Virus record (IMG/VR): IMGVR_UViG_3300045994_000147
Span: 1 to 64,000 of that record
Length of the DNA: 64,000 bases
Direction: 5' to 3' (one strand)
Source of the DNA: a virus
This document shows positions 1 through 64,000 of the stretch, in pieces (the stretch's first letter is position 1; the number at the start of each line of letters is the position of its first letter). The position numbers were made by a program, and so were the translations under genes. The notes beneath the pieces were generated by a model. That model made no database searches. It saw nothing but the letters and a program-made list of their open reading frames with translations, and had not been told where the DNA came from.

Positions 1-122
1 TGAAAACAGTCGGCAAGGGTGCCATGCAGTAACAAGGATAGAGTGGGATTGACAAGCCCCATCAGTTCGAGTAGAATGATTACCAGTTGAGGGAACAACC
101 ATAGCTGACAAGCTATTGGCTC

Positions 123-151
123 TTGACTGACGGCTTGATTGTGCCTATAAT
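123..151 (+). promoter_or_regulatory. Consensus sigma70 promoter of the early arm
   Basis: TTGACT at 123-128 and a perfect TATAAT at 146-151 are separated by exactly 17 bases, so the expected start is near 158. It points into the + strand early genes and is the only strong promoter seen ahead of them. Host RNA polymerase should recognise it directly after infection, in keeping with the absence of a phage RNA polymerase. Confidence 0.8.
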
Positions 152-159
152 TCAATCAA

Positions 160-171
160 CGCTCTTTAACA
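160..171 (+). promoter_or_regulatory. boxA antitermination site
   Basis: CGCTCTTTAACA starts two or three bases after the predicted transcription start. Bases 161-171 are identical to the boxA of Escherichia coli rRNA operon leaders, and the match covers the lambda-type consensus CGCTCTTTA. boxA RNA binds NusB and ribosomal protein S10 (NusE) and protects untranslated RNA from Rho. A small hairpin (GCTC-TAGTC-GAGC, 188-200) follows, giving a nut-like order, but no phage N-like protein is recognisable. The sequence match is observed; the function is inferred. Confidence 0.65.
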
Positions 172-187
172 GATAGGTAAAATTTAA

Positions 188-334
188 GCTCTAGTCGAGC
201 AGACCATTGTATTATCGATACTCTAGTCTTAACTTGCTGGGTGTCCTAGTGGTGATAATGCTATCACTATCTACTAGCCACACTCTAGCCACGTTTGCTT
301 TCGCAAACAAGTGTTAATGCTATCAGTTCGATAG
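188..334 (+). repeat. Cluster of short perfect hairpins in the leader
   Basis: Four inverted repeats follow one another. GCTC/GAGC lies at 188-200. CTAGT/ACTAG at 246-250 and 273-277 encloses GTGATA/TATCAC at 252-267 with a four-base loop. GTTTGC/GCAAAC is at 293-308 with a TTTC loop. CTATC/GATAG is at 320-334. None is followed by a T-run, so they are not ordinary terminators; they more likely fold the leader RNA for stability, processing or antitermination. Confidence 0.55.
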
Positions 335-592
335 TTGGCTCTAGCAGTATACTTTAGTGAATATTTTACTCACATAAAAAAGGTTGTGTAATCGTGATAA
401 GCCACAAGGCAGGTGAGATTCCTTTGCCCACAACCGAGACTTGCCTAGAGGTAAATGACATGCCTCGTTCCTTAACTGGTACAAGCAAGCGGGCATTATC
501 CCATAGACCTAGCGACTCTGTGGGGTAGCTTTATGCCTTATTAGCCTTAATCTAGGGTTAATAATTACCATAAACCTACTGAGGATATACAA

Positions 593-1102
593 ATGAACAC
601 TCAAGCCTTATCTGTCATTGCAGAATCAAGCAGTACTAAAAATGAAAAATTCTTAAACGCTAAGTGGAATCAAGGTTTCGATAGCATTATCAAGGCGTCT
701 GGCACCTTTCAATCAGGTGTCGATGGAGCCTTGCGCTCATTCTTTACAGATGTAGCCACAGCTAATGTGGATTACCATTTGATTAACAAGCTCTGGAAAG
801 GTTTGGGTAGAGGTGTGAATAAGCAAGCACTCAAGAACTGGATTGTAGACTTCACTCCCTTGAAATATAATAAGGAAAAAGATGTGTTCATTAGAACCAA
901 AAAGGCCAAGTGGGACTTGGTTAAATTACAAGGCGCTAAACCTTATTATGAGTACGAAAAAGAGAAAAAGGAATCTGATGTGGAGTGGTCTGCCACAAAA
1001 AAGACAGATGCACTCAAGAAGCATCTTGAAAAACTGATTGGCGAGTTCAACGACCATCAAGCTGACGCAACAAAACTGTTAGCACTGTTAGCAGTCCTTT
1101 AA
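593..1102 (+). CDS. Early protein of unknown function (169 aa)
   Basis: First gene behind the early promoter and structured leader. GAGG lies eight bases before the ATG. The product is lysine-rich, soluble and without signal peptide or membrane segment. Its middle part (about residues 70-130) has the shape of small phage proteins of unknown role in which a conserved tryptophan region is followed by charged helices, but I cannot name a family. The first-gene position suggests a host-takeover role, which is inference only. The gene is followed by a perfect 12-bp inverted repeat. Confidence 0.75.
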   Translation: MNTQALSVIAESSSTKNEKFLNAKWNQGFDSIIKASGTFQSGVDGALRSFFTDVATANVDYHLINKLWKGLGRGVNKQALKNWIVDFTPLKYNKEKDVFIRTKKAKWDLVKLQGAKPYYEYEKEKKESDVEWSATKKTDALKKHLEKLIGEFNDHQADATKLLALLAVL

Positions 1103-1114
1103 TCCAACAACCCC

Positions 1115-1170
1115 ATAGTCCTAGCGGATTACTATAGTTCCCACAGTTCTATAGACTACGCTAGGACTAT
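1115..1170. repeat. Large hairpin with a perfect 12-bp stem
   Basis: ATAGTCCTAGCG at 1115-1126 is exactly complementary to CGCTAGGACTAT at 1159-1170. A second pair, CTATAG at 1132-1137 and 1149-1154, nests inside. It starts 12 bases after a stop codon and is not followed by a T-run, so it may be an RNA-processing or mRNA-protecting structure rather than a simple terminator. The TAGTCC arm recurs in the next gap. Confidence 0.65.
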
Positions 1171-1215
1171 CATTATTAAATAGGATTCGGTTAATCGAGT
1201 CTTATTCACTGATGA

Positions 1216-1250
1216 TAGTCCAATCACGCTGTTTCTAGAAACCTGGACTA
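1216..1250. repeat. Hairpin with TAGTCC/GGACTA arms
   Basis: TAGTCC at 1216-1221 pairs with GGACTA at 1245-1250, enclosing the 12-base perfect palindrome GTTTCTAGAAAC (1231-1242). It lies 34 bases before the next start codon and shares its outer arm with the hairpin at 1115-1170, so the two look like members of one structural family. Confidence 0.5.
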
Positions 1251-1284
1251 CACCCCAATTACCTACAACAATCGGAGTTTTAAT

Positions 1285-1551
1285 ATGTCACGTTTAGCAG
1301 ACAACATTCAAAAAGAAATAGACAAAACCCAAGGGCAATATGCCTCTGGCCTGATCTCAGGGATTGAGAAGTTAACTGCCATGATTGACATAACCAACAA
1401 CATGTTGGAATCGGAAATCAATGATTTAAAGAGTTATCTGTTTGATGCAGATACCACTGACTACCACAAGGCCACTGTCATCCGTGACAAGCTTCTTTTT
1501 ATCGAGAAGGTTAAAAAGGAATTGTGTTTCTACTTAGAAGCAGGTATCTAA
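1285..1551 (+). CDS. Small helical protein of unknown function (88 aa)
   Basis: GGAG seven bases upstream supports the ATG. The product is short, charged and predicted to be almost entirely helical, with one cysteine near the C terminus and no signal peptide or membrane segment. No family recognised. It stands alone between two gaps that each contain hairpins, so it may be translated from a processed mRNA. Confidence 0.65.
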   Translation: MSRLADNIQKEIDKTQGQYASGLISGIEKLTAMIDITNNMLESEINDLKSYLFDADTTDYHKATVIRDKLLFIEKVKKELCFYLEAGI

Positions 1552-1559
1552 GTACACCA

Positions 1560-1585
1560 GCCCATTAGTACTCTTATTAGTGGGC
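1560..1585. repeat. Intergenic hairpin
   Basis: GCCCATTAGTA at 1560-1570 pairs with TATTAGTGGGC at 1575-1585 with a CTCT loop; two of the eleven pairs are G-U. It begins eight bases after a stop codon and is not followed by a T-run. This is the third gap in the first 2 kb to contain a stable inverted repeat. Confidence 0.5.
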
Positions 1586-1642
1586 ACTACTACACCCACC
1601 CACTACTATCAGCATCACCATACCCACCCTTAGGAGATTGCA

Positions 1643-1912
1643 ATGAGAACAACAGCCGTAGCCACACGCTCCACCCACGCCCCATTAAATCTAATGCGGA
1701 CTCGTTCTATCAATGAAGTAAAAACAAGCTGTAAGCTGGTCTCTAAGTCCTCACAACTGGTATGTACTACCAACAAAGAGGACACTTGCTATTCATCTAT
1801 TACCTCAGTCTATTCACACAGTGATGGTTCTATGACTGGTAGAGCTACCAATAAGTTTGGTAGTAAGGTGAAGGTTACTTACAATATTAAACTTGGAACA
1901 TGGGAGTATTAA
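1643..1912 (+). CDS. Small basic protein of unknown function (89 aa)
   Basis: AGGAG six bases before the ATG supports the start. The product is basic and rich in threonine and serine, with three cysteines, and has no membrane segment or recognised domain. The second half looks beta-rich. The downstream gap holds an AT-rich hairpin and then a promoter on the opposite strand, whose transcript would be antisense to this gene. Confidence 0.6.
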   Translation: MRTTAVATRSTHAPLNLMRTRSINEVKTSCKLVSKSSQLVCTTNKEDTCYSSITSVYSHSDGSMTGRATNKFGSKVKVTYNIKLGTWEY

Positions 1913-1955
1913 GTCTATTACTTATTTAATAATAAACTAATAAACTAAGCATTAG

Positions 1956-1998
1956 GACTAATAGTCTTATAGCCATAGTTCTATTAGTACTATTAGTC
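1956..1998. repeat. AT-rich hairpin/direct repeats between 1.92 and 2.02 kb
   Basis: GACTAATAG at 1956-1964 is perfectly complementary to CTATTAGTC at 1990-1998, and the near-copy CTATTAGTA at 1981-1989 can compete for the same arm. The flanks are very AT-rich. The segment lies directly downstream of the leftward promoter element at 2021-2083, so it would be in the early part of that antisense transcript. Confidence 0.45.
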
Positions 1999-2020
1999 TA
2001 TAATACTATATATACTATTA

Positions 2021-2083
2021 ACTTCCCTCGGTTCCCCTGGGAGTGCACTTAGTATATCACACCTTTCTTATTTTGTCAAGAGG
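2021..2083 (-). promoter_or_regulatory. Leftward promoter element, copy A
   Basis: On the minus strand TTGACA (bases 2079-2074) and TATACT (2056-2051) are 17 bases apart. Promoter, spacer and about 25 bases of initial transcript are shared with a second element at 31681-31740. Both contain a TCCC-NN-GGGA dyad at the expected start point. No minus-strand gene lies downstream in 1-2040, so the product would be RNA antisense to the first early genes. The promoter boxes and the repeat are seen; activity is inferred. Confidence 0.65.
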
Positions 2084-2088
2084 TTAAG

Positions 2089-2298
2089 ATGAGGGATATA
2101 ATCAAAGAAGAAAAAGTAATTATAAGGAAGAGTTCCCATAGAATAAAGAAGCTGAGGAAGATTAGGGGATCCTCCACTACCGACGGATTCTATGGGTCTC
2201 TACAAGCTATCAACGAAGTTCTTAATGAGTCCTATGATTCCCTAAGATTATCTAAAAACATTTTAAGTAGAATAAGGAGAAGAGCATGGCTAAGTTAA
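2089..2298 (+). CDS. Small very basic protein (69 aa)
   Basis: AGAGG upstream supports the ATG. The product is rich in lysine and arginine, with no cysteine, signal or membrane segment. A nucleic-acid binding role would fit the charge but no motif proves it. The last 13 bases overlap the next gene, suggesting translational coupling. Confidence 0.55.
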   Translation: MRDIIKEEKVIIRKSSHRIKKLRKIRGSSTTDGFYGSLQAINEVLNESYDSLRLSKNILSRIRRRAWLS

Positions 2299-2507
2299 AG
2301 ACTAACCTGAACAAAAAGTTGCTGAGGCAACTATGGATTTATGATAAGAAGGCTCATTATCGTGCCTGTAGAGTACCGTCTGCATCCTCTACTGCTACCT
2401 CTATACTAAGTGCATTCGAATGGTTGCTCACTAAAGAAGGGTTAGACTACTGGGATGGCGTACATAGAGGTATGCTCAGATCAATCCCTGACTACGGTGA
2501 CATCTAA
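2286..2507 (+). CDS. Small protein of unknown function (73 aa)
   Basis: AAGGAG eight bases before the ATG supports this start inside the end of the previous gene. The product is basic at the N terminus and has a tryptophan/tyrosine-rich C-terminal half. No family recognised. It belongs to a run of small genes (2.1-3.7 kb) typical of host-takeover regions. Confidence 0.55.
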   Translation: MAKLKTNLNKKLLRQLWIYDKKAHYRACRVPSASSTATSILSAFEWLLTKEGLDYWDGVHRGMLRSIPDYGDI

Positions 2508-2516
2508 GGAAATCAA

Positions 2517-2747
2517 ATGACTGATAGACAAGCACTAATGTTCATAATTGGAATCATAGTTATTTTTATTACCCTTATATATTTGGGTAAGAGCCATGGC
2601 TGTAGCGGTAGATGGGAAGAGTCAGGTACTCGTGCCAAATATTCCCCTAGTTCTGGTTGTATAGTGGAGGTGAGTGAGGGACATTGGTTCCCTGAAGAGA
2701 GAGTGGTAACAGGCTCTATTAAGGTAGAGAAAACATTAACTAACTAA
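2517..2747 (+). CDS. Small membrane-anchored protein (76 aa)
   Basis: AAGGAAA precedes the ATG. Residues about 7-24 form one hydrophobic segment (LMFIIGIIVIFITLIYLG), followed by a soluble C-terminal part with two cysteines that would suit the periplasm. No family recognised. A signal peptide is possible but no cleavage site is obvious. Confidence 0.6.
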   Translation: MTDRQALMFIIGIIVIFITLIYLGKSHGCSGRWEESGTRAKYSPSSGCIVEVSEGHWFPEERVVTGSIKVEKTLTN

Positions 2748-2756
2748 GGAATAACA

Positions 2757-3008
2757 ATGGCATCAACTACTATCAGACCAAGCCGCACCATCAAACCCCG
2801 TGGCCCATCCCAAATGAAAGCTAATTCTCTCATGCAAGACTCTGAAGGCAAATACCACAAGATCAATGGCTACTCCGGCTGCAAAGGCTGGGCATACCAT
2901 CCAACCAAAGGGTTCAGGAAGGTGCGTGGATTCAATCCATCACAATTAATGGCTGTCAACACCAACAAGGTAGAAGCAGCTCTTGAATCAAATACTCTCG
3001 CCCTGTAA
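2757..3008 (+). CDS. Small basic protein of unknown function (83 aa)
   Basis: AAGGAA precedes the ATG. The product is basic and glycine/proline-rich in its first half (K-P-R-G-P motifs), with no membrane segment. No family recognised. Its G+C content looks slightly higher than that of its neighbours. Confidence 0.55.
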   Translation: MASTTIRPSRTIKPRGPSQMKANSLMQDSEGKYHKINGYSGCKGWAYHPTKGFRKVRGFNPSQLMAVNTNKVEAALESNTLAL

Positions 3009-3013
3009 CTATT

Positions 3014-3187
3014 ATGCATTACCTAAAGATATACTCTCTTCTTATTATTTTTATAGTACTACTAGGTGTCAATCAGTTCTTGCTTCTACCTTGGTGTATT
3101 AAAACATCATTGTGGTTAGGAGCATTAGACTTATTGCTAATACTCCCATTCATGTTTGTATATTGTAACTCTTTCTTCTTTAAATAA
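3014..3187 (+). CDS. Small two-segment membrane protein (57 aa)
   Basis: An uninterrupted 57-codon frame fills the gap between two genes. It has two strongly hydrophobic stretches, at about residues 7-25 and 32-50, ending in Phe-Phe-Phe-Lys. No clear ribosome site is visible, but the start follows the previous stop by five bases, so coupled translation is likely. A role in the host inner membrane is inferred from topology only. Confidence 0.5.
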   Translation: MHYLKIYSLLIIFIVLLGVNQFLLLPWCIKTSLWLGALDLLLILPFMFVYCNSFFFK

Positions 3188-3195
3188 AAGCTATC

Positions 3196-3705
3196 ATGAA
3201 AACTAAAACTAACGCCATTGCACTACTATCAGCAACACTCCTACTCTCTGCCTGCTCTGATGACCAACCAAGCGTCAATGATATTTGCTCCGATGATGAG
3301 CTGAGCGTTGAATGCTTGCAAGGGCGGTTAAATGAACAACAGCAAGTAATCCTCCAGCAGCAACAGGTGCTAACTCAACAACCTCAACAAATCCAACAAG
3401 CTCAACAAGAAGCGGCCCAAACACCCCCCAATTACCAGCAAGCTCCTCAACAGCCGGTGGTAGTACAAGTTCCACAGCATGATTCTACAATGCAAGATAT
3501 GATGCTAGGCGGGTTACTTGGTCATGCCTTAGCTGGTGACGGTGGTAGATCTAATAGTACAATCGTTAACAAGACCATTATCAATAAGGCTCCAGCTACT
3601 ATACGACCTCCAGCTCCAGTTGTCCGGTCTAATATCAAACCAATCCCACAGTTCCGTCAAGCTACCTCATCGCCACGGTCTTTCTCATCATCACGTAGAA
3701 GATAA
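3196..3705 (+). CDS. Gln-rich lipoprotein (169 aa)
   Basis: The N terminus is a textbook lipoprotein signal: two lysines, a hydrophobic stretch and the lipobox Leu-Ser-Ala-Cys at residues 17-20. Serine after the cysteine predicts sorting to the outer membrane. The mature part has a glutamine-rich, probably coiled-coil stretch (about 44-85), a glycine-rich segment and an Arg/Ser-rich end. Early phage lipoproteins often block superinfection by masking a receptor (T5 Llp, Cor-type proteins); that role is inferred from type and timing. The upstream ribosome site is weak. Confidence 0.7.
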   Translation: MKTKTNAIALLSATLLLSACSDDQPSVNDICSDDELSVECLQGRLNEQQQVILQQQQVLTQQPQQIQQAQQEAAQTPPNYQQAPQQPVVVQVPQHDSTMQDMMLGGLLGHALAGDGGRSNSTIVNKTIINKAPATIRPPAPVVRSNIKPIPQFRQATSSPRSFSSSRRR

Positions 3706-3717
3706 TAGGAGTATAAA

Positions 3718-4155
3718 ATGCAAGTAACACCTTGGAAAGAAGAAGAGAAGAAGAGTGATACGCTAGTCGGTGTATATGGCACCTTAAAGAGGGGTGAAGG
3801 CAATCATCGTTTATTGTCTACATCCGAATTAGTAACTACATCCCTAACTCCACCTAACTACGGTCTAGTTGATTTAGGCGCATTCCCTGGTCTAATCCCA
3901 GGAGAGGATAAGGTTGTCATTGAGGTATATAAGGTAAACAACCACACTCTATCTCGATTGGATTCATTGGAAGGTCATCCAACCTTCTATGAGAGGAAGG
4001 AGGTAGATGTTGTTGTCAATGGCAACACAGAGAAGGTGTGGGTATATCATCTTAATCGGCATAAAGACCTGGCCCCGTGGAATCTACGGGATGTTGATGG
4101 CAATATAACTTGGGGGAGACATACTCGTGATTTTTCTACAGAAATACAGGAATAG
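3718..4155 (+). CDS. Gamma-glutamylcyclotransferase-like protein
   Basis: Has the GGCT/AIG2-like fold signature: Tyr-Gly-Thr-Leu at residues 20-23 forms the substrate loop, and Glu85 in Leu-Asp-Ser-Leu-Glu-Gly sits where the catalytic glutamate lies in this family. Members release 5-oxoproline from gamma-glutamyl amines. The length (145 aa) is normal. AGGAG precedes the ATG. It overlaps the ATP-grasp gene, opening a cassette with two more amidoligases and a glutamine amidotransferase. In comparable phage clusters such enzymes are thought to trim or recycle gamma-glutamyl linkages made by the ligases. Confidence 0.85.
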   Translation: MQVTPWKEEEKKSDTLVGVYGTLKRGEGNHRLLSTSELVTTSLTPPNYGLVDLGAFPGLIPGEDKVVIEVYKVNNHTLSRLDSLEGHPTFYERKEVDVVVNGNTEKVWVYHLNRHKDLAPWNLRDVDGNITWGRHTRDFSTEIQE

Positions 4156-4909
4156 CACATCATCAGGTACTGATGTAGCTCAAGCTCTAGATCTACAAAT
4201 CTATACCCCAAACATTGTGCCTTCTCGTAGAAAGGCCGGCCTTATAATCAATTGGGGCATTGGGCATGTACCTTGGCTATACTCTACATCTCAAGCTATC
4301 AATCACCCCAATTACGTAAAGGTAGCTGCTAATAAGCTAAGCACATTCGATGTATTGAACGATGCCTCAATAGATATACCAAGCTATACCACAGCCAAAG
4401 AAGTGGCCTTAGAATGGATTAGAGGGGGCTTTAAGGTCATGTGTCGAACACTACTATCAGCATCTGCAGGTAGGGGTATTGTGGTAGCTAAGGAGGAGGA
4501 GGCTATAATTGATGCTCCTCTCTATGTCAAATATGTAGAGAAGCGTTATGAGTTCAGGGTGCATGTTGTCTTCAATAACGTAGTCAAAATACAACAAAAG
4601 CGTAGGCTCTCCTCTGAATCATTAGCTGAAAGGGGTATTGTAGAGCGTAATAAGTATATCCGTAACTTGGATAATGGTTATATTTTCTCTACTAATATTG
4701 ATGAGGGTTTAGGCGGTTTTATTGAAGAGATGGGAGATATATCCATCAGAGCTATTGGAGAATTAAATTTAAACTTCGGTGCAGTAGATATAATCATTGG
4801 AAGGATAGATGACAACCCCTATATCCTTGAGGTCAATACAGCCCCTGGGCTAGAGGGTAGTACTCTTCAGGCTTATGTAGATGCCTTTAGAGCCCACCTT
4901 TATAATTAG
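4127..4909 (+). CDS. ATP-grasp amide-bond ligase
   Basis: The C-terminal half carries ATP-grasp hallmarks: a Lys-Tyr-Val-Glu nucleotide-binding strand near residue 138, a following Arg-x-His pair, and the Mg-binding end Tyr-Ile-Leu-Glu-Val-Asn-Thr-Ala-Pro near 235-243. Such enzymes join a carboxylate to an amine through an acyl phosphate. The length (260 aa) fits small phage ATP-grasp ligases. It starts with GTG, preceded by GGGGAG, and overlaps the cyclotransferase gene by 29 bases, so the two are probably made together. The substrate is unknown; a peptide or protein end is plausible. Confidence 0.82.
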   Translation: MIFLQKYRNSTSSGTDVAQALDLQIYTPNIVPSRRKAGLIINWGIGHVPWLYSTSQAINHPNYVKVAANKLSTFDVLNDASIDIPSYTTAKEVALEWIRGGFKVMCRTLLSASAGRGIVVAKEEEAIIDAPLYVKYVEKRYEFRVHVVFNNVVKIQQKRRLSSESLAERGIVERNKYIRNLDNGYIFSTNIDEGLGGFIEEMGDISIRAIGELNLNFGAVDIIIGRIDDNPYILEVNTAPGLEGSTLQAYVDAFRAHLYN

Positions 4910-4919
4910 GAGGATACCT

Positions 4920-5252
4920 TTGGACGACATAACTATAGCTAGGAGGTATGCAGCTAAAGCAGATCAGGCCAGAGACAATGGCCATGAGTTCCTTTTATCT
5001 TTCAATGAGTATAAGAGGTTAGTAAAAAGGAAGAAGTGCTACTACACCTCTATCCCTTTCTTACAAGGTGATAAACAACTTGGCCTGTCTCTAGATAGAA
5101 TTGATAACAGTAAAGGTTATGTCTCAGGTAATGTAGTAGCCTGTCTAAAAACCATTAACACAATTAAGAGTAGTCTTGAGAACCCAAGTAACCCAATAGG
5201 TGTGAAGCACTTGAAGAGAATGTGTGATGCCCTCATTAAATTAGGAGTATAA
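4920..5252 (+). CDS. HNH-type homing endonuclease-like protein
   Basis: TTG at 4920 is chosen as start because AGGAGG lies six bases before it; this gives 110 aa. The middle contains Leu-Asp-Arg-Ile-Asp-Asn-Ser-Lys-Gly-Tyr followed by Gly-Asn-Val, the usual end of small phage HNH nucleases. The first metal-binding residue is replaced by Asp, so activity is uncertain. It stands free between amidation genes, as mobile HNH genes often do in phage genomes. Confidence 0.55.
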   Translation: MDDITIARRYAAKADQARDNGHEFLLSFNEYKRLVKRKKCYYTSIPFLQGDKQLGLSLDRIDNSKGYVSGNVVACLKTINTIKSSLENPSNPIGVKHLKRMCDALIKLGV

Positions 5253-5253
5253 G

Positions 5254-5595
5254 ATGTATAAAGCTAAAGTAGATCGTACTTGGATTGATAGCAGCGGGCT
5301 AGTGCTTGTACAGACTACGAAGGGCCCAGGATCCGAGCACCCTAAACCACACCCATTCGCTATTGTCAAGATTGGTGGTGTACAAGGATCCAATATTAAG
5401 TTCGAAGGTGTGAGGGAAGGTGATTTGTTAAGATGTGACTCCCTACCCTACATGTCCCGTCCTTCCCCTATTTACTCAAATGACTATAAGTACGAAACCT
5501 ATACTAAAGCTGGACGTAAGTTCATGAGGTCTAAAGCCTTATACTGGCCAGTGAAGTTACCCAATGGCTTTTGGGTGCTGAGGGAACAGCGATGA
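5254..5595 (+). CDS. Protein of unknown function (113 aa)
   Basis: AGGAG lies six bases before the ATG, just after the HNH gene stop. The product is basic, beta-rich by appearance, with many tyrosines and prolines, and has no membrane segment. No family recognised. Its place inside the amidation cassette may be coincidental. Confidence 0.6.
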   Translation: MYKAKVDRTWIDSSGLVLVQTTKGPGSEHPKPHPFAIVKIGGVQGSNIKFEGVREGDLLRCDSLPYMSRPSPIYSNDYKYETYTKAGRKFMRSKALYWPVKLPNGFWVLREQR

Positions 5596-5804
5596 ACATT
5601 ATAGAAGCTTACCTTTTAATAGGGTTAATAGTTGTTGTTGTAGATTTGGTGGTGTACTTAATGAAAGGGAGGGGTTTAATGGTTGGTGATATAGCGACTT
5701 ATGTTCTAGCTATCATTACATGGCCAGTATTTTTATTAGATTATTTAATTAAACTAATTAATGACAACAGGCACACAGTGGCGATCAAGGGGTGGAAGAA
5801 ATGA
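5592..5804 (+). CDS. Small membrane protein, paralogue 1 (70 aa)
   Basis: The ATG at 5592 overlaps the previous stop and has GAGGGA upstream, so it is preferred over a longer frame. Two hydrophobic segments lie at about residues 5-25 and 38-57. It resembles the following gene along its length (shared Tyr-Leu-Leu-Ile-Gly start and Trp-Pro in the second segment), so the pair looks like a tandem duplication. Function unknown. Confidence 0.6.
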   Translation: MNIIEAYLLIGLIVVVVDLVVYLMKGRGLMVGDIATYVLAIITWPVFLLDYLIKLINDNRHTVAIKGWKK

Positions 5805-6034
5805 ATCCTATTATAATCTATCTACTAATAGGGGCTGCATTAGCCACACTCCTCCAGTTGTACATAGGCGGCGGCTTAAAGGTTAAGGAGGTGTTTTTGT
5901 TTATTGCATGCGCCCTCATTTGGCCTTTGCTGCTATTCGTTGCAGTCTATTTAGGAGTGTTTGAGGGTGTAATTTACCTTTATAATACTTACGGAAACGC
6001 CTACCTTATCAACCCAAAAAAGGACGAAGAATGA
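5801..6034 (+). CDS. Small membrane protein, paralogue 2 (77 aa)
   Basis: The start overlaps the previous stop as ATGA. Hydrophobic segments lie at about residues 4-24 and 32-54, followed by a polar tail. The N-terminal Tyr-Leu-Leu-Ile-Gly and the central Trp-Pro match the upstream gene, supporting duplication. Function unknown; both would sit in the host inner membrane. Confidence 0.6.
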   Translation: MNPIIIYLLIGAALATLLQLYIGGGLKVKEVFLFIACALIWPLLLFVAVYLGVFEGVIYLYNTYGNAYLINPKKDEE

Positions 6035-6180
6035 AGGTAATATCTTATTTACTATGGCTTTTACCGGGTATTTGGCTACAAAAGCACGGTATATCGGTAC
6101 TATCATGGGACTATTGGTTATTGGTGCTACTGATAATCTTATTAACATCAACAGAAGTATACAGAACTCGCGGGTTCTGA
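6031..6180 (+). CDS. Small membrane protein (49 aa)
   Basis: A short complete frame overlaps the previous stop (ATGA). It has two hydrophobic stretches, residues 4-18 and 25-40, and a basic tail. It is the third membrane microprotein in a row. No family recognised; coupling and hydrophobic pattern are the only support. Confidence 0.5.
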   Translation: MKVISYLLWLLPGIWLQKHGISVLSWDYWLLVLLIILLTSTEVYRTRGF

Positions 6181-6219
6181 ATTTAATTTAAAGTATTTAA
6201 AATACTAGGGGTATATATT

Positions 6220-7032
6220 ATGAGCAATAAGTTTTTTATGGTTGGTTCAGATCCTGAGGGATTTCTGAGAGATAGAGAGAATAGATTGGTGAGTGCCATT
6301 GGAGTAGTACCCGGTAGTAAGAGTGACCCATTTAAAACTAAACACGGCTCTATTCAGCACGATAATATTCTAGCTGAATTCAATAGCATCCCTGCTGCAT
6401 CCCTTCATGATTTCATCAACAATCATCGGTTAATCATAAGGGATTTGGAGGAGGTATTATCTCCATTAAACTTAAAGTTAGACTTCTCTGCAAGTGCTGT
6501 AGCAGATCAAGGACTACTATCAGATCCGTTGGCCATTAGAGCTGGGTGTGAGCCAGACTACAATGCATGGACTCTCTCTGAGAACATCCCACCAGATTAC
6601 ATCACAACTAATACCAGAGCTGCTGGTGGCCACTTACACATCTCCTTCGATCAGGCCGTTAACTCTCCTGAAAATCGTGTAAAATTCGTTAAAGCTCTTG
6701 ACTTGGTATTAGGGGTTCCATCGGTTATTTTCGATGGAGACAAAGAACGACGTAAGTTATACGGTAAAGCTGGTGCCTTTCGTCCTAAAGATACCAACAA
6801 TTCTGATCCTTATGATGGTGTCGAGTACCGTACTCTCTCCAACTTCTGGCTTCGTAGCAATGAACTGATGTCCTTTGTGTACCAAGGGGTTGAGGAGGTC
6901 TATAACAACTTAGACTCCCTCTCTGATAAAGCTGAGTACTTCAAGGCAGATATCTTAAAGGCCATAGGTTCAGGGAGTAAAAACAAAGCCATTATCTTAT
7001 GTAAAGAGGCAGGTATCAACTATGCGATTTGA
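6220..7032 (+). CDS. Phage COOH-NH2 ligase, type 2 (phiEco32-like)
   Basis: A 270-aa enzyme of the glutamine-synthetase-like amidoligase superfamily. Visible signatures are Gly-Ser-Asp-Pro-Glu-Gly at 9-14, His-Asp-Asn with Glu-Phe-Asn at 47-55, Ala-Gly-Gly-His-Leu-His-Ile at 135-141 and Val-Glu-Tyr-Arg near 201-204. These supply metal and phosphate ligands in the family. The reaction expected is ATP-dependent joining of a carboxylate to an amine. The last 11 bases overlap the next gene, and the cassette also holds Amidoligase_2 and a glutamine amidotransferase, which would supply ammonia or remove glutamine. Confidence 0.85.
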   Translation: MSNKFFMVGSDPEGFLRDRENRLVSAIGVVPGSKSDPFKTKHGSIQHDNILAEFNSIPAASLHDFINNHRLIIRDLEEVLSPLNLKLDFSASAVADQGLLSDPLAIRAGCEPDYNAWTLSENIPPDYITTNTRAAGGHLHISFDQAVNSPENRVKFVKALDLVLGVPSVIFDGDKERRKLYGKAGAFRPKDTNNSDPYDGVEYRTLSNFWLRSNELMSFVYQGVEEVYNNLDSLSDKAEYFKADILKAIGSGSKNKAIILCKEAGINYAI

Positions 7033-8803
7033 TCAGATACGAGAACTTGAAGTCTCGGACTTTTCCCCACAGGATCTACGACTCTTCTCGAACCAGAGGG
7101 AACTAGATCTTCGTAGGTACTTTAACTTTAACGATGAAGTTATCTCCGCTATTTCATCAGTAACTAGGCCGCAGGCAGTTGCTATGTCACATTTGGTTTG
7201 TGATATAATTAACACAGCTTCCAGTCACTATAGGGCTTACTTAGGTAGTATAAACTACTCTAATGTTGATATTGTAAGAAGATTATTCATTAAGTTGGAC
7301 AATATTGCCCGACCTGATGGGGTGATGTCTTTAAAGCGCAGTATCATGCAAAGTATGAGTGCTGATGGGATTCTATATGCTATCACTAGATACTCGCCTG
7401 TGGAATTAGTGATAATGGGTGTAGTTCCAATTGATATGATAACTTGTTTAAGACGCCAATTCAGAGGTGCATCGCCTAGAATTCAGCTTGAATATATGGA
7501 TTCAATTGGATTCTTGGATCGACACTATCAATCTAGTGTAGAATCAACTGAACAGCAGCGTATGGTAGAATCATCACTCGGTGTATTGGATGAAGTAGAA
7601 GTAAGTGATGTACTTGATTCATCTATATACTCAGTAAGATCGACGCCAAGGACATTTGATTGGGGCGATGCTCTTAGAAATGTATCTGTACAAGCTACAA
7701 GTGGCGGGCCTGATTCATTAATCCGACCACCCAATCCTGTCAGACTATCGCCCCAACCAGAAGACGTGGGCCCCATAAATCCTTGGATCCCTTGGAGTGG
7801 TGGTACTTGCCCAGTACCTGTGGGAATTATGATTGTCTATAAAATAAATGGTAGTGACAGGATTAACGGGCCTACTACCAGCGAAATTTTAAGATGGAGT
7901 CATACAGGCGGTGATGGGGATATTAACTCCTACAGTGTAGTAAGGAGGCCCACAGGAGGATGGATCCCTTGGGGCGGCGGGGCAAGACCAGTACCTGCTA
8001 ACATCAAGGTGTACTATAAGACTGGTGCTGGAGGCATGCGTGGCCCAAGAGAAGCTAGAGGTCTACGTTGGGATCATGTTGGCTCTGATTCAGATATCTT
8101 AGAATACAAAGTATTCATAGAAGAATTAATCTCTCTAGCTGAAGCACCTGAGCCTTATACCAGAGAGTATACCGAAACACAAGATGATCTAATTAAGAAG
8201 TATTCAGATTGTTTTGCTCGGTACAACGGTTACACCGTGAAGATCCTTGGGTTCACTAGAAGCAAACATGCAGAAGTGGCTAGACTGGATAGTGATGAGC
8301 CTATAATCACTGTCTCCGACCTTAGCCTATTGGATCATACCTTCCCTAAGGTAGGATACATTAACAATGGTATGACAGCTACATTTGTACAGCGCCTCCA
8401 TAAGAGAGGTAGTGACAGGTACAAGAAAGGAATTCATCCAAGCACATTCAAGTATACAGATACATGTGTGCTTGAGATGAGCAGGGCTCGATTGTCTTAT
8501 GATAGACGGAGTATTATGCATAACCTCCTATATCCAGTGTTCCCTGAGTACAATGAGGCCATAGAGAGTCTGTTAGCGTATGAGAAGCTATCAATAGCCC
8601 TCTCCTCCTCTATCTGTATTAGTATATCAGCTCGATTGGGTAGGATTATTCTTGAGAAGAACTGTAAGATAATTGGGTACTACAACGTAAAGAAGAAATC
8701 GTTTATAACCTATACCGACCTCTTTAATAAAGACTTGGACAAATTAGGTATTAAATACACATTCAAACAAATAAAGAAATTGGAGGGTTTATGTCAAGAG
8801 TAG
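7022..8803 (+). CDS. 593-aa protein with a duplicated Trp-rich module
   Basis: Not recognised as a whole. Two copies of a module of about 50 residues lie in the centre: 255-307 and 314-365, each starting Trp-Ile-Pro-Trp-x-Gly-Gly, continuing with Pro-Val-Pro and ending with an Arg-Trp-x-His and Asp-Ile-x-x-Tyr motif. Similar short modules occur singly in other phage proteins of unknown role. The flanking halves (1-200 and 390-593) are helical, without signal or membrane segments. It overlaps both neighbouring amidoligase genes, so it is probably a partner, for example the substrate or scaffold of the modification. Confidence 0.7.
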   Translation: MRFDQIRELEVSDFSPQDLRLFSNQRELDLRRYFNFNDEVISAISSVTRPQAVAMSHLVCDIINTASSHYRAYLGSINYSNVDIVRRLFIKLDNIARPDGVMSLKRSIMQSMSADGILYAITRYSPVELVIMGVVPIDMITCLRRQFRGASPRIQLEYMDSIGFLDRHYQSSVESTEQQRMVESSLGVLDEVEVSDVLDSSIYSVRSTPRTFDWGDALRNVSVQATSGGPDSLIRPPNPVRLSPQPEDVGPINPWIPWSGGTCPVPVGIMIVYKINGSDRINGPTTSEILRWSHTGGDGDINSYSVVRRPTGGWIPWGGGARPVPANIKVYYKTGAGGMRGPREARGLRWDHVGSDSDILEYKVFIEELISLAEAPEPYTREYTETQDDLIKKYSDCFARYNGYTVKILGFTRSKHAEVARLDSDEPIITVSDLSLLDHTFPKVGYINNGMTATFVQRLHKRGSDRYKKGIHPSTFKYTDTCVLEMSRARLSYDRRSIMHNLLYPVFPEYNEAIESLLAYEKLSIALSSSICISISARLGRIILEKNCKIIGYYNVKKKSFITYTDLFNKDLDKLGIKYTFKQIKKLEGLCQE

Positions 8804-9702
8804 ACAATTATGGCGTAGAAATAGAGGCCGAAGGTATTAGGTATGACTTCAATGATTCCAAAAACATCCACAATGGGCGGTTCTTTGAGTTAGATGTACC
8901 TGAAACCCAATCACTCTCTCATTGGTCTGCGGTTAAAGATGGATCATTGAGGAATGGGGTTGAGTTTATCTTTAAGGGGCCTAAGTCATACGCAGCTTCT
9001 ATCAAGGCTTTAGAGCAGATACAGTCACTATTTGATCTAGCAGCCCAACAGGAAAAACCAATTATACTGAGCGATAGATGCAGTGTGCATGTTCACTTAG
9101 ATTGCAGAGAGTTAACAAAAAATGAGGTAGTTAACTTTATATTCTGTTATCTACTAATTGAGAGAATACTCTTTAACTGTGTTGATATATTCCGTCAAAA
9201 GAATACCTACTGTAGGCCATTGAATGATTCGGTATTTTCTGGCATCCTGATGGAGCTACTAAGGGTTAGTAGTGAAGAACAAAGATCCATCTATAACTAT
9301 ATCACTAGAAGTTGTGATAAGTACTCCGCCTTAAACCTATTACCTCTAACTTCATACGGTTCAATTGAGTTCAGGCACCATCAGGGCACAACCAATACCG
9401 CCGATATTATTAAGTGGATTGATTTGATAAGGGCTTTGAAAGATACTGCCCTCTCATCAGATATACTTGACTTATTGAATATCTATGATACACTTGGTTA
9501 CAGGTCACTACTATCACACATTTTCCCTGATCGGCCGGACTTAATAGATTTACCTAACTCTTCGGACTTAGTGTATAGTGGGGTTGTTGGTGTCAGAGAG
9601 ATACTGTTAGCTGATAAGTTAAGAGATATCAATTCAGTGGTTAGAAGAGATAATAAATCGGATATGTTTGAACAATTCTTAAAAGCTAAAGGGAGAGTAT
9701 AA
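8791..9702 (+). CDS. Amidoligase_2 family enzyme (303 aa)
   Basis: Shows the second type of glutamine-synthetase-like amidoligase: Gly-Val-Glu-Ile-Glu at 8-12, Asp-Gly-Ser-Leu at 50-53 followed by Glu58, Val-His-Val-His at 99-102 and Gly-Ser-Ile-Glu-Phe-Arg-His-His at 190-197. The glutamates, histidines and arginine form the metal and ATP site in the family. The start overlaps the 593-aa gene by 13 bases, and the stop is directly followed by the amidotransferase gene. With two further ligases nearby the phage encodes three unrelated or distantly related amide-forming enzymes. Confidence 0.85.
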   Translation: MSRVDNYGVEIEAEGIRYDFNDSKNIHNGRFFELDVPETQSLSHWSAVKDGSLRNGVEFIFKGPKSYAASIKALEQIQSLFDLAAQQEKPIILSDRCSVHVHLDCRELTKNEVVNFIFCYLLIERILFNCVDIFRQKNTYCRPLNDSVFSGILMELLRVSSEEQRSIYNYITRSCDKYSALNLLPLTSYGSIEFRHHQGTTNTADIIKWIDLIRALKDTALSSDILDLLNIYDTLGYRSLLSHIFPDRPDLIDLPNSSDLVYSGVVGVREILLADKLRDINSVVRRDNKSDMFEQFLKAKGRV

Positions 9703-9703
9703 A

Positions 9704-10990
9704 ATGTGTGGATTAGTCGGTGCAATAACCCGGTCAAACAAACGTGCTGATTTCGATCTGGTCAGTAAGTTTGTAGAACAAGCTCTATATTGTGATACCC
9801 TCCGGGGTGCTCATGGTACTGGTCTGCTATCAGTGACTACCCAAGGGGTTGTCGAGGTGCACAAGAGAGCTCTATCAGGCCCAGATTTTCTGGAGTTAAG
9901 TAAAACAAAGTCAATGTTGAATTCATTTTCTAATGATATTTTCATTGGTCACAATCGGTTTGCAACACAAGGAGCACGCTCAAATGAAAACAGTCATCCA
10001 TTCTCGCATGACCACATTCATCTATTCCATAACGGAACACTTAAATCGCATCGCACTCTATCTTCAAGAGTTTTTGATGTTGATTCAGAAGCTATAGCCC
10101 ACCTACTATCAGAATCCGACAATGTAAAAGCATCTTTAGAGAAGATAGAAGGTGCTTATTCTCTCGTTTGGTATAATGAAGAGGATGATACAATAAACTT
10201 TGCTAGAAATGAAGAGAGGCCAATGTATTTTGGTGATATCGCGGATGGCAAGGGCTTATTATTCGCAAGCGAAGGCGGCATGGTATCTTGGTTAGCTAGT
10301 AGAAATGGAATTAAACTAGATAAGATATACGCCACTGAAGTAGGAAGTTGGATATCTATTAACTTAGATGCCTCTAAGAAAGCTAAGGTCACTAAATTCA
10401 CTCCTAAAGAAGCAGTGAGCTATACCAACTTCTACAATAGAGGTACAGCTGCTACTGTACACAGAACAACCGAAGGCCCTTCCGATCCTATTATTGTAAC
10501 GCCTACAGCATGGTTCCCTTATAACCCACAAGCAAACCATCCTTATGGTAAGCTGGTAGCAACTTATCTACACAAGGGTGTAGTATATGACGTGAACATT
10601 AGCGGTATAGATCGAGAGGAAGCTAAGCAGTATATAGGTAAGAAGGTACGGGTCAAGATAGGCACTTGTTCTCTAAAGGAGATATATGGGCCTTTGGACA
10701 AGAATCAAGATAACTTAGAATCAACTGGGCTAGTGGTCGTTGAGACCGGAAAAAAGTCAGGGGTAAAAAGGCTAAAAAACGCTTTCGGTAAACCTGTAGA
10801 TGCATGGGAATTTGGAAGGTTAGTTAAAAATGGGTGTAAAGTTTGTAGCGGTATTATTTTACCAGAAGATTATGATGACGTAATCTTCGATTTCAGCGGG
10901 GATCCTTTATGTGAGGATTGCGCTAAGGATGAAGATAAAGCATTTGACGTAGCTTATTATCAAACAGTAACTAACCACGGATCACATTAA
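9704..10990 (+). CDS. Class II glutamine amidotransferase with zinc ribbon
   Basis: Begins Met-Cys-Gly-Leu, so removal of Met exposes the Cys2 nucleophile of Ntn-type glutaminases. Arg-Gly-Ala-His-Gly-Thr-Gly (34-40), Gly-His-Asn-Arg-Phe-Ala-Thr (82-88) and His-Asn-Gly (109-111) are the glutamine-binding and oxyanion motifs. The domain ends near 240. A unique region follows, with Cys378, Cys381, Cys403 and Cys406 forming a likely zinc ribbon. It should split glutamine and pass ammonia or a glutaminyl group to a partner; no synthase domain is fused, so the partner is probably one of the neighbouring ligases. Confidence 0.87.
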   Translation: MCGLVGAITRSNKRADFDLVSKFVEQALYCDTLRGAHGTGLLSVTTQGVVEVHKRALSGPDFLELSKTKSMLNSFSNDIFIGHNRFATQGARSNENSHPFSHDHIHLFHNGTLKSHRTLSSRVFDVDSEAIAHLLSESDNVKASLEKIEGAYSLVWYNEEDDTINFARNEERPMYFGDIADGKGLLFASEGGMVSWLASRNGIKLDKIYATEVGSWISINLDASKKAKVTKFTPKEAVSYTNFYNRGTAATVHRTTEGPSDPIIVTPTAWFPYNPQANHPYGKLVATYLHKGVVYDVNISGIDREEAKQYIGKKVRVKIGTCSLKEIYGPLDKNQDNLESTGLVVVETGKKSGVKRLKNAFGKPVDAWEFGRLVKNGCKVCSGIILPEDYDDVIFDFSGDPLCEDCAKDEDKAFDVAYYQTVTNHGSH

Positions 10991-11895
10991 TGCTAAAACA
11001 AGCGAATGTAGTAGTAAATTTAGGTAGCAACAACGCGTATTCTCAATACGGTCAAACAACTTCAGTAGAGTACTCATACCTAGAGGAGGTGGAGGGCGGT
11101 TATAAAGAGCGGTTTAGGGCAGTAAAGTGCAGAGAGTTGGCAGTTGATCCGATAACCTCAGCTCATGCTAAGATTCCGCTGTTTCTAGGGGGGCTTAGGG
11201 TTAACTTAGATAATGCTGTTAACCTAGATAAAATGTTGATGTCTATCCATATTACCAACCGAAAAGCACATATAGGCGGTGGAAAGGAGATGGATAATTT
11301 CATTGAGAATATTCCAGTACTCCATGCTATTGAGAAGAAAGCTGGATTTAAAAGAACTACCTTTAAGGATGGTGGCTATAATTCGACCTTAGACTGTAAT
11401 ATAATCGTTGTTGAAGGCTCTAAGAGATGGTGCATGAATGCTACAATGGCTAGCATATATACTGCCCTACTACGGTTAATGGCTTACAAGGTCGATAATA
11501 CTGGGCTCTTATGGGGCCTTAATACTAAAAGTGGTGTTGATACCACTGATGTGTCTATAGCAAAAATCTTAGGTGGTAATGCGTTCAAACTGGATATCTT
11601 ATTGAAGAACTGTGTGAAAGTTTTCGGAAAGAATAGGGTAACAGGTATTAATGATGAAGCGATACTAGGTGGAGTACCTGATAACTGCGACAACAACCAA
11701 CTCTCGGTACGCTACCCGTCAGGAGATGGGATTGGAAGCTGGAGTTTATCCTACGCTCATGGATCATTAGGTATGGGTAATTTATACTCAAACATCTCAT
11801 CACTAAATTATAATGCAAATTATTTTCAATGTATAGAGTTCGCTAAGAATTATATAAAAATAGAGGAAAAGGAGCTAAATGAAAGAATCCAATAG
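10990..11895 (+). CDS. Unknown protein linked to the amidation cassette (301 aa)
   Basis: The start shares one base with the amidotransferase stop (TAATG), so the two are translationally coupled. No signal peptide, membrane segment or known catalytic motif is seen. The product looks mixed alpha/beta with conserved-looking glycine-rich stretches (for example Ile-Gly-Gly-Gly-Lys near residue 96). Its last 17 bases overlap the primase-helicase gene, so it could belong to either group. Function unknown. Confidence 0.65.
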   Translation: MLKQANVVVNLGSNNAYSQYGQTTSVEYSYLEEVEGGYKERFRAVKCRELAVDPITSAHAKIPLFLGGLRVNLDNAVNLDKMLMSIHITNRKAHIGGGKEMDNFIENIPVLHAIEKKAGFKRTTFKDGGYNSTLDCNIIVVEGSKRWCMNATMASIYTALLRLMAYKVDNTGLLWGLNTKSGVDTTDVSIAKILGGNAFKLDILLKNCVKVFGKNRVTGINDEAILGGVPDNCDNNQLSVRYPSGDGIGSWSLSYAHGSLGMGNLYSNISSLNYNANYFQCIEFAKNYIKIEEKELNERIQ

Positions 11896-13522
11896 CTATG
11901 TAGAAAACATAGGGTGTAGTGAATGCGGTAGTTCAGATGCAGTAGGGGTCTATCAACGACCAGATGGCTCCCACTTTGGCAAATGCTTTAAGTGTGAACA
12001 TGTACACCATGATCCATATGGTAACAGAGAAGAGGTAAGTGAGTTCAAAGAGATTAAAGTTGAAAGTGTATACCCTAAGGGCGGTGGTTCAATAAACCCA
12101 TTGATCACTAGGGGTATAAGTAGAGAGGTATGTGAGAAGTTTGGAGTTGAGAGTATACTTGATAATAAAGGTATAGATATAGTTCACTTATACCCTCATA
12201 CCTCCAAAGAAGGGAAGAGCGTTTGTATAAGAACAGTAGAGGACAAGAAGTTCTCTTGGAAAGATGCCACTAAATCAACTGAATTCTTTGGTCAGAGTAT
12301 AGCTGGTGATGGTGGCAAGATGATTATAGTAACTGAGGGAGCATGTGATGCTCTCGCAGCTACTGAAATGCTAATAAAATCTGGTAAATCCTATAGAGTA
12401 GTATCTATAGTTAATGGGGCATCAGCAGCTGTAAAAGACTTTAAGAATAACTATGAATGGATTAATGGTTTCGAGAGCATCTTTATAGCATTTGATCAAG
12501 ATGAACCCGGACAAAAAGCTGCTCATAAAGTAGCTGATATGTTCCCTCCTAACAAAGTTAAGAACATTGTTTTCTCAGAGAAGGATCCCAATGATCTACT
12601 ACTGTCAGGAAAGTACAAGGAATTTCTATCGGCCATATTTGCAGCTAAGGAGTCAAGGCCAGATGGCATTGTATCAGTAGATGATTTGTATGACGAGGCA
12701 ATCACCCCCCCTGTAATGGGTAAGTCATTCCCTTGGGAATCACTGACTGAAGTTACCTATGGCTATAGAACAGGGGAACTGTGGGGTATAGGTGCTGGCT
12801 CTGGTTGTGGTAAGACCGAATGGTTCAAGGAGATGATTAATCACACCATCTACTTCCATAATGAAGTGGCAGGTGTCATATTCCTAGAGGAACCAGCAGC
12901 CAAGACTCTTAAGGTACTAGCAGGTAAGAGGGTCAATAAGCGATTCCATATCCCACAGGATAAAGGGGGCGATTGGACTGTTGAAGAGCTGGTAGATGGT
13001 ATTAATGATCTGAAGGGGAAAGTATATCTTTATAATCACTTTGGTAGTAAAGACTGGGAGTCTATTAAGTCTAAGATCAGGTACATGGTTGTTGTACTTG
13101 GTGTTAAGAGCATCTTTCTAGATCATTTAACGGCATTGGTAGCACAGGAAGACAATGAGTATAAAGCACTTAACAAACTTATGGAAGAAATGTCAAGCCT
13201 CTGTCAGGAGTTGGATTGTACTATCTTTTACATATCTCACTTACGGAAAGCATCTGGCACACCCCATGAGGAGGGAGGCAGAGTCACGGCAGACCAGTTT
13301 AAGGGATCTGGCGCTATTGTGTTCTGGAGCAATTTTCTAATCGGCCTTGAGAGAAATCAGCAAGCCGAAGACAATGATGAAAAGAATACAACTACTCTTA
13401 GAGTTCTCAAAGACAGGAATACTGGTATTGCTACTGGTACTACTTTCAAATTGAAGTATAATCATAATACAGGAAGATGGGGTGAATTAGATGGCGATGA
13501 GTTTGACGAAGATTGGAACTGA
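11879..13522 (+). CDS. Primase-helicase (T7 gp4-like)
   Basis: Domains in order: a four-cysteine zinc finger (Cys13, 16, 36, 39) that reads the priming site; a TOPRIM core with Thr-Glu-Gly-Ala-Cys-Asp near 156 and Phe-Asp-Gln-Asp-Glu-Pro-Gly near 204; and a RecA-type helicase domain with Gly-Ser-Gly-Cys-Gly-Lys-Thr (about 306-312), Phe-Leu-Asp-His as Walker B and a Ser-His-Leu-Arg motif. At 547 aa it is close to T7 gp4 (566). It unwinds DNA at the fork and makes primers. The end overlaps the next gene by 32 bases. Confidence 0.93.
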   Translation: MKESNSYVENIGCSECGSSDAVGVYQRPDGSHFGKCFKCEHVHHDPYGNREEVSEFKEIKVESVYPKGGGSINPLITRGISREVCEKFGVESILDNKGIDIVHLYPHTSKEGKSVCIRTVEDKKFSWKDATKSTEFFGQSIAGDGGKMIIVTEGACDALAATEMLIKSGKSYRVVSIVNGASAAVKDFKNNYEWINGFESIFIAFDQDEPGQKAAHKVADMFPPNKVKNIVFSEKDPNDLLLSGKYKEFLSAIFAAKESRPDGIVSVDDLYDEAITPPVMGKSFPWESLTEVTYGYRTGELWGIGAGSGCGKTEWFKEMINHTIYFHNEVAGVIFLEEPAAKTLKVLAGKRVNKRFHIPQDKGGDWTVEELVDGINDLKGKVYLYNHFGSKDWESIKSKIRYMVVVLGVKSIFLDHLTALVAQEDNEYKALNKLMEEMSSLCQELDCTIFYISHLRKASGTPHEEGGRVTADQFKGSGAIVFWSNFLIGLERNQQAEDNDEKNTTTLRVLKDRNTGIATGTTFKLKYNHNTGRWGELDGDEFDEDWN

Positions 13523-13733
13523 TTTAGAGCTAATAGAACATGTGTTACCTCAGAAGGCACATAATCATTACTCTATTGTTTTGTACCGAGGTGATACTGA
13601 GCTATTTACCTTGATTGATTTATTGACAAGGTGTAAAGAATATATTACTGCAAATTTCCCAGATGCATATAATATATACTATGATAGAGATGAAGATCTT
13701 ATATCCTTTGACTCACCGAAGGTAAACAAATGA
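13491..13733 (+). CDS. Small protein of unknown function (80 aa)
   Basis: The ATG lies inside the end of the helicase gene with GGGGTG about nine bases upstream; a second ATG two codons later is possible. The product is acidic at the C terminus and shows no membrane segment or known motif. The stop overlaps the next start (ATGA). Function unknown. Confidence 0.55.
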   Translation: MAMSLTKIGTDLELIEHVLPQKAHNHYSIVLYRGDTELFTLIDLLTRCKEYITANFPDAYNIYYDRDEDLISFDSPKVNK

Positions 13734-13936
13734 AAGAAACAACTATAGTAAGTGTAGCGGTTGAATTAGGAGAAGAGTATTTATACTTCACAAGCAAATC
13801 TGACTTTGTAACTAAGATGAAAGGGATGGCAGATTTGCTACCAGAAAGCGCACAGGGTATAGTCTTACGTATAGCTTATTCAGGTGGAATGTCCGATGAG
13901 ATGTATTATGATTATGAGAAGGAATCAAATGAGTGA
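13730..13936 (+). CDS. Small acidic protein of unknown function (68 aa)
   Basis: Coupled to both neighbours by four- to eight-base overlaps. The product is acidic with a tyrosine-rich end, and shows no membrane segment. No family recognised. It belongs to a run of four small genes between helicase and exonuclease that may encode replication accessory proteins, by position only. Confidence 0.55.
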   Translation: MKETTIVSVAVELGEEYLYFTSKSDFVTKMKGMADLLPESAQGIVLRIAYSGGMSDEMYYDYEKESNE

Positions 13937-14087
13937 CCTTGATGAGTGTAGGGCCCTATTGAAGCATATATACTACCAACTGCCATTAGTAGCTGATGTA
14001 TATGAGTACCGTAGGGTTAAAGAGTTGCGTGATAAAATAGATCTGCTATTAAACTCTTATAAAAATAAGGAATCAAATGACAATTAG
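13929..14087 (+). CDS. Small helical protein (52 aa)
   Basis: AAGGAA eight bases upstream selects the ATG at 13929 over a longer frame. The product is helical and charged, with two leucine-rich amphipathic stretches that could form a helical hairpin or coiled coil. The stop overlaps the next gene. Function unknown. Confidence 0.55.
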   Translation: MSDLDECRALLKHIYYQLPLVADVYEYRRVKELRDKIDLLLNSYKNKESNDN

Positions 14088-14403
14088 AAATGATGGGATT
14101 ATAGTACGGCAACTCTTCTTACTCATTGAGAAAGAGAAGTATGATAAGCGTCTATTGGATCTACTATCAGAAACTGTAGATAAATCTTGGTATCAAGACT
14201 CTTGTGGCGGAGGGGACACAAGTTTACACATACAATTCAAGAACGGTATACAAGCAGCCATCTTTAAGAACTTAGACCACAATAATCTATACCTATCCGA
14301 TGAGTTATTCTATATGGACAGTGAGACATCAGACTCTAAGATCTCTGATGATCGGCTGTTATTGTATCTTAATAATATAGGACAATATAAATATGGTCAC
14401 TAA
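14077..14403 (+). CDS. Protein of unknown function (108 aa)
   Basis: AAGGAA before the ATG supports the start. The product is acidic, has a glycine-cysteine-glycine-glycine turn near residue 46 and no membrane segment. The last base overlaps the exonuclease gene start (TAATG), indicating coupled translation with the polymerase-associated exonuclease. Family unknown. Confidence 0.6.
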   Translation: MTIRNDGIIVRQLFLLIEKEKYDKRLLDLLSETVDKSWYQDSCGGGDTSLHIQFKNGIQAAIFKNLDHNNLYLSDELFYMDSETSDSKISDDRLLLYLNNIGQYKYGH

Positions 14404-14942
14404 TGTACAAAAGTGAGGTGGTATGGGACTTAGAGGCTAATGGTCTCATAAAAGACTCAACTGAGGTCTGGTGTATATCTTTAAAAGATATAACAAATGG
14501 CCAGAAGTTTAATCTAAATGGTAGTAACCTTACTAGGAGAGAGGTACTACGCCATTTTGAAGGGGTTACCAATATCATAGGACACAATATCATAGCGTTC
14601 GATATACCAATGATTAAGAAGTTCTATGACATTGATTTAATTGAACTTTTAGGTAGAGATAAGATAACTGATACCCTCCTTTGGAGTCAAGTGCTCTACC
14701 CAGATCGACCAATGCCAAGGGGCTGTCCTACTTCCATAACCAACCCAGTCACTAAGAAGTCCAAGAAGATTGGGCCTCATGGCTTGGAGGCATGGGGATA
14801 TAGGGTCGGCCATAAGAAGATAGAGATACACGACTGGTTAACATACACACCTGATATATTAGATAGATGCGATGTTGACGTTGACATTAATGAATTAGTT
14901 TACTATGAGCTTCTAAAGGAAGCGGGGATAAGATGTGATTAA
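14403..14942 (+). CDS. 3'-5' exonuclease: separate proofreading domain of a T7-type DNA polymerase
   Basis: A DnaQ-fold proofreading domain. Asp9 and Glu11 in Trp-Asp-Leu-Glu-Ala-Asn form ExoI; His61-Asn with Asp67 is ExoII; the Cys-Asp-Val-Asp-Val-Asp stretch near 155-160 is ExoIII. A T7-like His-Gly-Leu-Glu-Ala-Trp-Gly-Tyr segment lies between them. In T7 the same domain forms residues 1-190 of gp5; here it ends just where the polymerase domain would begin. That domain is encoded 3.6 kb downstream (18532 onward). The two proteins probably assemble at the fork. The end overlaps the PRPP synthetase start. Confidence 0.88.
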   Translation: MYKSEVVWDLEANGLIKDSTEVWCISLKDITNGQKFNLNGSNLTRREVLRHFEGVTNIIGHNIIAFDIPMIKKFYDIDLIELLGRDKITDTLLWSQVLYPDRPMPRGCPTSITNPVTKKSKKIGPHGLEAWGYRVGHKKIEIHDWLTYTPDILDRCDVDVDINELVYYELLKEAGIRCD

Positions 14943-15768
14943 GATATATTACCCAAATGGGGAAGAGGAAGAGGTAGGTGGTACTACTTTCACAGGTGGT
15001 GAAGAGCACATTAACCTAAAGAAGAGGGTACTTGTTAGCAACTGGCCTATACTGATAACAGCTAGAAGTGTGACATCCTCTGAGATAATTAGAATACTAC
15101 TAGTAACTGATGCCCTTAGAAGGTACTACCCAAACGACATCAACCTCTCCTTACCTTACCTACCATATGCTCGTCAGGATAGAGCGTGTAATGAGGGTGA
15201 TGCATTTAGCCTAGAGGTCTTCGCTAATATCATAAACTCACAGAACTATAAGACAATCTTTACTATAGATACCCATAGTCCTGTAGCCGCTAAGTTAATA
15301 AGAAACTTACATGTTAACCCTGCTGATCAAAGCGTTGTATCTATACCTACTTATTATGATTACTTTGTAGCCCCAGATAAAGGTGCTGTAAGTAGAGTAG
15401 AGAGTTGTGCAGCCTTATGGAACTTACGGTATCATAATAACCCAGTGGGAATTGTTACTGGTACTAAAACTAGAGATGTTACCAATGGTAATTTAGTATA
15501 TGACCCATTAGTTTGCCCTGATCTAACCGGAAAGAAGTGCCTAATAGTTGACGATATTTGTGATGGAGGTATGACATTTATCCTATTGGCTAAAGAATTA
15601 AAGAGGAAGGGTGCAGAATCAATAGATCTGTATGTATCTCATGGTATATTTAGTAGAGGTACTGAAGTTCTATGGGAAGCTGGTATAGATAAGATATACA
15701 CAACAGACTCTATATACAATAGAGCTCGTCAACTTAACAATGTAACAGTAATAATAGCATCACTATGA
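14935..15768 (+). CDS. prs: PRPP synthetase family pyrophosphokinase
   Basis: Family signatures: Leu-Pro-Tyr-Ala-Arg-Gln-Asp-Arg (76-83), Ile-Asp-Thr-His (111-114) and the ribose-phosphate loop Val-Asp-Asp-Ile-Cys-Asp-Gly-Gly-Met-Thr (205-214). At 277 aa it is shorter than cellular enzymes (about 315). It starts with GTG inside the exonuclease gene and overlaps the NAMPT gene by four bases. Classical members make PRPP from ribose 5-phosphate. In the phage NARP1 pathway a homologue pyrophosphorylates ADP-ribose instead and an NAMPT-like partner adds nicotinamide to rebuild NAD. Sequence alone cannot tell which substrate is used. Confidence 0.88.
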   Translation: MIKIYYPNGEEEEVGGTTFTGGEEHINLKKRVLVSNWPILITARSVTSSEIIRILLVTDALRRYYPNDINLSLPYLPYARQDRACNEGDAFSLEVFANIINSQNYKTIFTIDTHSPVAAKLIRNLHVNPADQSVVSIPTYYDYFVAPDKGAVSRVESCAALWNLRYHNNPVGIVTGTKTRDVTNGNLVYDPLVCPDLTGKKCLIVDDICDGGMTFILLAKELKRKGAESIDLYVSHGIFSRGTEVLWEAGIDKIYTTDSIYNRARQLNNVTVIIASL

Positions 15769-17228
15769 GCCCAATAAACCACAAAGACGCATATAAAATC
15801 GGACACATCAATCAATATCCTACTGGTACTACTGAAGTCTACTCTAACTTTACAGCACGATCAGGTAAGTTATCTAATGTACCTGGATCTACAGGTATCT
15901 ATTTTGTAGGCTTACAACACTTCCTCAAATCCTATCTAATTGATGATTGGAATAATAACTTCTTCCTTAAACCTAAAGAGGAGGTATTACGGAAGTATAA
16001 GAGAAGAGTCTCCAATATCTTAGGGTACGATGTAAATGTAGATCACATTGGCTCCCTGCATGATTTAGGGTTCTTACCTGTAAGAATTAAATCATTACCA
16101 GAGGGCACATTCGTACCTTATGGCGTCCCTATGTTAACTATTAAGAACACTATCCCAGAGTTCTATTGGGTTACTAACATGTTAGAGAGTGTTCTTTCCT
16201 CTGAATTGTGGCAACCTATTACTTCAGCTACCACCTATATGGCTTACAGAAAGATCTGTGAGAAGTATGCTGATATGACAGGTGTTGATAGAGGGTTTGT
16301 AGGATATCAGACCCATGACTTCTCCTTTAGAGGTATGCCGGGTAAGGAGCCAGCAGCTAAGTCTGGGGCAGCTGTGTTAGCTATGGGTTGTTTAGGTACT
16401 GATTGTGTTAGTGCTATTGATCTATTGGAAGATTACTATGAAGCTGATTCAGATAAGGAAGTAATTGGACAATCAGTTAATGCCACCGAACATAGTGTAA
16501 TGTGCTCAGGTGGTAAGGAAGAGGAGTTAGATACTTATAAGCGGCTATTGACAGAAGTGTATCCTAGTGGTATAGTGGCTATAGTTAGCGACACATGGGA
16601 CTTCTGGAATGTAGTAACTAATACCTTACCTGCCTTAAAAGATATCATCTTAGGTAGAGATGGCAAATTAGTTATTAGACCTGACTCCGGTAATCCAGTG
16701 GATATTGTTTGTGGTAGTGTAGATGCTGGTAGTGTAGCAGAAGCTAAGGGTCTTATCGAGTGTTTATGGGATACCTTTGGTGGTACTATAAATGATAAAG
16801 GTTATAAGGTTTTAGATAGTCACATTGGAGCTATCTATGGAGAAGCAATTACCCTCCAAAGGGCTGAAGAGATATTGAGTAAGCTTGAGGCTAAGGGCTT
16901 TGCCTCCTCTAATATCGTATTTGGTGTTGGTTCTTACACCTACCAAATGGTTACTCGTGATACTCACGGTATGGCTATGAAGAGTACTAATGTTGTAATC
17001 AATGGTAAGAGTACACCTATCTTTAAAGATCCTAAGACAGATGGCGGTTTAAAGAAGAGTGCTAAGGGGCTATTATATGTTACCTCAGAAAAGGGTGTAC
17101 TGAAATTAGTGGATGAAGCTAGTAGACAAGAAGAGAAATACGGTTTACTCCAAACAACGTTTTGTAACAGCTTATTATTTAACGAAACAACTTTAAAAAG
17201 AATAAGAGGAGTAGTAAATGACCAATAA
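15765..17228 (+). CDS. nadV: Nicotinamide phosphoribosyltransferase family enzyme
   Basis: A full-length (487 aa) type II phosphoribosyltransferase. Residues matching the human enzyme include the N-terminal Asp-Ala-Tyr-Lys (8-11), Phe186 and Arg189 in His-Asp-Phe-Ser-Phe-Arg-Gly, His243 in Thr-Glu-His-Ser, and Arg305/Asp307 in Ile-Arg-Pro-Asp-Ser-Gly-Asn-Pro. It would form NMN from nicotinamide and PRPP, or NAD directly if the donor is the ADP-ribose pyrophosphate of NARP1. It is coupled to the synthetase gene, and no NMN adenylyltransferase is visible in the window, which favours the second option. NAD rebuilding counters NAD-depleting defences. Confidence 0.9.
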   Translation: MSPINHKDAYKIGHINQYPTGTTEVYSNFTARSGKLSNVPGSTGIYFVGLQHFLKSYLIDDWNNNFFLKPKEEVLRKYKRRVSNILGYDVNVDHIGSLHDLGFLPVRIKSLPEGTFVPYGVPMLTIKNTIPEFYWVTNMLESVLSSELWQPITSATTYMAYRKICEKYADMTGVDRGFVGYQTHDFSFRGMPGKEPAAKSGAAVLAMGCLGTDCVSAIDLLEDYYEADSDKEVIGQSVNATEHSVMCSGGKEEELDTYKRLLTEVYPSGIVAIVSDTWDFWNVVTNTLPALKDIILGRDGKLVIRPDSGNPVDIVCGSVDAGSVAEAKGLIECLWDTFGGTINDKGYKVLDSHIGAIYGEAITLQRAEEILSKLEAKGFASSNIVFGVGSYTYQMVTRDTHGMAMKSTNVVINGKSTPIFKDPKTDGGLKKSAKGLLYVTSEKGVLKLVDEASRQEEKYGLLQTTFCNSLLFNETTLKRIRGVVNDQ

Positions 17229-18255
17229 ACATTACAGATACCACTCAATCAAACAGTTTAGAGAAGTATACAAGCAAGTACAGAAAGACACAGCATTCGT
17301 AGGGTTCGGTGATAATGGTGATCCAATAGAAGATTGGCATAAACCACTGCCAATATTAACTTTCACTGGATCTGAGAAGTTGCATGGGACTAATGCAGCC
17401 ATCGGGATTAATAGTGATGGAACCTTCTGGGTACAGAGTAGAGAGAGGATTATTACTCCAGAGTCAGATAATGCTGGATTCGCCCAGTGGGTGTATGGGA
17501 ATACAGCTTTAGTTGTTAGTTTATATAATAGGTTATTTGATGCTTACCTTAAAAGCTCGGATGTTAAGGTTATAGTATACGGAGAGTGGTGTGGGGCTAA
17601 CATACAACCACAAGTGGCTTTATCTAAATTACCTAAAATGTTCGTAGTGTTCGATATTAAGTGGGTAGTTGGTGATGAGGAAGGTTGGGTGGGTCATGAA
17701 GAGATTAAAGGTGCCATGGCTGGATTATTACATACTGTCTATGATTTCCCTACATACTCAATCACCATCGACTTCGATAACCCCGATGATTCCGTTAATG
17801 AGCTTATTAGAATCACAGATAAAATTGAGTCTTGTAGCCCATTGGCTAAAGAATTGGGGGCATTGGGCATAGGGGAGGGAGCGGTATGGAAATGTGGTGA
17901 TTACATCTTTAAGGTAAAAGGTAAGCTACACTCAGCATCACATACCAAACAATTAGTAGGTATTGATGTAGAGAGAGTAGCTACAATTAAGGAGTGTGTT
18001 GATAGGATTGTTAGTGAGAACCGATTGAAGCAAGGGGTTGATGAACTAATAGCTAATGGCATCGCTATTGATAATAAGGCGATCAAACCATTCATCGACT
18101 GGGTTAAGAATGATTGTATCAAAGAGGAGATGGATGTAATAGTTGAATCAGGATTAGAAGTAAAGGATACTATTAAATTCATTAGTGACAGGGCTAAGAC
18201 CTATTTTATTGAAGAAGTATTGAGGAAATTAGATGACAAAAGTAAATTTATATGA
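17218..18255 (+). CDS. RNA ligase (T4 Rnl2-like)
   Basis: Lys54 in Glu-Lys-Leu-His-Gly-Thr-Asn is the nucleotide-accepting lysine of motif I. Ser-Arg-Glu-Arg (motif Ia), Tyr-Gly-Glu-Trp-Cys-Gly (motif III), Gly-Glu-Gly-Ala-Val-Trp-Lys (motif IV) and Phe-Lys-Val-Lys-Gly (motif V) follow in the normal order. The length (345 aa) equals that of T4 Rnl2. It seals nicked RNA using ATP, probably repairing tRNA cut by host defence nucleases. It overlaps the NAMPT gene by 11 bases. No polynucleotide kinase is visible nearby. Confidence 0.9.
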   Translation: MTNKHYRYHSIKQFREVYKQVQKDTAFVGFGDNGDPIEDWHKPLPILTFTGSEKLHGTNAAIGINSDGTFWVQSRERIITPESDNAGFAQWVYGNTALVVSLYNRLFDAYLKSSDVKVIVYGEWCGANIQPQVALSKLPKMFVVFDIKWVVGDEEGWVGHEEIKGAMAGLLHTVYDFPTYSITIDFDNPDDSVNELIRITDKIESCSPLAKELGALGIGEGAVWKCGDYIFKVKGKLHSASHTKQLVGIDVERVATIKECVDRIVSENRLKQGVDELIANGIAIDNKAIKPFIDWVKNDCIKEEMDVIVESGLEVKDTIKFISDRAKTYFIEEVLRKLDDKSKFI

Positions 18256-18436
18256 TGTTCCAAGAAGATCTTTCATTAAAGTACAATGTGAGAATGGCGA
18301 GGCTGTCATTAGGTTTAATAGATTAGATGGAGCCTACTCATATTGTGTTACTAAAGATGGAGGTGTACTACATCTAAGTGCATCCGCGCCAGTGGAAATT
18401 GTATCTAAACCGGAGGATTGGGGTGACAATAATTGA
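18233..18436 (+). CDS. Small protein of unknown function (67 aa)
   Basis: The start lies inside the end of the RNA ligase gene. The product looks beta-rich with a basic N-terminal half and an acidic, Trp-containing C terminus. No family recognised. Overlap with both neighbours suggests translation as part of the ligase unit. Confidence 0.55.
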   Translation: MTKVNLYDVPRRSFIKVQCENGEAVIRFNRLDGAYSYCVTKDGGVLHLSASAPVEIVSKPEDWGDNN

Positions 18437-18539
18437 TTTTTTACATATACATGCAGATGGTCTGGGGTTTCTAATAGCATTTGTAGCTACTATCAGATCC
18501 CTTCAGGCAGTATTTGTAACAGCTATTAATAGTGGCTAA
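18423..18539 (+). CDS. Hydrophobic microprotein (38 aa)
   Basis: A GTG start preceded by GGAGG opens a 38-codon frame that bridges the 67-aa gene and the polymerase gene, overlapping both (the polymerase GTG start is at 18532). Residues 14-33 are hydrophobic. It may serve mainly to couple translation into the polymerase gene. It contains one copy of the repeated word CTACTATCAG in a different reading frame from most other copies. Confidence 0.4.
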   Translation: MTIIDFLHIHADGLGFLIAFVATIRSLQAVFVTAINSG

Positions 18540-19402
18540 GATAGAGTGGGTAGAGGCTTTAGAGCTGGAGAGAGATGTCTCTATCCTAATAAGAGAACAA
18601 GAGAGAAGTGGTATATACTTTGATCTAGGTAAAGCCCACTATTTCGTATCTCTCCTAGAGAGGATGAAGGCTGAGAAGTATGCTCTTATTAGGCCGCATT
18701 TAAACTATGAAGTCATCATAAAAGAGAGTAAGGACAAGAGAGAAGACAGTGAAGATGAATACAATTTTGTTAGAAGCATTAGGCTTAAAAACGGTCAATA
18801 CTCTGCTCCAGTTATTAATTGGTATACTGATCCTACAATCGTTGACGGGCCATTTAGTCGTATCACCATTGAGGAACCTTCGATCTCAAAGCGTGGCCTC
18901 ATTATTAACCAACTCCTAAAGTACGGATGGAAACCTGATCTATTTACTGAGAAAGGCTTCCCTAAGTTAACTGAGAAAGGAGAACCTGTAGATACCCTAG
19001 AGAAGGTAGGGGACTTTGGTAAAGACCTGAGCTTGTGGTATGTATATAACCATAGGCAATCACAGATCAAAGGGTTCCTGAAGCATGTTGATGGTAGAAG
19101 TAGAATATCAGCACAGATGAATACCTGTGGTACCAATACCTTCAGGGCAGCCCATAAGGTTGTGGCTAATATACCTAGGCCAACATCAGTCTTCGGTAAG
19201 GAGATGAGGTCTCTTTTCTCTGTTGGCGAGGGTAGGAAGTTTGTTGGTGCTGATCTATCTGGTTTAGAATTGAGAATGTTGGCTCACCATATGAATGATG
19301 ATGAGTATATAGAGCAGATTCTAACAAGTGATATACATCTCTACAACTTAAGTATGGGATCTCCTTTCTTAACTACCAGAGATCAAGCTAAGACATTCAT
19401 CT
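18532..19402 (+). CDS. DNA polymerase (T7/family A), polymerase domain, exon 1
   Basis: Encodes residues 1-290 and the first base of codon 291 of a family A polymerase without exonuclease domain. The start aligns with the T7 gp5 region right after its exonuclease domain. Motif A (Asp241-Leu-Ser-Gly-Leu-Glu-Leu-Arg) carries the first catalytic aspartate. Motif B starts Arg283-Asp-Gln-Ala-Lys287-Thr-Phe-Ile. The frame then meets TGA, the first bases of a group I intron. Start codon is GTG. Joined to exon 2 it gives 453 aa; with the separate exonuclease (179 aa) the total approaches T7 gp5 (704). Confidence 0.9.
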
Positions 19403-20155
19403 GAACTAACGGATGACTTGGGAGTAATCCCTCGATTAAAACTCATTGAATTCAGGGGAACTCTTTATAAGACAATCCTGAGCTAAGCTAAAAAGTTAAT
19501 TAGACATTCAGGTTTATAAGATTGTGCCGATATGTATTATGATTTTAATATAATTAGGAAAACTATGGTAACTTATATATCTGGAAATAAACCACAATCT
19601 GAAATGACATCTACTCCAAGTAAATACCCACAAGGTTATTTCAAAGAGAAGCGTTGTAAAGAGTGTGGTAGCATTTTTAAACCTGAAGCCCCTAGCCACA
19701 TCTATTGCTCTCAAGGGTGTGTAGATATAGGGACAACCTCTGCATACCTAAAGCGTAATTATAATATAGATAGCAAAGAGTATAATAGATTATACCATAA
19801 TCAAAATGGATTGTGTGCTATTTGTAATGAACCTGGCTTTACTATGGCAAAACATCATAAAGTAAAGATAGTTGTGGATCACTGTCATACTACTGGTGCT
19901 ATTAGGGGATTACTATGTCATAATTGTAATAGAGCACTTGGGCTATTAAAAGATGATATTAATGTAATTAAAAATGCAATTAACTATTTAGAAAGTGCAA
20001 CGACTATCCCTTCGGGGAGTACATCACAAGTTAATGGTGATGGAAGCGGTGAGCACCTAGGTAACTAGGTTGATGATATAGTCTATTCTGTATAGAGATA
20101 TGCAGCAGTTCATAAGAGAACGGGTTATGCCTTACGAGCATGATTGAATATAAAG
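19403..20155 (+). other. Group I intron in the DNA polymerase gene
   Basis: Exon 1 ends in T and the intron ends in G, as group I introns require. The six exon bases TCATCT (19397-19402) pair with the guide GGATGA at 19411-19416, with the obligatory T-G wobble at the splice site. Core sequences resembling the T4 td intron follow: CAGGGGAACTC, GACAATCCTGAGC. A GATATAGTCT element lies near 20075 before the 3' end. Splicing gives Phe-Ile-Tyr-Met-Phe-Val-Tyr-Gly, matching T7 gp5 across the junction. Length 753 bases, with an HNH endonuclease gene inside. Confidence 0.9.
19565..20068 (+). CDS. Intron-encoded HNH endonuclease (endonuclease VII-like)
   Basis: The ATG at 19565 has AGGA six bases upstream and is preferred over one 33 bases earlier; the product is 167 aa. 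An N-terminal Cys-x2-Cys zinc finger pair (Lys-Glu-Cys-Gly, then Tyr-Cys-Ser-Gln-Gly-Cys) precedes the endonuclease VII-type core: Cys-Ala-Ile-Cys, Val-Asp-His-Cys-His, Gly-Leu-Leu-Cys-His-Asn-Cys-Asn. It should cut intronless polymerase alleles and so spread the intron. Its 3' end reaches into the likely P6-P9 region of the ribozyme. Confidence 0.88.
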   Translation: MVTYISGNKPQSEMTSTPSKYPQGYFKEKRCKECGSIFKPEAPSHIYCSQGCVDIGTTSAYLKRNYNIDSKEYNRLYHNQNGLCAICNEPGFTMAKHHKVKIVVDHCHTTGAIRGLLCHNCNRALGLLKDDINVIKNAINYLESATTIPSGSTSQVNGDGSGEHLGN

Positions 20156-20646
20156 ATATGTTTGTATATGGAGGTGGAGATGAGAAAGCAGGTAAAGTTA
20201 TCAATGGAAATAGATCCAAAGGTAAGTCCCTAAAAGAGAAGTTTTTATCCTCTCTACCAGCGTTAGACAAGCTTATTAACAAGTGTAAAGCCTTTGCTAA
20301 GAGTCATGGGTGGCTGCCTGCTATTGATGGTAGAAAGATCTATGTTCGATCGTTTGAAGGTAAGATACTAGAGCACACAGCCCTTAATTGTCTATTACAA
20401 GCTAATGGTTCCATAATAGCTAAGAGGGCTATGGTAATAGCTAATAGAGAAGTAAAGAAAAGAGGATTAGATGCCTTTCAGATCTTATTCTATCATGATG
20501 AGTTTGCTTATGATTCTGCCGAGTCTTGTGCAGAGGAAGTAGGGAATATTCTAATTGATTCTATGAAGCTGGCAGGTGAATATTATAACTTAAAGATACC
20601 TATCTCTGGAGAGTATGGTATTGGTAATGATTGGAGTATACATTAA
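20156..20646 (+). CDS. DNA polymerase (T7/family A), polymerase domain, exon 2
   Basis: Continues the polymerase from the split codon of Tyr291. It contains Tyr-Gly-Gly-Gly-Asp-Glu-Lys (T7: Tyr-Gly-Ala-Gly-Asp-Glu-Lys), the Gly-Arg-Lys thumb/palm segment and motif C, Tyr-His404-Asp405-Glu-Phe, with the second catalytic aspartate. It ends at TAA 20644-20646. An in-frame ATG at 20140 lies in the intron and is not a real start. Confidence 0.9.
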
Positions 20647-20876
20647 TGATGGATCCTAGCATAAAAGTAACTAGGCTAAAGAAAGGGCTATATGGTATTA
20701 GGTGTTACTCCCCGTCTGGAAACCTCTTTATGGAAACAACAGTAAAGAGTAAGATTGAAATATCTCCAGCGTGTAGAGATCTATTAAGATGGTGGGATAA
20801 GTCAGGAGGCTCATCGGTGTATGCATCTAAGTCCAGGCACAGGTTAACTTTAAAAGGTAATAAAAATGTATTGTAA
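20646..20876 (+). CDS. Small basic protein of unknown function (76 aa)
   Basis: The ATG shares a base with the polymerase stop (TAATG), indicating coupled translation; a second ATG follows directly. The product is basic with several Tyr/Trp residues and two cysteines. No family recognised. Position suggests a replication accessory role, which is not proven. Confidence 0.6.
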   Translation: MMDPSIKVTRLKKGLYGIRCYSPSGNLFMETTVKSKIEISPACRDLLRWWDKSGGSSVYASKSRHRLTLKGNKNVL

Positions 20877-21064
20877 AGATTGTAAGATGTGGGGTCTAGA
20901 GGACGGTGATTGTCTATTAGCTGAGTGGGAAAGATAAGAGGAATATCCCAAGGGGATCAGAACTTACTATTTATGCTGATGCTCATGATGATTCTGGTCT
21001 TTGTGCTGGAATTAGGACAGGGCCGCTGTTTGGATGTATTAGATTTGAGGCTAGAACTAAATGA
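20866..21064 (+). pseudogene. Cys-rich small protein interrupted by a +1 frame change
   Basis: The first frame (20866-20937) begins Met-Tyr-Cys-Lys-Asp-Cys, contains Gly-Asp-Cys and stops after 23 residues. From about 20936 the +1 frame reads on with Arg-Asn-Ile-Pro-Arg-Gly, a Tyr-Ala-Asp-Ala-His-Asp-Asp-Ser-Gly stretch and Phe-Gly-Cys-Ile-Arg-Phe-Glu to TGA at 21064. Together they make one credible phage zinc-binding domain with the last cysteine near the end. Either the gene is broken, the read has an indel near 20927-20935 (GGGAAA), or a +1 programmed shift joins them. A longer frame at 20925-21110 is a shadow. Confidence 0.55.
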
Positions 21065-21165
21065 AACTAATAAAACTATTAGGTACTGTAATAGCTATAG
21101 TAACAATTAGTGTAGTTACAGGTATCCTTTGGCCAATTACACTATTACCTAACAATAGGGTTTGA
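21061..21165 (+). CDS. Membrane microprotein (34 aa)
   Basis: Starts at ATGA overlapping the preceding stop. One strongly hydrophobic segment (about residues 6-28) follows two lysines, so it may be a single-pass inner membrane peptide. No family recognised. Confidence 0.45.
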   Translation: MKLIKLLGTVIAIVTISVVTGILWPITLLPNNRV

Positions 21166-21192
21166 ATAAAACACTTGACAAATGAGGAAAGT

Positions 21193-21345
21193 ATGGTAGA
21201 CTATGTAAAGTTGGATACGGAAGAGTTCCTTAGTAGGACTTCTTACCAAGCTTCAGTGGAAGATCTAGAGAACTCAGGGTCAGATATAGACTCATGGGAT
21301 TATTGGGACGACCAAGAAGATATTAATAATTTTTTAAATAAATAA
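21193..21345 (+). CDS. Small acidic protein (50 aa)
   Basis: GAGGAAA six bases before the ATG supports translation. The product is strongly acidic, with a Trp-Asp-Tyr-Trp-Asp-Asp centre. It precedes the SSB gene by nine bases and ends 10 bases before its start. DNA mimicry is one possibility for such charge, but there is no direct evidence. Upstream TTGACA and TAGACT boxes overlap this start; see rejected items. Confidence 0.55.
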   Translation: MVDYVKLDTEEFLSRTSYQASVEDLENSGSDIDSWDYWDDQEDINNFLNK

Positions 21346-21354
21346 GGAAAAATA

Positions 21355-21864
21355 ATGGCATTATTAGAAAATGTAATTGTAAACTGGGCAAGTGTACACA
21401 CACCAAACACTCAGTTTGAACCAGCATGGGAAGTTCAAGCTACTTTCAACTCTGTAGCTCAAATGGAAGAGTTTGTAGAGGCATCAAAGAAAGTGGATCC
21501 TAAAGGTAAGGGTATTAAGGTCAAACAAGATGACCAAGGGAATAATATATTCAGATTTAAACGTCGAGTCGCTAGAGCCGATGGGAATGGTGAGAATAGT
21601 GCACCATTAGTATGTGGGATTGGTGGGCCAACAGATAAGTTTGATAAGTTAATTGGAAATGGGTCTACATGTACAATCCAATACGCTTTCTCTGCTTATG
21701 ATAATAAGTTCGGTAGAGGGGTAACATCTGATCTCAAGGGAGTTATGGTTATTAATCACATCCCATTTGGTGTTCAAGATGGAGAAGAGTTTGAAGGCTT
21801 AGCTAAACCTAAACCTGAGGCTAAAGTAGTAGATAATGAGTACAATGATGAAGACTTCAACTAA
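21355..21864 (+). CDS. Single-stranded DNA-binding protein (T7 gp2.5-like)
   Basis: 169 aa with the T7 gp2.5-type layout: an OB-fold-like core of beta strands and a strongly acidic tail (Asp-Asn-Glu-Tyr-Asn-Asp-Glu-Asp-Phe-Asn) whose terminal aromatic residue contacts polymerase and helicase in T7. AAGGAAA precedes the ATG. It lies between polymerase and 5'-3' exonuclease genes, as expected for a replication module. The match is by architecture and context; sequence identity to T7 is low. A GAGCA/TGCTC hairpin follows at 21888-21901. Confidence 0.75.
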   Translation: MALLENVIVNWASVHTPNTQFEPAWEVQATFNSVAQMEEFVEASKKVDPKGKGIKVKQDDQGNNIFRFKRRVARADGNGENSAPLVCGIGGPTDKFDKLIGNGSTCTIQYAFSAYDNKFGRGVTSDLKGVMVINHIPFGVQDGEEFEGLAKPKPEAKVVDNEYNDEDFN

Positions 21865-21918
21865 AATCATCTAATATAATAATAATAGAGCAGGGATGCT
21901 CGTCATATAAGGAAAAAT

Positions 21919-22143
21919 ATGCCACAATCTATAAGAGAAACAGATAACTATAAACTAATCGTAGGTACTTCGGTTGAATCAGGTAACCCTTGCTATCAAG
22001 TAGTTCATAAGAACTATGGGGTAGTGGAGATTGAAACCTACATCCTCCCTCAGGCTTACCAGTATATTAAAGATTTAGAGGGGGAGTTGTCCGGTAGAAC
22101 TCAAGCCTCTATAGTACCTAAATCAACTCCTCGTTTAATGTAA
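21919..22143 (+). CDS. Small protein of unknown function (74 aa)
   Basis: AAGGAAA before the ATG supports the start. The product is soluble, beta-rich by appearance, with one cysteine. No family recognised. It lies between SSB and exonuclease genes. Confidence 0.55.
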   Translation: MPQSIRETDNYKLIVGTSVESGNPCYQVVHKNYGVVEIETYILPQAYQYIKDLEGELSGRTQASIVPKSTPRLM

Positions 22144-22151
22144 GGAATAAT

Positions 22152-22415
22152 ATGTCAGATAATAAATTAGTAGTAAACAAAGTAATTAAGTTACCACTGG
22201 GTTGGCAGGAGGATACCGAATCCCTCAATAACTATATTAAAGAGACTCTATCAGTATCCTCAGCTATCTCTAAGTTCTTATTAAACTCTAACTTAGAATT
22301 AGACTCTCTCACTCAAACAGTTGAGATTGTCCTCTCTGAGAAAGAAGTAGGAGCGAGGAATGAGTTAGACACTGAGTTCTGGGTGGATGTAGCCACTGGT
22401 GAGTATAATGGCTAG
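22152..22415 (+). CDS. Small acidic protein of unknown function (87 aa)
   Basis: AAGGAATA before the ATG. The product is acidic and helical with a leucine-rich centre. The end overlaps the exonuclease start by eight bases, so translation is likely coupled. No family recognised. Confidence 0.55.
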   Translation: MSDNKLVVNKVIKLPLGWQEDTESLNNYIKETLSVSSAISKFLLNSNLELDSLTQTVEIVLSEKEVGARNELDTEFWVDVATGEYNG

Positions 22416-23265
22416 AATAGCCCTTATTGATGGGGATGAGGTAGCCTATAGGGTTGCCCTTTCCTATCAACAGAAGTACTATGAAGTCAGAAAAGATGGT
22501 AAGCTACTATGGAAAATTAGGTACAAAGAGGATGCGGTAGAGTCAGTATTAAATAGAGATGATCTAGAAATTACTAGTGCAATTGAAGTACTAGACCCTA
22601 AGGGGTATCAAGAAGATGTCTTACTAACTCTTTCCTCTATATTGTATAAAACTAACTCCACAGGGTTTAGATTGTATCTATCAGGTTCACATAACTTTAG
22701 GTATAAGTTAGCTACCCTCTTACCATACAAAGGTAACAGATCTGAAGAGAAACCAGCTCATTTAGAGTTAGTTCGAAACTACATGTTTGAGAGAGGCGCT
22801 GAGGCTATAGATTTCTTAGAAGCTGATGACATGATGTCTGCTAATCATGAGATACTAGTAGACCAAGGGCATACACCCATCATTTGTTCTAGTGATAAGG
22901 ATCTAAAGACTGTACCATCATTAAATTATAACATCACTAAGAAAGTACTTCAGACAATAAGTGAGGAGCAAGCTTTAATGAACTTCTATTACCAGTTATT
23001 AATAGGTGATGGAGTTGATAATATACCTTCCCCTTATGGCCTAGGGGAAACCAAAGCTCTCTCGTACCTTACTTATAAATATCCATTTGATAAGTTAAAG
23101 GCATTCTACTCTGGTTTCTTAATGAGTAAAGATAAGAAGGGTGCATACAAAACTAAATGGTACGATGGTAGAGATGTAGATGAAGTTCTATGGGAAGTAG
23201 GTAACCTACTACATATGCGTAGAACACTTGATCCTGACGAACGATGGGAGTTGCCTAGTGGCTAG
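22408..23265 (+). CDS. 5'-3' exonuclease (FEN-like, T7 gp6/T5 type)
   Basis: The start at 22408 overlaps the previous gene. Catalytic carboxylates are visible: Leu-Ile-Asp-Gly-Asp-Glu (residues 6-11), Glu-Ala-Asp-Asp-Met near 137-141 and Ser-Ser-Asp-Lys-Asp-Leu near 160. The helix-hairpin-helix element follows as Ile-Gly-Asp-Gly-Val-Asp-Asn-Ile-Pro near 201. At 285 aa it is close to T7 gp6 and T5 D15 (about 300). It removes RNA primers and degrades host DNA. The end overlaps a free-standing HNH gene. Confidence 0.88.
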   Translation: MARIALIDGDEVAYRVALSYQQKYYEVRKDGKLLWKIRYKEDAVESVLNRDDLEITSAIEVLDPKGYQEDVLLTLSSILYKTNSTGFRLYLSGSHNFRYKLATLLPYKGNRSEEKPAHLELVRNYMFERGAEAIDFLEADDMMSANHEILVDQGHTPIICSSDKDLKTVPSLNYNITKKVLQTISEEQALMNFYYQLLIGDGVDNIPSPYGLGETKALSYLTYKYPFDKLKAFYSGFLMSKDKKGAYKTKWYDGRDVDEVLWEVGNLLHMRRTLDPDERWELPSG

Positions 23266-23686
23266 ACGAAAAAGCACCAACCCTTTAAAACATACCAATT
23301 GGTCTAATTGGAAAGCTACTCAAGTACGTAGCTCTTGGAGAGAAAGGGCTAAGAAGTTCGGATTAAACTTAAATGATGTGCCTACCAGAGCTGAGATACA
23401 AGACTGGCTAGAGGCTCAATCACCTATTAAATGTTATATAGAAGGTACTTTCATCTCTACTGAGGTAATGGAATTAGATCATAAGACTCCATTGAGTAGG
23501 GGCGGTAAGTTACATCTAGAGAATGTTGGATGCACATCTAGGTATTATAACAATATTAAGGGTACAATGACTGAAAAGGAGTTTAGACAACTATTGAGGT
23601 TAGTTAAAAAATGGGATGACAAAGGTGAATCTATATTCAAAAGACTTATGGCATCTAATCATATGTTTAGCAGGAGAAGAAGATGA
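23258..23686 (+). CDS. HNH endonuclease, free-standing
   Basis: GTG at 23258, with GGGAG upstream, gives Val-Ala-Arg-Arg-Lys and 142 aa. The HNH core is Cys-Tyr-Ile-Glu-Gly, Glu-Leu-Asp-His-Lys-Thr-Pro-Leu-Ser-Arg-Gly-Gly, then Leu-Glu-Asn-Val and Asn-Asn-Ile-Lys. It overlaps the end of the 5'-3' exonuclease gene by eight bases, a common place for mobile HNH genes. Its target may be the exonuclease gene of related phages, by analogy. Confidence 0.82.
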   Translation: MARRKSTNPLKHTNWSNWKATQVRSSWRERAKKFGLNLNDVPTRAEIQDWLEAQSPIKCYIEGTFISTEVMELDHKTPLSRGGKLHLENVGCTSRYYNNIKGTMTEKEFRQLLRLVKKWDDKGESIFKRLMASNHMFSRRRR

Positions 23687-23769
23687 TTGAAATACTAGTG
23701 GCAATACCATATCTAATAGCTATTTGGGTTACTTTACAGGGTATATTCTATGATAGGCATGTTAAATGA
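23683..23769 (+). CDS. Membrane microprotein (28 aa)
   Basis: A short frame overlapping both neighbours as ATGA; AGGAGAAGAAG precedes the start. Residues about 3-21 are hydrophobic. It may only couple translation, but the ribosome site is good. No family recognised. Confidence 0.45.
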   Translation: MIEILVAIPYLIAIWVTLQGIFYDRHVK

Positions 23770-24017
23770 GTGAAGATAATATCTTTCAGTTAGTTACTAA
23801 TAAGAAGGATGAAGAAAAACCTGGGTACATTAAGGTGACCTATGCCTCCGGGGAGATTGAGATGATACAGGCAGACTCCTTTGGGGTTACACAAGAGATG
23901 CCAGAGTACATTACGCTCTTCTCAGATAACCCAGATAAATTGGTAGGCTTTGTTAATAATAGGTACATAAAGAAACTGGAGATTATAGAAGACTATGATA
24001 ACAGCGAAAGTAATTAA
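23766..24017 (+). CDS. Small acidic protein of unknown function (83 aa)
   Basis: Start overlaps the previous stop (ATGA). The product is acidic, rich in Asp/Glu/Asn, with no membrane segment. The end overlaps the thyX start by 23 bases. No family recognised. Confidence 0.55.
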   Translation: MSEDNIFQLVTNKKDEEKPGYIKVTYASGEIEMIQADSFGVTQEMPEYITLFSDNPDKLVGFVNNRYIKKLEIIEDYDNSESN

Positions 24018-24777
24018 AGACTCTATTTCCAACCATAAAAAAAGGCTGACTACTTTAGAGTTAGAGTACCCTAGATACATTCACTCTGAGTTTATGACTC
24101 ACCGTGTTTTCTCTAGGAACGCTCAGAGCTCTAGGGCTATACCTGTGGAAGTATCCATACAAAGAGTTATGGATAACCCTGTAATACCAATATTTATGCA
24201 GAATCAAAAGGGCATGCAAGCTGATGATCAACTCGACTATGAGAACTTAAAAGAAGCGCATAAAGAGTGGCTACAAGCTGCGAGTATGGCTGTAGACTCT
24301 GCAATTGAACTTAAAATGCTAGGTGTTCATAAACAAGTAGTCAATAGACTATTAGAACCATTTTCAACTATTAAGGTCATTGTTACAGCAACTGAGTGGG
24401 ATAACTTCTTCTCCCTCAGAATACATCCAGCAGCTCAACAAGAGATGCAGCTGTTAGCCATAGCAATCAAAGAAGCCAGAGATCAATCTACTCCAATTAA
24501 AATGGATGCAGGTGAATGGCACTTACCTTATATTTATAAGTACGAAGAAGTATTAGATCTGTCTGTTAGAAAGAAAGTTAGTGTTGCTCGTTGTGCTAGA
24601 GTCTCCTATCTAAATCATGATAAACAATTAGATATTGATAAAGATATTAAATTCCATGATGATCTACTATCAGATAGACATGCATCCCCATTCGAGCATG
24701 TAGCAACCCCAGTACCATTCAACACAACTGCTAACTTTGTTGGATGGTCTCAATATAGGACATCGGTAGGATTATGA
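23995..24777 (+). CDS. thyX: Flavin-dependent thymidylate synthase ThyX
   Basis: The ThyX signature appears as Thr-His-Arg-Val-Phe-Ser-Arg-Asn-Ala-Gln-Ser-Ser-Arg (35-47). A second family region, Phe-Phe-Ser-Leu-Arg near 142 with downstream Pro-Ala-Ala-Gln-Gln-Glu-Met, binds FAD and dUMP. The enzyme makes dTMP from dUMP using methylenetetrahydrofolate and NADPH. At 260 aa it has normal length. With MazG and both ribonucleotide reductase subunits it forms a dNTP-supply set typical of lytic phages. Confidence 0.92.
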   Translation: MITAKVIKDSISNHKKRLTTLELEYPRYIHSEFMTHRVFSRNAQSSRAIPVEVSIQRVMDNPVIPIFMQNQKGMQADDQLDYENLKEAHKEWLQAASMAVDSAIELKMLGVHKQVVNRLLEPFSTIKVIVTATEWDNFFSLRIHPAAQQEMQLLAIAIKEARDQSTPIKMDAGEWHLPYIYKYEEVLDLSVRKKVSVARCARVSYLNHDKQLDIDKDIKFHDDLLSDRHASPFEHVATPVPFNTTANFVGWSQYRTSVGL

Positions 24778-24801
24778 TCTACTTCGGAGGTGAATAACAT
24801 T

Positions 24802-24987
24802 ATGAAATTTATTAAACAAACAGTATTTATAATTGGTGTGGTTCTATTATGCGCTTTATTTTTAATACCAGCAGCGGTTACGTGTCTTATTGATTTTCTA
24901 GCCGATGGGTATACTCTATCAGAATCTAAATCTGACTTAGAAGACCTATTAAAATATACAAAGGAAACTTTCAATGAAATTAGATAA
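24802..24987 (+). CDS. Small membrane protein (61 aa)
   Basis: GGAGG lies about 12 bases before the ATG; an alternative GTG start four codons earlier is possible. One long hydrophobic segment (about residues 7-33) is followed by a charged cytoplasmic or periplasmic tail. Function unknown. The end overlaps the next gene by 14 bases. Confidence 0.5.
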   Translation: MKFIKQTVFIIGVVLLCALFLIPAAVTCLIDFLADGYTLSESKSDLEDLLKYTKETFNEIR

Positions 24988-25192
24988 TTGGTTTATAGTT
25001 AACAATAGAGCCTATGGTAATGTGTCAGGTAGCCATAGATTTGAGGAGGGTGAGTTTATAGCTACATCACCTATTGTTAAAAGGGAAGATAGGAGTAAGA
25101 CTAGTAATATGATTATTACTACTAAATCAGGTAGTGTGTATGAATTAGGCCCAACATATGTTAACTATGAATCAGGAGAAGAAATTGAGTGA
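24974..25192 (+). CDS. Small protein of unknown function (72 aa)
   Basis: AAGGAAA lies before the ATG, inside the previous gene. The product looks beta-rich and has no cysteine or membrane segment. The end overlaps the MazG gene start by eight bases. No family recognised. Confidence 0.55.
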   Translation: MKLDNWFIVNNRAYGNVSGSHRFEEGEFIATSPIVKREDRSKTSNMIITTKSGSVYELGPTYVNYESGEEIE

Positions 25193-25562
25193 GGCAACTA
25201 AAGCGAACATAGAAGCACAATACGGATCCTTAGTCTCCACTCTAATTAAAGATGGGAAAGATATAGCCGATAATATAACTCCCTTAGAGGCAGACCTAAT
25301 CCATAGTGTTTTAGGGATTGCTGGGGAAGCTGGGGAGCTATTAGATGCTATTAAGAAACATACTATCTACAAGAAAGAGTTAGACTTCGCTAATATTGTA
25401 GAGGAACTAGGGGATCTAGAGTTTTATATGGAGAATTTGAGAAAGGCTCTTAATATCTCTAGAGAGCTAGTGCTATTGACTAATATAGCCAAACTTACTA
25501 AGAGATACCCTAAAGGTGCTTACTCCAACGAGGATGCTATCTTCAGAGCTGATAAGGCTTAA
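25185..25562 (+). CDS. MazG-like nucleotide pyrophosphohydrolase
   Basis: TTG at 25185 is chosen because CAGGAG lies six bases before it; 125 aa result. The metal site is visible as Glu-Ala-Gly-Glu (48-51) and Glu-Glu-Leu-Gly-Asp (73-77), the MazG E-x2-E...E-x2-D pattern. Members hydrolyse NTPs or dNTPs, or lower ppGpp during infection. It lies between thyX and the sigma factor gene, overlapping its neighbour. Confidence 0.85.
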   Translation: MSEATKANIEAQYGSLVSTLIKDGKDIADNITPLEADLIHSVLGIAGEAGELLDAIKKHTIYKKELDFANIVEELGDLEFYMENLRKALNISRELVLLTNIAKLTKRYPKGAYSNEDAIFRADKA

Positions 25563-25563
25563 T

Positions 25564-26235
25564 ATGACTAAAAGTGCTAATGAGCTGGTAAAAGAATACT
25601 CATCATTAGTTAAGCGTATTGCATATCATGTATCAACTAAACTCCCTGATTCAGTCTTGGTAGAGGATTTAATTCAATCTGGTATGATTGGGTTACTCGA
25701 AGCTCATAAGAGCTATAAGGACGATCAGGGAGCTTCATTTGATACCTTTGCTTCTATAAGGATTAGAGGGGCTATGATGGATGAGATACGGAGATGTGAT
25801 TGGGTTCCTAGATCTGTATATAAGAAGTCAAGGGATGTTGCTAACGCTATCTATAAGATAGAGGCTGATACTCTCTCTGAAGCTAGACCGGCGGATATAA
25901 TGCAATATTTAGGGATTAGTTCTGAGGAGTATAATAAGATCCTTCATGACTCCTCTAAGACTAAGATAGTGTCTATAGATTCATTGTCTGATGATATGAG
26001 TGCAGATATGAGTGATCCACCTTCCTCTCTTAACTTGAAAGAGTTTGAGAAGGAGCTATCTGAAGCTATAGAGACTTTGAGTGATAGAGAGAGATATGTT
26101 CTTCATCTGTACTATGATGAAGACTACAACCTTAGTAAGATAGGTGATATACTAAACATATCTGAATCAAGGGTATCTCAAATAAACTCTGAGATCGTCA
26201 TTAAATTACGTAAGAAACTAATAGGAAAAATATGA
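25564..26235 (+). CDS. RNA polymerase sigma factor, FliA/sigma28-like
   Basis: The ATG at 25564 gives 223 aa. Region 2 is clear (Val-Glu-Asp-Leu-Ile-Gln-Ser-Gly-Met-Ile-Gly-Leu, then Phe-Asp-Thr-Phe-Ala and Ile-Arg-Gly-Ala-Met-Met-Asp-Glu-Ile-Arg-Arg near 60-75), the latter highly typical of FliA. Region 4 (Leu-Ser-Asp-Arg-Glu-Arg-Tyr-Val-Leu near 170 and a helix-turn-helix to 215) is present; region 3 is degenerate. It should redirect host RNA polymerase, most likely to the minus-strand late promoters, as phage sigma factors do in phiEco32 and SPO1. No anti-sigma gene recognised. Confidence 0.9.
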   Translation: MTKSANELVKEYSSLVKRIAYHVSTKLPDSVLVEDLIQSGMIGLLEAHKSYKDDQGASFDTFASIRIRGAMMDEIRRCDWVPRSVYKKSRDVANAIYKIEADTLSEARPADIMQYLGISSEEYNKILHDSSKTKIVSIDSLSDDMSADMSDPPSSLNLKEFEKELSEAIETLSDRERYVLHLYYDEDYNLSKIGDILNISESRVSQINSEIVIKLRKKLIGKI

Positions 26236-26537
26236 AAGCAGTAGATTTTCTGAAGAGATCACTAGATTTACTAGAACAAAGAGGGACGGAGTACTCCCAG
26301 GATGATTCAAAAGAAGAAAGAAGTTTCGCTTCAGTGGCTGCAATATTCAACGCTAAGACAGGTAAGAATATAACCCCTGCTGAAGTCTGCTTGCTTCTAC
26401 AGGATCTAAAAGATGTTAGGCAATGGAGCCAAGATAGGTTACATCAAGACAGCGTAGAGGATTGTGTATCATACTCAGCACTTAAAGCTGAAGAGTTAAT
26501 TAAACAATATAAAAGGAAAGAAGATGAAAAGAGATAA
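26232..26537 (+). CDS. Helical protein resembling DUF6378-type phage proteins
   Basis: 101 aa, all-helical and charged. The pattern Arg-Gly-x-x-Tyr, Phe-x-x-Ile/Val-Ala, Ile-Thr-Pro-Ala-Glu-Val and Leu-Lys-Asp-Val-Arg, ending with a Tyr-x-Ala-Leu helix, is that of short phage proteins grouped as DUF6378. Their biochemical role is unknown. The start overlaps the sigma factor stop by four bases. Family assignment is by remembered pattern and should be tested. Confidence 0.6.
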   Translation: MKAVDFLKRSLDLLEQRGTEYSQDDSKEERSFASVAAIFNAKTGKNITPAEVCLLLQDLKDVRQWSQDRLHQDSVEDCVSYSALKAEELIKQYKRKEDEKR

Positions 26538-26583
26538 CTTAAGTTTGCTAAGGGAATTAGTAGGCAAGGATAATGATAGGTAG
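26524..26583 (+). CDS. Possible 19-aa microprotein or coupling frame
   Basis: A short frame with AAAGGAAAG upstream overlaps the previous gene by 14 bases and shares one base with the next start (TAGTG). It may be translated only to feed ribosomes into the following gene. Too short to judge by sequence. Confidence 0.3.
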   Translation: MKRDNLSLLRELVGKDNDR

Positions 26584-26942
26584 TGATTGCTTCAGCCGTT
26601 TTGTGCATAGCTTTAAATATGTACATGGAGGCTAGAAGTGAACCAGTGGATGCTATGGTGGCAGTAGCTGCTATTACACTAAATAGGAGTAAAGATCAGG
26701 AGTATCCTAATTCTGTTTGTGAGGTAGTTTATATGCCATCAGCATTTACATGGACTAAACATAGAGTTAAAATAAAAGAGAAGGTAATGCTAGAAAGAAC
26801 TAAACAGCTAGCGACTCTATATACTAAAGGTAGATTAAAGAATCCAATAGGTTCTAGAAAATTCTTTAATCACAAAAGGTTGGGTAAAAGGTTTAAGACG
26901 CCTTATAAGCCTATTGTTATTGGACAACTAATGTTTTATTAA
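26583..26942 (+). CDS. Cell wall hydrolase, SleB-like
   Basis: Shows the SleB/Hydrolase_2 signature: Ala-Leu-Asn-Met-Tyr-Met-Glu-Ala-Arg-Ser-Glu-Pro near residue 9-20, with the presumed catalytic glutamate, followed by Ala-Val-Ala-Ala-Ile-Thr-Leu-Asn-Arg and Val-Cys-Glu-Val-Val-Tyr. Family members cleave the glycan strand of peptidoglycan. Length 119 aa is a minimal domain; the hydrophobic N terminus is part of the fold rather than a clear signal peptide. GTG start. It is separate from the GH108 endolysin of the late arm and sits among early genes, so a role other than lysis is possible. Confidence 0.75.
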   Translation: MIASAVLCIALNMYMEARSEPVDAMVAVAAITLNRSKDQEYPNSVCEVVYMPSAFTWTKHRVKIKEKVMLERTKQLATLYTKGRLKNPIGSRKFFNHKRLGKRFKTPYKPIVIGQLMFY

Positions 26943-26943
26943 T

Positions 26944-27153
26944 ATGAAAATAGTTAAATTTAAAGATGGTAAATATGGTATTAGGCAGTGGAATTGGTTC
27001 TTTTTTAGGTACGAATTTAAAGATTTAGACCCAGATTGCCCTAGGTGGTTTGGGTTTTATTCTATTCGTTTTAAATATTGTAAGGGTACTCTACCAGCTG
27101 TTAAGAAAGCCTTAGCTAATTTAGATGATGTAGGCGAACCATTCTATGATTAA
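26944..27153 (+). CDS. Small aromatic-rich protein (69 aa)
   Basis: Starts one base after the previous stop. The product is rich in Trp, Phe, Tyr and Lys, with two cysteines and no clear membrane segment; it looks like a small beta-rich fold. The end overlaps the nrdB start. No family recognised. Confidence 0.55.
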   Translation: MKIVKFKDGKYGIRQWNWFFFRYEFKDLDPDCPRWFGFYSIRFKYCKGTLPAVKKALANLDDVGEPFYD

Positions 27154-28138
27154 ACTCTTAACCCCTAAGTCCACATATACAATAGATTACCCAACAGCTA
27201 TTGAGTATGCCAAGCAGCAAGCAGAGATCTTCTGGTTACCTGATGAGATTGAAGTAGAGAAGGATCTACATGATCTAAAGACTAACTTTACAGATGCTGA
27301 GTATCATGGGGTAGTTTCCACTCTCAAACTTTTTACTATATACGAATTATCAGTTGGTAGAGAGTATTGGTCTGGATATATCTCAGAGATCTTTCAGAGA
27401 CCTGATATACAGAGAATGGCTAATTGCTTCTCATTCTTTGAGATCAATGTTCATGCACCATTCTACAATAAGTTAAATGAAGTTTTAGGTTTAGACACCG
27501 ATGAGTTCTACAACTCCTATCTAGATGACCCTACCCTAAAGAATAGAATGGAGTGGATAGGTAAGAGAGTAGAGAAGAGAGCTACTCATTTTGATAAGTT
27601 AAAATCAATAGCCTCCTTCTCTATGATCGAGGGAGCAGTCCTTTACTCCTCGTTTGCCTTCCTAAAGCACTTCCAATCCGAAGGTAAGAACAAACTAATG
27701 AATGTTACAGCTGGTATTAACTTCTCTGTTAAAGATGAGAACATACATAGTGAAGCTGGAGCATGGTTGTTTAGGACGTATCTAAGGGAACTGATTGAAG
27801 ATCTGGGAGTTAGTGATAGACAACTAAAGGAGATACAAGAAGACCTAATAGATGTTGCTAAAACAATAGAAGAACATGAAGCTATTATCATAGACAAGAT
27901 CTTTGAGAATGGTGATATTAAAGGTATTACCTCCATCCAGTTAAAAGAGTTTGTTAAAGAACGTCTTAACTTGTGCTTAGGGAACTTAGGCATTATTTCT
28001 TATAGATTTGAAGTAGAAGATGACTATGTGTCCTCATGGTTCTATAAGAACATCAACTCCTCTAAACTACATGACTTCTTTGCTAAACAGGGCTCAGAGT
28101 ATAATAGAGCTTGGTCTGAATCTAAATTCACATGGTAA
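27146..28138 (+). CDS. nrdB: Class I ribonucleotide reductase, beta subunit
   Basis: 330 aa with the ferritin-like diiron fold. Visible metal residues: an Asp near 40, Glu162 (Met-Ile-Glu-Gly-Ala), and Glu198-Asn-Ile-His201. The first helix reads Glu99-Ile-Asn-Val-His103 with Tyr107 four residues on, so the glutamate lies four rather than three residues before the histidine, unlike the E. coli ExxH pattern. The radical tyrosine position is kept. It should generate the radical used by the alpha subunit, whose gene follows after one small gene. Confidence 0.9.
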   Translation: MIKLLTPKSTYTIDYPTAIEYAKQQAEIFWLPDEIEVEKDLHDLKTNFTDAEYHGVVSTLKLFTIYELSVGREYWSGYISEIFQRPDIQRMANCFSFFEINVHAPFYNKLNEVLGLDTDEFYNSYLDDPTLKNRMEWIGKRVEKRATHFDKLKSIASFSMIEGAVLYSSFAFLKHFQSEGKNKLMNVTAGINFSVKDENIHSEAGAWLFRTYLRELIEDLGVSDRQLKEIQEDLIDVAKTIEEHEAIIIDKIFENGDIKGITSIQLKEFVKERLNLCLGNLGIISYRFEVEDDYVSSWFYKNINSSKLHDFFAKQGSEYNRAWSESKFTW

Positions 28139-28142
28139 AATA

Positions 28143-28298
28143 ATGGAAGAAATAAGTATAATATCTTTGATTAAAGAGGCCTTTGAAGATGGGTATGGCG
28201 CTAGGGCTACATATAACGATACTGAGATGTCAGATAGAGAAGAAGAGTGGAGTAATGTAGAAAGCTATTATAAACATAAGATACTGGAGTTAGATTGA
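28143..28298 (+). CDS. Small acidic protein between nrdB and nrdA (51 aa)
   Basis: A true start at 28143 follows nrdB by four bases; a longer frame from 28020 is a shadow. The product is acidic and helical. Its end overlaps the nrdA TTG start by four bases. Its place between the two reductase genes suggests a glutaredoxin-like or regulatory role, but no redox Cys-x-x-Cys is present. Function unknown. Confidence 0.6.
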   Translation: MEEISIISLIKEAFEDGYGARATYNDTEMSDREEEWSNVESYYKHKILELD

Positions 28299-29986
28299 GC
28301 ATATATGCAGATTTAAGTAATGAAAGAAAGGGCTTGCAGGAGTCAGGGGAATTACCTAATTGGGTAACAACTAACTCCTATCAGATGTTAAAAGAAAAGT
28401 ATTTAGAGCCAGGAGAAACTCTTAAGAATAGATTTAGAGCAATAGCTGTAACAGCATCAAGATACATGAAGACCCACTCCTACTGGGAGTCTATATTCTT
28501 TGATCTATTATGGAATGGATGGTTAGCACCTTCAACCCCAGTACTAGCTAATATGGGCAGAGATAAAGGCTGCCCTGTCAGCTGTTCCGGGGGGTACATA
28601 GGAGATAGTGTATACGACTTCTATACAGGTCAGCTAGAGGTGGCAATGCTCTCTAAGAATGGATTTGGTACCTCAGGGTACTTAGGAGACATTAGACCCA
28701 GAGGAGCGCCTATTAACGGCATTAAAGGGGGAGCTAGCGGTATTGTACCTGTCTTCAAAGATTATGTACAGGTTGCTAGAGATATTAGTCAAGGAAGTAG
28801 TAGGAGAGGGGCTTGGGCTGGTTATGTCCCTATAGATCACGATGACTTCCAAGAGTTAATTAATCACATCTCTAAATTCCCAGATGATGCTAACATAGGT
28901 TGGATCGTTAGTAAGAAATTCATTGACCGATTAGACTCAGGGGATAAGGAAGCTTTAGATAGATATCAGAAGGCTTTAAAGCTTAAAATGATAACTGGTA
29001 AAGGTTACTTCTTTTTTGTCGATAAGGTTAATGATCTGAATCCGCAGTGGTACAAGGACAAAGGGTTAAAAGTACTTGCATCTCAACTGTGCACTGAAAT
29101 AGCTCTTTACTCAAACGAATGGGAGACATATACTTGTGTCCTATCCTCTATGAACTTATCTAAGTTAGATGAATGGGAAGATACTGATGCTATTTTTAAT
29201 TCCACCGTGTTCTTGCAGTGTGTTGCGCTCAACTTTATTTCAATTGGAGCAGAAATTAAAGGTCTTGAAAAAGCAGTTATGTTTACTGAAAATAATATGG
29301 CTCTCGGTCTCGGTACTCTTGGCTTCCACACTTATCTGCAAGATCACTCTATACCTTTTGAATCTATAGATGCTAACTACGCTAACTCACGCATATTTAA
29401 ACTCATGGATGACGAGAGTCTAAGAGCCTCTAAGTGGTTAGCGGAGGAATTTGGAGAGTGTAAAGTAACTAAGGGATATGGAGTAGCTAATACCCATAGA
29501 CTGGCAGTAGCCCCTAACCTCTCCTCAGCTTTGATTTGTGGTGGAGTGTCTCAGGGTATAGAGCCAGTATATAAGAACGCTTATATCCAAGGCACATCGT
29601 CTGGAGAGATGAATAGAGTGAACCCTTCCCTCCTTAAGATAATGAAAGAAAGGGGGATGGATACCCCAGAGGTTATTTCAGATATTATAAATAACAATGG
29701 ATCCATTCAGCATGTAAACTGGTTAAGTGACCATGAGAAATTAGTATTTAAAACAGCATTTGAGATTGATCAGAAAGTAATCATACGCCTAGCATCTACT
29801 AGACAACGTTATATAGATCAAGCTCAATCCATTAATTTATTCTTCTCCGCAGATGAAGATGAATCCTATATTTCAGAGGTTCATCAGTTAGCATTTAAAG
29901 ACCCATATATTAAGTCACTATATTATATTCGTAGTGAATCTGGTGTCATGGCATCTAAAGGGGAATGTACTTCGTGTGAAGGTTAA
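28295..29986 (+). CDS. nrdA: Class I ribonucleotide reductase, alpha subunit, short form
   Basis: 563 aa against about 760 for cellular NrdA: the N-terminal ATP-cone is missing, so dATP feedback control should be absent. The redox cysteines Cys97 and Cys281, the thiyl Cys266, Glu268, a Tyr-Tyr pair near the end and the C-terminal Cys558-x2-Cys561 are present. The Asn-Leu-Cys-x-Glu motif reads Gln264-Leu-Cys-Thr-Glu, a change at a catalytic position. Starts with TTG overlapping the previous gene. It reduces NDPs to dNDPs. Confidence 0.92.
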   Translation: MSIYADLSNERKGLQESGELPNWVTTNSYQMLKEKYLEPGETLKNRFRAIAVTASRYMKTHSYWESIFFDLLWNGWLAPSTPVLANMGRDKGCPVSCSGGYIGDSVYDFYTGQLEVAMLSKNGFGTSGYLGDIRPRGAPINGIKGGASGIVPVFKDYVQVARDISQGSSRRGAWAGYVPIDHDDFQELINHISKFPDDANIGWIVSKKFIDRLDSGDKEALDRYQKALKLKMITGKGYFFFVDKVNDLNPQWYKDKGLKVLASQLCTEIALYSNEWETYTCVLSSMNLSKLDEWEDTDAIFNSTVFLQCVALNFISIGAEIKGLEKAVMFTENNMALGLGTLGFHTYLQDHSIPFESIDANYANSRIFKLMDDESLRASKWLAEEFGECKVTKGYGVANTHRLAVAPNLSSALICGGVSQGIEPVYKNAYIQGTSSGEMNRVNPSLLKIMKERGMDTPEVISDIINNNGSIQHVNWLSDHEKLVFKTAFEIDQKVIIRLASTRQRYIDQAQSINLFFSADEDESYISEVHQLAFKDPYIKSLYYIRSESGVMASKGECTSCEG

Positions 29987-29988
29987 TT

Positions 29989-30120
29989 ATGAGAAGCATA
30001 TTAATAGCAGTAATAGTTGTAATGGCGTATTTTTTAATTCAAGTAGAGATTGATGGTGCTCATCCATGTTCTGCTTTTTCTAGTAATCAACAGGATTGTA
30101 ACTCTGACAACCATAGATAA
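29989..30120 (+). CDS. Small exported or membrane-anchored protein (43 aa)
   Basis: A complete short frame fills the gap between nrdA and phoH. Residues 3-17 form a hydrophobic signal or anchor, followed by a short polar tail with two cysteines that could form a periplasmic disulfide. No strong ribosome site; the start is two bases after the nrdA stop. No family recognised. Confidence 0.5.
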   Translation: MRSILIAVIVVMAYFLIQVEIDGAHPCSAFSSNQQDCNSDNHR

Positions 30121-30131
30121 GGACTAATAAC

Positions 30132-30863
30132 TTGGCTAAGTATAGGAATAAAGAGAGAAAGGAACCAAGAAGATCTAGAACAAACAATAGTAGGGTAAAT
30201 ATCGTAGTAGAGCCTCAATATGTAGTTGAGGATACTCCTAAGAAGGTAGCTCCATTACGTGCCTTAAATGAGACTCAGTACAATTATATTAATCATATAA
30301 GAACTAAGATAATTACCTTTGCCATTGGCTCCGCAGGATCTGGTAAAACCTATATAGCAGCGGCGATTGCAGCAGAACTCTTACAAAATAAAGATATATC
30401 TAAAATAGTTATTGTCCGCCCTAAGGTAACTGCAGGAGAAGACTTCGGCCATCTCCCAGGAGAGTTAGAGGATAAGTTCTTCCCTTATATTGAACCTTTT
30501 GTAGATGTGTTAAAGGAGAGGTTAGGTAGTTCTTTTGTAGATTACTTAGTAAAGAGTAAGAGAATAGTATTTAAACCACTGGCTTACATGAGAGGCACTA
30601 CTCTAAAAGATTGTATGGTTGTGTTAGATGAAGCTCAGAATACAACCCCTGAGCAGATGAGGCTTTTCCTTACTCGTCTAGGACACAATTGTACAGCAAT
30701 CATAGATGGGGATCTTAAACAAAAAGATATCAGAGGACTCTCTGGATTGGAGGACTCTATTAGAAGAATAGAGCATCTTCCAGATGTAGGTCTAGTAGAG
30801 TTCGATGATGATGAATGTGTAAGGTCAGGTATAGCTAGAGATATATTATTTGCATATAGATAA
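30132..30863 (+). CDS. phoH: PhoH-like ATPase
   Basis: TTG start with AAGGA upstream; 243 aa. Walker A is Gly-Ser-Ala-Gly-Ser-Gly-Lys-Thr (66-73), and Walker B is Val-Leu-Asp-Glu-Ala-Gln-Asn-Thr-Thr near 165, the typical PhoH form. Arg-Pro-Lys-Val near 97 and Gly-Asp-Leu-Lys-Gln near 195 complete the family set. The N terminus is basic. PhoH proteins are ATPases or RNA helicase-like and common in lytic phages; their role in infection is unsettled. Confidence 0.9.
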   Translation: MAKYRNKERKEPRRSRTNNSRVNIVVEPQYVVEDTPKKVAPLRALNETQYNYINHIRTKIITFAIGSAGSGKTYIAAAIAAELLQNKDISKIVIVRPKVTAGEDFGHLPGELEDKFFPYIEPFVDVLKERLGSSFVDYLVKSKRIVFKPLAYMRGTTLKDCMVVLDEAQNTTPEQMRLFLTRLGHNCTAIIDGDLKQKDIRGLSGLEDSIRRIEHLPDVGLVEFDDDECVRSGIARDILFAYR

Positions 30864-30865
30864 CC

Positions 30866-31498
30866 ATGGCTAGAGCTCGTTTTAAATTCAATAAGAAAAC
30901 CCCCTGGTACCTAAAGGAGCCAGAGGGGACTTTGGAAGAAAAGGTAAACTCATTTAATAGAATGGAAGAAGTACTTTATAAAATATTAGACTATGGTTTA
31001 AAGGATGAGATAATCCCACCGGAGGTATTGGAGGAGGAGAGGAGGATGTTAACTTTCTGTAAGTTAGGCCCTAGAGCCCATCACTTCACTCATAATCTCA
31101 AAGGTAAACTTACCTCCTCTGATGTCCTTTATATGTTAACTTGTAATAGATCCTCAAAGATCCTAGGGGAAATGTTTGGGGTAGATGGCAGGAAAGTTAG
31201 AGCTATTAGAAACGGAGAGAAGGATGAGTGGTACTGGGAGTATTGTTTTGTTAGGAGAATAAAGAGTAGGTTAATGACTACTCTAAAAGCCTCACATATT
31301 TACGGTACATCCAAATTCTTTTACTCTCTATCTAAAGTAGTATCCCCAGAGAAAACTAAGATACTCCATTATACCTCCTCTCAAAGGAGAGCTAAGGCCC
31401 TTAGAAAAGATATTATTAACCCAAAGGATTACGATAAGATGATTAAAGATGGTACCCTAGATATTATATATCCAATAGAAAAGCTGGATATACTATGA
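30866..31498 (+). CDS. Basic protein with possible helix-turn-helix (210 aa)
   Basis: Basic and helical. Residues about 83-110 (Leu-Thr-Ser-Ser-Asp-Val-Leu-Tyr-Met-Leu..., then Ser-Lys-Ile-Leu-Gly-Glu-Met-Phe-Gly-Val-Asp...) resemble a helix-turn-helix followed by a basic stretch, so a DNA-binding regulator is possible. No family recognised. It starts three bases after the phoH stop and overlaps the last early gene by four bases. Confidence 0.6.
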   Translation: MARARFKFNKKTPWYLKEPEGTLEEKVNSFNRMEEVLYKILDYGLKDEIIPPEVLEEERRMLTFCKLGPRAHHFTHNLKGKLTSSDVLYMLTCNRSSKILGEMFGVDGRKVRAIRNGEKDEWYWEYCFVRRIKSRLMTTLKASHIYGTSKFFYSLSKVVSPEKTKILHYTSSQRRAKALRKDIINPKDYDKMIKDGTLDIIYPIEKLDIL

Positions 31499-31680
31499 GT
31501 GTTAGTAGATATGGTAGAGACTCTGATAACAATATGGATCTTCTAGATGATGGGATCTATGTATACTATCTAGACTATAGTAACTTAGAGGATAAAGTAA
31601 GTATATTAGAGGGAGATATAAAGGATTATAAAGAAAGGATAGATAATCTAGAGAGGCTAATGGAACTATTAGGTATATAA
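31495..31680 (+). CDS. Small coiled-coil protein (61 aa), last early gene
   Basis: Overlaps the previous stop (ATGA). The second half (about 23-60) shows leucine/isoleucine heptads typical of a coiled coil. Acidic, no membrane segment. It ends directly at the leftward promoter element and 80 bases before the bidirectional terminator. Function unknown. Confidence 0.55.
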   Translation: MSVSRYGRDSDNNMDLLDDGIYVYYLDYSNLEDKVSILEGDIKDYKERIDNLERLMELLGI

Positions 31681-31738
31681 GACTTCTCAGTTCCCTTGGG
31701 AGTACGCCTATTATATCATACCTTTCTTGATTTGTCAA
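31681..31738 (-). promoter_or_regulatory. Leftward promoter element, copy B
   Basis: On the minus strand TTGACA (31738-31733) and TATAAT (31715-31710) are exactly 17 bases apart: a full sigma70 consensus. The spacer shares AAGAAAGG and TGA with copy A at 2021-2083, and similarity continues past the start point through a TCCC-AA-GGGA dyad. The promoter lies beyond the late terminator, so it does not serve late genes; its RNA would run antisense into the last early genes. Boxes and repeat are seen; activity and purpose are inferred. Confidence 0.7.
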
Positions 31739-31759
31739 CCCATTATTTTAAGCAAATAA

Positions 31760-31804
31760 AAACCCCCTAGTTCCAATGGTTTATCCAAAGGGACTAGGGG
31801 GTTT
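31760..31804. terminator. Bidirectional terminator between early and late arms
   Basis: AAACCCCCTAGTTCC (31760-31774) pairs with GGGACTAGGGGGTTT (31790-31804) with one G-T pair. On the + strand TTTCTTTTT follows; on the - strand the stem runs into TTTTTATTTG. It can therefore end both the + strand early and the - strand late transcripts at their meeting point. Confidence 0.9.
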
Positions 31805-31819
31805 CTTTTTGTCTAAAAT

Positions 31820-34800
31820 TTACTCATTACCACTTAAAGCTTTCTGCATTTGCATCCTAACTAATTTAATCCTTTCATTTATACCTTTGATTTGATTAGC
31901 TCTCTCAGGCATAGGACTATTACGATCATGTGCAGCTCTGTACTTCATAGTATTTAACTCTTTGAGTTGCATATCGAATCCTACTTTCCTACCCTTCAGC
32001 CCAGACTTAAGATCTACCGATACTGGCCTGAACCCGGTTATATCCGAGACTGCCTGAGCTGGTGTGTACTTAAGAGAACCAAATGCAGTTACAGCTGGCT
32101 TACCTTCATTACCTATACCAAAGGCTTCAGCCATCTTACCAAACCATCCATGAGATGATAGCCAAGCAGGAGTAACCATGTTATAAGCAAACAGCATAGA
32201 CTCAGCTAACTGTTGATTAGGAGAGGCTCCTGGAGTCATTATATCCTTACCAGTAAAACTATCTTTACCAGAGAGATAAGAAGCCATTGCTGTAGGAGCA
32301 GGGCCACCCAATACGCCGAAGTTGTTTGCTATAGTACCTATAGATTTAACAGATGTACCAAGTATATTCTGACCACCATCATTCTCAAAGTTCTCATAGA
32401 CCTTCCTAGCTGCTGAAGACCATTGAGACCAAGGGATAATATAATCCAAGCTCATTATCTGAGGCCGTCCTAACTTATCTTTGAATGGTATGAAAGCTGT
32501 ACCTGGATTGTTACGGTAATAGTCAGATAGAGCAGCTTTATACTTACCCATGTCATCATCGTCCCAATCATTCACAGCAGCAGATATCATAGTCATAAGA
32601 GCTGGGAGAGTAGCATACTTAGCGAATTTTACAGGATGATTAACCATCGCTCTAACTGCAGCTGGCCCAGACTTATAGGCAAATGTTATGAAAGGAGAAC
32701 CAAATGGTATTCTTCTCAGAACCTTTACCATACTATTAACTTGGCTATAATCAAATATAGAGTCGTTGGCATGAGCAGCAGCCTTAGTGAATAGAACCTG
32801 CTGTTGCTCTGGACTAAGAGACTTATGACCTCCGGGAAACTCTTCTTTATTCTGAGTTTCCCATGTTTGAATGTAGTCTCTAAGAGCAACTGTCTTAAAT
32901 GCACCTTCCAATAGAGAGAAGTACTTGGTAGTCTTATTATTGATCTTATGGTTAGCTATTCTCATAGTAGCCATAAATCTTTCATCTAAGAATGATAAAT
33001 GTTTATCCCAAGGACTCTCTGTTCTCTTCTCGTACATCTTCTGAGCATTTACTAACTCATCCCCATAGCTATTGTAAACATCTTGTAGTTCTATAGCAGA
33101 GAAGGTACTACCAAATAAACCATATTGGTTAGCTAGAGACCAAAAGTAACTTGGTTTACTAGATATACTACCAGTTATTTCTTGGTGTAACATTCCTATT
33201 AGTTTAGATGTTGGAGTAGAAGTAGATAGATCTAGGAGGGATAAGTTACCTAATCCGTTCCTTACCCAGCTTCCCGGATTAAGAGCAACCATGTTTCTCT
33301 TCCAGAAGGTATTCAATCTCTCTAAGGTACCGCCTCTAGCAAACCACTTCTCTATGCTAGTCTTATTAGCTAGGTCATAGGCAGAGGTCATAGCATCCAA
33401 GTCATTATAGATCTCTTTACGAACCCATTGATTCCTTAAGGCTCCAAATCTAGCATGATTAGGCATACGAGTGTAGTGGTTCTTTAAGAAAGCATCCTTA
33501 TCTACTTGAGTAGTAGTACCAGTGGTAGTAGCGTGTTGAAAGGCTTGTTCTACTGCCTGATTCTCTAGTGCAGCTATGGCATCCTTTAACTTCTGTACAT
33601 CACTAGATAATGTAGTCCATCTCTCTCTACTGTTACCAAAGGTAGTTTGATTTCCTTTACTCCACTCATCTAACATGAAGGAGGTATCATTCAGGAGTTC
33701 ATAAGCTCTATCTATAGTTACTTTTCTAGAAGACCAAGGTAGCTTAACCTTATCATTGTTTGTAAGAACCCAATGAAGGTTATTATCCACAGATGCTTTA
33801 TTAAGAGTAGAGAACATATCCAATAGAACTTTATCTCTAGTAATAATACCAAGAGTCTCTGGGATCAAGAACTTAACATCCTTAATCTGACCCATAGCCA
33901 TCCTTTCTCTCTCACTACGTCTGGTCTTCTTATTGTGCCAACCTAGGCCAGTCTTCTTACCAGACCCTCTATACTCATTGACATACTTCATGTAAGACAC
34001 ATGGAGGTAAGCGTCAGCATTAGCCTCGTATGTATCCTGAGGCACCATACCCAATTCATATAAAGACTTACCGATCTTATTAATAGAGTCTTTACTTCGT
34101 TGTAGAGTCTTTATTTGTAGAGGATTAAAATCAGAAGCTCTTAACTCAGCGCCCTTAGTAGTCATGTAATCAAATGCTAATTGGTTCTGTATAGGATTAA
34201 GACCATTAAGAACTAGAGCAATACTCTTAACATTCTCCTCAGCAGCCCCTACCTGGCCTTTAAATACATCTTGAATAGCAGTATAAGCCTTTTGGAATTG
34301 CATGCTACCTAGAGCCTTCCAGGCAGCAAATACACTATTATCTAAACGGGTATTTAAGTTTTTCCAAGCTCTAGATCTAACATTATCAGAGAGATCGCCA
34401 AGGGTAGAATTATGAAGATTAATAAAAGCATTGATATCCGCTATTGGAGCAAGCTCCATGTGGTGAGTGATCTCATCTTCTGAGAGTTGGGTTTGATCAA
34501 ATGATATCTCACCAGCAGAGTAAGACTGCCTTTCAGCAGATACTCCAGAGACATCTATATCCTCTATCTCTTCTATAGTTATATGTGAATCTATAAATGG
34601 TTTAGATGAGACACTGGCAAAGTCAGGATTAACTGTTTCAAAGATTGTATCAGTGGATGATGCAATAATCTTAATTAAATCCTTTTTACTAATGGAGTCA
34701 GTATAATCGCCAAAGAAAGCTCTAAGATAGTGTTTAATTCTATTAATAAAATTATCAAGCCATTCAGCTCTTTTCTTTCTTAATAGGTTTCTTGCTGGAC

Positions 34801-37800
34801 TGTCTTTTATACCAAGTCCAACTTGAGTCTTTAAGAACTGCTCAGAGTTGAAAGAGTCTTTAGCTAACTCAGCCATGTACTCATCAGCTAATCTAGAAGC
34901 TACTGACGCAGGTAAATCAACATCAGTTATAATACCCTTAATAGGAACAGTAAACCTATACTTCTCATCAGAACCAAGAGTTTGCATATAGGCTTTATAT
35001 GTTATCTCCCTCTCCCTCAAATAGTATGGAGTTAACTCTGGAGTAATATCTCTATATCCAGGGATATTATCCATCTTCCATCTATCCAAATAGGCGTGCC
35101 ATCTAGGTAATAGTTTTAATATATCCCCTCTCATCTCTGCTGAACTATTAAGTAAGTTAGCTAAGAATGAATTGTACTTACTTTTACTACCAAAGAACTC
35201 AGATAAACCAAAGTGGCCTATGACCTCATGAGCAAATGTTCCTACCATATCCTGTGGATTAGCGAACATAGAGCTGTTGATGTATATTCTAGTTTTGGGG
35301 TGTGACATATTAGGGGCTATATGCATACCACCAGCAGTCCTAGAAGCACTTCCTGGATTAACTTTATCCTCTACAGCCCAATCTCTTATAGCAAAGTCTT
35401 TAACAAATATAAAGTCTACTTTATCTTTAATGTTTTGTGAGATATTTTTAACTAGATATTCAAAAGCTCTCTCATTCTCTGCGTGATCTACATTAGAGGG
35501 AGTGGAGAGAGAAGCACTAAGGTCTATATCATCATCAAAGTGGAGGGATACATTATTCCCATAGTCATCTATAAACTCTTCATCATTATACCCTTTAGAT
35601 ACAGTTCTCTTTACCTCAGCAGATATAACAGGCCTAATTACTTTCAACCTGCCTCTTAGATCAGCTAGTTCCTCTGACTCAGCATCATAATCAACCCCAT
35701 TAGATTTGAACTCTTTAACTAGATCAGTTAGTTCAGCTATCCTGCCCTTAATAGAATCTAGTTCTTCGTTCTCAGATGGGGAGAGAGTTAGTATCTCAGT
35801 GGATTTAGATTTTAATTCTACTTTATTTAACTCATCTTCTGCAGAGTAGGCATCTTTATCGTCTATAGATTCTATAGAATCAATAGTCTCCACAGCTTCT
35901 TTGTTAGATTGTAGAACCTTAGCTATCTCATTCTCTACTGGTTTAACACTAACATTGTTTATGGAGCTATTAGGCAGTCTAACCTGAACAAAACCATCAG
36001 ATCCATCGCTATTCTTATATTGAATAGTTCCAGTTATAGCTGATGCAGTATGAGATACTACATGCAACTTAACATCTTTCTGTTGATCTGGTGGGATCTT
36101 TAGATCTAGTATACTCTTGAAGTTACGATCACGAGGAACATTAGTTAAGTCTATTGATGTCTCATCACCCTGTTTGTATTTAACTTTCTCTACTTTAGGT
36201 TTAGTAACCTTAGCTGCTTTCTCTTTAACAACTTTAGGTTTAACTACCTTAGCCGCTTTAGCACTCTTAGCTTTAGAAGCAGCAGAGGTAATAATACTCA
36301 TCTTATCTACTGCAGGTACTTGGTGAGCTATTACTTCTTCAGTTGTTTTGGGGAGTGATTGTTCTTGTGGAGTAAGTTTATTATTTATTTCTGCTATTTC
36401 AGCAACTATACCTTTACCTTCCTTTTTAGCCTCATCTACTGACAAGTCATCCCACTCCTCTGGGTTACTAAGGACATTATTAGTATGTTCTAACTGCCGT
36501 TTTAAGTAATCTAATCTACCAGTTAATAAAGCCTTATTGGAGTCTTCAGAGGATCTAGGGGTTCCTTTTTTACTTAAATCCCTGCTCTCTCTAAAAGCCT
36601 GGCCCTCATCAGATCTGTTTCCAGTTGAACTATCAAAAGGGGGCAAGATTCCTCCAGTACTCTCAGCTAGATCGTATAGGGCTGTAGCTAATCCTTTTCT
36701 TCTGTGATTAGCCTGAACACGGACGGATGGCTCAGTATCATAATTACTAGTAGCGTATGATAAAGACCCCATGTAATTATTAGATTCATCGTAAGCCTCT
36801 ATATGGCCTGAGTTTGGATCCTGCAAGTTTACTAGTTTAACTACTGACCCATCTTTAAGAGTTGTAGTTGTATAGTCGTTGTTGGATAAAGCTTCTTTAG
36901 TTAAACCAAGTATATTATCTTTAAATGTAACATCAGGTGCTGATACTACGTTATTATCTAACTTAACGTAGGACTTAGTAGGAGCCTCAGGGGTCACTGT
37001 AGCCTCTTGAGACACTTGTTCCTGTGGAGCTACTGTAGTCTCTTCTAGTCTAAGAGTATTAGCATCATACCACTCTTTCTTCCACGCCGCTTCTACTTCA
37101 GGGGGTACATTAAAATCATCTTCAGGAGCCACTTGTTCCTGTGGAGCTACTGGAGTCTCAGGGACTATTGGAGCTTCGGTAGGTGCTGGAGCTGGTTCAA
37201 TCTGTGGACTACTATCAGCAGTTTCAGCTTGAACTCCAGTAGAAGCTTTGGCAATGGCCTCATCCTCTTTCTTCATTCTATCTTCTTGATTTAGAGAGGA
37301 GGAGTGAGAATTATTTATAATATCTTTAATCTTCTCTGATACAATAGATTTAACACCATTATTCTTATCAGAGGTGGAGATAGCATTAAGATCATTAAGG
37401 ATAGCATTATAAGTGGATTGGTATTCCTCAGAGCTAGGACTCAATCCTGATTTCAGTAAATCTATATAATTATTGTAAGCCCTTGCTGCTGCTGGTATTC
37501 TTATAAGTTCTCCAGTAGGTAAGGTAGTTTCATTAGAAGGTTTAGCTTTAAGAGCTTCAGTAACTTTCTCTGATTCACCTTGTGCATACCGAGGTATAGG
37601 CTGATTAGTTGCAATAGCCCCTTGAGCATCACTGTACCAAGAGTCAGCGGTTTTAATACCAGCTGCCTTAGCATCCTTGTGGATCATATCAATTACAGCT
37701 TTCCGTTGATCTGGAGTAGCTGCTGTAGGTTCATCTAGAGCCTTGGAGATTGCATTAGCCCTGACACTGTTCTTATAGTGCCCAACCAAGCCAAACGGTG

Positions 37801-38644
37801 AAAGCATAGCCCCCATCATACCACCAACACTACCACTCTCCTTAGCGATATCCCAGTTAGATTGAGTAGGTAATCCTTCACTTCTGCTCAATTCATTAGA
37901 AGCAATGTCCTGACCAGATTCAGTTATAGCTTCACCAGCTATAGTACCAACTACTCCTTTAACAAAAGGTTTAACTATTGAGGTGTTAGTTGCTGATGCA
38001 ATCTTCTCAGATAGAGTAGCACCCTTAAGAGACTTACCAATAACACCAGCCATCTTAAGACCGGCATACTGCATAGCAGCGTCACCTACACCTTGTATTG
38101 CTCCTTCCTTCCATGCTTCCTTATTAGCTGATGCTTCATCCCAACCTTTATCTAATAGTGCATCTTTCTTCTCTTGAGCAGCACTACCACCAAACAAACC
38201 TAAGGCAGCGCCAGTACCTGCTACAGTACCAACAATAGGGCCTGCAGCAGCACCAGCTAAACCGGCAGCTATTGGTGCGAGAGTAAGAGGTAAAGCTCCA
38301 GATGCTTTAATGAATGTCTGTCCTAATACCCCTCTTCCTTCTAAATCTGGTTGGTAATCAGCATCTCTCTTAGATGCATCTTCAGCCATTTGTTTGCCAT
38401 AGTTAGATATATCTTCATTACCTAAGAATTGCAAAGCTTTACCAGTAGCCTCTGGAACTTGAGAGACGGCATTGTGATAAAAGTTTCTACCAGCCTCTCC
38501 AAGAGTTGTCCTCTTTTTGGACGGAGCTGGAGACATGTTGTAGTAATCAACTTGCTGTGGAGTAGTAGGAGCAGGATCTTGGCTACCATTACCCAAGTAA
38601 TCGCTAATTATTTTATTATCGTCTATTTGTCCTAGAGTAGCCAT
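31820..38644 (-). CDS. Giant polyvalent internal/ejected protein (2274 aa)
   Basis: Last gene of the late arm. A disordered N terminus and a Gly/Ala-rich hydrophobic segment (about 110-165) that could enter membranes come first. An acetyltransferase-like stretch with His-Arg-Arg-Lys-Gly-Leu-Ala follows near 646-652, then Lys/Val/Ala-rich repeats near 790-830. A zincin-like motif His1139-Glu-Val-Ile-Gly-His1144-Phe-Gly-Leu has one residue more than classic HExxH; the HE-x-x-G-H-x-G-L form is common in phage polyvalent proteins. The long helical C-terminal third includes Asn-Pro-Gly-Ser-Trp-Val-Arg-Asn (about 1790). Such proteins are packed in the capsid and injected with the DNA. No virion RNA polymerase motif seen. 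Confidence 0.75.
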   Translation of the reverse strand: MATLGQIDDNKIISDYLGNGSQDPAPTTPQQVDYYNMSPAPSKKRTTLGEAGRNFYHNAVSQVPEATGKALQFLGNEDISNYGKQMAEDASKRDADYQPDLEGRGVLGQTFIKASGALPLTLAPIAAGLAGAAAGPIVGTVAGTGAALGLFGGSAAQEKKDALLDKGWDEASANKEAWKEGAIQGVGDAAMQYAGLKMAGVIGKSLKGATLSEKIASATNTSIVKPFVKGVVGTIAGEAITESGQDIASNELSRSEGLPTQSNWDIAKESGSVGGMMGAMLSPFGLVGHYKNSVRANAISKALDEPTAATPDQRKAVIDMIHKDAKAAGIKTADSWYSDAQGAIATNQPIPRYAQGESEKVTEALKAKPSNETTLPTGELIRIPAAARAYNNYIDLLKSGLSPSSEEYQSTYNAILNDLNAISTSDKNNGVKSIVSEKIKDIINNSHSSSLNQEDRMKKEDEAIAKASTGVQAETADSSPQIEPAPAPTEAPIVPETPVAPQEQVAPEDDFNVPPEVEAAWKKEWYDANTLRLEETTVAPQEQVSQEATVTPEAPTKSYVKLDNNVVSAPDVTFKDNILGLTKEALSNNDYTTTTLKDGSVVKLVNLQDPNSGHIEAYDESNNYMGSLSYATSNYDTEPSVRVQANHRRKGLATALYDLAESTGGILPPFDSSTGNRSDEGQAFRESRDLSKKGTPRSSEDSNKALLTGRLDYLKRQLEHTNNVLSNPEEWDDLSVDEAKKEGKGIVAEIAEINNKLTPQEQSLPKTTEEVIAHQVPAVDKMSIITSAASKAKSAKAAKVVKPKVVKEKAAKVTKPKVEKVKYKQGDETSIDLTNVPRDRNFKSILDLKIPPDQQKDVKLHVVSHTASAITGTIQYKNSDGSDGFVQVRLPNSSINNVSVKPVENEIAKVLQSNKEAVETIDSIESIDDKDAYSAEDELNKVELKSKSTEILTLSPSENEELDSIKGRIAELTDLVKEFKSNGVDYDAESEELADLRGRLKVIRPVISAEVKRTVSKGYNDEEFIDDYGNNVSLHFDDDIDLSASLSTPSNVDHAENERAFEYLVKNISQNIKDKVDFIFVKDFAIRDWAVEDKVNPGSASRTAGGMHIAPNMSHPKTRIYINSSMFANPQDMVGTFAHEVIGHFGLSEFFGSKSKYNSFLANLLNSSAEMRGDILKLLPRWHAYLDRWKMDNIPGYRDITPELTPYYLREREITYKAYMQTLGSDEKYRFTVPIKGIITDVDLPASVASRLADEYMAELAKDSFNSEQFLKTQVGLGIKDSPARNLLRKKRAEWLDNFINRIKHYLRAFFGDYTDSISKKDLIKIIASSTDTIFETVNPDFASVSSKPFIDSHITIEEIEDIDVSGVSAERQSYSAGEISFDQTQLSEDEITHHMELAPIADINAFINLHNSTLGDLSDNVRSRAWKNLNTRLDNSVFAAWKALGSMQFQKAYTAIQDVFKGQVGAAEENVKSIALVLNGLNPIQNQLAFDYMTTKGAELRASDFNPLQIKTLQRSKDSINKIGKSLYELGMVPQDTYEANADAYLHVSYMKYVNEYRGSGKKTGLGWHNKKTRRSERERMAMGQIKDVKFLIPETLGIITRDKVLLDMFSTLNKASVDNNLHWVLTNNDKVKLPWSSRKVTIDRAYELLNDTSFMLDEWSKGNQTTFGNSRERWTTLSSDVQKLKDAIAALENQAVEQAFQHATTTGTTTQVDKDAFLKNHYTRMPNHARFGALRNQWVRKEIYNDLDAMTSAYDLANKTSIEKWFARGGTLERLNTFWKRNMVALNPGSWVRNGLGNLSLLDLSTSTPTSKLIGMLHQEITGSISSKPSYFWSLANQYGLFGSTFSAIELQDVYNSYGDELVNAQKMYEKRTESPWDKHLSFLDERFMATMRIANHKINNKTTKYFSLLEGAFKTVALRDYIQTWETQNKEEFPGGHKSLSPEQQQVLFTKAAAHANDSIFDYSQVNSMVKVLRRIPFGSPFITFAYKSGPAAVRAMVNHPVKFAKYATLPALMTMISAAVNDWDDDDMGKYKAALSDYYRNNPGTAFIPFKDKLGRPQIMSLDYIIPWSQWSSAARKVYENFENDGGQNILGTSVKSIGTIANNFGVLGGPAPTAMASYLSGKDSFTGKDIMTPGASPNQQLAESMLFAYNMVTPAWLSSHGWFGKMAEAFGIGNEGKPAVTAFGSLKYTPAQAVSDITGFRPVSVDLKSGLKGRKVGFDMQLKELNTMKYRAAHDRNSPMPERANQIKGINERIKLVRMQMQKALSGNE

Positions 38645-38653
38645 ATTTTCCTA

Positions 38654-40309
38654 TTAATAACTGTTCATAATACTATTAACATCTTGCTCACCTAACTGTA
38701 AACTCTTTAGGTACTGAGCACGAGCAGGCTTATCAGCTAACTCATTGAATGCTTTTTGTTGTGATTCATCTAAGATTGTACCTAGATGGTTAATTGTTGG
38801 AGCTATACCATGTGCCCTTAGGGTAGAAGTACCAGAGGCAGGGTTATAATTCATATCTTTCTTCTGAGCTTGAATATTATCTAAGGCGTTCTTAACGGTC
38901 AGTTCCTGAGCTTTCTTAACCTCTATGGCTTGATCTGTGCCTTTAAGTTGAGCTGTCTGTCCTAGTTTAGCAGCTTCAGTCTGTTGGTCATAGAGAGTCT
39001 TAGCTAAGTTAGTTTGATAACCTAATCGCTGAGAGTCAGCTTGTAACCTATCTCCAGCCATTCTAATATTACCATCTCTAGCAGCTATATCAGAGCGGGT
39101 AGCATTATCAGCTGCATTCTGAGACTCAGCTCCTATCGCCTTTCTCTGATTAGAGAGAGCAGCAGCTAATTTAATATTACCAGAGTTAGCAGCAGAAGCT
39201 ATCTTCCTATCTAGATTCCCTAAGTACTGAGCTTGTTGATTAGACTCTTCTTCAGCATTAGCCCTATCGGCAGCAGCTACACTAGCATCAGCCCTACTAT
39301 TCAAGAAGTTCTCTTGAGCTGCTTGTTCAGCTCCTACTTTAGAATTGTATCTATCAGAGCGTTCCTTAGTAATAGCGGCTTCTCTAGCAAACATCTCTTG
39401 AGCTCTAGGAGTAGCGTTATAGGAAATAGATTTGCTTAAATCATTTAGGGATTTAACAGTAGATCCTGAGCCAACTCTTCCACTTAGCCCCTGAGTATCT
39501 AATTGAGATTGAGAGAGAGGCACACCTTGTCTATCAACCCTTTGCCCACCAATACTCAATCCAAAATCAGCTTCATTAGTGATACCACCACCTAGTCTAG
39601 CAGAGCTACCAGACTTCCAAGATACAGATCCACCGGGAACATTAAGAGTATCTACACCACCACTGTTAGTCCTAGTAACAGAACCGTCGGTAGAGGAAAC
39701 TGTATTACCCCTCTCTGGTAGAGCTATTGTAGGAGTAACCTTTTGATCAGGTTGAGCAGGTACTGTTAGAGTACTATTCTGATCAGGAGCGCCTGTAGGC
39801 TGTAGAGTAGGATGAGTATCTGGAGTAGGATTAGATGTAGAAGACTCTGGTAAATATTGACCAGCACCTCCTTGACCAAATAATACTTTGTTACTAGCAT
39901 CTATTGTAGCATTACCTATCCTAGTAGATAGAGTAGCAGCAGGTACTACCAAGTTATTATAAGTATCTTTAGCCCCTTGAGCTATACTTCCCACTATACC
40001 CTTCTGAGCAAAGTTATCTGCAGTATTGGACAGAGTAGAACCTATACCAGTAGCAGCAGAAGATAGACTGGAAGTAGTATTATCTAGTAACTCTCCTCCT
40101 ACCTTCTTAGCATCACTAACAAATGAACCTACTCCACTAGCATCACCTGTAGCAGCACCAGCACCGCCAGAACCGCCTTGAGTCATTTGAGCTGGATCAG
40201 CTATTCCTTTCTTTTTCTTATCAGGTCTAGGCTGACCCGGCAGAGACATGGATGAAGAGTTATCCTGCCTCCAAGGTTGAGCCATAGAGTTTGTTTGTTC
40301 ATATGCCAT
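38654..40309 (-). CDS. Ala/Gln/Ser-rich internal virion protein (551 aa)
   Basis: Low-complexity N terminus (residues 1-60, Pro/Lys/Gly-rich), a Ser/Thr/Gly-rich middle and a long helical C-terminal part (about 300-550) rich in Ala, Gln and Asn. It precedes the giant protein by nine bases in the late transcript. Podovirus genomes often have two or three such proteins together as the DNA-ejection core, so this role is inferred from order and composition. Confidence 0.6.
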   Translation of the reverse strand: MAYEQTNSMAQPWRQDNSSSMSLPGQPRPDKKKKGIADPAQMTQGGSGGAGAATGDASGVGSFVSDAKKVGGELLDNTTSSLSSAATGIGSTLSNTADNFAQKGIVGSIAQGAKDTYNNLVVPAATLSTRIGNATIDASNKVLFGQGGAGQYLPESSTSNPTPDTHPTLQPTGAPDQNSTLTVPAQPDQKVTPTIALPERGNTVSSTDGSVTRTNSGGVDTLNVPGGSVSWKSGSSARLGGGITNEADFGLSIGGQRVDRQGVPLSQSQLDTQGLSGRVGSGSTVKSLNDLSKSISYNATPRAQEMFAREAAITKERSDRYNSKVGAEQAAQENFLNSRADASVAAADRANAEEESNQQAQYLGNLDRKIASAANSGNIKLAAALSNQRKAIGAESQNAADNATRSDIAARDGNIRMAGDRLQADSQRLGYQTNLAKTLYDQQTEAAKLGQTAQLKGTDQAIEVKKAQELTVKNALDNIQAQKKDMNYNPASGTSTLRAHGIAPTINHLGTILDESQQKAFNELADKPARAQYLKSLQLGEQDVNSIMNSY

Positions 40310-40326
40310 TATATTTCCTATTATAT

Positions 40327-42174
40327 TTATAAACTAACACTTTCGCTATAGCTATTAGAAGAACTATTACTAAATCCAGAACTAACAGAAGCAGATACAT
40401 TCAGTGCTGACATTGAAGAAGCAGCTAATTGAGAGTAGATGGAGCCAGCAGCTTTCTGTGCTTCTAGAGTAGAACTATAACTCATTTGTAATGACTGTAA
40501 GTAGACCTTAGCATTCTCTATACCAATATCAGCTTTGTATTTATTTTGTGTTATTACATTCTCAGAGTTCTTTAATGCTAATTCTGATGCAGCCTTATTA
40601 GCCCCTACTTGAGCTATATACATTTCAGCTTGCCCTTTATAGAGAGAGACGGCTGAGTCGTATATAGCTTGATCGGCTTTAACTTGATCTATGAATGCTT
40701 GTATATCAGCTTCATACTTCTTAACCTGTAGCCCACTAACTGCTATTTCAGTATCTGCTTTCTTAAGGGAAACATCAGATGATGCAGCATATGCTTGAAC
40801 CTTAGAGGCAAAGGCTTTAACCTTACTCTCAAAGACGCTGACCTTAGCCAATTCACCTTTTATTTGTTCAGAGTACATACTATACTCTTCTGCTTTAGCT
40901 TTAACTTGAGTGGAGTAAGCTTCTATATCAGTTTTATATACTTCTATCTTAAGTGACTCAGCTTTAAGTTTCTCAGATACAGCACCTATCATAGATTTAT
41001 AAATCTCTACATTACTCTTAACACCTTCTAAAGTAGCTACATAGATTTTTATACTTTGTTCGTTGATATCGCCTTTTAGTTTCTCAGCATCTATCTGAGC
41101 TTTGAATACTTCTATCTTAGATAACTCAGCTTGTACTCTAGCAGTATAGGCTACAGAGAAAGCTTTATAAGCCTCTACTTCACTGTTGTACTTATTAACG
41201 GCTATCTTAAAGATTTCTACAGCTATATCTTGTGTGTACTTAGCAACTTCAAATGCTCTTTGAGATATGTTGTTGTGTTCTCTGATCAAGATGTCTTCTA
41301 GAGCTATTGTTTGCTGGATAGATGTTTTGATATTCTCCTGTTCTAACTCAGCCTGCTTAATCATTATATCTCTAGATAAGCTTATGATCTTACCTTGAGT
41401 CTCTTGAACTATATTGTCTAATGCAGACAGAGTAGATCCAGATGGTCTACTAAATCCTGAGGAAGCTCTATCCACTAATAGAGTTCTCTCAGCTAATAGA
41501 GCTGCTTGAGTTTCCCTGTCTCTACCTCTATTCCATATGGCTGCTTCTACCGCTGGGCTAAGTCCAGTACCACCAGACAACCTCTTCAATAACTCATCCT
41601 TTACTTTAGTTAATAGAGAGTCGGTGTATGCACTCTCACTAAAAGTAAATGTAATCCCCGGTATAACTAAAGTTGAAGTAGGGAATACCTGATCAAAGAT
41701 AGGTAAGGCAACAGCTTCAGGAGTAGGTATGTTTAGAGAGAGTAAAGTAGGTACTGAAGGTAGAGCGGTATTAGGGGCTACAGGAAAGTCTAAGGTAGTA
41801 TCAATTATAAAATCTTTTACTGGAGCACTAATGTTTAAAGGATTAGGTACAGAGGGGAAGGATATAACTGGATCTGCATCTGTGAATGCTGGCCCAGTTC
41901 CTATAGAGACAGTGGGTAAAGAGATAGATGGAGATGAAGGTAAAGTCTTAGTCCCTAAGGATATAGAGGGAGCTGCGGGAGCTGTGGGTATGTTTAAACC
42001 AACATTAGATGTGGTGCTAGTAAAGGTAACATTTGGTGTGAATAGAGGAGCTGTGAAAGCTGTTAGTTTATCAGCAAATGCTCCAGCAGCTAGGAAGGAG
42101 GTATTAGCCCATTCCTCCACCCCATCTAAATAAGATCTAATAGGTACATTAGAGTCTATGATAGGCATTGTCAT
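40327..42174 (-). CDS. Long coiled-coil structural protein (615 aa)
   Basis: Residues 1-190 are Pro/Ser/Thr-rich and beta-like. From about 270 to 600 comes a nearly unbroken series of helical heptads with recurring Val/Ile-Glu-x-Tyr/Phe-Lys and Ala-Glu/Gln units (for example Ile-Glu-Val-Phe-Lys, Ile-Glu-Val-Tyr-Lys, Ile-Glu-Ala-Tyr), implying an extended coiled coil. A serine-rich tail ends the protein. It lies between ejection proteins and adhesin-like proteins and may be a tail needle, fibre shaft or internal rod. Confidence 0.6.
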   Translation of the reverse strand: MTMPIIDSNVPIRSYLDGVEEWANTSFLAAGAFADKLTAFTAPLFTPNVTFTSTTSNVGLNIPTAPAAPSISLGTKTLPSSPSISLPTVSIGTGPAFTDADPVISFPSVPNPLNISAPVKDFIIDTTLDFPVAPNTALPSVPTLLSLNIPTPEAVALPIFDQVFPTSTLVIPGITFTFSESAYTDSLLTKVKDELLKRLSGGTGLSPAVEAAIWNRGRDRETQAALLAERTLLVDRASSGFSRPSGSTLSALDNIVQETQGKIISLSRDIMIKQAELEQENIKTSIQQTIALEDILIREHNNISQRAFEVAKYTQDIAVEIFKIAVNKYNSEVEAYKAFSVAYTARVQAELSKIEVFKAQIDAEKLKGDINEQSIKIYVATLEGVKSNVEIYKSMIGAVSEKLKAESLKIEVYKTDIEAYSTQVKAKAEEYSMYSEQIKGELAKVSVFESKVKAFASKVQAYAASSDVSLKKADTEIAVSGLQVKKYEADIQAFIDQVKADQAIYDSAVSLYKGQAEMYIAQVGANKAASELALKNSENVITQNKYKADIGIENAKVYLQSLQMSYSSTLEAQKAAGSIYSQLAASSMSALNVSASVSSGFSNSSSNSYSESVSL

Positions 42175-43970
42175 TATAATTTCCTTTTCAATTCAATTGG
42201 ATAAAACTCTATAGATTCCATAGAGAATTCAGATGACTCGTTAATTAGTTCAAATTCAAAATACCTTCCAATTAAACCTTTACCTAAAGCTACCTTTTGA
42301 GTTTGTAGATCGTTAGTATTTTTATTCAGTTTGTATAAAAACTCACCCTTACCGTCTACCTTTACTTTAAGATAACTGGGCCCAGAGGATGATTGACCTA
42401 AGTATATTGATGGTACTTGTTTTAAGTTTGATGTATTAAAATTGAAAGCCACAGTCTCTATCTCAGATCTAATTATAGTTCCATTATCTGTTGAGGATCC
42501 GTACTCATATAGCCCAGTAGAGTTATAGAATAAGTACTTATTAAACCCTTTAGCACACCCATCAAAATTATAGTTATTGTATGTAGATACACTATTAGTC
42601 TCAGGAGACAGGAGGTATGCCAGATACTTATCTGTTCCTTTGCTACTAGATATATTTATTATAAAAGAATCTAATAACTTAGAGGATAGATCTGTAGTAT
42701 TACTAACTATAGAGGAATGTAATATAGTTTCGCTCAATCCAACAATACTAATATAACTATTAGATAATGAAGAAGAAGTAGTAATACTATCTAGTAAAGT
42801 CGATAATAGAACACTAAGCTCTAATGATGTGTGAGTTAAATTAACTACATCACTTATAGTTTTAAGTACACCATAATCTATAGAGTCTAATAGAGATATT
42901 GCATTACTTAAAGACTCTAATAGGATTGTCTTACTACTTAGAGAAGAGTTCTTTATTACGTAGTCTATTACATTTTCTATCTGTGTTATTAAAGAAGAGA
43001 AGGTAGAAGATGTTACAATACTCTCAGATATACTTCCGTATATAAGAAGAACTAATGAATCTAAGGTACTGATTACATCTACTAATACCTCTGAGGAATT
43101 TAAGGTATCTACTGAAGTCAGTGATAAAACTAATGACTCTAATAAGTAAATTGTAGTAGAGAGAGACTCAGAGTGAGTTAATACTATACTCTCTGATAAC
43201 AACTCTATTTTAGATAAATAGTAATCTGGAACTGATAATGTTGAGATAGTTTCAGATACAGTATTAATATAATCAGCTAGATCAGATAACTCTGCTGCAG
43301 GGGCTGTAAAGTTTGCGGTATATCTATCAGCTCCATAGGTGACTCTAAAATCATCCATTTTACCGGGGAAGTAGATATTAGTGGCACCCCACCTGCCGTA
43401 CCCTATATAGAAGTTAGCAGGAGACTGACCAGCAGTTAAGAATGCTGAAGTAAGCCCTACAGATGTACCGTTAACATATATATAGGCCATACCAGTTTCT
43501 ATATTTATAACTATAGCTAGATGATACCATGTATTAATAGCTATAGTTGAAACAGGAGAGAATATTTGATTAATCATAGCTCCTGCAGTTGTACTACAGT
43601 ATAGTTGTACTGCACCTGTACTATATATACCGCATTGGATAATGCCATTACTAGATCCATCAGGGCCCATAAACCATATAGGGACAGCTGTACTAGCAGA
43701 GAGCGAAGTAGGGTATATCCATCCCTCTATAACCATAGATTGTGAGGCTTGGCTGAGCCCTGTGATCTGGAGTCTATGAGTGGTGCCATTGAATGAGCCA
43801 CAAGCTGCTCCGTATTTAGGAGCAGTGGTTGTTAAAGGGACTCCTATAGTATTCACTATAGTTACTGTTGTGGAATACCCACCGTACCCGTTATTTGTGA
43901 ATGTAGTAGAAGCATTAGCCCCATTCATGTGAAGAACTACTGGGACTTGATCCCTAAAAGTGTCTGCCAT
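42174..43970 (-). CDS. Tail protein with LamG-like lectin domain and Ser/Leu repeats
   Basis: Residues about 1-230 form a concanavalin/LamG-like domain (Gly-Ser-Phe-Asn-Gly-Thr, Ile-Glu-Gly-Trp-Ile-Tyr, Thr-Trp-Tyr-His-Leu-Ala-Ile, Lys-Met-Asp-Asp-Phe-Arg), typical of carbohydrate-binding phage appendages. About 235-450 is a repetitive Ser/Leu/Ile helical region, probably a fibre shaft. A beta-rich C-terminal domain follows. The start shares no base with the next gene, but the stop overlaps the coiled-coil gene start. A host-binding role is inferred. Confidence 0.7.
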   Translation of the reverse strand: MADTFRDQVPVVLHMNGANASTTFTNNGYGGYSTTVTIVNTIGVPLTTTAPKYGAACGSFNGTTHRLQITGLSQASQSMVIEGWIYPTSLSASTAVPIWFMGPDGSSNGIIQCGIYSTGAVQLYCSTTAGAMINQIFSPVSTIAINTWYHLAIVINIETGMAYIYVNGTSVGLTSAFLTAGQSPANFYIGYGRWGATNIYFPGKMDDFRVTYGADRYTANFTAPAAELSDLADYINTVSETISTLSVPDYYLSKIELLSESIVLTHSESLSTTIYLLESLVLSLTSVDTLNSSEVLVDVISTLDSLVLLIYGSISESIVTSSTFSSLITQIENVIDYVIKNSSLSSKTILLESLSNAISLLDSIDYGVLKTISDVVNLTHTSLELSVLLSTLLDSITTSSSLSNSYISIVGLSETILHSSIVSNTTDLSSKLLDSFIINISSSKGTDKYLAYLLSPETNSVSTYNNYNFDGCAKGFNKYLFYNSTGLYEYGSSTDNGTIIRSEIETVAFNFNTSNLKQVPSIYLGQSSSGPSYLKVKVDGKGEFLYKLNKNTNDLQTQKVALGKGLIGRYFEFELINESSEFSMESIEFYPIELKRKL

Positions 43971-43995
43971 TTTAATTCCTTATTAATTTAATCAT

Positions 43996-46281
43996 CTATG
44001 CCCATCCCACGGGTGTTGAAAAGAGTGTATTACCGTTGGTAGGCCAAAGGTGATTACCACCAATACTTTGTGGCATTGACCACCTAACAGCTCCTGAGAA
44101 GCTAGACCTAATAGACAGCGGGTTATAGAAGAAAGGGTCTACATAAGTTACTCCTATTAAATCCCAAAGGTCAAAGTTGTATGCGGAGGTAGCTGCTGCA
44201 CCTTTAGCTGATTTAGAGTAGATCTGTATGCCTTCAGGATAAAATGATGAGAATAAATAAAAATCTTCACTACGTGAATTGTCAGACTTATACTTATCTT
44301 TTAATGCTTGCAAGTCAGATGGTTGGTCTGGAGAGACTGCCCCCCAAAACGCTGGTCTACCACCTGCTAATACCTCACCAACGGCACTATCCCATCTAAC
44401 CCCCCATCCAGCTCCATTAGGTGCAGGGTGGTATGACCAATACTCCTTTTTCCACCAGTTATAAGTTGCATAAGCATACTCTGTAGAGGTTTCACCAGAT
44501 GAAATGGTATAATCATCAGAACCTATGGCTACGGCTTCAGCATCATCGAAGGGTATTACCATACAAGTACTGTGTAGTCTGTAATAGCTTGCATACCTCA
44601 CCATTACATTAGTTGCCGGTGCAGAAGAAGCAGCTAATACATTATAATCATACCTAGCTGTTGGGTTTAAGTAGTCTATTAGTATTGCTGTATTATCTTT
44701 ATTCTCATTAAGAACTATTCTATACGACTGATACTCTTTATTAGTAGCTCTCTCTGAGTACCCTGTAAAGTTCATAGAGTTTATAAGTAGTCCAGAAGCA
44801 TTGGTATCAGAAGAGGATGGAGTGTATTCTCTGTACCCAGGTTCTTGGAAATCCATTAATAAGTAAGAGCCTATTGAATCCCACCATCCTGGGAACCCTG
44901 TCTGAACATCCTGAGTAGATTTAGTCTGTACACGCCCATTAACAGCAGTTATAATATTTAATATATCATCCCTATCATAAAAACAGTATATAGGGGCTGT
45001 GTAATCTCCTGATTTATTACCAGGAGGCCCTGAGGTCAAACACTGCATTATACTCAAAGAGTAGACTGGGCTAAATATCTTAGATTGCTGGTAAGGGAGA
45101 TGATACCCTGTTTGTACATCTTCAGCAGATGATACATATGGGTGGTTTGTTAAAGTATCAAACCCAATAGATACTGTTACTAATTTAGTGAAGAACCCAT
45201 AGGAAGTAGTAGCAGTATTGGTATTGTTATTATAAGTAGGAATGTTATTAACTTCATTCATAACTACTATTGATACCTTATCCCCAGTATTATTGAACTT
45301 CCATCCGTAGGCTATAGGATTAAATCCACTAGTATTACCTTGAGACCCTATTGGTATGTTATACCCTTTAGGTCTTAGGGTAGAGAGAAGATATGCCTCA
45401 TCTAAGTTTTGTGTACCAGTTAAAACATCCACCTTACCTTTCTTATATACACTACCATCTTTAAGTGCTTTACTGGCCTTTTCAGAAGGAACCATCTTTC
45501 TAGCGTATATAGTTGCACCCATAGTTATTAGCCAATATTGACCATAAGGGTCTTTGTATAGTCCAGATGTATTTACTCCTGAATCTATCTTTACCGAGCG
45601 TAGATTAAAGTATGGATAAGACATAGGTGCACCCTCATCATAGGTATAATCAGATCTATTTGATCCATATATTGATTGCACCATTAGCCTGAGCTTACCT
45701 GTAAAGATACCGGGTGGGCACCTAGTTTGTACTAACTTCTTATCTCTCAGTCCAAAACAATAGGTAGGTACAGGTGATGTAAATACATAAGGATCACCAG
45801 TTATACCACCGAACCCGGTGATCTCATATAACTTCTTCCCTGGACAGCCTACAGCCCAACTCTCAGCTCCATCGCTAATTATACGAGAAGGAGATGCGTT
45901 AATTAATAGGTCTGACGTATTTGTTGTAAAATCATTAAATCTAACTGTAGATGGTATATAACTAACTTCAGCCGCAGAGAAATTACTCTCATGAAATAAG
46001 AACCCAGACTCCATATAGAAGTCATCAGCCTCTTTGATACTAGGCTCGTCTACACCAGTGATCTCTATTATACCAGTTCTCATCTTATACACATTATCTG
46101 CAGTAGTACTTATCATTATATAAGTACCGTCTGGTAATAGTATTTTATCGTGTAAAAAAGAAATACCACCCCTATCAGCTTTAGAGGCTAATAGATTATA
46201 TGATTGAAGGCTATATGATTTATATAACTTTGCATTATCTATGTTACCTCTAAACTTGATCGTGGGTGGTATTAGTTTCAT
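43996..46281 (-). CDS. Large tail protein of unknown family (761 aa)
   Basis: Beta-rich with many Gly, Tyr, Ser and Asn residues, no transmembrane segment and no clear enzyme motif. Composition and position between the small fibre-like protein and the LamG protein suggest a receptor-binding or tail-tip protein. The ribosome site is weak (no GGAG within 15 bases of the start). No family recognised. Confidence 0.6.
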   Translation of the reverse strand: MKLIPPTIKFRGNIDNAKLYKSYSLQSYNLLASKADRGGISFLHDKILLPDGTYIMISTTADNVYKMRTGIIEITGVDEPSIKEADDFYMESGFLFHESNFSAAEVSYIPSTVRFNDFTTNTSDLLINASPSRIISDGAESWAVGCPGKKLYEITGFGGITGDPYVFTSPVPTYCFGLRDKKLVQTRCPPGIFTGKLRLMVQSIYGSNRSDYTYDEGAPMSYPYFNLRSVKIDSGVNTSGLYKDPYGQYWLITMGATIYARKMVPSEKASKALKDGSVYKKGKVDVLTGTQNLDEAYLLSTLRPKGYNIPIGSQGNTSGFNPIAYGWKFNNTGDKVSIVVMNEVNNIPTYNNNTNTATTSYGFFTKLVTVSIGFDTLTNHPYVSSAEDVQTGYHLPYQQSKIFSPVYSLSIMQCLTSGPPGNKSGDYTAPIYCFYDRDDILNIITAVNGRVQTKSTQDVQTGFPGWWDSIGSYLLMDFQEPGYREYTPSSSDTNASGLLINSMNFTGYSERATNKEYQSYRIVLNENKDNTAILIDYLNPTARYDYNVLAASSAPATNVMVRYASYYRLHSTCMVIPFDDAEAVAIGSDDYTISSGETSTEYAYATYNWWKKEYWSYHPAPNGAGWGVRWDSAVGEVLAGGRPAFWGAVSPDQPSDLQALKDKYKSDNSRSEDFYLFSSFYPEGIQIYSKSAKGAAATSAYNFDLWDLIGVTYVDPFFYNPLSIRSSFSGAVRWSMPQSIGGNHLWPTNGNTLFSTPVGWA

Positions 46282-46297
46282 TTTATTATATTACTTA

Positions 46298-46807
46298 TTA
46301 TACAGAAGAAATTACAAGAGTGTAAGTAACATTAAGCTTATCACCTGTTAACATCACCCTGCTAGATGAGAATTTAGATGCAGCAGCCAGAGTGCCTGTA
46401 GTCCCACCCTTAGTACTTGTATTAACTAAAAAAGCCCCATAGATAGTCACACCAGATGCAAAAGTAAATACAGCAGGGGAAGCAGTGTTTGTAATAGTTT
46501 TAGCTGTTACTCCAGCTTCAACCCAAGAGGGTCTAGCAGCTTCTGAGTATTCACTTATAGCCTCAAGAGCAGCACCAACTCCGGGGAAAGTGGCAGCAGT
46601 ATCAGCAGCGACTGGGGTATAGTTATTTTTAAAGATACCAATATACCAGTTGTTTAACTGAGTTCCGCCAGATAAGGCAGTATCTAGAATGTAAGTTAAA
46701 CCTTGGTCGACTACCAGGTTAGGCTCCTTCCAAGTATCAATTACTTCCCCATCTCTAACGTGCTCGTAAGAGAAGATACCACCGATTTTTAAAGTTTGTT
46801 CGTTCAT
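46298..46807 (-). CDS. Small beta-rich structural protein (169 aa)
   Basis: AGGAAAA precedes the start on the minus strand. The sequence pattern (Ile-Gly-Gly-Ile-Phe at the N terminus, Trp-Lys-Glu-Pro-Asn, then Thr/Ala-rich beta strands) is that of small phage head- or tail-decorating proteins. No catalytic motif. It lies right after the nozzle-like gene. Exact location on the particle unknown. Confidence 0.6.
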   Translation of the reverse strand: MNEQTLKIGGIFSYEHVRDGEVIDTWKEPNLVVDQGLTYILDTALSGGTQLNNWYIGIFKNNYTPVAADTAATFPGVGAALEAISEYSEAARPSWVEAGVTAKTITNTASPAVFTFASGVTIYGAFLVNTSTKGGTTGTLAAASKFSSSRVMLTGDKLNVTYTLVISSV

Positions 46808-46829
46808 TTATTTTCCTAGTTAAATTAAA

Positions 46830-48098
46830 TTAAGGTATGACAACGCCATTTCTTATAATAACAGATTCTACCATATCCCCTAGAACACTATTATTTGGAT
46901 TCTCATTAGTTTTAAGTATAGACATATACTGGTTAGTACCAGAGTCCTGAAGAAACAGAGAAGTACCTAAATCAGCCTTTTCTAATTCTACGTTCTGAGA
47001 TGTTAAGTTGATACACATTCCTTGATTAAAGAGTATGAATATACCCAAATCGCTAGACACAAGCCATTTGTACCCAGTGGGTGTGTTGTCCATGTGGATG
47101 TAGCTACCAGAGATAAGAGTACCAGTCCCCTTAATAATCTTAACTTTTTCCTTAAGTGATCTATTAAACTTCTCTGGCTCATTACCAGATAGATAATAAA
47201 GGTAATCAGAGGCTATCCACATACCATCCTCTACAGGCATGATCTCTAATATTTCACTAGGGAACTGATGGAAGTTAGTATCTAATCTATACCACTCATA
47301 ACTATAAGGTTCAGAGTACCATAGTGTGCTCCCCTCAGCTATGTATAATCTACCTTTATAAAACTTAACTATCTGTCCGAGCGGAGCAGCATCAATGTTA
47401 AAAGTTCTTATAGGGTTTATTAGTTCAGCAGTTGAAGTTATGAAGTAGGATAACCCTAATGTCCCTATACCGGAGTAATAGAGTACTTCTCCATTCTGAG
47501 TAGAGCAATAGACTCTGGCATATAAAATGGTAGGATCAGGATTATTAGGGATTGTAAAGGTTATGCCAGAACCTGACGGAACTGTAATAACAGAAGATCT
47601 AGATACACCACTTTCTTTGTAATCAGAGTTTACATATGTGAAAGCTACTTGATAAGTACCTTCAGGTAATGCTCCAATCGTTTGAACTAGATTAGGATCT
47701 AATGGATTCTTTTGTATCCCAAAGGGCATTGGCCCATCAAGTGTTATAGTCCCATTGATTGTAGTTGAAGTATAGTATATAATATCATCTACTTCTTGAA
47801 AGGAGAGAGAGACATTACCTACACCAGCTCTAATTAGGGTAGTAGAGTAATCAGGGTTTACCATAACCAAATCACCGTTTCTTACTGCGTATGTACCTAA
47901 GCTGTCTGATGTATATAGAGAGGAGTAATTAGCAGTGTCTACTTTAGTATAACCCTTTCTCTTATAGACATTCCCTGTCTTATCAATGTTTACATTAAGA
48001 GCTTTCTTCAGATAATTTAAATCCGTATTCTCAGGGGAGCTTACATTATTTAAACCTTTAAAGACAGTTAGGTTAACACCCTTACTATGATTAGGCAT
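46830..48098 (-). CDS. Tail nozzle/stabilisation protein-like (422 aa)
   Basis: Beta-rich throughout with repeated Tyr-Val and Gly-Asp-Leu turns, and motifs such as Phe-Tyr-Lys-Gly-Arg-Leu-Tyr-Ile-Ala followed by Trp-Tyr-Ser-Glu-Pro near residue 245-260, which recall beta-propeller nozzle proteins of podoviruses (P22 gp10-, T7 gp12-type). It follows the connector-like gene with a one-base overlap, the usual order adaptor then nozzle. Assignment rests on size, order and pattern, not on a strong motif. Confidence 0.65.
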   Translation of the reverse strand: MPNHSKGVNLTVFKGLNNVSSPENTDLNYLKKALNVNIDKTGNVYKRKGYTKVDTANYSSLYTSDSLGTYAVRNGDLVMVNPDYSTTLIRAGVGNVSLSFQEVDDIIYYTSTTINGTITLDGPMPFGIQKNPLDPNLVQTIGALPEGTYQVAFTYVNSDYKESGVSRSSVITVPSGSGITFTIPNNPDPTILYARVYCSTQNGEVLYYSGIGTLGLSYFITSTAELINPIRTFNIDAAPLGQIVKFYKGRLYIAEGSTLWYSEPYSYEWYRLDTNFHQFPSEILEIMPVEDGMWIASDYLYYLSGNEPEKFNRSLKEKVKIIKGTGTLISGSYIHMDNTPTGYKWLVSSDLGIFILFNQGMCINLTSQNVELEKADLGTSLFLQDSGTNQYMSILKTNENPNNSVLGDMVESVIIRNGVVIP

Positions 48099-48793
48099 TA
48101 AATACCTCCGTACTTAACAGTTCTATTAGATGTTCTTCTCTTCCTGATTGAACCATAAGAAGATACAAATGGGAACTCTCTATCGAACATAGCAGAGAAA
48201 GTGTCTGCCCTTTTAGGATCTAAAGTGTTTGCTTCATCTTTCATATAACATAAAAAAGCAGCATAAGATAGCATTGGTACTTGGAACTCTTCCTTTAACT
48301 CTGGAGAGGAATCAGGAAACTCCCAAGAGAGAGAGGTCTTAGGGTACCTGTAGATTAGGATATCTAACGTCTCATCTACCAAAGGCATTGGTGAGATTCT
48401 AAGAGTATTATCTACATCATCTAATACATAGAATTGTATATCTCCTTGTCTGGTATTCATGTCCTTGAATTCCCATAGGTCACTTAAATCCCTTACTCTC
48501 AATCTAACACCATCACTACGTCTAACACCTTCAACCTTCATTACGTAATTAGGTAGAGAGTATAGATGGGAAGTAGTTGTTGCATTTAAAGTTATTAAAT
48601 CTTTTACTGGATGAGTTCTTTTGTATACTTGTTTAATGGCTTCATTAATGTTAGCTGTTATTTCTTCATTCTTCCATCTTAGCTGTATGGAATCATAATC
48701 ACTTTCACTATAACCAGTCCAATCTACTCCAGTACCGCCAGTATCATCTAGAATGTTAACGCGTAAATAAGAGACTAATTCTAGTAAAGTCAT
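48098..48793 (-). CDS. Head-tail connector (adaptor) protein (231 aa)
   Basis: A helical N terminus (Leu-Leu-Glu-Leu-Val-Ser-Tyr-Leu-Arg), a long helix ending in Ala-Ile-Lys-Gln-Val-Tyr, then a beta part (Tyr-Ser-Leu-Pro, Val-Glu-Gly-Val) and a final helix with a basic tail, as in phage adaptor proteins that bind under the portal. Size and position between capsid and nozzle genes fit. It is co-translated with the nozzle-like gene. Confidence 0.7.
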   Translation of the reverse strand: MTLLELVSYLRVNILDDTGGTGVDWTGYSESDYDSIQLRWKNEEITANINEAIKQVYKRTHPVKDLITLNATTTSHLYSLPNYVMKVEGVRRSDGVRLRVRDLSDLWEFKDMNTRQGDIQFYVLDDVDNTLRISPMPLVDETLDILIYRYPKTSLSWEFPDSSPELKEEFQVPMLSYAAFLCYMKDEANTLDPKRADTFSAMFDREFPFVSSYGSIRKRRTSNRTVKYGGI

Positions 48794-48794
48794 A

Positions 48795-49184
48795 TTACTC
48801 TCCGGCTTCTTCGATTAACTCGTTCCAGATAGAATCTATGTAATCTTTCTTAACTGAGCGTTTAATAGCAGCGATAGCCTTCCTATGTATTAATCTGCCT
48901 TCTTTATCAACAGATCCCACTGGACTATTATATACCACCCTCAATGCTTCCTTATCTAATGCTCTTTGTGCTAATTCTTCTTGAAGCTTCTCAGCTTTCT
49001 TTTCTTCAATGTAATCTTTCATTCCCTCAGTCTTCATTTCCTCTGAGAGTGCTCCAGCTGAATAGGCTTCTCGCCATAATACATCTGGTATAGAGATAAA
49101 GTCTTTTGTAATAACAGCCCCATGACCAGAGGTGGAACTAATAAAGATATCTTCACCTGGACTTCTAAAGTTTTTAAAATTCAT
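48795..49184 (-). CDS. Small helical protein, structural region (129 aa)
   Basis: Charged, helical, Lys/Glu-rich in the second half. It lies between two other late genes with gaps of one or two bases. No family recognised; a head-completion or assembly role is possible from position. Confidence 0.55.
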   Translation of the reverse strand: MNFKNFRSPGEDIFISSTSGHGAVITKDFISIPDVLWREAYSAGALSEEMKTEGMKDYIEEKKAEKLQEELAQRALDKEALRVVYNSPVGSVDKEGRLIHRKAIAAIKRSVKKDYIDSIWNELIEEAGE

Positions 49185-49186
49185 AA

Positions 49187-49576
49187 TTAGAATAAGTTCT
49201 TTAATTTATAGAGAGTAGAGTTATTTAAGTCTTGTAATTCATCTATTAGATTTTGAATCTCAGAGTACTGACTACAACTCTTTCTATTCTTATCTACCCA
49301 AGATCGTACTTGTTCTACTAGTTTAATTGGATCAGAGGTTACTACGGAGACTTTAGGGTACTCCTCGATAATCCCTTCCCTACCTTGATATGCTTCGGCT
49401 AATGAATCAGCAGAATCTATTAATCCATCATAATAAGAATTAAGAGCCATATGTTGAGAGTAGCTCTTAGTTTGTAAGTGAAAGATATGCGCTTGAGTCC
49501 TTGCAGCGAATAGAATGGATATTAAAGTGGGCATTTTACCACTTGCTTTTGACGTAGTTTCCATAAGGCTCCTCAT
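49187..49576 (-). CDS. Small protein, structural region (129 aa)
   Basis: Helical, with two cysteines and a leucine-rich C terminus. Its start lies three bases from the terminator at 49579-49636, so it is the first gene after the capsid transcript end. Some read-through of the terminator must therefore supply this and the following genes, or a promoter lies near. No family recognised. Confidence 0.55.
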   Translation of the reverse strand: MRSLMETTSKASGKMPTLISILFAARTQAHIFHLQTKSYSQHMALNSYYDGLIDSADSLAEAYQGREGIIEEYPKVSVVTSDPIKLVEQVRSWVDKNRKSCSQYSEIQNLIDELQDLNNSTLYKLKNLF

Positions 49577-49578
49577 AC

Positions 49579-49636
49579 AAAAAAGCCACCCAGCTACAAC
49601 TAACCAAGAATCCTCAGGAAGTAGTAGTGGGTGGGC
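49579..49636 (-). terminator. Terminator after the capsid gene block
   Basis: Read on the minus strand, GCCCACCCACTAC pairs with GTAG-CTGGGTGGC, separated by a loop region, and TTTTTTG follows. It lies directly behind the gene at 49643-50047 and should limit read-through, so that capsid and decoration mRNA is made in excess over connector and tail mRNA. Confidence 0.8.
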
Positions 49637-49642
49637 GTGTTA

Positions 49643-50047
49643 TTAGCCTTGTGAGAACTCTGCTCGGCCACTTACAACGTATTGTAATACGATTTCAGAA
49701 GCAGCAGCAATAACTGGAGTAGCGCCAGCCACAGTGATAAACAAAGTAGTTGGGGTAGTATGCTGATATCCAGGAGTTAACAAAGCAGTTTTAGCTACAG
49801 TAACTGCAGAGGTAGCAGCTAAGTAACGAGCAGCTGAACCTACGTCACCCAGAGCAACAGTAACACCTACAGTTGTACCAGTTTTTACGTTTAAATAACC
49901 ACCAACAACGATTGCGTTAGAAGGTAAATCAATTGCGTTGAAAGTGCCGATAGCATCGACTTCACCTTTGTTCGCAGTTGAGTCAAAGTTTAAAGGCTGA
50001 ATAACAGTAATAACTGTTTGACGGCCTGGGTTTTTCTTAATTGCCAT
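49643..50047 (-). CDS. Probable capsid decoration/stabilisation protein (134 aa)
   Basis: A small Ala/Thr/Val-rich beta protein with almost no charged residues after position 35, typical of head-decoration proteins. It follows the capsid gene after a 26-aa gene and is closed by a strong terminator, so it should be made in large amounts. G+C and codon choice (GCA, GTA, ACA) look optimised as in the capsid gene. Assignment is inferred from order and composition. Confidence 0.6.
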   Translation of the reverse strand: MAIKKNPGRQTVITVIQPLNFDSTANKGEVDAIGTFNAIDLPSNAIVVGGYLNVKTGTTVGVTVALGDVGSAARYLAATSAVTVAKTALLTPGYQHTTPTTLFITVAGATPVIAAASEIVLQYVVSGRAEFSQG

Positions 50048-50073
50048 TTATATATTTCCTATTGATATGTTGA

Positions 50074-50154
50074 TTAGCAGCCTTTCTTGCCTTTAGCCGG
50101 AGCTTTCTTGACAGGAAAAGGCATTTTGCTTGGTTTAGTTGGTTTAGTAGCCAT
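50074..50154 (-). CDS. Basic 26-aa protein next to the capsid gene
   Basis: AAGAGGG lies before the ATG at a good distance on the minus strand. The product is mostly Lys, Pro, Ala and Gly and ends in Gly-Cys. It sits in the highly expressed capsid block between a hairpin and the decoration-like gene. A small virion or DNA-binding component is possible. Too short for family assignment, but the ribosome site and composition favour a real gene. Confidence 0.5.
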   Translation of the reverse strand: MATKPTKPSKMPFPVKKAPAKGKKGC

Positions 50155-50175
50155 GATACCCTCTTAGGTAAGTAA

Positions 50176-50211
50176 CCCCCAGTGGTGCGCTTCATAGAGA
50201 GGCGTAGGGGG
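50176..50211 (-). terminator. Weak terminator or processing hairpin after the capsid gene
   Basis: CCCCC (50176-50180) and GGGGG (50207-50211) form a GC-rich stem, with a GCG/CGC pair inside, just after the capsid gene stop on the minus strand. No T-run follows, so it may cause partial termination or protect the 3' end of capsid mRNA. Confidence 0.45.
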
Positions 50212-50222
50212 TGTTGTTAGAT

Positions 50223-51323
50223 TTAGATAGCGTGGTCGATTGCTAATACACCGAAGTCTTCTGTGCTCTTATCATAGATAGAGTAGAATACTGGTTTCAA
50301 GAAACCGAACATTTTATCAATGTTAATACCAGGAGAAGAATCATAGTTGAACCATTTTTCTGACCACTCAGGAGCACCTAAGTCAGCGAAGCCTAAGGCT
50401 TGTGAGCCACAGACTAAAGCACGAGCACCATCAATAGTACCAAGAGCTCCCCATTTAGAGCCAGAAGCAGCGCCTTTAGTATTATAAACTAAACGATGTT
50501 CATGGAACACTAAACCATCAACAGTCAAGATTCCGCCTTCGAAGAAAGGGTTAGTCTTTCCACGATCAGCACCAGTCACAACAGCTCTTTGGTAATCTTG
50601 ATCTTTCTTAAGTTGAGCTAAACCTTCTGGACGAATGAAGCAAACATAGTACTCTTTACCACCAGCATTCAAAGGTTTGATGTAATGGGTTTTAGCATAA
50701 ACTACGATATCAACAATAGCTTTGTAGGTAAGAGTATCAGTAGCTAACATAGTAGAAGGGCTGCCTGCAATCAATGCGCCATTAGCACCATCCCAACGTC
50801 TCCATCTTTTAGTAGAAGGAGCAGTTACGCTAGAGGCGAATGCCAATGAAGCGAATGCACCAGAGGTACGAGGAGAACCATCGTTGTTGAAAGCGTAAGA
50901 CACACCTGACAAAGTTAAGAAAGCCAGTTGATCCATACGGTTTGCTAACCAGAAAGACAATCTTTCTTTAGCATTTTCACGGAAGGAAACAACAGTCTTT
51001 TGTTCTGCCAATTTACCTTTTTGACGTAGACCGTGAGAGATCAAGTCAATGGTAATCTTGGTGTTGTAAGTCTTCATTTCTTCTTCGTTGTTTTCGCGTT
51101 CGTTATCACCAACGACACCATCTTCAACCAAGTCAGCTAACAGGTGCATGATAACCTGTTCGCCTTTTTCTGTTTTAGTTAACTCAGTGATACGTTGTAC
51201 AACAGAATCGCTTGAGCCTACGAATTTATTAATGAAAGTCAAGTCACGAGCTGCTTTCCACAGATCTTTTGACCAGACTAGTTTTTGATCTGCTGTTAAG
51301 GCAGCAAAGTTAGTTAATGCCAT
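50223..51323 (-). CDS. Major capsid protein (N4-gp56 family)
   Basis: 366 aa with the N4-gp56-type pattern: N-terminal Ala-Leu-Thr-Asn-Phe, Lys-Asp-Leu-Trp-Lys-Ala-Ala, Phe-Ile-Asn-Lys-Phe, then Lys-Gly-Glu-Gln-Val and Gly-Asn-Glu, and further on an Arg-Met-Asp-Gln-Leu segment. It forms the HK97-fold shell. The gene follows the scaffold gene and a tRNA gene and has codons richer in G and C than its neighbours, as expected for the most abundant protein. No prohead protease seen nearby. Confidence 0.88.
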   Translation of the reverse strand: MALTNFAALTADQKLVWSKDLWKAARDLTFINKFVGSSDSVVQRITELTKTEKGEQVIMHLLADLVEDGVVGDNERENNEEEMKTYNTKITIDLISHGLRQKGKLAEQKTVVSFRENAKERLSFWLANRMDQLAFLTLSGVSYAFNNDGSPRTSGAFASLAFASSVTAPSTKRWRRWDGANGALIAGSPSTMLATDTLTYKAIVDIVVYAKTHYIKPLNAGGKEYYVCFIRPEGLAQLKKDQDYQRAVVTGADRGKTNPFFEGGILTVDGLVFHEHRLVYNTKGAASGSKWGALGTIDGARALVCGSQALGFADLGAPEWSEKWFNYDSSPGINIDKMFGFLKPVFYSIYDKSTEDFGVLAIDHAI

Positions 51324-51444
51324 TTCTAAATATTTCCTATTAAATTAAAATTAAATTGATACTCATGTTAGACATTTCGGAGTCCTTGCCGACCTTTTAT
51401 CGTGAAGGTAACACGAATATATGACTAGTGTTAGTAGCCGTATT

Positions 51445-51537
51445 TGGTGGGAGCACTTGGAGTCGAACCAAGAATGTTTACCCTGAGGGATCGGATTTAC
51501 AGTCCGATGTAGAACACGCCTTATCTACAATACTCTC
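51445..51537 (-). tRNA. tRNA-Tyr (GUA anticodon)
   Basis: Minus strand. Acceptor GAGAGTA/TGCTCCC has one A-C mismatch. The D stem is GTAGA/TCTAC, the anticodon stem TCGGA/TCCGA with loop CTGTAAA (anticodon GTA), a long variable arm contains the CCC-TCA-GGG hairpin, and the T stem is CTTGG/CCAAG with loop TTCGACT. CCA is encoded. The long variable arm and GUA anticodon both fit bacterial tyrosine tRNA. It lies between the scaffold and capsid genes within the late transcript. Confidence 0.9.
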
Positions 51538-51545
51538 GTAATTTG

Positions 51546-51578
51546 TGTGTGGCTACTTATATAGCGAATTACCACACA
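51546..51578 (-). repeat. Hairpin between scaffold gene and tRNA
   Basis: TGTGTGG (51546-51552) and CCACACA (51572-51578) are exactly complementary, with a further GCTA/TAGC pair inside. It stands between the scaffold stop and the 5' end of the tRNA, where an RNase entry point or mRNA-end structure could be useful. No T-run follows. Confidence 0.45.
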
Positions 51579-51591
51579 TACGCGTAAGGGG

Positions 51592-52518
51592 TTAATCCCC
51601 TCTCAGAATACTTAATTCTTTCTTTGTTAACTTATTAAAATCCCTTTCACTCATCTTAGAGATGTCAACAGTCTCTGAATCAGCTGATTTAGTAGATGCA
51701 GATTTTACTTTAGTTGGTTGGGAACTAGCAGCTTTAGCGGCCTTCTTACCAGCCTCTACTTTCCTCTTACCACCTAGAGATACCTTTATCTCTTTCTCTA
51801 CACCCTTATACAAAGGGACTACCTTACTAATAGCTAACTTTAATCCTTCAGTCTTTGTTTTACCTGAGGCAACATACCCAGCCAGTAAAGCATTAACAGT
51901 ATCAACGGCTTCTTCATTATAATCTTTAGAGTTTGTATCTAAGAAACTATAAGTTGATTCAACAGTTGCAATGTAATTATTAAACCTTTCTGCTTCAATA
52001 GCAGCAGTAGATTCAGCTTTGGCTTCAGTGGAGGCAGTAGATTTAATTGTATTGATTAAACCCATTAACTCATTCTTTCTCTCTTTGTCAATCTGGTTCC
52101 GTAGGGCTGATGCCTTAGCTATTTCACCTTCAATGATTAGAGATACATATTGCTCTTCAGCGGCAGTGAAGTCATAAGTAGGAGCTTGTGGTGCTGCAGG
52201 AGTAGCTGCTGTTGGAGCGTTGGAGAGTGAGATAAGCTTTTCTAATTGAGCTTCTAACCATAGGTTTCGTTCCTTAGCATCTTCTCTTTGTTGAATTACT
52301 TCATCAAAACGAGACTTAGGGATACGAGCTTCTTTCTTAGTCGGTACTTCTTCTTCCTCTACTTCATCTTCTTCTTCTTCCTGTTCTTCCTCATCTACTT
52401 CTTCGTCTTCCTGATCTTCTTCTATTTCTTCAAGATCCTCATCTTCCTCGTCTTCTAAAAAGTCATCCCCTCTATCCAATGTTTCGTCTTCTTGATCTTC
52501 TTCTGTATACTTAGCCAT
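51592..52518 (-). CDS. Scaffolding protein (acidic, 308 aa)
   Basis: The N-terminal 70 residues are almost only Asp and Glu, and the central part is helical and charged with Ala/Glu heptads. The C terminus is a small basic helix, which in scaffolds binds the capsid shell. Size and position between portal/endolysin and capsid genes fit a podovirus scaffold. AAGGAAA precedes the ATG on the minus strand. Confidence 0.82.
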   Translation of the reverse strand: MAKYTEEDQEDETLDRGDDFLEDEEDEDLEEIEEDQEDEEVDEEEQEEEEDEVEEEEVPTKKEARIPKSRFDEVIQQREDAKERNLWLEAQLEKLISLSNAPTAATPAAPQAPTYDFTAAEEQYVSLIIEGEIAKASALRNQIDKERKNELMGLINTIKSTASTEAKAESTAAIEAERFNNYIATVESTYSFLDTNSKDYNEEAVDTVNALLAGYVASGKTKTEGLKLAISKVVPLYKGVEKEIKVSLGGKRKVEAGKKAAKAASSQPTKVKSASTKSADSETVDISKMSERDFNKLTKKELSILRGD

Positions 52519-52591
52519 TTGTTTCCTTAGTTTCTATTTTATCGTTTTAGTACGAGATCACCTAATATGCCTAGGTGGTGCATTTCAAAGT

Positions 52592-53095
52592 TTACTTTAA
52601 TAAAAGATTATGAGCTATTCTTCTAGCCCACCCTTTACCTTGTGATTCCCATGCTGGTATCTCAGTAAAGAATAGGAGCCTATTAGCGTTATAGTACTGT
52701 TTAAGTAATACAGGGTCTATAGAGCTAGCAGCCTTGAGTGTATTCTTTCCTATGATACCATCAGGTTCTGATCCAACAGAAGTCTGAAGGATCTTAATAG
52801 ATCTAGTCACACCACTATTTACAGCAGTATCAAATAGATCAAAACTGATCGAGGAAGGTAATTCATTTATCCTAAGTTTATTCCAATAATCCCTTAGATA
52901 TATCTCTTTCGCCCTGTCAAGGCTAAGGTTCTGTATATCCTCATCAGGATAAGACATAGAAGAGATACCAAACATACTTCCTTTCAGTTCACCTACTCCT
53001 ATTTTACCTGATGTCCAGTTGCCTCTGTCTCTCCGATCCATGGAGAGCTTACCCTCATTCCCTATTAATAATTTAAATGCATCATTGAAGTTCAT
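52592..53095 (-). CDS. Endolysin, glycoside hydrolase 108 family
   Basis: 167 aa. Glu14 in Gly-Asn-Glu-Gly followed by Asp-Arg-Arg-Asp-Arg-Gly-Asn-Trp-Thr matches the GH108 start (Glu-Gly-Gly, then Asp-x-x-Asp-x-Gly), with the catalytic glutamate. A peptidoglycan-binding-like C-terminal half contains Asp-Thr-Ala-Val-Asn-Ser-Gly and Pro-Asp-Gly-Ile-Ile-Gly-Lys-Asn-Thr-Leu. No signal peptide, so release needs the holin. It overlaps the portal gene by 14 bases, an unusual place for a lysis gene; the holin candidates are 3.4 kb away. Confidence 0.88.
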   Translation of the reverse strand: MNFNDAFKLLIGNEGKLSMDRRDRGNWTSGKIGVGELKGSMFGISSMSYPDEDIQNLSLDRAKEIYLRDYWNKLRINELPSSISFDLFDTAVNSGVTRSIKILQTSVGSEPDGIIGKNTLKAASSIDPVLLKQYYNANRLLFFTEIPAWESQGKGWARRIAHNLLLK

Positions 53096-55148
53096 TAATG
53101 TTTCCTAGTTGCCTCGGAGTACTCGTATTATCGACAGGCATTGTAGAAACTTTAGGGGCTGTTTCAGGCATTTCCTGAGGTTCGCCTTGCTCTTCTTCAT
53201 CTTTAGTTAAATGAGACTGTAGCGCGTCTATAATCAATGCTAATTTAGGGTTCTCAGAGATCATTACAGCTACATCTGCCACTTGTTTAAGAGTCTCGCC
53301 TTCTTTAGCCTTAGCCTTAGCTTCCAACTCTTCAATAGTCTTTTTCATAGTTTCTAATTGAAGCTGCATCTGTTGCTTCTCTTCGTCACTAGGGCCACCT
53401 TCAAGTTGTTGAGCGATCTCGTTCTTACGAGAGAGAGTACTCATCTTAATCATTTCAGCATCTGGTATCTGAACACCAAACTTACGCATTTCAATAGCTT
53501 GAGAGAACTGAGCATTTTGGAAAGTGATTTGAGTAGGAACATCAGAGATAACTACATCATACTTACCCACTGTTACATCGTTAATGATAGATGTACCATC
53601 ATCTTGATTTATTGTAACAGGAACATTCTCTTGTTTACCATCTTTCTCTGGGCCAGTAATAATAAAGGTTCTTTCTTGAGTATAAAAACCTTGTATCAAC
53701 TTCAATAATCTATCAGCTATCATATTACGAGTCCTAAACAAATTATCAATAGGAGCTGCGAGTTGTATAGCTGATTGATGTACTCTTGATTGAATAGCTG
53801 TACCACTCACCTCTGGGCCCTTACCTCCTTGAAAGGTTTCAGACACACCACTTATTAGCCTGATAAGATCTACACCTGAGGTTACTAGATCTTTAAGGCC
53901 CGTTGGCACTTGGTTTGGCTCAATCTTCTGTGGGGCTGTTCTCCCTTGCTTATACTCTAATACTAATCCAGTTTGAGAACCTACTTGCTCTAGATCCTCT
54001 GTATCCATATTGACTAGAGTATTTTCCTCTATCATCCAACCTGAGTTAGCAGTAGTGTTCACTACGTGTAGTATTTGAGAGTAAACCTTATTTAACATCT
54101 CTTGGGTCTTAATAAGATTATCTACTAAACCTACAGTTACACCGCGCCTAAAGTAAGGAAAGTAAGGAACTACAGTAAAATGATCATAAGGACTCCATTC
54201 ATCAAATAGAACAACATCTCTAGTAGATACTGTCCATCTAACTCTTTTAGCAGTTTTCTTAATTATTTCATATCCATTACCCTTGGCATACTTCTTCTTC
54301 TCAGCAGGTTTAGTGCCTTCTGGTACAGGGAATAAATCACCAGTACTAGGGTCAAAGTAGAACTCTCTATTATGTAGTTTCCAGTATTGTCTATTGATTA
54401 GACGGGCATGAGGGACATCTGTAGTATCTGTGTAGAAGGCAGAGTAGTTGTTTACAGAACCAAACTTATTACGCTCTTCTTCAAATGTACCCCTACCAAA
54501 GTCAGGTTCATTAGATACTGCATTCTCTATAGCTCTCCATTTGGCTAGGCCATATGTTTCTTTAATATCATCAAAGGACATCCAAGAGAGGGTAATAACA
54601 TCAGCCCAATCATCTGGATCATAACTTTTAGAATCAGGGTCTGGTATTACATCTAATGGATCCAATACATCTATACTTACATCTCCATATACGTTATCAT
54701 TAAAATCCATCTTAATGTCAAAGTAACCACGTTGTTGTATTAAACCATCTGAGAATACTTGACTCTCTTTCCATGGGAACTTACTTTGATCTGTTAGGTA
54801 CATAGAGATCTTAGAGAGTATGTCTGAGATATTCTGATCATCCACTTCCCTAGGCTTATAAGCGATATCCATCCGGCTTTGGGTTTGGTAGCCTATTACA
54901 GTATTAACTGTAGAGAAAATAATATTCTCTTCTAAGTAAGGTCTACCAGCATCCTCTAGTGACTTCTTGTCTTCAGCAGTCCATTGTCGTCCACCGCCTA
55001 AATAGAAATCCTCACATAAACGAGCTTGGGATTGATAAATGTGATGGCCTCTATACAGGGCTGTTAGATACCTCTTCCACTGATTGTTAGCTAGTTGAGT
55101 ATCTTTTAATATATTTGTTGCCATTTTATTCCTTAAGCTGTTCGCCAA
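53082..55148 (-). CDS. Portal protein (688 aa, P22-type)
   Basis: Begins with Trp-Lys-Arg-Tyr and Phe-Tyr-Leu-Gly-Gly-Gly-Arg-Gln-Trp, and has Arg-Pro-Tyr-Leu-Glu-Glu-Asn, Ile-Asn-Arg-Gln-Tyr-Trp-Lys and Val-Val-Pro-Tyr-Phe-Pro-Tyr-Phe, followed by a long helical C terminus (about 580-640), as in P22-type portals. It forms the 12-fold DNA channel and terminase docking ring. The gene overlaps the terminase gene by 16 bases. Gln/Glu-rich helices near the end resemble a barrel domain. Confidence 0.85.
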   Translation of the reverse strand: MANSLRNKMATNILKDTQLANNQWKRYLTALYRGHHIYQSQARLCEDFYLGGGRQWTAEDKKSLEDAGRPYLEENIIFSTVNTVIGYQTQSRMDIAYKPREVDDQNISDILSKISMYLTDQSKFPWKESQVFSDGLIQQRGYFDIKMDFNDNVYGDVSIDVLDPLDVIPDPDSKSYDPDDWADVITLSWMSFDDIKETYGLAKWRAIENAVSNEPDFGRGTFEEERNKFGSVNNYSAFYTDTTDVPHARLINRQYWKLHNREFYFDPSTGDLFPVPEGTKPAEKKKYAKGNGYEIIKKTAKRVRWTVSTRDVVLFDEWSPYDHFTVVPYFPYFRRGVTVGLVDNLIKTQEMLNKVYSQILHVVNTTANSGWMIEENTLVNMDTEDLEQVGSQTGLVLEYKQGRTAPQKIEPNQVPTGLKDLVTSGVDLIRLISGVSETFQGGKGPEVSGTAIQSRVHQSAIQLAAPIDNLFRTRNMIADRLLKLIQGFYTQERTFIITGPEKDGKQENVPVTINQDDGTSIINDVTVGKYDVVISDVPTQITFQNAQFSQAIEMRKFGVQIPDAEMIKMSTLSRKNEIAQQLEGGPSDEEKQQMQLQLETMKKTIEELEAKAKAKEGETLKQVADVAVMISENPKLALIIDALQSHLTKDEEEQGEPQEMPETAPKVSTMPVDNTSTPRQLGNINELQ

Positions 55149-56470
55149 TTCTTAGTGGAAATTCTTTTGGTAGTCGCTTTCATATAGTCATTTCTAAATG
55201 ATTTAGATTTGGGGAGGGTAATACCTATTGCCAAGTATCTAAAAGCATCTGCAGGATCTGAAGCCCAGTCATGAACATCATTATCCTTATATATTTGGTG
55301 CTTATCATCCCACTCCTTCCTATAGTTCTTTAAGCCATCTAAACCAGCAGCACACTTCACTTTATCGAAGTAACACTGTGGTAATATGACTCTAACGGCA
55401 TTTCTGCCTTCTTCTTTAGAAAGCTTAGAGATAATGTTTAGTCTAGTCCCTTTAAATAATTCTTCAGCCATTTCGTATCTAGTGCGACCAGAACCAAACT
55501 CTATATTAACTATATCATGAGGAAAGTTATGAGATTTATATACATAGTTCTTAGATTGTAGAACTTTAGCATAATGATCTAAACCTTTATTATTAGAGGT
55601 GTAATAGTCAATAACATGTACCGATTTACCCATAGTCTGAGTGAACCATATACAGGTATAGTCACCTGCCCCTATATCCCACCAAGTTTCTACTGGTGCT
55701 GAAGAGTCTAAAGGTAACTTACAGATTTGTCCATTCTTTTCTATATCTTCTATGATTGTAAGGTAATAGAACCCTTCTGAGTTAGCAGTCCATGAGTTAT
55801 AGAACTCTTGCTGTATTAACTCCTCGGACATACCAGATTCACGCTCTTCTTGTATAACCTCATCGGATACATATCTGTTACCATTCTCATCTAAGGTTTG
55901 AGTAACATCTAGGTTCTGTACGAACCAATTGATATTCTTCTCGGCCATTTGGGTTAAATCATAGAAATGATTCTTGCCATTGGTAGAGGAGTTGAATGCG
56001 GCCCATCCATTATTCTCTGCTAGAATAGGTCTAATAATGTTCCATGCTTTAGGGTTCTGGAAGGCAAACTCAGAGAATACACACCCTACTGGGTTAGCTC
56101 CACGAACCTTATCGAATTTGTCAGTACCCATTACTTGTATTACAGACCCAGTGGTTAAGTGGATCTTCATGTCAGTACTATTCTTAGATTGTACTAAGGA
56201 GGGAGGGATGTGATCTAAGAACTTAAAACCTGAACCATCAATACCATCCCATATTACCCTTCGTCCTTGAGCGTACTCAGGAAAGAAATAGTAATATACA
56301 CCTACCCTTTTAACGGACTCCCTAACCATTAAATTAAACATTGTTTTATCTTTTCCAGCCCTGCGGTGATAAATAGCTATTATTCTTTTATAGCCATTAT
56401 CACGAGCAGCTAGAAGCTCCTTTTGATATGTTCTTGGAGTAAATTGATATGGTATTGTGATTACAGACAT
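55133..56470 (-). CDS. terL: Terminase large subunit (445 aa)
   Basis: ATPase domain: Walker A His-Arg-Arg-Ala-Gly-Lys-Asp-Lys at 35-42 and Walker B Val-Gly-Cys-Val-Phe-Ser-Glu-Phe near 130-137. Nuclease domain: Trp-Trp-Asp-Ile-Gly-Ala-Gly-Asp near 268, and Asp-Trp-Ala-Ser-Asp-Pro-Ala-Asp-Ala-Phe-Arg near 410. This is the normal order for the packaging motor. Length is slightly short for the family. No small terminase subunit is recognisable next to it. Confidence 0.92.
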   Translation of the reverse strand: MSVITIPYQFTPRTYQKELLAARDNGYKRIIAIYHRRAGKDKTMFNLMVRESVKRVGVYYYFFPEYAQGRRVIWDGIDGSGFKFLDHIPPSLVQSKNSTDMKIHLTTGSVIQVMGTDKFDKVRGANPVGCVFSEFAFQNPKAWNIIRPILAENNGWAAFNSSTNGKNHFYDLTQMAEKNINWFVQNLDVTQTLDENGNRYVSDEVIQEERESGMSEELIQQEFYNSWTANSEGFYYLTIIEDIEKNGQICKLPLDSSAPVETWWDIGAGDYTCIWFTQTMGKSVHVIDYYTSNNKGLDHYAKVLQSKNYVYKSHNFPHDIVNIEFGSGRTRYEMAEELFKGTRLNIISKLSKEEGRNAVRVILPQCYFDKVKCAAGLDGLKNYRKEWDDKHQIYKDNDVHDWASDPADAFRYLAIGITLPKSKSFRNDYMKATTKRISTKNWRTA

Positions 56471-56473
56471 GTA

Positions 56474-56911
56474 TTACTTACCTACTCTCTTAGTTTCAGC
56501 CCCATTAGACTTATCCCAACTACGGGCAATACCTAACCCTAACATACCACCTATTAACGTCTGTAATAGATTAATATCAATCCCTGGGAATACTGCTGGA
56601 TACCCGAATACTAAGAGCATACCATTAACCACTGGCATTAGTACTACTTGATAAGCTAAACCTGAGCCGCCTACCCAGCCTATGAATGGCCTCCATCCTG
56701 CTACAAATACAGAGGATGAAGAGGCTTCTGTGTTATTAACATTAACCTGAGCTAGTACAGAATTATATTCATTCTGCATTTCAGTTAAGGCTAATGTCAT
56801 TCTATTTCGTTCTGCTAAATCTGCATCAGGAGCTACTTTATCTAATATCTTAGAGATAAGGTTAGAGCCTGCTTCTATAGCTGATGGTATATCGAACATA
56901 TTGTTACCCAA
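56474..56911 (-). CDS. Holin, 3TM type (145 aa)
   Basis: A charged N-terminal helix region is followed by Trp-Arg-Pro-Phe-Ile-Gly-Trp (about 73-79), the signature of GTA-type 3TM holins, and then three hydrophobic segments to residue 132. A basic tail ends the protein. Such proteins form inner membrane holes that release the endolysin. It overlaps the next small gene by eight bases. Confidence 0.78.
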   Translation of the reverse strand: MGNNMFDIPSAIEAGSNLISKILDKVAPDADLAERNRMTLALTEMQNEYNSVLAQVNVNNTEASSSSVFVAGWRPFIGWVGGSGLAYQVVLMPVVNGMLLVFGYPAVFPGIDINLLQTLIGGMLGLGIARSWDKSNGAETKRVGK

Positions 56912-57113
56912 ATATTTTAGTTAAGAGAGGGATAGCTTTATCTCCTAAGACAGCTAGGAAGAATGCAGCAGTACCCCATGTTTTAAACCACGTCTTTATT
57001 TCTTTTACTTCATCTAGCACTTCATCTAACCGTTGAGATATAGCTTCAACACGGACGTTTAATTTAACGTTATTAATTTCTAAATCTTTAAATTCCTCTT
57101 GATTCGGCATCAT
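56904..57113 (-). CDS. Small coiled-coil membrane protein, lysis region (69 aa)
   Basis: Residues about 8-44 form an amphipathic coiled-coil helix, and 46-66 form one hydrophobic segment. This layout resembles haemolysin XhlA-like or holin-accessory proteins that act next to a holin. Its gene overlaps the holin gene. Function inferred from position and shape; no small-terminase-like helix-turn-helix is present. Confidence 0.6.
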   Translation of the reverse strand: MMPNQEEFKDLEINNVKLNVRVEAISQRLDEVLDEVKEIKTWFKTWGTAAFFLAVLGDKAIPLLTKIFG

Positions 57114-57125
57114 AGTCAGTCCTGA

Positions 57126-57644
57126 TTATAAAGTGCCAACTGTTACAACTAAACTCTTTATACGTTCCTCTATTCTACCAGAGGATCTTAAGATAGTTAT
57201 GGTATTTGTTAGGGTGAACTTCTTTAATAATGGATCCACTAATGTTACCTTTATTCCAGTAGTCTTAGTATCTAATATTACTGGTAATTCAGTAGTAACA
57301 CCAACAGTTGATGTCCATGTAGAAGTTGTTATAGCATCCCCAGTTAATAGGCGAGTAGTTGCTGGTAGACACTTCCACCTTACAGTCCCATCATCTGTAG
57401 TCTTACCTTCTGTAGTATCAAATACTGGTTCTACTGATGCAGAGATACCACCTGAGATACACTCATACATGCATCCATTAGCTGTGGTAGGGACAATGAC
57501 ATCTAAGCCTTTTATATACTCCTTACTTGAAACTCTAGTAGGTGGCCTATAATCTATATAGTAGTACTTCTTTGAAGAAGGGTCATGCAAATCCGCGTCA
57601 GGCCATATAACCTGACCAGAGTCATCTGAGTAAATAATTGACAT
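57126..57644 (-). CDS. Small structural protein with a Cys/Gly-rich module (172 aa)
   Basis: The middle shows Gly-Cys-Met-Tyr-Glu-Cys-Ile-Ser-Gly-Gly, then Glu-Pro-Val-Phe and Asp-Gly-Thr-Val-Arg-Trp-Lys-Cys, a short beta module (DGTVxW) seen in many phage tail and fibre proteins. The C-terminal part looks like an immunoglobulin-type beta sandwich. It probably decorates the tail or carries a binding module. Confidence 0.65.
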   Translation of the reverse strand: MSIIYSDDSGQVIWPDADLHDPSSKKYYYIDYRPPTRVSSKEYIKGLDVIVPTTANGCMYECISGGISASVEPVFDTTEGKTTDDGTVRWKCLPATTRLLTGDAITTSTWTSTVGVTTELPVILDTKTTGIKVTLVDPLLKKFTLTNTITILRSSGRIEERIKSLVVTVGTL

Positions 57645-57677
57645 TTTTAGCCTTGTATGTTATTAGTAAGTTTTATA

Positions 57678-59357
57678 TTATCCATTGGCAGCCCCAACAC
57701 TATTAGTAGTTACTACCTTACTACCACCTATAGATATCGTCCTATTTCCATCCATAGCTAATACTCTTATTGATAAAGATATAGGGGCTATAACGCTAGT
57801 TCCGTATAGAGCAATATTACCGAGGTAGCTATAATAACCTATAGATCCCTGTAAGCTATAAAGTCTTTTAGAGGTTGCAGGGTAAGTTGTATAAGCGTAG
57901 ACCCCTTTAGATCCAAATAGAACTCTACTTTTAGTTAGAGCAGCTTGATTACCTGTATAACCATATAATCCAATAGAACCTTGAAGGCTATGGGTATTTT
58001 TAAATAATCCAGATAGGCCTGTGCTGGTGTAAGTGCCTTTAACCCCAGAGAGGGTGTATCTTTTAACTAAAGTTGCTGTATTACCTAATAAGGTATAAAC
58101 ACCTAAAGCACCTAATAGGGTATAGTGATTAGTAACTGCATTGGATGTGTAAGTTAATGTACCCGAAGTCCCTAAATAACTATAAGATCCAGATGTGCTG
58201 TTTAATAATCTATTAGTCTTAAAGGTTGATGTTCTACCTGTTAAAGAGTGAGAGCCTATAGCCCCACTTAGTACTCTATTACTTCTAAAGGTTGATGTAT
58301 TACCTGTTAGAGAATAAGAACCAATAGCACCTAAAAGAGTGTAGTGATTAGTAACTGCATTGGAGGTATATGTTAATGTACCTGCACTTCCAGTTAAACT
58401 GTAACTTCCAATCACCCCTAAGAGAGTGTGATTACTTCTAAAGGCTGATGTCTTGCCTGAAAAGGCAAGTGAACCAACGGCACCATTTAATAATCTATTA
58501 ACCTTAAAGGTTGCTGCATTGCCTGTTAGACTATAAGATCCAGCGGTACCTGATAGAGTGTAGTTAACTACTCCACTAGATAAGGTTAGGAATTGCGGTA
58601 TAGATGGGCTTTTTAAGAGCTGCCAGAAGTTTTGCGTTAATCGAACAGCCTCTGCATTAGTCAGTACTCTGTCGTAAAACCCAAAAACCTGAATCATACC
58701 TCCGTTTGCCATTATTTCAGTAGCGTAATGAGCACCAAGCGCATACTGCCTATTTAGCGTAAACGTTTGAACGAAAGCGAATTGGCCAATAGAAACACCA
58801 TTAACGTAAAATGAGACCGTTGCACCATTATAGGTAACTGCAATATTATAAAACTGACCAGCTGTAACGGCACCAGCAGCCGATGCAACACCTGCAACAC
58901 CTGACTTAAGAAGTCCTATTGCGCCTGCGGCGTCAATTCTGAGCTGAATGGAACCAGACCCAGTTGCAGATGAATAGATTGATTGATTAGATAAGCTGGC
59001 AAAATTAACCCTCGCAAAGAGCGTAAAACTACCACTTGTTTTCGGCGCTCCCGTGCCTGTGGCATCTCCTAGATTAAGATTTATAGATGACGCAGTACCA
59101 GTACCAACTGAATTAAAGTTAACTGCATACCCCGATGAAGTAACCAGCCATTTATTTCCGCTTACCGTAGAAGGTATGCCAACCCCAAATTTACCGTTCA
59201 ACCCAGAGACGGAATCAGTTATTGAGTTATTACCAGACTGATTAAGGCCCCAGAAGTGAGATAGGCCTTTAGACAGGGGGTTACTTAGGTCTATACCTGT
59301 GTTGCTTTGCGGCTGAGTAGTGCTTACCTTTTTGGTTAACCTAAGAATATCAGCCAT
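57678..59357 (-). CDS. Tail fibre with LamG-like head and repeat shaft (559 aa)
   Basis: Residues about 20-255 form a LamG/concanavalin-like domain (Asn-Gly-Val-Ser-Ile-Gly, Phe-Tyr-Asp-Arg-Val-Leu-Thr-Asn-Ala-Glu). From about 265 to 535 a 20- to 24-residue unit recurs, with Gly-x-Tyr-Ser-x-x-Gly and Thr-Leu/Phe positions, at least ten times; two copies of a 45-base stretch at 58125-58165 and 58341-58380 are nearly identical. The LamG-coding part is clearly less AT-rich than the repeats, suggesting separate origins. A host-binding role is inferred. Confidence 0.72.
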   Translation of the reverse strand: MADILRLTKKVSTTQPQSNTGIDLSNPLSKGLSHFWGLNQSGNNSITDSVSGLNGKFGVGIPSTVSGNKWLVTSSGYAVNFNSVGTGTASSINLNLGDATGTGAPKTSGSFTLFARVNFASLSNQSIYSSATGSGSIQLRIDAAGAIGLLKSGVAGVASAAGAVTAGQFYNIAVTYNGATVSFYVNGVSIGQFAFVQTFTLNRQYALGAHYATEIMANGGMIQVFGFYDRVLTNAEAVRLTQNFWQLLKSPSIPQFLTLSSGVVNYTLSGTAGSYSLTGNAATFKVNRLLNGAVGSLAFSGKTSAFRSNHTLLGVIGSYSLTGSAGTLTYTSNAVTNHYTLLGAIGSYSLTGNTSTFRSNRVLSGAIGSHSLTGRTSTFKTNRLLNSTSGSYSYLGTSGTLTYTSNAVTNHYTLLGALGVYTLLGNTATLVKRYTLSGVKGTYTSTGLSGLFKNTHSLQGSIGLYGYTGNQAALTKSRVLFGSKGVYAYTTYPATSKRLYSLQGSIGYYSYLGNIALYGTSVIAPISLSIRVLAMDGNRTISIGGSKVVTTNSVGAANG

Positions 59358-59360
59358 AGG

Positions 59361-59858
59361 TTAACCTAAAGTATAACCCTGGTACTTAATTACATTACCA
59401 GTTGATAGTGCAGCCCCTGAGTAATTAACTAGAGCAATACCCCAGTATGAAGGCAACACACCTCCGAAAGCTTGAGCAATGCTAAATATAGCTTCTTGTG
59501 TGTTACTAGCGAAGTTAGCAGGGTATTGAATTGAACCAACAAGCTTTAAGTTATTTGGTAATGTAGAGATATCAGGGAATGTTAAGGCCCCAACAGTTCC
59601 AGCAGCTCCGCCTGTTGTTGCCCCTGTTGTCCCTAGGTCTGTGATGTTATTCCCACCAAAGGCAAAGATGCTAATACATTTATTATTAGCTGGGACTGTG
59701 TTGGCTATTGTTATTAGAAAGTTTACATAGACATCAATAAATTTATTAGTTGTATTATCAATGTATCCGCTCCCCCACCCAGCCGTAGCACTGTTAGCTA
59801 GAGAGTCTAGGGATGTAGTTGTTACTGTAGTCTCTGTTCCGTAAATTGGGCCTGCCAT
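59361..59858 (-). CDS. Small beta-rich structural protein (165 aa)
   Basis: Thr/Ala/Gly/Asn-rich with few charged residues and a Tyr-Gln-Gly-Tyr-Thr-Leu end. This composition is usual for decoration or fibre-associated proteins. It overlaps the next gene by one base. No family recognised. Confidence 0.6.
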   Translation of the reverse strand: MAGPIYGTETTVTTTSLDSLANSATAGWGSGYIDNTTNKFIDVYVNFLITIANTVPANNKCISIFAFGGNNITDLGTTGATTGGAAGTVGALTFPDISTLPNNLKLVGSIQYPANFASNTQEAIFSIAQAFGGVLPSYWGIALVNYSGAALSTGNVIKYQGYTLG

Positions 59859-60310
59859 TATAATACCTCATGTATTGCGTTAGATATATCATTCTCATTA
59901 ATAGCTAACCCAAGCTGTTCAGCGCGGCTGATCATCTTCTTACCAAATGACAATATAGTTAATTTATTAGTTTCAGTAAAATCAGGAATAAGAGGCTCGG
60001 CTACCACTGCATCTAATGTAGCTGTTATTTTACCGAGAATGATTGGATTACTCAGATCAAATCCACTCTCAGTAAAATCTGCTAGAGCCATGTTAAACTC
60101 ACGGCATGATAGAGTTGTGCTATCTAGCATTGGTAGCCTTAATCCTAATAAGGAGATGTATTGTTTTACATCATGTACAGTAAGTTTACCATACACCTCT
60201 ATATCCTTACGATTTAAAGCGTTAGCTATTGTAGAGAAGTCGTGATTAATTACAGATGGCCCAAGTTCTACGGCCAATGGGCCTGTTGTTATTTCTGTAT
60301 ATATACTCAT
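59858..60310 (-). CDS. Protein of unknown function, tail region (150 aa)
   Basis: Mixed alpha/beta, with a helical C-terminal half. Similar small proteins lie among tail fibre genes in other phages, possibly as fibre-assembly or structural units, but no family can be named. The gene starts three bases after the preceding stop and is coupled to the following gene. Confidence 0.55.
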   Translation of the reverse strand: MSIYTEITTGPLAVELGPSVINHDFSTIANALNRKDIEVYGKLTVHDVKQYISLLGLRLPMLDSTTLSCREFNMALADFTESGFDLSNPIILGKITATLDAVVAEPLIPDFTETNKLTILSFGKKMISRAEQLGLAINENDISNAIHEVL

Positions 60311-60312
60311 GA

Positions 60313-60726
60313 TTATGCAATAGACAACACGCCATTTACAGCGTCTGGAGTGAAGACGAAGGTATCAGCATTAGTTCCATTCATTACAATAGATGAACCA
60401 TTATCCCAATATCCCACTTGAATGTTTCCAGTCTTATTTACTAGGGCTACATATCGAAATGTAAAGCCTGCACCTGATGCAGTCCATGTAGCAGGGGCTG
60501 CCAAAACTAATTTGTATGTTCCAGTAGCTTCTGCTGATGTAATTGTAGCTACGTTAGCCCCACCTTGAGTATAACCACCACCTGTAACAAGATCAGAGGT
60601 TCCAGCAACAAATGCTGTTCCTGATGGAGCTGTATTGGTAAGAGTAAATGCCCATTGATCTGTGCCAGCATTTAAACTCTCAACTAAAAGTTCAATTGCT
60701 CCAGCTATTTTATTGTATACTGCCAT
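60313..60726 (-). CDS. Small beta-rich structural protein (137 aa)
   Basis: Ala/Thr/Gly-rich with aromatic turns, no signal or catalytic motif. AGGAAAT precedes the start on the minus strand. It resembles in composition the 165-aa and 169-aa proteins of the late arm, all probably head or tail decorations. Confidence 0.6.
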   Translation of the reverse strand: MAVYNKIAGAIELLVESLNAGTDQWAFTLTNTAPSGTAFVAGTSDLVTGGGYTQGGANVATITSAEATGTYKLVLAAPATWTASGAGFTFRYVALVNKTGNIQVGYWDNGSSIVMNGTNADTFVFTPDAVNGVLSIA

Positions 60727-60739
60727 TTTATTTCCTATT

Positions 60740-60985
60740 TTAGTTTATCTGAATGTTGTGTATATCGGCAGAGCTAGTGCAAACTGTAGCTCCATTATCT
60801 ATTACAATTAAGGATTTACTCTTATTATCTACTCCAATCGGTGGTGAAGTAGGGCAAGTAGCTAATAACCTAACCCTATACTTATTATCTAATCTATTCA
60901 TCATGTCATTTAGTAAGCCTATAGTAGCCATTGATTTAGTTACAGACAATAGGCCTAGAGTTACTACATTTAATGAAGCTGGCAT
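60740..60985 (-). CDS. Small protein between two tail genes (81 aa)
   Basis: The minus-strand frame starts at the stop of the 979-aa gene (shared base) and is followed by the 137-aa gene. A plus-strand frame of equal length overlaps it, but gene order and coupling favour the minus strand. Hydrophobic N-terminal part, two cysteines; function unknown. Confidence 0.55.
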   Translation of the reverse strand: MPASLNVVTLGLLSVTKSMATIGLLNDMMNRLDNKYRVRLLATCPTSPPIGVDNKSKSLIVIDNGATVCTSSADIHNIQIN

Positions 60986-63924
60986 TATAACCTCGTAGAA
61001 ATTACTGAATTATTTATCTCTTCCATCTGTATTACAGTAGAACCAAAGGATATTTGTGTTGGAGAGGTGACCATTGCTATACCTTTACTCAACCCTAATC
61101 TCCCATGGATCTCATTTAGCTGGGAAGAAGCTGCTAGATAAGCTTTGCTGGGTTCTAGCTGTATTGGCCCGTTACCAGCTATAAATACAGATAAATTATC
61201 AGATCTATATAACCTAGCCCCTTCTATAATAACTGGTTGAGTGCTTAAATTCTTTATCTTAAGATTAACAACATCAGCATTTATCCTATAGTTAAATAAA
61301 TCTTCAGCAACAACAGCCCCATAGTACCCAGAGATGCCAGAGGGGAGATTGGTAGCATATACATAGAAGGCATATAGCCTCTGAATACTAGTAATACCAT
61401 CTGGATCTGTTACATCTACTAGAACATTAGTGAAATTAGCAGTGAATTCTGTACAAGTAGCTCCATCTATAGCATTAGTATTATAGGTAGTGTCTAGTTC
61501 CTGGTTTAATTGAGTGCTAAAGCCAGAGGAAGTAAAAGTACCTGTAGATTGGTAAGGTAAATGGCTTAAAAGAGGAGAGTAGTGCGTAGCCCTTACTCTA
61601 ACAGCATAATCTGTAGACCAATTGCTTGTTAGGGAGAGAGTGGAAGAAAGGACAATATCATTATATAACTCAGCATTGGAAGTAGTATTAACTACTTGAA
61701 CCCTGGAATTAGGGATGATATTACTAATCTTAATGAGCTGGTAGATACCAGCGGAATGGGTGATTGGGAGAGATGAAGAGCCACTTATAGTTAAGGTGTT
61801 TACCGTTAAACTACCAGAGCCTGTTAAACTACCTGTTATTGTTAAGTTAGATGATAAAATAAAATTGATACCATCTGTACCTGTGATTATTGGCTCTATT
61901 CTATTTTGAGTTTCATACCACTTCAACCAATCATATACCTCTCTAATAAAGAGAGCGCCACTTATACTCAGTGTTCCTGCAGAATAACTGATACCTGATA
62001 GAGCACCAGCAGCTGATTCTGATAATTGAACTACAGTATCAATTGTTTGAATGGTAGATGACGGATTGTATTTGTAACCGTATTGATATATCCAATCAAC
62101 ATAAGGTGCGACAAAGAAGCCACTAACCCAGAATTTACCAAGGACAGACGGTGATTGTCCAGACACGGTAATCGTTAATTCACCTGATGTTACCGGGGTG
62201 ACAAACAGGGACTGATAATAATCAGTATTAACTGATCCTCCAGCTGTGAATACCTGGGGCGTGATACCCAAACCAGAAACGGTTACTGTTGGTGGGTTAG
62301 TTACACCATAGGTGGTGTCATACCTTAAACCAAACCTGAAGGCCGAGGGTACACCTGCTGAGGCAGCCACATAATAGGAATATGCGTGAGGTGTATTAGC
62401 TACAATAGGCTCGAATCGGATTGATGACCTGCTGTTTGAAAATAACTGTGCATTATCCCTGTAGATCACACCCGTCTTTATCCACTTTTCTTGGACTAGA
62501 GGATCGGCATTTCTATTAATCACATTGACTTCACTACCATTACTGGATTCTTGTATTTTTGAGGCAAGTACTGCTATGTCGAATGCCTTCATTGCCGGTG
62601 GCATCTGACAATTCTTGAAAGTGACATTAAAACTTGCTTCAAGCCCCCCTGAGAGTAGATAGGATTGAACAAACGGTATAGTCACCCCAAGATCACATTC
62701 TTCAAATATACAACCAGGTACTGCACCCATATTAGCTAGTCGTGCTGAATTACCGATAGTTACACGGTAATAATAGGGTGAAATAGACACACTATTACTG
62801 AGTGACGTACTGTTTACTCCAATAAACCAGCCCCCAATCCACCTACAGGCCTGGCCACCTTGTGAGTTAGACGAAACGTTAGCACTACCATAAGTGAACC
62901 CACAATTTACAAAATCTGCGGTCACCCCACCACCAAAATATGAACAGGTTTGGTTAGCGCTTGCGACTGTAAAACAGTCTGTCAATATAGCTCTGGGTCT
63001 GAAAGAAAAAGTTTGTAAACCAGTCCCTAATGTATTTCCAAAATTATCAAATGTCATACCTTTGATATTAACCGGGCTGACGCCATAGACTATTGAGTTT
63101 GAACAATTAAGTCCGAACGTTGAATTCTTTTGGGATGTAGCATTAGCCGTCTGACCAATGTTTTTGAATACAGCGTAGCTATAGTCATGTTGTAAAAGTG
63201 GAGTAGTGGTATTACAAATATGCCATTGATACCCAGGGAATGAAGCACTAAAGCTAGTGAACGTAACATTGCTTGTGCCGTTACCCACACCCCCTCCGGC
63301 TAGGTGAGCTTTGGGCACTGCTGTAACTGGCACGATATAAGCGCCGGCTGAACCAGTGATAGCCCCGTTGATGGTTACAACAGAGGGGACATAGCTAGCT
63401 GAACTGGTAGCTGTGATGTATAGGGTATCACCAACATTCCACCCAACCACTTGATCGACTTGTATGGAGGTAGCACTAATGGCAACAGCTGCTGTTAAAC
63501 GAGCTACTGGAACCCGAGTAGCGCCTGCAACAAAGAACTTTGAGGTGGCGAAGGTAGTGATCCCGTACTTACAGATAGCCATTGTTAGTGATTGATTGAG
63601 GATAAGGGTAGCAGTAATACCTAGAGGTATCTGATCATTTACTCCAGAACCTGCAGTAGTCTTTCCGAAATCGAATTCACCACCTGCTGAAATTACTAAC
63701 TCGCCATAACAAGTAAGGGAACTATTGACAGTTCTACTTGCTTTGAGTATACCATTTACAGTGATACCTGTGATTGTATCATCTCCCCAGGTATGAGTAG
63801 AGGAGAGAGTAACTGTATGTCCTAAGGCAATGGTAACCTTATCCCCTTGTACTGGGACAACCCCACCAACCCATGTAGTTGTAGCTGTAGATAACCCAGA
63901 GGTTGCTGAAGTTATAGCTGCCAT
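60985..63924 (-). CDS. Tail spike/fibre with beta-helix (979 aa)
   Basis: The N terminus (Thr-Trp-Val-Gly-Gly-Val-Val-Pro, then Gly-Asp-Lys-Val-Thr-Ile) is the common start of phage G8-like/beta-helix spike proteins. A long Asn/Ser/Gly-rich stretch with short strands to about residue 520 fits a right-handed beta-helix. The C-terminal half is beta-sandwich-like. Bases 62080-63560 are less AT-rich than the 3' end of the gene, suggesting a mosaic. AAGGATA precedes the ATG. Probably binds or cleaves host surface sugars; no catalytic residue identified. Confidence 0.7.
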   Translation of the reverse strand: MAAITSATSGLSTATTTWVGGVVPVQGDKVTIALGHTVTLSSTHTWGDDTITGITVNGILKASRTVNSSLTCYGELVISAGGEFDFGKTTAGSGVNDQIPLGITATLILNQSLTMAICKYGITTFATSKFFVAGATRVPVARLTAAVAISATSIQVDQVVGWNVGDTLYITATSSASYVPSVVTINGAITGSAGAYIVPVTAVPKAHLAGGGVGNGTSNVTFTSFSASFPGYQWHICNTTTPLLQHDYSYAVFKNIGQTANATSQKNSTFGLNCSNSIVYGVSPVNIKGMTFDNFGNTLGTGLQTFSFRPRAILTDCFTVASANQTCSYFGGGVTADFVNCGFTYGSANVSSNSQGGQACRWIGGWFIGVNSTSLSNSVSISPYYYRVTIGNSARLANMGAVPGCIFEECDLGVTIPFVQSYLLSGGLEASFNVTFKNCQMPPAMKAFDIAVLASKIQESSNGSEVNVINRNADPLVQEKWIKTGVIYRDNAQLFSNSRSSIRFEPIVANTPHAYSYYVAASAGVPSAFRFGLRYDTTYGVTNPPTVTVSGLGITPQVFTAGGSVNTDYYQSLFVTPVTSGELTITVSGQSPSVLGKFWVSGFFVAPYVDWIYQYGYKYNPSSTIQTIDTVVQLSESAAGALSGISYSAGTLSISGALFIREVYDWLKWYETQNRIEPIITGTDGINFILSSNLTITGSLTGSGSLTVNTLTISGSSSLPITHSAGIYQLIKISNIIPNSRVQVVNTTSNAELYNDIVLSSTLSLTSNWSTDYAVRVRATHYSPLLSHLPYQSTGTFTSSGFSTQLNQELDTTYNTNAIDGATCTEFTANFTNVLVDVTDPDGITSIQRLYAFYVYATNLPSGISGYYGAVVAEDLFNYRINADVVNLKIKNLSTQPVIIEGARLYRSDNLSVFIAGNGPIQLEPSKAYLAASSQLNEIHGRLGLSKGIAMVTSPTQISFGSTVIQMEEINNSVISTRL

Positions 63925-64000
63925 AAATATCCTTTAATTATTTTGTAAACCATTCACTCTTTAGTTTATCAGAGTACTCGTTTAGTATTAGCAGAAAGTA

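Follow-up and report, generated by a model that had tools for sequence, protein, structure and literature searches.

A divergent copy of the phage amidoligase cassette that may attach and release a gamma-glutamyl cap

Introduction

Amidoligase gene clusters are, in general terms, a known element of phage genomes whose product is still a matter of proposal, as the first-pass annotation of the DNA analysed here had correctly stated. They are referred to in the literature as a putative peptidoglycan modification cassette or module (PMC5498523, PMC11945000, PMC10580990), and later papers credit their description to Iyer 2009 and Hardies 2013 (PMC5498523, PMC11945000). The cassettes of RIO-1/HP1, phiEco32, 7-11, PA11, tf, MR299-2, LUZ24, PaP3 and CW02 encode five enzymes, namely a COOH-NH2 ligase, an Amidoligase_2, an ATP-grasp ligase, a class II glutaminase and a gamma-glutamyl cyclotransferase (GGCT), with a further gene, here called family X, between the two amidoligases and, in most of them, an adjoining primase-helicase gene. 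Regarding their expression, the cassette genes of Pseudoalteromonas phage HP1 are expressed immediately (PMC7082346), ORFs 32-48 of PaP3, among them the ligase ORF48, belong to the middle genes (PMC4707531), and the ATP-grasp, glutaminase and GGCT proteins of SU10 were detected by mass spectrometry (PMC4281155). No published activity for any enzyme of the phage cassette was found in the accessible literature.

Organization of the cassette

The window (the whole stretch analysed, 64,000 nucleotides of a virus record) carries the same five enzymes between positions 3718 and 11895. All the genes that the first-pass annotation had named lie there and their identities agree with Pfam and PHROG; its inventory of enzymes and two uncharacterized proteins stands, although neither the HNH gene nor the small ORFs figured in it. 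The features, with their supporting evidence, are the following:

3718..4155, +, GGCT/GGACT (AIG2-like) gamma-glutamyl(amine) cyclotransferase, 145 aa (Pfam, solved relatives, conservation)
4127..4909, +, ATP-grasp ligase, RimK/MptN glutamate-ligase-like, 260 aa (PHROG, NCBIfam below cut-off, conservation)
4881..5252, +, HNH / endonuclease VII-like gene (phrog_3118, 5e-29)
5571..6034, +, two small ORFs, 77 and 80 aa (translations inspected by eye)
6220..7032, +, phiEco32-type COOH-NH2 ligase type 2, 270 aa (Pfam, PHROG, conservation)
7022..8803, +, 593-aa protein with N-terminal part, PVP repeats and family X (PHROG, iterative HMMs)
8165..8800, +, family X domain, residues 382-593 of the 593-aa protein (AlphaFold2, Foldseek)
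8791..9702, +, Amidoligase_2, 303 aa (Pfam, conservation)
9704..10990, +, class II glutamine amidotransferase, 428 aa (Pfam, PDB glutaminase halves, conservation)
10990..11895, +, 301-aa protein, family W301 (loci, alignment, AlphaFold2)
11879..13522, +, DNA primase/helicase, not part of the cassette (phrog_239, 6e-167)

The enzyme genes and the two further genes share the plus strand and mostly overlap, with junctions of -29, -11, -13, +1 and -1 bp and a last one of -17 bp into the primase-helicase, and clear Shine-Dalgarno-like sequences precede several of them. The single gap, of 185 bp, lies upstream of the COOH-NH2 ligase. An HNH gene, probably a homing endonuclease outside the pathway, and three small ORFs are found inside the block, and the 77-aa and 80-aa ORFs, located between the ATP-grasp and COOH-NH2 ligase genes, appear by eye to have two hydrophobic stretches apiece. 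Promoter- and terminator-like sites showed no excess over shuffled sequence, no envelope targeting was obvious among the cassette proteins and no substrate gene was recognisable. An identity as a known anti-phage defence system was dropped, as none of seven proteins matched a PADLOC model.

With the COOH-NH2 ligase, Amidoligase_2, ATP-grasp, glutaminase and GGCT in one operon and X intervening, the window cassette is a divergent copy of the published one. It differs from the known cassettes in the fusion of its X to a long N-terminal region that contains two PVP repeats, in the presence of W301 and in its own order, GGCT-ATPgrasp-(HNH)-LIG-X-AL2-GAT2-W301 (LIG being the COOH-NH2 ligase, AL2 the Amidoligase_2 and GAT2 the glutaminase). 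This order is identical in Podoviridae sp. ctwe8250 (MW202615.1), where W301 is likewise followed by the primase; its ligase is 60% identical to that of the window and its capsid protein about 85%, whereas its X is a 231-aa protein without PVP repeats and its cassette has no HNH gene.

The adjoining replication genes, together with the amino-acid-linked bases that some phages use, would fit a cassette that places amide-linked groups on the bases of phage DNA. This is nonetheless highly improbable: DNA of the cassette phage tf could be cut with HaeIII and sealed with T4 ligase, and its Sanger sequencing was normal (PMC3517423); moreover, none of the window proteins scanned was recognisable as the product of a hydroxymethylpyrimidine or base-kinase gene.

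Enzymes and active sites

The GGCT (Pfam GGACT, 2e-23) has the YGTLKRG form of the YG[ST]L motif, and its candidate catalytic residue Glu85, which aligns with that of 3jub, is 91% conserved in 72 relatives; YtfP (1xhs) and the human AIG2-like gamma-glutamylamine cyclotransferase (3jub/3juc) are its solved relatives. The ATP-grasp protein (phrog_2599, 1.5e-61; Pfam RimK, 1.9e-4, just above the cut-off) has K70, E142, R144, K158, D221 and E235 invariant in 116 relatives, and the models nearest to it are glutamate ligases: NCBIfam MptN (3e-11, 42.8 against a 350-bit cut-off) and the RimK family (2.5e-7, 30.3 against 143 bits). By sequence, it thus resembles the RimK/MptN ligases but is not a member of either family.

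The COOH-NH2 ligase (Pfam COOH-NH2_lig, 4.6e-8; phrog_3815, COOH.NH2 ligase, 9.3e-67) has ten invariant residues in 116 relatives (D11, E13, D48, E53, R133, H138, R177, R188, E202 and R204). In the Amidoligase_2 (Pfam, 1.4e-13; PHROG amidoligase, 9.7e-44), E10, E12, S52 and E58 are invariant in 118 relatives, and H100, H102, Y178, N182, E193 and R195 are conserved in at least 98% of them. Both proteins share the order [DE]xE...HxH...ExR, which is reportedly expected of glutamine-synthetase-like ligases, although a profile comparison between the two (hhalign) was not significant. The three ligase folds initially proposed for this cassette are therefore probably two.

The glutaminase matches Pfam GATase_6 over its N-terminal half only (5.6e-16), a PHROG of glutamine amidotransferase-like proteins (7.8e-71) and the glutaminase halves of GlmS and PurF in the PDB. 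Its class II (Ntn) site is complete, with Cys2 following the Met, R85, N110-G111 and D127, and a CxxC...CxxC pair is located near the C-terminus. Neither a SIS, a phosphoribosyltransferase nor an ATP-pyrophosphatase synthase domain was detected, and the Pfam and NCBIfam matches end in the N-terminal half, far below the equivalog cut-offs; from its sequence, it is classified as a stand-alone glutaminase and not as a GlmS, PurF or AsnB synthase.

Family X and the 593-aa protein

Neither the 593-aa nor the 301-aa protein gave anything meaningful in Pfam, and their assignment to the set is supported by the fact that both belong to recurring cassette families. In the 593-aa protein, an N-terminal part that varies is followed by a tandem pair of WxPWxGGxxPVP repeats (residues 251-308 and 308-365), and family X forms the C-terminal domain; PHROG supports this layout through matches to the repeats and to phrog_11055. 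Iterative HMMs seeded with this protein or with LUZ24 gp17 converged on the same 42 proteins, and the X model also recovers HP1 gp44 (1.9e-10). The direct order LIG-X-AL2 was found in 98 of 133 loci. These observations support a new definition of the 593-aa protein as a recurring cassette part whose C-terminal X domain lies between the ligases.

The AlphaFold2 model of X (pLDDT 92.4, pTM 0.85) predicts a two-part beta domain, which Foldseek aligns with protein H9D1D2 of Salinivibrio phage CW02 (TM 0.70/0.77, E 9e-12) and, at E <= 0.001, with nothing in the PDB. The predicted fold weakly resembles tandem SH3/KOW/Tudor folds, which bind proteins or nucleic acids. The idea that X serves as a covalently attached carrier or tag, in the manner of Pup or LysW, was rejected because its alignment has neither a conserved C-terminus nor a modifiable acceptor residue. 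In 24 of the 26 well-flanked loci lacking X, the Amidoligase_2 is 445-638 aa long (median of 330 aa where X is present), its domain beginning after 90-200 residues in nearly all of the long proteins. A fusion of X to Amidoligase_2 was considered and rejected: the extension has no HMM or profile match to X, and no amidoligase appears among the listed fold hits, so that both are equivalent in position only.

The weak resemblance of X to SH3/KOW/Tudor folds, together with a RimK-like ATP-grasp protein (RimK modifies a ribosomal protein), is what could be expected if the cassette added glutamate or amides to side chains or to the C-terminus of a host or phage protein, with X as the target-recognition subunit. 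Such a reading is unlikely, since the cassette has no conserved substrate protein, X has no conserved acceptor residue and its fold matches in the PDB all have E > 0.2.

The 301-aa protein

The 301-aa protein is supported as a member of another recurring cassette family, newly defined here and named W301, which was found at 30 loci. C47 and G261 are invariant in its alignment and H257 is present in 26 of 27 relatives. Its model (pLDDT 76, pTM 0.80) had no PDB match by fold (best E 0.5), nor did its sequence; single-sequence searches gave no phage tblastn or viral-contig match, and its relatives matched neither PHROG nor Pfam. A speculative and rather unlikely extension of the main proposal would be that X is a scaffold joining both ligases in a multi-enzyme complex and W301 a new-fold cysteine-dependent enzyme (C47/H257) catalysing an extra, undescribed acyl- or amide-transfer step, so that together they would cap cell-wall precursors with a gamma-glutamyl group specific to the phage.

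Distribution and release enzymes

The COOH-NH2 ligase, Amidoligase_2, ATP-grasp and class II glutaminase were found in 315, 349, 310 and 338 phage records, respectively, with nearly equal genus counts, and the ligases occur in about 315-350 isolate genomes. LUZ24-like and phiEco32-like podoviruses are among the carriers, and so is a crAss-like Cellulophaga phage. A cellular origin was rejected, the genome scan having returned only 13 loci, all on MAG contigs and several of phage size. The order of the genes is conserved in about 100 related loci, which excludes chance clustering, and the four core enzymes are present in 72, 71, 70 and 71 of the 72 well-flanked relatives. A decaying or coincidental metabolic cluster without joint function would account for the inserted small ORFs and HNH gene and for a gene order that differs between phages; however, the catalytic residues of four of the families are near 100% conserved in more than 110 sequences and each core enzyme recurs in 70-72 of 72 loci, and due to this conservation it is the least probable reading of all. 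The synteny, the co-occurrence and the intact active sites thus lend good support to the early proposal that these genes form one amide-bond pathway.

A GGCT and/or a C26 gamma-glutamyl hydrolase is encoded in 70 of the 72 well-flanked relatives. The Cys-His-Glu triad of the C26 protein is conserved, and the C26 relative matches the "probable glutamine amidotransferase" and Lin1909 structures. The complementarity between both release enzymes weakens on collapsing relatives, from a Fisher p of 0.003 at 60% identity to 0.20 at 50%.

This pairing of ligation and release is reminiscent of the Puu polyamine pathway, in which PuuA is a glutamine-synthetase-like ligase and PuuD a C26 gamma-glutamyl hydrolase, and of BtrJ/BtrG in butirosin synthesis: by this analogy, glutamate would be ligated as a gamma-glutamyl cap, which a cyclotransferase or C26 hydrolase would later release. 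The cassette has no aldehyde or amine oxidase steps, and its second glutamine-synthetase-like ligase and class II glutaminase are extra. That logic, and the structures matched by the C26 relative, also agree with a cassette that makes a soluble gamma-glutamyl metabolite, such as a modified peptide or polyamine, or that serves the nitrogen or amino-acid metabolism of the host, leaving the wall untouched; in the Planctomycetes phage ZRK32 the same enzymes were termed auxiliary nitrogen-metabolism genes (PMC10945688). The growth effect in that study came, however, from the whole phage and not from these genes, and two such ligases, a glutaminase and a dedicated binding protein exceed the needs of nitrogen assimilation. 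This alternative is doubtful, albeit less so than protein modification.

Proposed pathway

From the chemistry of the enzymes, a pathway can be proposed in which gamma-glutamyl groups are attached, extended and released, the target being a cell-wall precursor, a metabolite or a protein. The glutaminase would free ammonia from glutamine, the ATP-grasp enzyme would couple a carboxylate to glutamate or to some other amino acid, and the two glutamine-synthetase-like ligases would join carboxylates and amines, one of them probably via the gamma-carboxyl of glutamate, with X as a putative non-catalytic binding subunit of the ligase pair. The GGCT, or the C26 hydrolase in relatives, would release the gamma-glutamyl group, so that this group, its alpha-amine being free, would serve as a protecting group or cap. 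All this would take place early to mid infection. For cyclotransfer, the alpha-amine of the gamma-glutamyl group must be free; in the gamma-D-Glu of the peptidoglycan stem it is not, and the GGCT is therefore not expected to act on an ordinary stem peptide, which makes doubtful the trimming role once suggested for it.

Our preferred, still tentative reading (probability of roughly 0.4) is that of a divergent amidoligase cassette attaching and releasing a gamma-glutamyl cap whose acceptor would most likely be an amine of a peptidoglycan precursor, for instance the side-chain amine of diaminopimelate, which may result in altered cross-linking. Peptidoglycan as the target, proposed from published suggestions and from chemistry, is the weakest step.

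Perspectives

Several hundred sequenced phages carry this cassette, whose product has been a guess since 2009. The definition of its parts (family X, a release step by GGCT or C26, and W301), together with the chemical limit on the GGCT, leads to narrower hypotheses about that product, and also points to informative laboratory phages, such as the E. coli phages Bas86-Bas94.

Organization of the cassette and its genomic setting

The window takes in bases 1-64,000 of an IMG/VR virus record of 66,908 bases, and its capsid protein shares about 85% identity with the counterpart in podovirus ctwe8250 (MW202615.1) and 50% with those of the Pseudomonas phages KPP25/phiR18. The amidation cassette that the first-pass annotation placed near the start of the window is borne out, with the enzymes it named encoded on the + strand:

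3718-11895, + strand: cassette block, in the order GGACT/AIG2-like cyclotransferase (GGCT), ATP-grasp, HNH endonuclease, three small ORFs, phiEco32-type COOH-NH2 ligase (LIG), 593-aa protein, Amidoligase_2 (AL2), class II glutamine amidotransferase (GAT2) and 301-aa protein, then primase-helicase
7772-8116, + strand: two tandem WxPWxGGxxPVP repeats (residues 251-365 of the 593-aa protein), matching PHROGs of unknown function

From GGCT to the primase-helicase, the genes are spaced by -29, -29, +1, -25, -13, +185, -11, -13, +1, -1 and -17 bp, and these tight or overlapping spacings indicate that the cassette is probably one transcription unit. The HNH/endonuclease VII-like gene (4881-5252) sits inside it; HNH genes also lie within the cassettes of UFV-P2 and Rhizobium phage RHph_I3_11, and their differing places suggest repeated homing into the operon. 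Near the cassette, 14935-17228 encodes a ribose-phosphate pyrophosphokinase and a nicotinate/nicotinamide phosphoribosyltransferase, a pair that could be an NAD-supply pathway and has similar versions near the cassettes of 7-11, LAh_6, Slicky01 and Lbo-JY46.

Two observations concern the capsid region. An Rfam abiF RNA match (50175-50211, - strand; 40.4 bits, cut-off 37) directly follows the major capsid gene, was not found at the corresponding place in MW202615, and may reflect chance or act as a decoy towards an abortive-infection system. In MW202615.1, a group I intron match (67 bits; 804-1126 of the fetched locus L150, about 13803-14125 of the record) precedes the annotated capsid gene and seems to split it; a PacI-like endonuclease is encoded upstream.

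A known phage cassette

By tblastn against 50,697 phage records, LIG was found in 315, AL2 in 349, ATP-grasp in 310 and GAT2 in 338, with nearly equal counts of the four per host genus. The same gene set is present in the annotated loci of UFV-P2, LUZ24, 7-11, ECBP2, CW02, PA11, RHph_I3_11, LAh_6, Slicky01 and Lbo-JY46, as well as in the crAss-like phage phi14:2, and a primase-helicase usually adjoins it in annotated relatives. The window system is a further member of an already-known cassette, named the "peptidoglycan modification cassette" and supposed to prevent superinfection (PMC5498523, PMC11945000, PMC10580990, citing Iyer 2009 and Hardies 2013), while a competing published view assigns it to nitrogen metabolism (PMC10945688). 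No direct enzymology of the cassette was found in the papers covered, with Iyer 2009 and Hardies 2013 represented by citing papers.

Regarding expression, the cassette genes of HP1 are transcribed immediately after infection (PMC7082346), and in PaP3 the ligase ORF48 belongs to a run of middle genes, ORFs 32-48 (PMC4707531). In an SU10 preparation, mass spectrometry detected the glutaminase by 9 peptides, ATP-grasp by 6, GGCT by 2 and, by a single peptide, a 23.3-kDa neighbour whose numbering is at odds with the deposited record (PMC4281155).

Family X and the 301-aa protein

Iterative HMM searches seeded with the 593-aa protein, its 231-aa counterpart in ctwe8250 or LUZ24 gp17 converge on the same 42 proteins, here family X. 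In a wider set of 133 non-redundant loci, the family lies directly between LIG and AL2 in 98. It already figures in the published cassette, as the hypothetical protein gp44 of HP1 (match at 1.9e-10). Its core (residues 382-593 of the 593-aa protein; predicted structure with pLDDT 92.4) matches the X protein of CW02 (TM 0.70/0.77) and other phage proteins, and gives weak PDB matches (E > 0.2), many of them to SH3-like KOW, Tudor or EF-P domains. Family X has no conserved polar cluster, which makes binding the better guess for its role. The window copy has an additional N-terminal part, which resembles, by eye, that of the relative locus L003, and its WxPWxGGxxPVP repeats, a phage repeat module, are absent from all other fetched cassette loci. 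In HP1, the N-terminal extension of the ligase gp42 (4283-5482 of locus L148) and a segment of gp47 (7880-8299) resemble SH3/MIB-type repeats by eye, so that modules of an SH3-like kind may be a recurring element of the cassette.

Where family X is present, the median AL2 length is 330 aa. AL2 reaches 445-638 aa in 24 of the 26 well-flanked loci lacking X (the other two have a 293-aa AL2 and no detected AL2), and in nearly all long forms the domain begins after 90-200 residues. This extension gives no sequence match to family X, so positional replacement is shown, but not homology. The long-AL2 form without a separate X gene is that of phi14:2 (L151, NC_021806.1, 22025-27669), and several IMG/VR loci of this form lie on contigs of about 97-103 kb.

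The family of the 301-aa protein, present in 30 fetched loci and lacking a Pfam or PHROG entry, usually follows ATP-grasp or the glutaminase, and occurs twice in tandem in some phages. An alignment of 27 members shows C47 and G261 in every one and H257 in 26; the predicted model (pLDDT 76, pTM 0.80) has no PDB match (best E 0.5). The protein is a possible candidate for a cysteine-dependent enzyme.

Active sites, proposed release step and pathway

In alignments of 72-118 relatives per family, the catalytic residues to be expected of each enzyme are almost invariant: C2, R85, N110, G111 and D127 of GAT2; D11, E13, E53, R133, H138, E202 and R204 of LIG; E10, E12, E58, H100, H102, E193 and R195 of AL2; K70, E142, R144, D221 and E235 of ATP-grasp; and E85 of GGCT. 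No GlmS, PurF or AsnB synthase half was recognised in the window GAT2, which therefore appears to be a free-standing source of ammonia. The closest models to ATP-grasp are RimK/MptN-type glutamate ligases, but with scores well under the cut-off. E. coli YtfP aligns with GGCT, as does human AIG2-like domain protein 1, a gamma-glutamylamine cyclotransferase.

Among the 72 well-flanked loci, 23 carry GGCT alone, 27 a C26 gamma-glutamyl hydrolase alone, 20 both and two neither. The Cys-His-Glu triad is kept in the C26 members. The pattern has p 3e-5 before the collapse of relatives, 0.003 after collapse at 60% ligase identity and 0.20, not significant, at 50%. Gamma-glutamyl bonds are cleaved by both kinds of enzyme, suggesting that the two answer a shared requirement; C26 was not found within the window.

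Cyclotransfer needs a free alpha-amine on the glutamyl group, and this amine is acylated in an ordinary stem peptide, which GGCT therefore should not be able to cut. The first interpretation is partly supported: it stands as regards a multi-enzyme cassette for amide bonds, and is doubtful as regards GGCT trimming the ordinary stem peptide; the enzyme could instead remove a gamma-glutamyl group from a side-chain amine. The same requirement leads us to prefer a cap-and-release pathway, in which the glutaminase would supply ammonia, ATP-grasp and the two GS-like ligases would make amide bonds with glutamate, and GGCT or C26 would take off the gamma-glutamyl cap. A soluble metabolite as the product, or a protein as the target, are serious rivals as to what is modified; for the cap-and-release pathway, the likeliest acceptor would be a cell-wall precursor.

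Follow-up and report, generated by a model that had tools for sequence, protein, structure and literature searches.

The T7-type DNA polymerase of the phage studied here is encoded by two genes, which part at the border between the proofreading and the polymerase domain and have further genes between them. Among close relatives the split is the same and the enclosed genes are not. The best explanation overall, and one that we consider probable, is an ancestral fission at the domain linker followed by gene gains that differed between descendants and that brought NARP1, an RNA ligase and an intron to this phage. Each of the three components, the split polymerase, NARP1 and the polymerase intron, has known precedents, and their combination is new.

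Organization of the split polymerase locus

The analyzed window is a stretch of 64,000 nucleotides that makes up most of a 66.9-kb phage record. The polymerase interval is flanked by a primase/helicase gene on one side and by an SSB-like gene on the other. It contains the following features.

14403..14942, + strand: stand-alone T7-type 3′-5′ exonuclease (proofreading), 179 aa; phrog_17 DNA polymerase, E 1.6e-26
14935..15768, + strand: Prs-like gene, probable Adps (ADP-ribose pyrophosphate synthetase) of NARP1, GTG start, 277 aa; phrog_619, E 2e-75, Pribosyltran
15765..17228, + strand: Namat/Nampt-like gene, 487 aa; phrog_448, E 1e-189
17218..18255, + strand: Rnl2-type RNA ligase, 345 aa; PF09414, 61.6 bits, cut-off 27
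18233..18436, + strand: ORF A, encoding a small (67 aa) all-beta protein; homologues in ctwe8250, G001 and G002
18378..18539, + strand: possible small ORF, 53 aa (38 aa from 18423); open frame only
18532..19402, + strand: exon 1 of the polymerase domain, with motif A and a GTG start; DNA_pol_A, 38.5 bits, and alignment with intact relatives
19403..20155, + strand: predicted group I intron of 753 bp that interrupts polymerase motif B (AKTFI-Y); Rfam Intron_gpI and the exon junction of relatives
19532..20068, + strand: ORF within the intron, probably for a homing endonuclease of the endonuclease VII type; PF02945, E 2e-23, and phrog_2633, E 2e-31
20156..20646, + strand: exon 2 of the polymerase domain, with motif C (HDE); DNA_pol_A, 69.9 bits, and alignment

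From the exonuclease gene to ORF A the genes follow each other head to tail on one strand with overlaps of 4–23 bp, and this run of genes is operon-like. Promoter-like sites in the junction are as many as in shuffled sequence and terminator-like sites are slightly above the shuffles; none of them marks a separate unit. The preliminary description of this DNA had placed a PRPP synthetase, a NAMPT, an RNA ligase and two small genes between the two domains. The three enzymes were recovered; of the small genes ORF A alone is conserved, since no family match and no conservation were seen for the second small ORF (18378 or 18423 to 18539). The G+C content of the cargo equals that of the rest of the window, and composition was therefore rejected as a mark of its recent arrival. 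The only AT-rich part is the intron ORF, with a G+C content of 0.34 against 0.39 for the window.

In profile comparisons, the exonuclease matches the exonuclease of T7 gp5 with an E value of 5e-12 and the polymerase matches T7 gp5 with 1e-46. The acidic catalytic positions (the DxE motif plus the middle and the final Asp) are retained in alignments of the split exonucleases, and motifs A–C of the polymerase are intact in the alignment with intact relatives. By this homology and these residues, the enzyme is assigned to the T7-type family A polymerases, in a split form. The intron-free polymerase of the relative G001 (L004), 60–65% identical to its counterparts in the window and in G002, was modelled with AlphaFold (pLDDT 89); residues 3–450 of the model superimpose on residues 207–704 of T7 gp5 with a Z score of about 35. 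The split polymerase thus begins at about T7 residue 205, and together with the profile matches this places the split in the linker between the two gp5 domains, as had first been described. The region near residues 61–110 of the model, in which the thioredoxin-binding insertion was sought, is of low confidence. Since independently found relatives have the same split, chance or an assembly error is excluded. Proofreading is most likely provided in trans, with the exonuclease and the polymerase acting jointly. The halves of a split T4-type gp43 have been reported to co-purify and to be active (PMC2988022). The T4-like 43A/43B proteins and the split nrdA product of Aeh1 likewise represent phage enzymes made as two polypeptides that reassemble (PMC2988022); they differ in being a family B polymerase and a reductase, and their splits are tied to homing endonucleases or intercistronic sequence.

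The polymerase gene is interrupted within motif B. Exon 1 ends with ATCT (19402) and exon 2 starts with ATATG (20156); the joined exons give AKTFIYMFVYGGGDEK, which matches AKTFIYMFIYGGGDEK of an intact relative. The hallmarks of group I introns are present, namely a U at the end of exon 1, a G at the end of the intron and a P1-type pairing UCAUCU/GGAUGA. Two segments match the Rfam family Intron_gpI (19935–20105, E 2e-7, 36.1 bits; 19393–19594, E 8e-4, 24.5 bits), both under the curated gathering score of 50, and the intron ORF sits between these two matching halves. The features point to a group I intron that is predicted to be spliceable. Splicing would give a polymerase of 453 aa (18532–19402 joined to 20156–20646). 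An intron in the polymerase domain had been proposed from the outset and is borne out by the exon junction of the relatives, the Rfam matches and the pairing. The enzyme had at the same time been described as lying in three pieces; because a group I intron that is predicted to splice accounts for the cut within the polymerase domain, two polypeptides are expected instead.

The intron is missing from the polymerases of ctwe8250, G001 and G002. In BUCT695 and one Kuravirus, both with a split polymerase, motif B is also interrupted, at other nucleotides. Published intron sites of family A polymerases correspond to E. coli residues 674, 676 and 881 (PMC3428280). The introns of SPO1, Pf-WMP3, phiL7 and W31 resemble the present one in carrying an endonuclease ORF and in lying in a conserved polymerase region (PMC3428280), but the site in the window is near E. 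coli residue 762 in our own alignment, in motif B, and its ORF is of the endonuclease VII type. PMC6083498 reports an endonuclease VII-type catalytic motif for the homing endonuclease F-CphI.

Genes within the junction

The Prs-like and the Nampt-like genes are adjacent and overlap by 4 bp, and the same adjacency of a Prs-like and a Namat-type gene is found in ICP1 and ctKR88. NARP1 was originally reported in Nature in 2024. In the NARP1 pathway, Adps forms ADPR-PP, which Namat joins with nicotinamide to give NAD+ (PMC12774641). The best PDB match of the Nampt-like protein is 9w5x with 531 bits, against about 230 bits for entries of classical Nampt. This entry is titled Nampt; since it contains the residues named in PMC12774641, we infer that it is the phage Namat of that paper. 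The Namat-length signature GSX(6)TRD, a rule taken from PMC12774641, is present as GSYTYQMVTRD, with Tyr at position 3 and Met at position 7. Position 7 is Tyr in ICP1, ctKR88 and G004, and specificity for ADPR-PP is uncertain owing to the Met in the window protein. At the position of the SpbetaL1 loop residue Arg40, Lys stands in our reading of the alignment, which is among the alternatives listed for this position in the paper on Namat. The two genes are most simply read as a NARP1 pair, which would reconstitute NAD+. The pair resembles NARP1 in the adjacency of its genes and in the Namat-type signature, and it differs in the Met at clamp position 7 and in its place between two polymerase genes. 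The earlier suggestion that the cargo fits the repair of NAD depletion agrees with this assignment.

An ordinary salvage of nicotinamide on PRPP, in which Prs and Nampt make NMN that the host adenylylates, is the other reading of the two genes and appears unlikely. The family annotations of both genes as Prs and Nampt and the Met in place of Tyr would suit it, and Namat accepts PRPP too in vitro (PMC12774641). It is opposed by the spacing of the Namat signature, by the more than twofold higher score to 9w5x than to the classical enzymes and by the gene adjacency, which is that of the described NARP1 operons.

The next gene encodes an Rnl2-type RNA ligase, as judged from the PF09414 match above the cut-off and from the motifs K54-L-H-G (KxxG), EGAVWK and KVK, which correspond to the nucleotidyltransferase motif and motifs IV and V. 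A sequence comparison with solved structures gave no match. No Pnkp-type end-healing kinase was detected when the phage genome (G000) was searched for the kinase half with AAA_33, a search that a divergent kinase could escape. Of the repair of RNA cleavage proposed for this locus, the ligase stands, and the reading is incomplete because a Pnkp-type kinase was not detected along with it. Known defence families sought in the cargo gave just weak matches, which come from the phosphoribosyltransferase domain.

ORF A is the only junction gene common to the four genomes of the window, ctwe8250, G001 and G002. Its AlphaFold2 model (pLDDT 86) consists mainly of strands and has no significant match in the PDB. 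A function as a polymerase-specific adaptor was considered and rejected, as the weak relatives of ORF A in other phages are encoded at a distance from the polymerase genes and a significant PDB match was not obtained. Synteny is what ties ORF A to the polymerase, and any role in it would be conjectural.

The junction in related phages

The close group comprises the window, the podovirus ctwe8250 (MW202615) and the IMG/VR contigs G001 and G002; capsid, portal and terminase proteins are 75–85% identical within it. A stand-alone exonuclease, ORF A and a separate polymerase are present in all four genomes. The distance from exonuclease to polymerase and the genes in between are as follows.

ctwe8250, 194 bp: ORF A alone
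G002, 676 bp: ORF A and ORFs of 59 and 61 aa
G001, 1756 bp: an 87-aa ORF, ORF A, a phrog_968 RNA ligase and a 58-aa ORF
Window, 3589 bp: Prs, Nampt, Rnl2 and ORF A

Nampt was sought in the other three genomes and is absent from all of them. The RNA ligases of the window and of G001 belong to different families and lie on opposite sides of ORF A, and they therefore look like separate arrivals. The other three members have the same split and the same ORF A as the window, which alone carries NARP1 and the polymerase intron; their cargo is different or missing. This supports a split that was inherited and cargo that was not. The preliminary description had suggested looking in relatives for other cargo at this border, which is what the four genomes show, and had named a uniform split with uniform cargo as the sign of an ancient fixed arrangement; the split is shared by all four, and the cargo is common to none.

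Fused polymerases, which were also to be looked for, were found among viral contigs, where polymerases of 34–39% identity are mostly fused; a profile search with the exonuclease yielded few split relatives in these contigs. The more distant junctions are given below.

L109, L128 and cyanophage S-TIP37: exonuclease and polymerase ORFs overlap
L118: 54-aa spacer
L082: uracil-DNA glycosylase (UDG) between exonuclease and polymerase
LUZ24-like contigs (L117, L122, L123) and Clew-6: HNH-like or small genes
BUCT695: 6 kb, other genes
phiEco32: 8 kb, other genes
Kuravirus-like G004: about 8.5 kb, with an HNH-like gene and a weak macro-like protein

Overlapping ORFs in single metagenome cases may be sequencing errors, and separate exonuclease and polymerase pieces occur in several isolate cyanophages too. 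The states across phages are thus graded, from fused genes through overlapping ORFs, the 54-aa spacer, UDG and HNH-like or small ORFs to intervals of 6–8 kb, which in the distant phages are filled with nucleotide-metabolism genes. Kuravirus-like phages and their near relatives commonly have the polymerase separate from the exonuclease, as stated in PMC9965538, and in OM43 phages the split lies at a different place (PMC10580990). The Kuravirus-like phages (phiEco32, YF01) and Grimontviridae (BUCT695) resemble the window group in their separate genes and in the order helicase, exonuclease, X, polymerase, but their junction of 6–8 kb holds other genes and their polymerase is not sister to that of the window group.

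Origin of the split and gene gain at the border

We propose that in an ancestor of the phage group a T7-type polymerase gene broke at the exonuclease/polymerase linker and that the two proteins then cooperated. The new intergenic junction, lying in an operon of overlapping genes, would have gained different genes in each descendant. In the phage of the window these would be the NARP1 pair, which may use ADP-ribose and nicotinamide to restore the NAD+ that host defences have depleted, and the Rnl2-type ligase. A group I intron would have entered motif B, so that splicing would be required for an active polymerase.

One ancient fission predating all of these lineages, with later re-fusions and cargo accumulating since, is unlikely in our view. 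The order helicase, exonuclease, X, polymerase is common to Kuravirus, Grimontviridae, Clew-6/LUZ24-like phages and the window group, and parsimony permits one gain and several losses of the split. Several precise in-frame re-fusions would however be required, some of them across intervening genes, and the split is scattered among fused forms in the trees of both genes. A tree of 45 polymerase domains contains four changes between split and fused states (4–5 in the bootstrap), and the exonuclease tree contains 8–9. The grouping of all split polymerases into one clade was rejected (p 5.7e-7), as was a group uniting the clade of the window and that of the Kuravirus/LUZ24-like phages (p 4e-4), the p values being optimistic since the tested groups were chosen after the first tree. 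The exonuclease tree also keeps these two clades apart. By parsimony, repeated fission and one old fission followed by several re-fusions are indistinguishable on either tree.

Breakage of the polymerase by a homing endonuclease gene that entered the linker and was afterwards lost or replaced is rather improbable. Fission of this kind is documented for T4-like phages (PMC2988022), in nrdA and possibly in gene 43, and HNH-like genes lie in the junctions of LUZ24-like relatives and of G004. On the other hand, the junctions of the window, ctwe8250, G001 and G002 yielded no recognisable integrase, transposase or nuclease, and the overlapping ORFs suggest that a simple frameshift or deletion in the linker may be enough. 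The proposed ancestral fission with later gains needs to be set against one further reading, in which anti-defence cassettes are drawn specifically to this border and kept there. The exonuclease-to-ORF A junction is the second of 18 gene junctions in length variation across the four genomes, and the range of the exonuclease–polymerase distance is 3.4 kb. Also in favour of this reading are the NARP1 pair and RNA ligase of the window, the different RNA ligase of G001 and the weak macro-like protein in the G004 junction; no macro domain was found in the window group. Nonetheless, the junction 23766>26583 varies more (4.1 kb), several further junctions differ by roughly 1 kb or more, most cargo is not of the anti-defence kind and elsewhere serves mainly for nucleotide metabolism, DNA repair (UDG), nucleases or HNH-like proteins and unknown small ORFs, the Nampt gene of G004 lies about 17 kb from the exonuclease and outside the interval, and the same lack of recognised mobility genes applies, which makes this reading very unlikely. 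The idea that the border acts as an insertion site for cargo that counters host defences is thus retained as far as varied cargo goes; a dedicated anti-defence insertion site is unsupported. A split border that accretes genes is supported, and the data agree with the ordinary accretion of genes at a border that the splitting of the polymerase gene created.

More speculatively, and with doubt on our part, the T7-type linker may be a recurrent breakpoint, disrupted independently in many phage lineages, where the halves reassemble, in this group perhaps with the help of ORF A, and where the slot opened within the replication operon is filled again and again with fitness genes, entire NAD+-repair pathways included. 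The graded natural series, from fused genes through overlapping ORFs and a small spacer to 0.2–8 kb of cargo, offers a tool for the question of how proofreading and synthesis can be separated. The locus shows accessory-gene gain in phage operons once the border of a protein domain has become the border of a gene, and it places a putative NARP1-type pair within the replication operon of a little-known podovirus group.

Amidoligase cluster and the 593-aa protein

The window carries a cluster that resembles that of phage phiEco32.

3718-10990, phiEco32-like gene cluster
7022-8803, 593-aa protein

The cluster genes encode a gamma-glutamyl cyclotransferase, an ATP-grasp protein, a COOH-NH2 ligase, an amidoligase and a glutamine amidotransferase, and this set is kept in all four genomes (the window phage, podovirus ctwe8250 and the contigs G001 and G002). 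Two segments of the 593-aa protein, WIPWSGGTCPVPV and WIPWGGGARPVPA, resemble each other. The Pfam search of this protein gave no match, and its closest open reading frames in ctwe8250, G001 and G002 are far shorter (~230-350 aa).

RNA features at the capsid gene

50175-50211, minus strand, abiF RNA match (Rfam)
50223-51323, capsid gene
51445-51537, minus strand, tRNA-Tyr gene

The abiF match, which adjoins the capsid gene, scores 40.4 bits (gathering score 37). A phage is a curious place for this match, since the RNA family takes its name from AbiF, an abortive-infection system. The tRNA-Tyr gene separates the capsid gene from the structural gene that follows.

Split polymerases in other phages

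L142 4252-5025, motif B interruption, Kuravirus contig
L146 16356-17132, motif B interruption, Aeromonas phage BUCT695
L156 2805-6257, Namat-signature and Prs-like genes, Kuravirus-like phage G004
L155 4675-5226, macro-domain-like protein, G004

Both polymerase interruptions differ in nucleotide position from the window's intron; the three insertion points fall within ~20 nt of coding sequence. The Namat-signature and Prs-like genes of G004, separated by small open reading frames, are located outside its exonuclease-polymerase interval. This 8.5-kb interval encodes the macro-domain-like protein, which scores under the Pfam cut-off and is possibly ADP-ribose related.
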